Below are positions 1-10,874 of a DNA stretch of 10,874 nucleotides, in pieces. Position 1 is the first letter of the stretch; the number at the start of each line of letters is the position of its first letter. Below the pieces are notes generated by a model. That model was given only the letters and a program-made list of their open reading frames with translations. It was not told the origin of the DNA and searched no databases. Source of the stretch: Alistipes sp. GTDB lineage: Bacteria; Bacteroidota; Bacteroidia; Bacteroidales; Rikenellaceae. The stretch covers positions 1 through 10,874 of the forward strand of contig JAFYQY010000135.1 in NCBI GenBank assembly GCA_017559685.1, in the 5' to 3' direction. The position numbers and the translations under genes were made by a program.

Positions 1-45
1 AGATAGGATTAGATAGGATTAGATAGGATTAGATAGGATTAGATA
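1..45 (-). repeat. Tandem 10-bp repeat, inverted decamer array
   Basis: The unit AGATAGGATT occurs four times without error (1-40), followed by half a unit (41-45); the array probably continues beyond the left edge. Read on the minus strand, the unit is AATCCTATCT, that is TCCTATCTAA in another register. This closely resembles the TCCTATCAAG/A decamer that dominates 61-180 and 794-870. The left array is therefore best seen as the same element family in the opposite orientation. The 10-bp period is close to one DNA helical turn. Function is unknown. Confidence 0.9.
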
Positions 46-60
46 CACTTCCCTATAATC

Positions 61-180
61 TCCTATCAAGCACCGTAGGTGCGCATCCCATCAAGTCCTA
101 TCAAGCCGACTTAGGTCGGCGCATCCCATCAAGTCCTATCAAGCCGACTTAGGTCGGCGCATCCCATCAAATCCTATAAA
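61..180 (+). repeat. Decamer-hairpin repeat array upstream of the four-helix-bundle gene
   Basis: The array is built from the decamer TCCTATCAAG and its variant TCCCATCAAG. Decamers lie at 61-70, 86-95, 96-105, 124-133, 134-143 and 162-171, with a degenerate one at 172-180. Three short hairpins sit between pairs of decamers. The first is GCACC-GTA-GGTGC at 70-82. The other two are GCCGAC-TTAG-GTCGGC, at 105-120 and 143-158. Each is followed by GCAT leading into the next decamer. This gives units of 35 bp (61-95), 38 bp (96-133) and 38 bp (134-171). Units 2 and 3 differ only at the last base. The two stem types differ in sequence but both pair fully, which suggests that the fold is what matters. 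Function is unknown. Confidence 0.92.
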
Positions 181-202
181 AATCAAAAAAAATCCTTCAA
201 AA

Positions 203-234
203 TTTGCCGAATATCCTCAATTGCGCTATATTTG
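203..234 (+). promoter_or_regulatory. Bacteroidetes-type promoter for the four-helix-bundle gene
   Basis: A TTTG at 203-206 (-33 element) is followed after 20 bp by TATATTTG at 227-234, a full match to the Bacteroidetes -7 consensus TAnnTTTG. Both elements and the spacing fit the primary sigma-factor promoter of this phylum. Transcription should start about 4-7 nt after the -7 box, at roughly 238-241, which coincides with the ATG at 240. The promoter starts about 20 bp after the end of the repeat array, so the upstream array should not be part of this transcript. Confidence 0.8.
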
Positions 235-239
235 TAGTA

Positions 240-782
240 ATGGGAGCATTAAACGCAAATACCGGTAGTTATCGTAAGTTGAAGGCCTATCGTAAGGCCG
301 AGGTTATCTACGACCTTACCTACTATTTCTGTAATAAGTATCTGAAATGTGGCGATCGCACTATTGATCAAATGGTGCAAGCGGCTCGTTCGGGCAAGCA
401 GAATATAGTAGAGGGAAACGAGGTCGCCGAGACATCGGCCGAGACTATGCTGAAACTCTTAGGCGTAGCACGAGGTAGTTTGCAAGAGTTATTGGTCGAT
501 TATGAGGACTATCTGCGTGTTCGCAATTTGCGACTATGGGCGGATGATTCCAAAGAGGTGTCAGCCATGCGCAATCTCGGTAAAGAGCATGAGGATAGTG
601 CCTATTTTCTCGAGCTGGCGCAAACTCGTAGTGATGAGGTTGTTGCAAATATGGTTATAGTGCTAATCTATCAGGCCGACACATTGCTCAATGGTTATAT
701 CAAAAGGAAGTATGCCGACTTTCTGAAAGAGGGAGGCTTTCGTGAAAAATTGACACGAGAAAGGAAGCAAAATAGGGGATAG
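240..782 (+). CDS. Four helix bundle protein (S23/IVP family) with C-terminal suffix domain
   Basis: The 180-aa product resembles the four-helix-bundle family first seen as ORFs in 23S rRNA intervening sequences, which also includes the Avd accessory protein of diversity-generating retroelements. Residues about 12-130 carry the bundle, with the family-like stretch QAARSGKQNIVEGN at 47-60 and amphipathic helices after it (for example 67-92). Residues about 135-180 match the 'suffix' seen in Bacteroidetes members, with LIYQADTLLNGYI and FLKEGGFREKLTRER, ending in a basic tail. The start is taken as ATG 240. An in-frame TTG at 204 would lie inside the -33 promoter element and so would not be transcribed. 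The gene stands alone, flanked on both sides by decamer-hairpin arrays. Family members are small, basic and often oligomeric, and nucleic-acid binding is plausible. The actual role is unknown. Family call is fairly firm; function is not. Confidence 0.87.
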   Translation: MGALNANTGSYRKLKAYRKAEVIYDLTYYFCNKYLKCGDRTIDQMVQAARSGKQNIVEGNEVAETSAETMLKLLGVARGSLQELLVDYEDYLRVRNLRLWADDSKEVSAMRNLGKEHEDSAYFLELAQTRSDEVVANMVIVLIYQADTLLNGYIKRKYADFLKEGGFREKLTRERKQNRG

Positions 783-793
783 TAGAGACTCTT

Positions 794-870
794 TCCTATC
801 AAATCCTATCAAGCACCATAGGTGCGCATCCTATCAAGTCCCATCAAATCCCATTTATCCCATAAAATCC
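794..870 (+). repeat. Decamer-hairpin repeat array downstream of the four-helix-bundle gene
   Basis: This is the same element as upstream and in the same orientation, starting 12 bp after the stop codon. Decamers are TCCTATCAAA (794-803), TCCTATCAAG (804-813 and 829-838) and TCCCATCAAA (839-848). Decayed copies TCCCATTTA (849-857) and TCCCATAAAA (858-867) follow. One hairpin, GCACC-ATA-GGTGC (813-825), sits between decamers and uses the 5-bp stem type of the first upstream unit with one loop base changed. No U-tract follows the hairpin, so it is not a normal intrinsic terminator. It could lie in the 3' UTR of the four-helix-bundle mRNA. Confidence 0.9.
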
Positions 871-896
871 GAAAGATATAACTTTTCCGTTCTCAG

Positions 897-928
897 TTTT
901 CCGTTTTCCGTTTTTTTTCTTATCTTTG
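897..928 (+). promoter_or_regulatory. Probable promoter of the nusB-yajC operon
   Basis: TATCTTTG at 921-928 is a full match to the -7 consensus TAnnTTTG. Twenty bases upstream, TTTT at 897-900 can serve as a weaker -33 element (consensus TTTG). The predicted transcript starts near 933 and leaves a leader of about 30 nt, rich in A and T, before the nusB ATG at 966. The octamer TTTTCCGT occurs three times in this area (883-890, 897-904, 904-911), overlapping the -33 position. Confidence 0.7.
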
Positions 929-965
929 TGCGATTATAAATAAATTTTTTAAGCTCCTTGAAGTT

Positions 966-1904
966 ATGTTGAGCAGAAGAGTACTCCGTACAAAGGTCGT
1001 AAAGGCAGTATATGCGCACACACAGTGCGAGGATATGACACCCGTAGCAAGCGAGAAAAATCTCGTGCTTTCGATTGACCGTGCCTACGATCTATATTTC
1101 CATTTGCTCGCTCTCGTTCCCGAGATTGCCGAGTATGCTGCCGAGCGTATCCGTATCGGCGAAAATAAGAAGTTACCTACATACGATGACTTGCACCCAA
1201 ACCGCAAGTTTATCGAGAATAAGGTTGTCGCACGCCTTGCCGAGGATGAAGGCTTGCAGGCCGAGTTGAAGAGCCGTAAGCTCTCGTGGGCTAACCACCG
1301 TGACCTTATCGTTGCGCTCTACAACGCCCTTATCCGCCAGACCTTCTACCAGAAGTATATGCAGTCGGAGGAGCGCTCGTTCCGTCAGGATGCACAGCTC
1401 GTGTCGGACATCTATATGACAATGCTCGAGGAGTTCGAGCCACTCGAGTCGGCATTGGAGGAGCAGTCGGTGCTGTGGAACGACGACTTGGGTTTCCTCT
1501 TGACTATGGTATCACGCACTATTTTGTCTATGCGTGAGAGCCACGAGGCTATCAAGATGTTGCCTCAGTTCAAGAGCGAGGAGGACCTCGACTACGCAAA
1601 GTCGTTGTTGCGTAACTCGATTGCAAGCTACGACCGTATATCGTTGTTGCTCGACAATGCGATGAACAACTGGGATATCGAGCGTGTGGCGTTGATGGAC
1701 AAGATTATCCTCGTTACCGCTATCGCCGAGGCCGAGAACTTCCCTTCGATTCCTGTGCGAGTAACTATGAACGAGTATATCGACATCGCCAAGTGCTATT
1801 CGACCGAGTCAAGTGGTGGCTTCATTAACGGTCTTCTCGACAAGATTATCGCACGCCTTACCGACGAGGGTAAGATTGTGAAATCGGGTAAAGGATTACT
1901 TTAA
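966..1904 (+). CDS. nusB: Transcription antitermination factor NusB
   Basis: NusB binds boxA RNA together with ribosomal protein S10 and takes part in antitermination of rRNA operons in the cytoplasm. The protein is 312 aa, about twice the length of E. coli NusB but usual for Bacteroidetes, whose members carry a long helical N-terminal region. The recognisable all-helical NusB domain is C-terminal, about residues 205-300. It includes NWDIERVALMDKIIL (235-249), IPVRVTMNEYIDIAKCYS (262-279) and the conserved SSGGFINGLLDKI (282-294). The N-terminus begins MLSRRVLRTKVVKAVYA, also typical of the family. ATG 966 is preceded by an A/T-rich leader without a Shine-Dalgarno sequence. yajC follows after 51 bp with no terminator between, so the two are probably co-transcribed. 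Confidence 0.93.
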   Translation: MLSRRVLRTKVVKAVYAHTQCEDMTPVASEKNLVLSIDRAYDLYFHLLALVPEIAEYAAERIRIGENKKLPTYDDLHPNRKFIENKVVARLAEDEGLQAELKSRKLSWANHRDLIVALYNALIRQTFYQKYMQSEERSFRQDAQLVSDIYMTMLEEFEPLESALEEQSVLWNDDLGFLLTMVSRTILSMRESHEAIKMLPQFKSEEDLDYAKSLLRNSIASYDRISLLLDNAMNNWDIERVALMDKIILVTAIAEAENFPSIPVRVTMNEYIDIAKCYSTESSGGFINGLLDKIIARLTDEGKIVKSGKGLL

Positions 1905-1955
1905 GATGATTATTTTAGACAAAACAAATATTAACAACTAAAACATTTCAAAATT

Positions 1956-2318
1956 ATGATTACACTTTTGCAGGCAGCGACTGATGCTGCAAACCAGGCA
2001 GTAGAGGCAGTAGAGGGCGTAGTAGTAGAGAATGCTCCTAAGGCTCCAGGTGCAGATTGGTCGTTCTGGATTATGATTGTAGCGATGATCGCTATTATGT
2101 ACTTCTTTATGTGGCGTCCCGAGAAGAAGCGTCGCAAGGAGATGCAGCAGTTCCGTGACGGCTTGAAGGCTGGCGATAAGGTTATCACCGCAGGTGGTAT
2201 CTACGCAGTAGTAAAGAAGGTTGAGGAGGCATCGCTCTTGATCGAGGTTGATAGCAACGTAACACTCCGTATCGACAAGAATATGGTTGTTGCAGCTCCA
2301 ACCGCACCAGAGAAGTAA
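1956..2318 (+). CDS. yajC: Preprotein translocase subunit YajC
   Basis: YajC is a small inner-membrane protein that associates with SecDF and the SecYEG translocon. The product has 120 aa. An N-terminal stretch of about 35 residues rich in Ala and Val is followed by one transmembrane helix (about 36-52). Next is the basic stop-transfer motif RPEKKRRKEMQ (54-64). The cytosolic core contains LKAGDKVITAGGIYAVV (70-86), the family hallmark, and ends with the short tail APTAPEK. Family YajC often starts closer to the helix, so the N-terminal extension is somewhat long, but ATG 1956 is the only suitable Met. It follows nusB in the same direction. In Bacteroides relatives a YbbR-like gene and coaE often come next; here a palindrome-rich gap and a glycosidase gene follow instead. 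Confidence 0.94.
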   Translation: MITLLQAATDAANQAVEAVEGVVVENAPKAPGADWSFWIMIVAMIAIMYFFMWRPEKKRRKEMQQFRDGLKAGDKVITAGGIYAVVKKVEEASLLIEVDSNVTLRIDKNMVVAAPTAPEK

Positions 2319-2339
2319 AAAAATAGTTCTGATAGGCTC

Positions 2340-2420
2340 TTTTTGTACGAGCTGTCGGACAACAAATTCCTCACATAGGCTTACTATGCTGCGGATTTGT
2401 TGCCTAGCCTCGCACAAAAA
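2340..2420. repeat. 81-bp imperfect inverted repeat (palindromic element)
   Basis: The arms pair in three blocks around a centre near 2381. The outermost is TTTTTGTACGAG (2340-2351) with CTCGCACAAAAA (2409-2420), with one mismatch. Next is CAACAAAT (2360-2367) with ATTTGTTG (2395-2402), which is perfect. The innermost is CATAG (2374-2378) with CTATG (2384-2388) around a GCTTA loop. The bases between blocks mostly do not pair. The outer stem starts with T and ends with A on either strand, so no U-tract follows it and it is not an intrinsic terminator. It resembles a REP- or MITE-type intergenic palindrome. No transposase is nearby. Confidence 0.85.
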
Positions 2421-2475
2421 TAGCTCAATCATTTACGATTTTGAAGTAGGGGGGGGCTATTCTTGGCCGTTAAAA

Positions 2476-2509
2476 ACTCTAACGACTCTAACGACTCTAA
2501 CGCCTCTAA
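2476..2509 (+). repeat. Short 9-bp tandem repeat upstream of the GH3 gene
   Basis: ACTCTAACG is repeated three times without error (2476-2484, 2485-2493, 2494-2502), followed by a partial copy, CCTCTAA (2503-2509). It lies 38 bp before the GH3 start codon and 19 bp after a run of eight G (2449-2456), so it is probably in the 5' leader. A short in-frame reading through it would encode Asn-Asp-Ser repeats, but nothing supports translation. Copy number could vary by slippage. Confidence 0.85.
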
Positions 2510-2547
2510 TAAAAAAGCAAAATACACACTAACCAATAAAAATTATT

Positions 2548-4662
2548 ATGAAAAAACTTATTCTTTCGTTTGTTGCAGTAGCGTTGGCAACAACAGCATT
2601 CGCTCAGAAGAAGGGCGAGATGATGTCGTGGGACGAGGCTACAGCTAAGGCTACCGAGGTGTTGAAGACTCTCTCGCTCGACGAGAAGATCGAGATGACT
2701 CACGGCCACAACAAGTTCTTCCTTCCGGGTGCTCCTGCAAAGGGTTTGCCACACGTATTTATGACAGACGCTTCGGCAGGTGTACGTATCAACTTCTCGA
2801 TTCCTGATCAGAACGAGGTGCGTCACCCACAGAAGACTACTCAGTTCCCTGCAACTATCGCTCTCGCATCGACCTTCAACCCTGAGTTGGCATACAAGTA
2901 TGGCGAGGCTGTAGGTTTCGAGACTCGTATGGCAGGTGCTGGTGTATTGCTCGGCCCTGGTATGAACATCTATCGTTCATCGCAGTGCGGTCGTAACTTC
3001 GAGTATATGGGCGAGGATCCATATTTGGCTGCTCGTATGGTTGAGAACTACGTTGTAGGTATGCAGAGCACAGGTACAATGGCTTGCTTGAAGCACTTCG
3101 TATGTAACAACACCGAGCTCTATCGTAAGCTCTCGAACTCGATTGTTGACGAGCGTGCAATGATGGAGATCTATACTCCTGCATTCAAGGCTGGTATCGA
3201 CGCAGGTGCTGGCTCAGTGATGACTTCGTACAACCTCGTAAATGGCGAGTGGGCAGGTCAGAGCAAGTATGTTATCACCGACCTTCTCCGTGGTACACTC
3301 GGTTTCAAGGGTTTGGTAATGACTGACTGGCGTTCGGTTTACGACTGGAAGAAGATTGTTCTTTCGGGTCAGAACGTTGAGATGCCTGGACAGGCAGATG
3401 AGCACTATCACATCAACTCTGTACGTGGCTTGTTGGCTGCAGGCGAGTTGACCGAGAAGAATATCGACGATATGATTCGTCCAATGGTTGCTACTTTGAT
3501 TCGCTTCGGTATGTACGAGCGCTTCAAGAATGGTCAGCCAAACGAGGACGCTCTCGAGTCTAAGTTCCCTGAGCACGAGAAGGTGTCGTATCAGACTGCT
3601 GCCGAGGGCTCTATTATGTTGAAGAACGACGGTATCCTCCCATTGAAGGAGGGTCAGCAGGTACTCCTCGTAGGTCGTTGGGCTACAGTTGCTCCACAGG
3701 GTGGTGGCTCGTCACGAGTTAGAGGTTTCAACTGCGTAACTTCGGAGCAGGCACTCCGTGCTGCACTCCGTGCAAAGGTTAAGGCTGTAGAGAAGCCAAA
3801 CTTCATCCAGTTGCAGCAGGCTGACGTTGTAGTTGTTGCTACAGGTACTTTCGACACTGAGAGCCAGGAGCGTCCATTCCAGATGATGGAGGAGGATGAG
3901 GCTTTGGTACGTATGGCTTGCGCAGCTAACAAGAAGGTTATCGTTCTCGTTCTCTCGGGTTCGGGTATCGATATGAGCGCTTGGCACGACAAGGTATCGG
4001 CTATCATCTACGGCTGGTATCCAGGTCAGGCAGGTATGCAGGCTATCGCCGACATTATGGTTGGTAAGATTAACCCATCGGGTAAGCTCCCTGCTACTAT
4101 CGAGAAGTCGTTCAAGGATTCGCCAGCATACGGTATGGTGCCAAAGGGCTTGCCAGTAAGCTACAAGAGCCGCAACACTAACGAGTTGTGGATTGCTCCA
4201 CGTCACTACGACGTAGAGTACAAGGAGTCTGTACTCGTAGGTTACCGTTGGTACGAGACCAAGGGCATCGAGCCTTTGTTCCCATTCGGTTTCGGTTTGT
4301 CGTACACAACTTTCGAGTTGAGCAAGGCTAAGGCTGCAAAGACAATCTCGGCAGAGAAGCCGTTGAAGGTTACCGTTAAGTTGTCGAACACCGGTAAGAT
4401 GGACGGTGCAGAGGTTGTACAGCTCTACGTTTCGGAGAACAACCCTACCGTACTCCGTCCAAAGAAGGAGTTGAAGGCGTTCAAGAAGGTACACCTCGAG
4501 GCAGGTAAGAGCACAACTGTTACCTTCGAGTTGAATCACAAGGACTTGGCGTTCTGGAACGACAAGACTCACGCTTGGGAGGTTAACAAGGGTGCATACA
4601 CATTGCACATCGGAAACTCTTCGGCACACATCTCGCAGACTCTCACAGTTGAGGCTCAGTAA
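2548..4662 (+). CDS. Exported family 3 glycoside hydrolase (beta-glucosidase-like)
   Basis: The 704-aa product starts with a signal peptide, MKKLILSFVAVALATTAFA, probably cut before Gln20, so it is exported to the periplasm or beyond. The GH3 barrel domain spans about residues 30-330 and shows GRNFEYMGEDPYL (148-160), the substrate-binding KHF motif (182-184) and GLVMTDW (255-261), in which Asp260 is the expected catalytic nucleophile. The second (alpha/beta sandwich) domain, about 345-585, contains GGGSSRV (385-391) and TESQERP (437-443). Glu438 or Glu441 is the likely acid/base by analogy with the ESEGxDRP motif of relatives. A fibronectin III-like domain closes the protein (about 605-695, with LSNTGKMDGAEVVQLYV). 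No PA14 insertion is present. The family hydrolyses terminal beta-linked glucose or xylose from oligosaccharides; the exact substrate cannot be read. No SusCD or regulator is adjacent. Confidence 0.93.
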   Translation: MKKLILSFVAVALATTAFAQKKGEMMSWDEATAKATEVLKTLSLDEKIEMTHGHNKFFLPGAPAKGLPHVFMTDASAGVRINFSIPDQNEVRHPQKTTQFPATIALASTFNPELAYKYGEAVGFETRMAGAGVLLGPGMNIYRSSQCGRNFEYMGEDPYLAARMVENYVVGMQSTGTMACLKHFVCNNTELYRKLSNSIVDERAMMEIYTPAFKAGIDAGAGSVMTSYNLVNGEWAGQSKYVITDLLRGTLGFKGLVMTDWRSVYDWKKIVLSGQNVEMPGQADEHYHINSVRGLLAAGELTEKNIDDMIRPMVATLIRFGMYERFKNGQPNEDALESKFPEHEKVSYQTAAEGSIMLKNDGILPLKEGQQVLLVGRWATVAPQGGGSSRVRGFNCVTSEQALRAALRAKVKAVEKPNFIQLQQADVVVVATGTFDTESQERPFQMMEEDEALVRMACAANKKVIVLVLSGSGIDMSAWHDKVSAIIYGWYPGQAGMQAIADIMVGKINPSGKLPATIEKSFKDSPAYGMVPKGLPVSYKSRNTNELWIAPRHYDVEYKESVLVGYRWYETKGIEPLFPFGFGLSYTTFELSKAKAAKTISAEKPLKVTVKLSNTGKMDGAEVVQLYVSENNPTVLRPKKELKAFKKVHLEAGKSTTVTFELNHKDLAFWNDKTHAWEVNKGAYTLHIGNSSAHISQTLTVEAQ

Positions 4663-4682
4663 TAGAAGCCCAATGTAAAATT

Positions 4683-4722
4683 AAGAGGAGAGCTGAGAAT
4701 TTTTCCAACTCTCCTCTTTTTT
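4683..4722 (+). terminator. Intrinsic terminator after the GH3 gene
   Basis: AAGAGGAGAG (4683-4692) pairs perfectly with CTCTCCTCTT (4709-4718) across a 16-nt loop, and the 3' arm runs into T at 4717-4722. It begins 20 bp after the GH3 stop codon. It separates the GH3 transcript from the antiporter gene. Confidence 0.88.
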
Positions 4723-4781
4723 ACACAATATCTCACAAACCCTCATAGTTAAAGCTTTGTATAACCTAAAACTTTAAGACT

Positions 4782-5963
4782 ATGAAAAAAGTTATATCCT
4801 TCTCGTTGATGCTGATGCTCGGACTTGCGCTGTCGCAATTTCTTCCGAAGCTTATGGGCGACTCGTATGGCGAGTTGAAACATATGGTCGAGGTTGCGCT
4901 CGGTGTTTGCTTGGCATTTATTATGATAAATGTAGGCCGTGAGTTCGAGATTGACAAATCAAACGTCAAGGTATATGTCAAGGACTACCTCGTGGCGATG
5001 TTGGCTGCGGCGTTGCCGTGGATATTTATCGCTGTCTACTATATCTTTGCACTTATGCCACAGGAGTTCTGGGGCGAGGGCGAGACCTGGAAGGAGTCGC
5101 TCTTGTTGAGCCGTTTTGCAGCACCTACTTCGGCAGGAATTCTATTCTCGATGTTGGCGGCAATGAAGTTGCAGAAGAGCTGGATATACCAGAAGGCGCA
5201 GACATTGGCTATCTTCGACGACCTCGACACCATTATCTTGATGGTGCCGTTGCAGATAGCGATGATTGGCGAGGCGAATTGGCAGATGATGGCTATGCTT
5301 ACGGCTATCTTCGGAATGTTCTTCATCGGCTGGAAGTATATGTCTCGCTTCGAGATGCCACAGGAATGGTATGCGATATTCACATACGCCGTGTTTGTAT
5401 ATGGTGCGACATACCTTATCTATACCGTTACACACCACTTCTTTGGCGATAGGGGAGCAATCCATATCGAGGTGCTCCTGCCTGCCTTTATCTTTGGTAT
5501 GGTCATCAAAAATCAACACGTCGAGGGTAAGAGCGAGGAGCGAGTATCGTTGCTTATCTCGGTTGTCTTTATGCTCCTTGTGGGTATGAGTATGCCACTT
5601 ATCGACTTTGATACAACAGCCACAGCGGGCGAGTCGGAGAGCCTTCTTGCGACTATCCCGATGATGTCGGGCTGGCAGATTGCGCTCCACGTATTGGTGG
5701 TGACCGTTTTGTCGAACTTGGGTAAGTTGGCACCGATGTTGTTCTATCGTGACCGCTCACTCACCGAGCGTTTGGCCTTGTCGGTCGGAATGTTCGCACG
5801 AGGAGAGGTTGGTGCAGGCGTTATCTTTATCGCCCTTGGCTACAATATCGGAGGCCCTGTACTCTTGATTTCGGTCTTGACCTTGGTTGCAAACCTTATC
5901 CTTACCATAGGCTTCGTCTATTGGGTTAAGCACTTGGCGATTAAGGCTGAGAGTAAGAGATAA
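4782..5963 (+). CDS. Cation:proton antiporter (CPA2-like, Na+/H+ exchanger fold)
   Basis: The 393-aa protein is almost entirely membrane-embedded, with about a dozen hydrophobic segments (for example 33-51, 69-91, 171-186, 198-216, 256-272, 299-314 and 357-385). IFDDLDTIILM (144-154) holds an acidic pair, Asp146-Asp147, at the place where CPA2 antiporters keep their ion-binding Asp pair. SRFAAPTSAGILFSML (110-125) resembles the unwound-helix region before it, and FARGEVGAGVIF (338-349) resembles the late conserved helix with its Arg/Gly motif. It probably exchanges Na+ or K+ for protons across the inner membrane. No RCK/TrkA-type regulatory domain follows, since the protein ends shortly after the last helix. 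The gene is monocistronic, lying between two terminators. Ion specificity cannot be read from the sequence. Confidence 0.85.
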   Translation: MKKVISFSLMLMLGLALSQFLPKLMGDSYGELKHMVEVALGVCLAFIMINVGREFEIDKSNVKVYVKDYLVAMLAAALPWIFIAVYYIFALMPQEFWGEGETWKESLLLSRFAAPTSAGILFSMLAAMKLQKSWIYQKAQTLAIFDDLDTIILMVPLQIAMIGEANWQMMAMLTAIFGMFFIGWKYMSRFEMPQEWYAIFTYAVFVYGATYLIYTVTHHFFGDRGAIHIEVLLPAFIFGMVIKNQHVEGKSEERVSLLISVVFMLLVGMSMPLIDFDTTATAGESESLLATIPMMSGWQIALHVLVVTVLSNLGKLAPMLFYRDRSLTERLALSVGMFARGEVGAGVIFIALGYNIGGPVLLISVLTLVANLILTIGFVYWVKHLAIKAESKR

Positions 5964-5970
5964 AAGTGCG

Positions 5971-6016
5971 TATAAAAATAGAGCGAGGTCGGCTCCACTG
6001 CCGACCTCGCTTTGTT
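5971..6016. terminator. Bidirectional terminator between convergent genes
   Basis: AGCGAGGTCGGC (5982-5993) pairs perfectly with GCCGACCTCGCT (6000-6011) over a 6-nt loop. On the plus strand TTTGTT follows, and on the minus strand CTATTTTTATA follows. It therefore suits both the antiporter transcript and the metallo-hydrolase transcript, whose stop codon is only 21 bp away. Confidence 0.92.
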
Positions 6017-6032
6017 AATAGCCGAAGAGCTA

Positions 6033-7286
6033 CTATTTGTTGCCCTTAGCGGTAAAGACCTTCGACTTGTAGATAATCTCGTAGTCGAGCGAACGGTCGT
6101 TCAATACGAAAATCTGATACTTCTTGCCGCCCTTGAATACACGCACTACGATGTGTCCCGCAGGACGAATTGCATCGGCAAGACCCTTCTCCTTGAGCTT
6201 TGCGAGATTCTCCTCGGTCATACCTGCAGGGAATACCTCGGTTACGCCCTGTTTGTTGATGCGCTTCATTGCGTTAGGGTGCGGGTGATACAAATCCCAA
6301 ACAGGCAAAACGATAGCGTTTGCGTTCAGCGCCTTGAGCAAGTTCTCGTTCATCGAGTCACGATAGCCGTGGTGGTCTGCCACTGCAACATCTACGGCGC
6401 CGATAACCTTGCTAACAGGTGTCTGCACATCGATCCAGTAGTTGTTCTTCTTTTTCGAGTATGTGCCACCGATGTCGCCACCCATATAGTATGCGAAATT
6501 GCCATATTCGAGACGGAATACGCAACTCGACGAGTTCTCGTTGAGCGCTGCACTCTCGGGAGCCTCTGGGCCGATTACGGGACGAATTTCGTTGCCCTTG
6601 CCTGTCCAGATATTTCCATTACCCGCAACGTTCTGAATGCGGAACGTAGGGTATGCCTCGGCGCTCGACTTCAATACGAGTTGCTTGTCCGAGCCTACGG
6701 CGAACTGCTCCATCTTCAAACCCTGCTTTTCACGCTCCTTTACGAGCTTGTGGTAGTTCTGAAAGAGCTTACCATTTCGCTTGCGGAACTCTTCGGCAGT
6801 AGGGTAGTCGTAGTTTGGATAACCACGGTCAATCAAGGTGTGGATAGGCACAAGGTTTGCGAGGTGAGTCATACCTGTATATATATAAGGTTTGCCCTCG
6901 ACCTTGATAGCGAGCTTGTCGAGCTTGCCGTAGTGTTCGGCGTCGAAGTGCGAAATCATCGCATAGTCGAGATAGAGCTCCTTCTTCAACGGCTTCGAGA
7001 AGTGCTCGATGTAGCGAGCAATCCACTCGGCAGGAGTCTTGTCGGCGCTCGGTACAGCAGGCATAATCTTCTTGTGCTTCCAGCGTGTAGCATCGCCCAA
7101 GTCGCCCGCATCGACCAACATACGTGTGCCATCGGGCAAAAGGTAGAATATTGCGCTGCCACGACCTGTGCTGATGTGGTGGATGTCGAGCGTGCCTTTG
7201 CTCCACGGCTTCAACTGCTTTGGCTTAGCCTCTACAGCCGAGAGAGCTAAAACAATAGCTACGATAGTGAGAAATACTCTTTTCAT
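6033..7286 (-). CDS. Exported metallo-beta-lactamase-fold hydrolase, ComEC/Rec2-like
   Basis: From the ATG at 7286 the protein has 417 aa and begins with a clear signal peptide, MKRVFLTIVAIVLALSAVEA; an upstream in-frame TTG at 7307 would spoil this and is not used. The fold is suggested by HHISTGRGSAIFYLLPDGTRMLVDAG (36-61; quoted in part: LPDGTRMLVDAG at 50-61), then the metal-site motif SHFDAEHYG (112-120). These are followed by SSSCVFRLEYGNF and YMGGD (252-271, Asp271) and ADHHGYRDS (303-311). This order matches the detached MBL domain of ComEC/Rec2-like proteins. The motif reads HxDxEH where relatives usually have HxDxDH or HxHxDH, with Glu117 in place of Asp. Lacking the ComEC membrane channel, it is probably a periplasmic hydrolase of unknown substrate. 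It follows the TPR gene after 65 bp that contain a terminator hairpin, and I see no promoter of its own. Confidence 0.82.
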   Translation of the reverse strand: MKRVFLTIVAIVLALSAVEAKPKQLKPWSKGTLDIHHISTGRGSAIFYLLPDGTRMLVDAGDLGDATRWKHKKIMPAVPSADKTPAEWIARYIEHFSKPLKKELYLDYAMISHFDAEHYGKLDKLAIKVEGKPYIYTGMTHLANLVPIHTLIDRGYPNYDYPTAEEFRKRNGKLFQNYHKLVKEREKQGLKMEQFAVGSDKQLVLKSSAEAYPTFRIQNVAGNGNIWTGKGNEIRPVIGPEAPESAALNENSSSCVFRLEYGNFAYYMGGDIGGTYSKKKNNYWIDVQTPVSKVIGAVDVAVADHHGYRDSMNENLLKALNANAIVLPVWDLYHPHPNAMKRINKQGVTEVFPAGMTEENLAKLKEKGLADAIRPAGHIVVRVFKGGKKYQIFVLNDRSLDYEIIYKSKVFTAKGNK

Positions 7287-7302
7287 AATCTTTGTGGGAT
7301 AA

Positions 7303-7338
7303 TACAAAAGGGGCTATTCGTTGTAGAATAACCCCTTT
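7303..7338 (-). terminator. Hairpin terminator after the TPR gene, minus strand
   Basis: On the minus strand AAAGGGG (7338-7332) pairs with CCCCTTT (7313-7307), and GAATA/TATTC pair inside it with one internal mismatch and a 6-nt loop. TTTTGTATTAT follows the stem. It lies 13 bp after the TPR stop and ends only about 20 bp before the metallo-hydrolase start, so it may attenuate rather than fully block readthrough into that gene. Confidence 0.72.
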
Positions 7339-7351
7339 GTAGTGTTGTTGA

Positions 7352-8689
7352 TTACTGGATGCCCTTCAACTTCTTGAACAAAGCGTTGTACTTGTTGTAC
7401 TTCTCCATAATGCCATCCTCGTTACGGAGACGGAAGCAGAGAACCTTCAAGTACTCAGCGCAGTCTACGCTCTCAGGCTTCAACTCCATAGCCTTCTCCA
7501 GCCAAGGCAACGACTTCATATAAGCCGCATTAACCTCAGCCAAACCAGCCTGGTACTCCTCCTGCGAGTTGATGCTGTCGAGACGAGAGTTGAATGTACG
7601 GTTAGCCTCATCGCCCTTAGCCATATAGAAATAGCCGAGGTAGAAGTTGGTGTCGTAGTCGTTTGGCTTCAAATCGTTAATCTTGAGGAACGACTTGATG
7701 CACTCGTCGAAGTTCTTCAACTTGAAGAATACCTGACCACGAGCAAACCAAAGGTCTGCGTTGTCCTGTTTCTCGGCGAGCATCTTGTCGATGCGCTCAA
7801 CCAAGTCTGCAGGGTCGCCTACGCCCTCCTCCGAGGTGTAGAGCTGAATCAAACCCTCCATAATGCGCTCGTTGCGTGGATACTTCTCGATACCCTCCAA
7901 CAAAGCATTCTTTGCCTTGATGAGGTACTCCTTGTCTGCCTTACGCTGACCGTAGTAGCAGTGGAACAAGAAGTAGTAGAGGTTGCCCTGCTCGTCGTTG
8001 TAACCGAGCTCCTTAGCCTTTGTCAAGTACTGCTCGCCATCAACGAAGTACTGAACATCCTGCGCACCGAGGAATGCAGCCAACTGACCTGCGAAGAAGT
8101 AGTAGCGAGGATCAACCTTGCCAATAGCAGGGTTCTCCTGCAAACCTACAGCCTTCATATAGGCGTCGATAGCAGTCTTGTACTCGGTGATGTCGAGACT
8201 TACCGAACCCAACTCCGAGTAGTGGTTGATAAGAATCTCCAAAGTAGTCTTAATCTTAGCTGCCGAAGCATGATCCAACTCGTAAGCCTTCAAGAATGCC
8301 TCCTTGGCGATATCGTAAGCGTTGTCGATAACGCTCTTCTTGATGCTCCAAGCTGCAACCTTGCCACCCTTTGTGTGAACATCGATCCACTCGAACTTGT
8401 AAACGTCGTTCACAACCTCGGTAGCCTCTGCGCCAACGCTCATAGGCAACATTGTTGCATCGAGACCCGAGAAGATATTCTTTGTAGGAGCAACGATAGC
8501 GTCTACGCAAATCTTACCACGGTTGAACCAAGTAGCCGACTTCTCCGACTTCTTTGGGTTTGCGATATCTGCATCGCTCTTTGCCAACTTAGCCTTGTGA
8601 GCCTCGCTGTTAATCTTCTGTGCTGTAGCTGCAGGAACTGCGAGAGTTGCCAATGCTGCTACCAATGTTATAATCCTTTTCATATTCAT
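7352..8689 (-). CDS. Secreted tetratricopeptide-repeat protein
   Basis: The 445-aa product starts with a signal peptide (MNMKRIITLVAALATLAVPAATA, likely cut before Gln24) and has no lipobox Cys, so it is predicted to be soluble in the periplasm. The rest is mostly helical with TPR-like pairs. The clearest are at about 310-345 (ADLWFARGQVFFKLKNFDE, then CIKSFLKINDLKPNDYDTN) and the following GYFYMAKGDEA helix. A less typical segment at about 50-115 separates the signal from the repeats. A second Met two codons in (8683) is an equally possible start. It begins 24 bp after the gyrA stop on the same strand, so it is probably in the gyrA transcript. A TPR gene behind gyrA is, as far as I recall, common in Bacteroidales. 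TPR domains bind proteins; no partner or enzymatic role can be read. Confidence 0.85.
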   Translation of the reverse strand: MNMKRIITLVAALATLAVPAATAQKINSEAHKAKLAKSDADIANPKKSEKSATWFNRGKICVDAIVAPTKNIFSGLDATMLPMSVGAEATEVVNDVYKFEWIDVHTKGGKVAAWSIKKSVIDNAYDIAKEAFLKAYELDHASAAKIKTTLEILINHYSELGSVSLDITEYKTAIDAYMKAVGLQENPAIGKVDPRYYFFAGQLAAFLGAQDVQYFVDGEQYLTKAKELGYNDEQGNLYYFLFHCYYGQRKADKEYLIKAKNALLEGIEKYPRNERIMEGLIQLYTSEEGVGDPADLVERIDKMLAEKQDNADLWFARGQVFFKLKNFDECIKSFLKINDLKPNDYDTNFYLGYFYMAKGDEANRTFNSRLDSINSQEEYQAGLAEVNAAYMKSLPWLEKAMELKPESVDCAEYLKVLCFRLRNEDGIMEKYNKYNALFKKLKGIQ

Positions 8690-8713
8690 ATAACGGTTAA
8701 ATGGTTGATATTG

Positions 8714-10874
8714 TTATTCGTTTGTTGGAGTCTCGGTAGCAACCTCTGCTGGAGTCTCTGCACCCTCTGCTGTTGCGCCCTCAACTACTGCGCCCTCAGC
8801 GAGCTCCTCCTCCTCGGTCACAGGAACTACTGCCACCGATGCAATCTCATCGCCCTCACGGAGGTTGATGATACGTACACCCTGTGTTGCACGACCTGCT
8901 ACACGAATCTGCTCGATCGAAGTGCGGATAGTGATACCCGAACGGTTGATAATCATCAAGTCGTTATCGTCGGTTACAGCCTTGATAGCTACCAACTCGC
9001 CGGTCTTCTCGGTGATATTGATAGTCTTAACACCCTTACCACCACGGTTTGTGATGCGGTACTCATCGAGGTCTGTACGCTTACCGTAACCGTTAGCCGA
9101 GAGTACGAGTACGTTCTCGTTCGAATCTGGCTCGATGCAAATCATACCGATAGCCTCGTTGTCGCCCTCGAGCGATACACCACGCACACCGATTGAAGTA
9201 CGGCCTACCTCACGAACTGTAGTCTCGTTGAAGCGGATAGCCTTACCCTCACGAGTTGCAATCATAATCTCTGCAGCACCGCTTGTGAGCTTAGCCTCGA
9301 TAAGACGGTCGCCCTCACGCACCTCGATAGCGTTGATACCATTTGTACGAGGACGAGAGTAAGCCTCCAACTTAGTCTTCTTAACGGTACCGTTCTTGGT
9401 ACACATTATAATATAGTTAGAGTTGATATACTCCTCGTCGTTGAGCTTCTTGCAGTTGATGTATGCACGAACCTTATCATCTGGCTCGATGTTGATGATG
9501 TTCTGGATAGCACGACCCTTCGACGAACGTGTGCCCTCAGGAATCTCGTAAACCTTCAACCAGAAGCAACGTCCCTTCTCGGTGAAGAACATCATTGTAT
9601 TGTGCATCGAAGCAACATAGATGTGCTCGATGAAGTCCTCGTCACGGGTAGCCGATCCCTTCATACCAACACCACCACGGTTCTGGGTGCGGTAGTCAGC
9701 CAACGAAGTACGCTTGATGTAGCCGAGGTGCGAAATGGTGATAACCATATCCTCGTCAGCGTAGAAGTCCTCTGGGTTGAACTCCTCCGAAGCGTAGATA
9801 ATCTCCGAACGACGCTCGTCGCCATACTTCTCACGAATCTCGATCAACTCGTCCTTAACGATGCCGAACTGCATCGACTCGTCTGCAAGAACTGCGGTCA
9901 AGTAGTCGATAGTGTTCTGCAACTCGTTGTGCTCGTTCTGGAGCTTCTCACGCTCCAATCCTGCCAACGCACGCAACTTCATCTCGACGATAGCTGCGGT
10001 CTGCAAGTCGGTCAAACCAAAACGCTCCGAGAGGGTAGCCTTTGCAAGATCAACGCTCTTCGAGGTCTTGATAATCTGTACAACCTCGTCGATGTTGTCC
10101 TGTGCGATAAGCAAGCCCTGAACGATGTGCATACGCTCCTCAGCCTTACGCAAGTCGTAACGGCTACGACGTACAACAACCTCGTGACGGTGGTTTACGA
10201 AGTGGCGGATAAGGTCGAGCAAGTTCAAAGTCTGTGGACGACCGTTTACCAATGCGATGTTGTTTACCGAGAACGAAGTCTGCAACTCGGTGTGCTTGAA
10301 CAACATATTCAAAACAACGTTAGCTACAGCATCCTGCTTCAATGTAACAACTACACGTGTACCCTGACGGTCCGACTCGTCGTTTACGTCTGCGATACCC
10401 TCCAAGCGACCCTCCTTTGTGAGAGTTGCGATGTGCTTGATCATCTCCTGCTTGTTTACCATATAAGGAATCTCGGTGAAGATGAGCTGGGTACGACCTG
10501 TTGCTGTGGTCTCAACCTCGTGGCGAGCACGCATTACTACACGACCACGACCAGTCAAGAGAGCCTCCTTAACACCCTCGTAGCCATAGATGATGGCGCC
10601 GGTTGGGAAGTCAGGGCCCTTAACAAAGTGGAGCAAATCCTCGCAAGTGCACTCGCGGTTGTCGATGTATGCGCAGCAAGCATCGATAACCTCCGAGAGG
10701 TTGTGCGGTGCCATATTGGTTGCCATACCTACGGCGATACCGCTTGCACCATTAACGAGCAACAACGGAATCTTTGTAGGGAGTACGGTAGGCTCCTTCT
10801 GAGTGTCATCGAAGTTCATGGTCCAATCGATAGTCTCCTTGTCGATGTCGGCCATAACCTCGTTAGTGATCTTC
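8714..10874 (-). CDS. gyrA: DNA gyrase subunit A, 5' end outside the window
   Basis: GyrA is the cleavage-and-wrapping subunit of the A2B2 gyrase that introduces negative supercoils. The frame is open to the right edge, entering with KITNEVMADIDKETID, so roughly the first 130 residues, including the quinolone region and catalytic Tyr, are missing here. ATG 10855 is internal, not the start. Counting from that Met, TVLPTKIPLLLVNGASGIAVG is cut by the text limit here but lies at 23-43 and is diagnostic. The tower and coiled coil run to about 345. The six-bladed DNA-wrapping domain runs from about 365 to 670, with the GyrA-box position occupied by QNRGGVG (391-397) and a related NRGGKG later. The end is an acidic, Ala/Glu/Thr-rich tail. 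GyrA rather than ParC is favoured by the box-like motif and acidic tail. Confidence 0.95.
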   Translation of the reverse strand, partial: KITNEVMADIDKETIDWTMNFDDTQKEPTVLPTKIPLLLVNGASGIAVGMATNMAPHNLSEVIDACCAYIDNRECTCEDLLHFVKGPDFPTGAIIYGYEGVKEALLTGRGRVVMRARHEVETTATGRTQLIFTEIPYMVNKQEMIKHIATLTKEGRLEGIADVNDESDRQGTRVVVTLKQDAVANVVLNMLFKHTELQTSFSVNNIALVNGRPQTLNLLDLIRHFVNHRHEVVVRRSRYDLRKAEERMHIVQGLLIAQDNIDEVVQIIKTSKSVDLAKATLSERFGLTDLQTAAIVEMKLRALAGLEREKLQNEHNELQNTIDYLTAVLADESMQFGIVKDELIEIREKYGDERRSEIIYASEEFNPEDFYADEDMVITISHLGYIKRTSLADYRTQNRGGVGMKGSATRDEDFIEHIYVASMHNTMMFFTEKGRCFWLKVYEIPEGTRSSKGRAIQNIINIEPDDKVRAYINCKKLNDEEYINSNYIIMCTKNGTVKKTKLEAYSRPRTNGINAIEVREGDRLIEAKLTSGAAEIMIATREGKAIRFNETTVREVGRTSIGVRGVSLEGDNEAIGMICIEPDSNENVLVLSANGYGKRTDLDEYRITNRGGKGVKTINITEKTGELVAIKAVTDDNDLMIINRSGITIRTSIEQIRVAGRATQGVRIINLREGDEIASVAVVPVTEEEELAEGAVVEGATAEGAETPAEVATETPTNE

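Follow-up and report, generated by a model that had tools for sequence, protein, structure and literature searches.

A four-helix-bundle gene between arrays of its own short repeat in Alistipes: a probable REP-like mobile element

Introduction

The start of a contig from Alistipes sp. raises the question of why a single small gene should lie between two matching arrays of a short repeat, and whether gene and arrays form one unit that moves. The window, that is, the whole stretch of DNA that was analysed, comprises 10,874 nt of contig JAFYQY010000135.1 (assembly GCA_017559685.1), and the unit under study occupies window positions 1-868. The initial annotation of this DNA compared the arrangement with REP palindromes on both sides of a RAYT gene and guessed at a small mobile or REP-like element.

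RAYT genes are described as being always flanked by two inverted REPs, with which they coevolve, and as encoding a Y1/HUH transposase domain (PMC2817692), the REPs being described as palindromes of 20-40 nt with a tag, GTAG or CGTC, at one end (PMC3733652). Regarding the S23 family, PMC4990558 describes an rRNA intervening sequence (IVS) that is 428 nt long, has inverted repeats at its ends and contains an S23 ORF; it calls this sequence selfish, cites earlier authors who once proposed a mobility role for the ORF and reports that the protein of the insert is apparently not made in vivo. Moreover, PMC11270868 describes IVP ORFs from inserts in the 16S and 23S rRNA of CPR bacteria, and PMC2670836 short tandem hairpin-forming repeats (STRR) from filamentous cyanobacteria. 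In the openly licensed literature, surveyed by title and start of abstract, no link was found between free-standing four-helix-bundle (4HB) genes and short-repeat arrays.

Results

The Alistipes locus

To begin with, the whole window was scanned for the decamer TCCYATCAAR with at most one mismatch, which gave 15 matches, every one of them inside positions 1-867, for an expectation of 2.0 (sd 1.5; maximum of 7 in 200 shuffles). The features of the unit, and two further arrays in the window, were the following:

1-45, minus strand: inverted decamer copies AGATAGGATT (AATCCTATCT on the minus strand), the G-rich outer half of the left dyad (three minus-strand matches)
46-60, no strand: centre of the left dyad, CACTTCCCTATAATC (sequence)
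61-181, plus strand: left decamer array TCCYATCAAR with three hairpins at 70-82, 105-120 and 143-158 (pattern, self-comparison, folding)
61-70, 86-95, 96-105, 124-133, 134-143, 162-171 and 172-181, plus strand: forward decamers of the left array (pattern match)
70-82, 105-120, 143-158 and 813-825: perfect short hairpins separating decamer pairs (read from the sequence)
240-782, plus strand: 4HB suffix-domain gene, 180 aa, with TIGR02436 at residues 16-85 and TIGR04258 at residues 132-179
783-868, plus strand: right decamer array with one hairpin (813-825), the right end of the unit (pattern, self-comparison, folding)
794-803, 804-813, 829-838, 839-848 and 858-867, plus strand: forward decamers of the right array (pattern match)
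883-914, plus strand: gene-less heptamer array TTTTCCG, TTCTCAG, TTTTCCG, TTTTCCG, family D7 (sequence, self-comparison)
2476-2511, plus strand: gene-less nonamer array, ACTCTAACG three times and then CCTCTAATA (read from the sequence)

A 65-nt block recurs in the two arrays with 86% identity (positions 40-104 versus 783-847), and with the 15 decamers and the hairpins this bears out the initial description of decamer and hairpin arrays on both sides of a single small gene. Their orientation, given there as the same, is indeed the same for 61-181 and 783-868, but the inverted copies at 1-45 had been missed. These copies make a dyad of the left flank. Loci L001, L003 and L004 have the corresponding left end as well, and in L003 the arrays are preceded by a centre (CTCTTTCCTATAATC) resembling positions 46-60. 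The start of the unit probably lies before window position 1. Folding was pronounced on the plus strand (z = -6.8 for 61-180 and -3.4 for 790-870) and unremarkable on the minus strand (z = -1.1 and -0.3, respectively). As regards the two gene-less arrays, likewise overlooked at first, that at 883-914 probably belongs to a different, suffix-less family, to which it was assigned by its period, while that at 2476-2511, whose nonamers resemble the right flank of L137, is probably the array of another suffix family.

The unit is followed on its 3' side by nusB, its neighbour, and by yajC, a GH3 hydrolase and gyrA. The 393-aa protein encoded at 4782-5963 matched nothing in Pfam or NCBIfam at E <= 0.001 and is membrane- and antiporter-like by eye. 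A scan of the window with Rfam at gathering thresholds detected no family and no rRNA, and with nusB next to the unit an insertion inside an rRNA gene is not what is found here. Furthermore, no reverse transcriptase is present among the eight annotated proteins of the 10.9-kb window, unlike the setting of Avd in a diversity-generating retroelement (DGR), and the DGR reading was rejected for this reason. The earlier statement that neither setting fits the locus therefore stands.

The four-helix-bundle protein

The window protein matched PF05635, TIGR02436, TIGR04258 and, weakly, NF008912 at E <= 0.001, the score for TIGR04258 (4helix_suffix) being 61.7 bits for a cut-off of 40, and its predicted structure has the S23 fold (pLDDT 88.5). 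It thus fits the S23/IVP four-helix family, to which it had been assigned at the outset, by both profile and fold. The Y1/HUH transposase domain (Pfam Transposase_17) was not detected in the profile search at E <= 0.001, and membership of the RAYT family was rejected on that ground. To our knowledge, no nuclease or recombinase chemistry is known for the 4HB S23 fold. The structure matches include 8ub7, in which the protein is a binding partner of the DGR ribonucleoprotein rather than an enzyme; the matched chain is presumably the Avd-type subunit. A sequence search of the PDB with the window protein gave four weak matches, among them 2gsc at E 0.41. The entries of the two solved relatives contain five chains each.

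Four polar residues, Gln44, Asn55, Glu58 and Glu83, were invariant in 55 suffix-less and 41 suffix proteins. The latter are the 41 sequences of the structure alignment, from which L008, L011, L012, L016, L017, L019, L027, L032, L040, L042, L043 and L052 were excluded, as were L020, L033 and L055 because of stops. The family is widespread: 7,967 of 8,000 candidates scored with the window protein as query matched, and TIGR02436 is carried by at least 114 of the 148 sampled Bacteroidota genomes. Phage records gave no match to the window protein, and plasmid records gave one, from Prevotella nigrescens, whose right flank self-matched at 0.75 at lag 9 and whose left flank had no array; this match was excluded from every count.

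Arrays at 4HB genes and their orientation

A GTDB protein search provided 55 loci, of which the closest to the window are from Alistipes MAGs. The four closest orthologues (L001-L004) keep the decamer arrays, an outcome opposite to the loss in most close relatives that had been named as evidence against the unit. By eye, most 4HB genes lay between short tandem repeats with a lineage-specific sequence, little array being seen in L034, L039 and L047 of the Akkermansia group. At a short lag, 36 of the 55 upstream flanks and 27 of the 53 downstream ones matched themselves at 0.72 or more, as did 3.4% of 978 control windows.

The association was then measured with 84 distinct 4HB matches, reduced to 78 suffix genes once fragments were removed. 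The same 8-mer occurred in at least five copies on each side of 29 of the 78 genes and in one of 152 control ORF flanks. With at least four copies the counts were 37/78 and 5/152, with at least three 50/78 and 34/152, and with at least two there was no discrimination (75/78 and 143/152). A stricter array score was passed by 10 of 12 suffix-less and 49 of 76 suffix genes of the first sets, compared with 19 of 314 control windows. It was passed by 9 of 30 suffix-less genes in the fresh Bacteroidota sample and 4 of 27 suffix genes in that of the Verrucomicrobiota, which indicates that arrays in the fresh samples are often short or decayed.

Inverted arrays had first been expected at every unit, an expectation given up because the orientation at suffix genes is mixed. 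Among 76 of them, repeats were direct at 31, inverted at 20, tied at 15 and too few at 10. For 15 cyanobacterial genes, 10 were inverted, two direct and three had too few copies; at L182, L191 and L192, counted among the inverted ones, the scored 8-mer differs from the heptamer. Some arrangements were also seen in passing. In three loci of cyanobacterial plasmids (L183, L185 and L190), suffix-less 4HB genes lie within CRISPR operons, twice as cas6-4HB-cas4 and once as cas10-4HB-cmr3. A near-identical terminator-like hairpin stands on each side of the unit in L042, possibly a long target duplication, and the 3' end of a uvrA-like gene (by eye) flanks the unit of L015 on each side and lies upstream of that of L016.

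Repeat period and protein type

Suffix-less TIGR02436 genes had been intended as a negative control, a use that was abandoned, and the conclusion changed, when these genes also proved to be in arrays, with a period of 7. With the period measured as the best repeat lag in the 100-nt flanks of a gene, suffix genes had a best lag of 9 in 51 and of 10 in 22 of 78 cases (9-10 in 73/78), and merging lineages at 70% identity left 28 of 30 at lag 9 or 10. Suffix-less genes in the genomes of the first suffix-less set had a best lag of 7 in all 12 cases. Two fresh samples, made up of best-scoring rather than random loci and retaining rows with doubtful starts (such as L219, L221, L237 and L251), were then compared. 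The best 30 suffix-less Bacteroidota loci from 148 genomes gave lag 7 in 19 and lag 8 in 8, while suffix genes of Verrucomicrobiota (194 genomes searched; 27 of 30 loci usable, three being without an ORF) gave lag 9 in 14, lag 10 in one and lag 7-8 in six of 27. On cyanobacterial plasmids, 15 of the 24 records with a suffix-less match were taken, where the lag was 7 in 13 and 8 in two; away from the gene, at the same loci, lag 7 was best in only 6 of 108 windows. In total, 54 of 57 suffix-less genes had a lag of 7-8.

Control ORF flanks (n = 219) had best lags of 6 in 43, 7 in 33, 8 in 20, 9 in 47, 10 in 19, 11 in 21 and 12 in 36, with peaks at multiples of three, so that 9-10 accounted for 66 and 7-8 for 53. 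Fisher tests against these flanks gave p = 0.001 for lag 9 in Verrucomicrobiota and p = 6e-8 for lag 7 among the fresh suffix-less loci. The repeat period therefore tracks the protein type, being 7-8 nt without the suffix and 9-10 nt with it, more weakly in Verrucomicrobiota.

Repeat family, protein and host

Moreover, the sequence of the arrays follows the protein. For pairs from different genomes, the mean cosine between flanks was 0.02 below 40% protein identity, 0.05 at 60-70% and 0.44 at 80% or more (n = 37), these shared flanks being partly inherited, as many of the 37 close pairs sit at orthologous places. Pairs from the same genome with less than 70% protein identity had a cosine below 0.15 in 45 of 47 cases (maximum of 0.29), and the two same-genome pairs above 70% gave 0.67 and 0.30. 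Array families thus go with protein types, and sharing a genome does not lead to similar arrays. As known for RAYTs and REPs, repeat and protein coevolve here, part of the signal being inheritance at orthologous loci.

Filled and empty sites

The clearest site was a junction on Nostoc plasmids, represented by 10 records, the nine others being 79-96% identical to the query record. Five of the 10 are empty, with three bases between stop and ATG and no array. In pC052_D and pNsp_a the junction holds 420 bases, a net 417, and this 417-bp unit consists of AATCAGGAGTCAG-type heptamers on the left, the 4HB gene and inverse heptamers on the right, with no other annotated gene. A unit with the same ends is found at the junction in pNPM1, where it amounts to 602 bases and its 4HB gene is split by some 170 bases; the interrupting stretch (L261:733-903) contains heptamers of this kind too, as though a gene-less array had landed in the gene. 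The two remaining records (L263 and L264) hold other sequence with different small ORFs, and the junction may therefore be an insertion hot spot. In pNsp_c the next junction contains a unit from another heptamer family, and no unit is present there in the eight further records that were compared.

In Alistipes, the junction between a ddl-like gene and the gene that follows (labels by eye) contains the full unit in genome G002 and nothing in G004 or G005. In G001 it contains a gene-less form of about 50 bp that keeps both outer ends, either a remnant or a gene-less copy, and in G003, where the upstream gene is different, there is no unit. G002 has a second copy of the unit elsewhere, 82% identical, and the homology between the two starts within 2 nt and stops within about 16 nt of the outer arrays.

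Gene-less arrays gave a similar picture. The decamer site L114 of G001 adjoins a GroEL-like gene (by eye). Both of its flanks match in G002 and the right one alone in G004 and G005 (among the matches listed), and none of these three genomes has decamers at this place, which in G002 and G005 is occupied by other short repeats. For the gene-less site L107 the same was seen in G003 and G004 (among the matches listed), which is weak evidence because the right flank alone matches. No clear target-site duplication was found at the sites compared; the candidate TTCTA, in two of the three filled Nostoc records (L260 and L261), is confounded by the array. On a separate note, the orientation of the unit relative to the same neighbour gene is opposite in L007, L008, L009 and L032 versus L011 and L040, as if it had been flipped between the arrays.

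Filled and empty versions of a site, which mark a mobile element, are thus found for related units and arrays and not for the window copy. The precise presence or absence of the whole unit, which the initial annotation had proposed to look for, was obtained for related units (five empty and three filled records in Nostoc, and the ddl-like junction) and not for the copy in the window itself. At the level of sequence comparison, this supports the mobility of related units.

Movement of the window's own copy was considered from its position in G003, where the unit lies about 4 kb from nusB, beyond the antiporter gene, instead of upstream of nusB. In L003 and L127 (both G003), the orientation of the segment from nusB to the antiporter gene with respect to the 4HB unit is the reverse of that in the window and in L004. 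The 4HB gene adjoins related surface-type proteins (24-34% identical) in L003, L004 and G005, those upstream of it in L003 and L004 having no nucleotide match to each other. Given these related neighbours, inversion of the segment with nusB and movement of the unit are equally likely, and the position was not counted as evidence.

Dispersed gene-less arrays

Paired decamers of the window type gave at least 50, 15, 51 and 49 matches in G001, G002, G003 and G004, respectively, the control with the pattern read backwards giving three in G004 and none in the other genomes (among the matches listed). They were absent from G005-G007 (among the matches listed), whose 4HB genes have other flanking repeats. 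In G004, about 36 decamer sites (counted by hand from the match list; 20 regions were retrieved) accompany a single detected TIGR04258 gene, which is bracketed. Of 42 decamer clusters in the retrieved regions, six were centred in an ORF of at least 100 aa, with an ORF coverage of 61%; the gene-less clusters are mostly intergenic and often dyad-shaped. Many decamer arrays of G004 (L086-L105) are part of larger mosaic cassettes, delimited by GGGAACTCCGAAGGTGGTCAAGGCGCAA and TGCGC, in which 9-mer arrays from other families are nested as well.

Other families behaved variably. All six matches to GGCNAGTAA in G002 flank the cognate gene, as do 6 of 17 in G005 (among the matches listed for both), while G004 has at least 160 matches and no cognate gene detected. 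Similarly, TGCCATT arrays are present in G001 and G004 with no cognate gene detected. As most of the genomes are draft MAGs, the missing genes may be gaps, or losses. Heptamers of one Nostoc family were found on 10 of the 11 cyanobacterial plasmid records searched, with many matches away from the 4HB gene. Arrays scattered independently of 4HB genes had been named as an outcome against the unit; scattered they are, in gene-less copies, but the genes detected for these families remain bracketed, as with RAYTs and REPs.

Discussion

The first guess of a REP-like mobile unit gained support from the general association of arrays with 4HB genes, from the gene-less copies and from the presence and absence of related units. 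Positions 1-868 of the window are probably one copy of a small mobile element, a 4HB gene between terminal arrays of its own repeat, and the best reading is an element like RAYT and REP whose only gene encodes a 4HB protein that reads one repeat per subunit. That arrays plus a 4HB gene can suffice as a mobile unit, and that the period changes with the subfamily, makes it most likely, judging from these comparisons, that the protein reads the repeats. Under such a mechanism the protein would act as an oligomer with one subunit laid on each repeat, much as TRAP binds trp RNA, and the suffix protein, being larger, would need a longer repeat. The oligomer would then join the ends of the arrays and thereby cause transposition or copying, the mobilisation being, we infer, by the protein itself. 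The chemistry could come either from the 4HB protein alone, through an unrecognised site around Gln44, Asn55, Glu58 and Glu83, or from a recruited host nuclease or polymerase; action on RNA is a further possibility. Gene-less arrays would stand to the full units as REPs do to RAYTs, being non-autonomous copies or products of internal deletion.

Among the alternatives, the one that survives best, although we consider it unlikely, makes the gene a passenger: an unrelated transposase acting in trans, or replication errors, would move the unit, and the 4HB protein would merely be an autoregulator or silencer that binds the arrays, hence the coevolution. The absence of a clear target-site duplication, the mixed orientation at suffix genes and the structural match to a DGR binding partner (8ub7) instead of an enzyme all suit such a regulator. 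It fits poorly with the Nostoc unit of 417 bp without any other annotated gene, with a period that follows the 4HB type even within single genomes, and with the four polar residues invariant in both subfamilies; moreover, paralogues of one genome have different arrays, unlike the outcome of a shared outside transposase.

A second alternative, already disfavoured and held to be very improbable, is that arrays arise and spread alone, by slippage or recombination, and that 4HB genes insert into arrays that exist beforehand. Arrays far outnumber detected genes in some genomes and several array families are nested in G004, as this would predict, but the five empty Nostoc records have no array, the filled ones have arrays and gene together, and every GGCNAGTAA match of G002 (among the matches listed) stands beside a gene of that type. 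Lastly, chance intergenic repeats or an artefact of composition, for which it speaks that arrays are common in these genomes, that some control windows reach the threshold and that control flanks favour lags 6, 9 and 12, an effect to be expected from codon structure, are judged refuted by the controls, 4HB flanks being enriched over control flanks and the fresh samples showing the expected periods in the Fisher tests.

Returning to an element mobilised by its own 4HB protein, its nearest likeness is with the RAYT/REP/REPIN/BIME group related to IS200/IS605, as described in PMC2817692: a gene bracketed by its own repeat, dispersed gene-less copies and coevolution. Unlike there, the protein here has the 4HB S23 fold, with no Y1/HUH domain detected, and the repeats are arrays of 7-10 nt units with optional hairpins instead of palindromes of 20-40 nt. 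Regarding MITEs and other non-autonomous inverted-repeat elements, the gene-less arrays resemble them in being short, mostly intergenic and often dyad-shaped, but their autonomous partner lacks any known transposase domain. Classical STRRs are heptamers. The arrays found here on cyanobacterial plasmids are of the same sort and from the same group as the STRRs, to which no protein is tied in the literature surveyed, as far as PMC2670836 describes them. With the 23S rRNA IVS, as described in PMC4990558, the units share the protein superfamily, terminal inverted repeats and size (428 nt versus 417 bp for the Nostoc unit), and the rRNA setting looks like a relative; in contrast, the units described here are located between protein-coding genes, their termini are short-period arrays, and gene-less copies of them are dispersed.

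A broader proposal can be put forward tentatively, as a possibility and not as the expected outcome. S23/IVP proteins might be a new class of transposition proteins without a known transposase, integrase or reverse transcriptase domain, forming a ring that takes one 7- to 10-nt repeat per subunit and pairs the ends of the arrays, with chemistry by the Gln-Asn-Glu-Glu set. STRR-type arrays and the 7- to 10-mer arrays of Bacteroidota would then be their footprints, and rRNA intervening sequences special insertions.

If true, this would give a function to a widespread protein family whose role has so far been unknown, and it would explain the short tandem repeats across cyanobacterial and Bacteroidota genomes while tying them to rRNA intervening sequences. 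It would also define a mobile element that, at about 420 bp, has a single gene and lacks any known recombinase. Finally, the period rule, 7-8 nt without and 9-10 nt with the suffix domain, would be a simple and testable code between protein and repeat.
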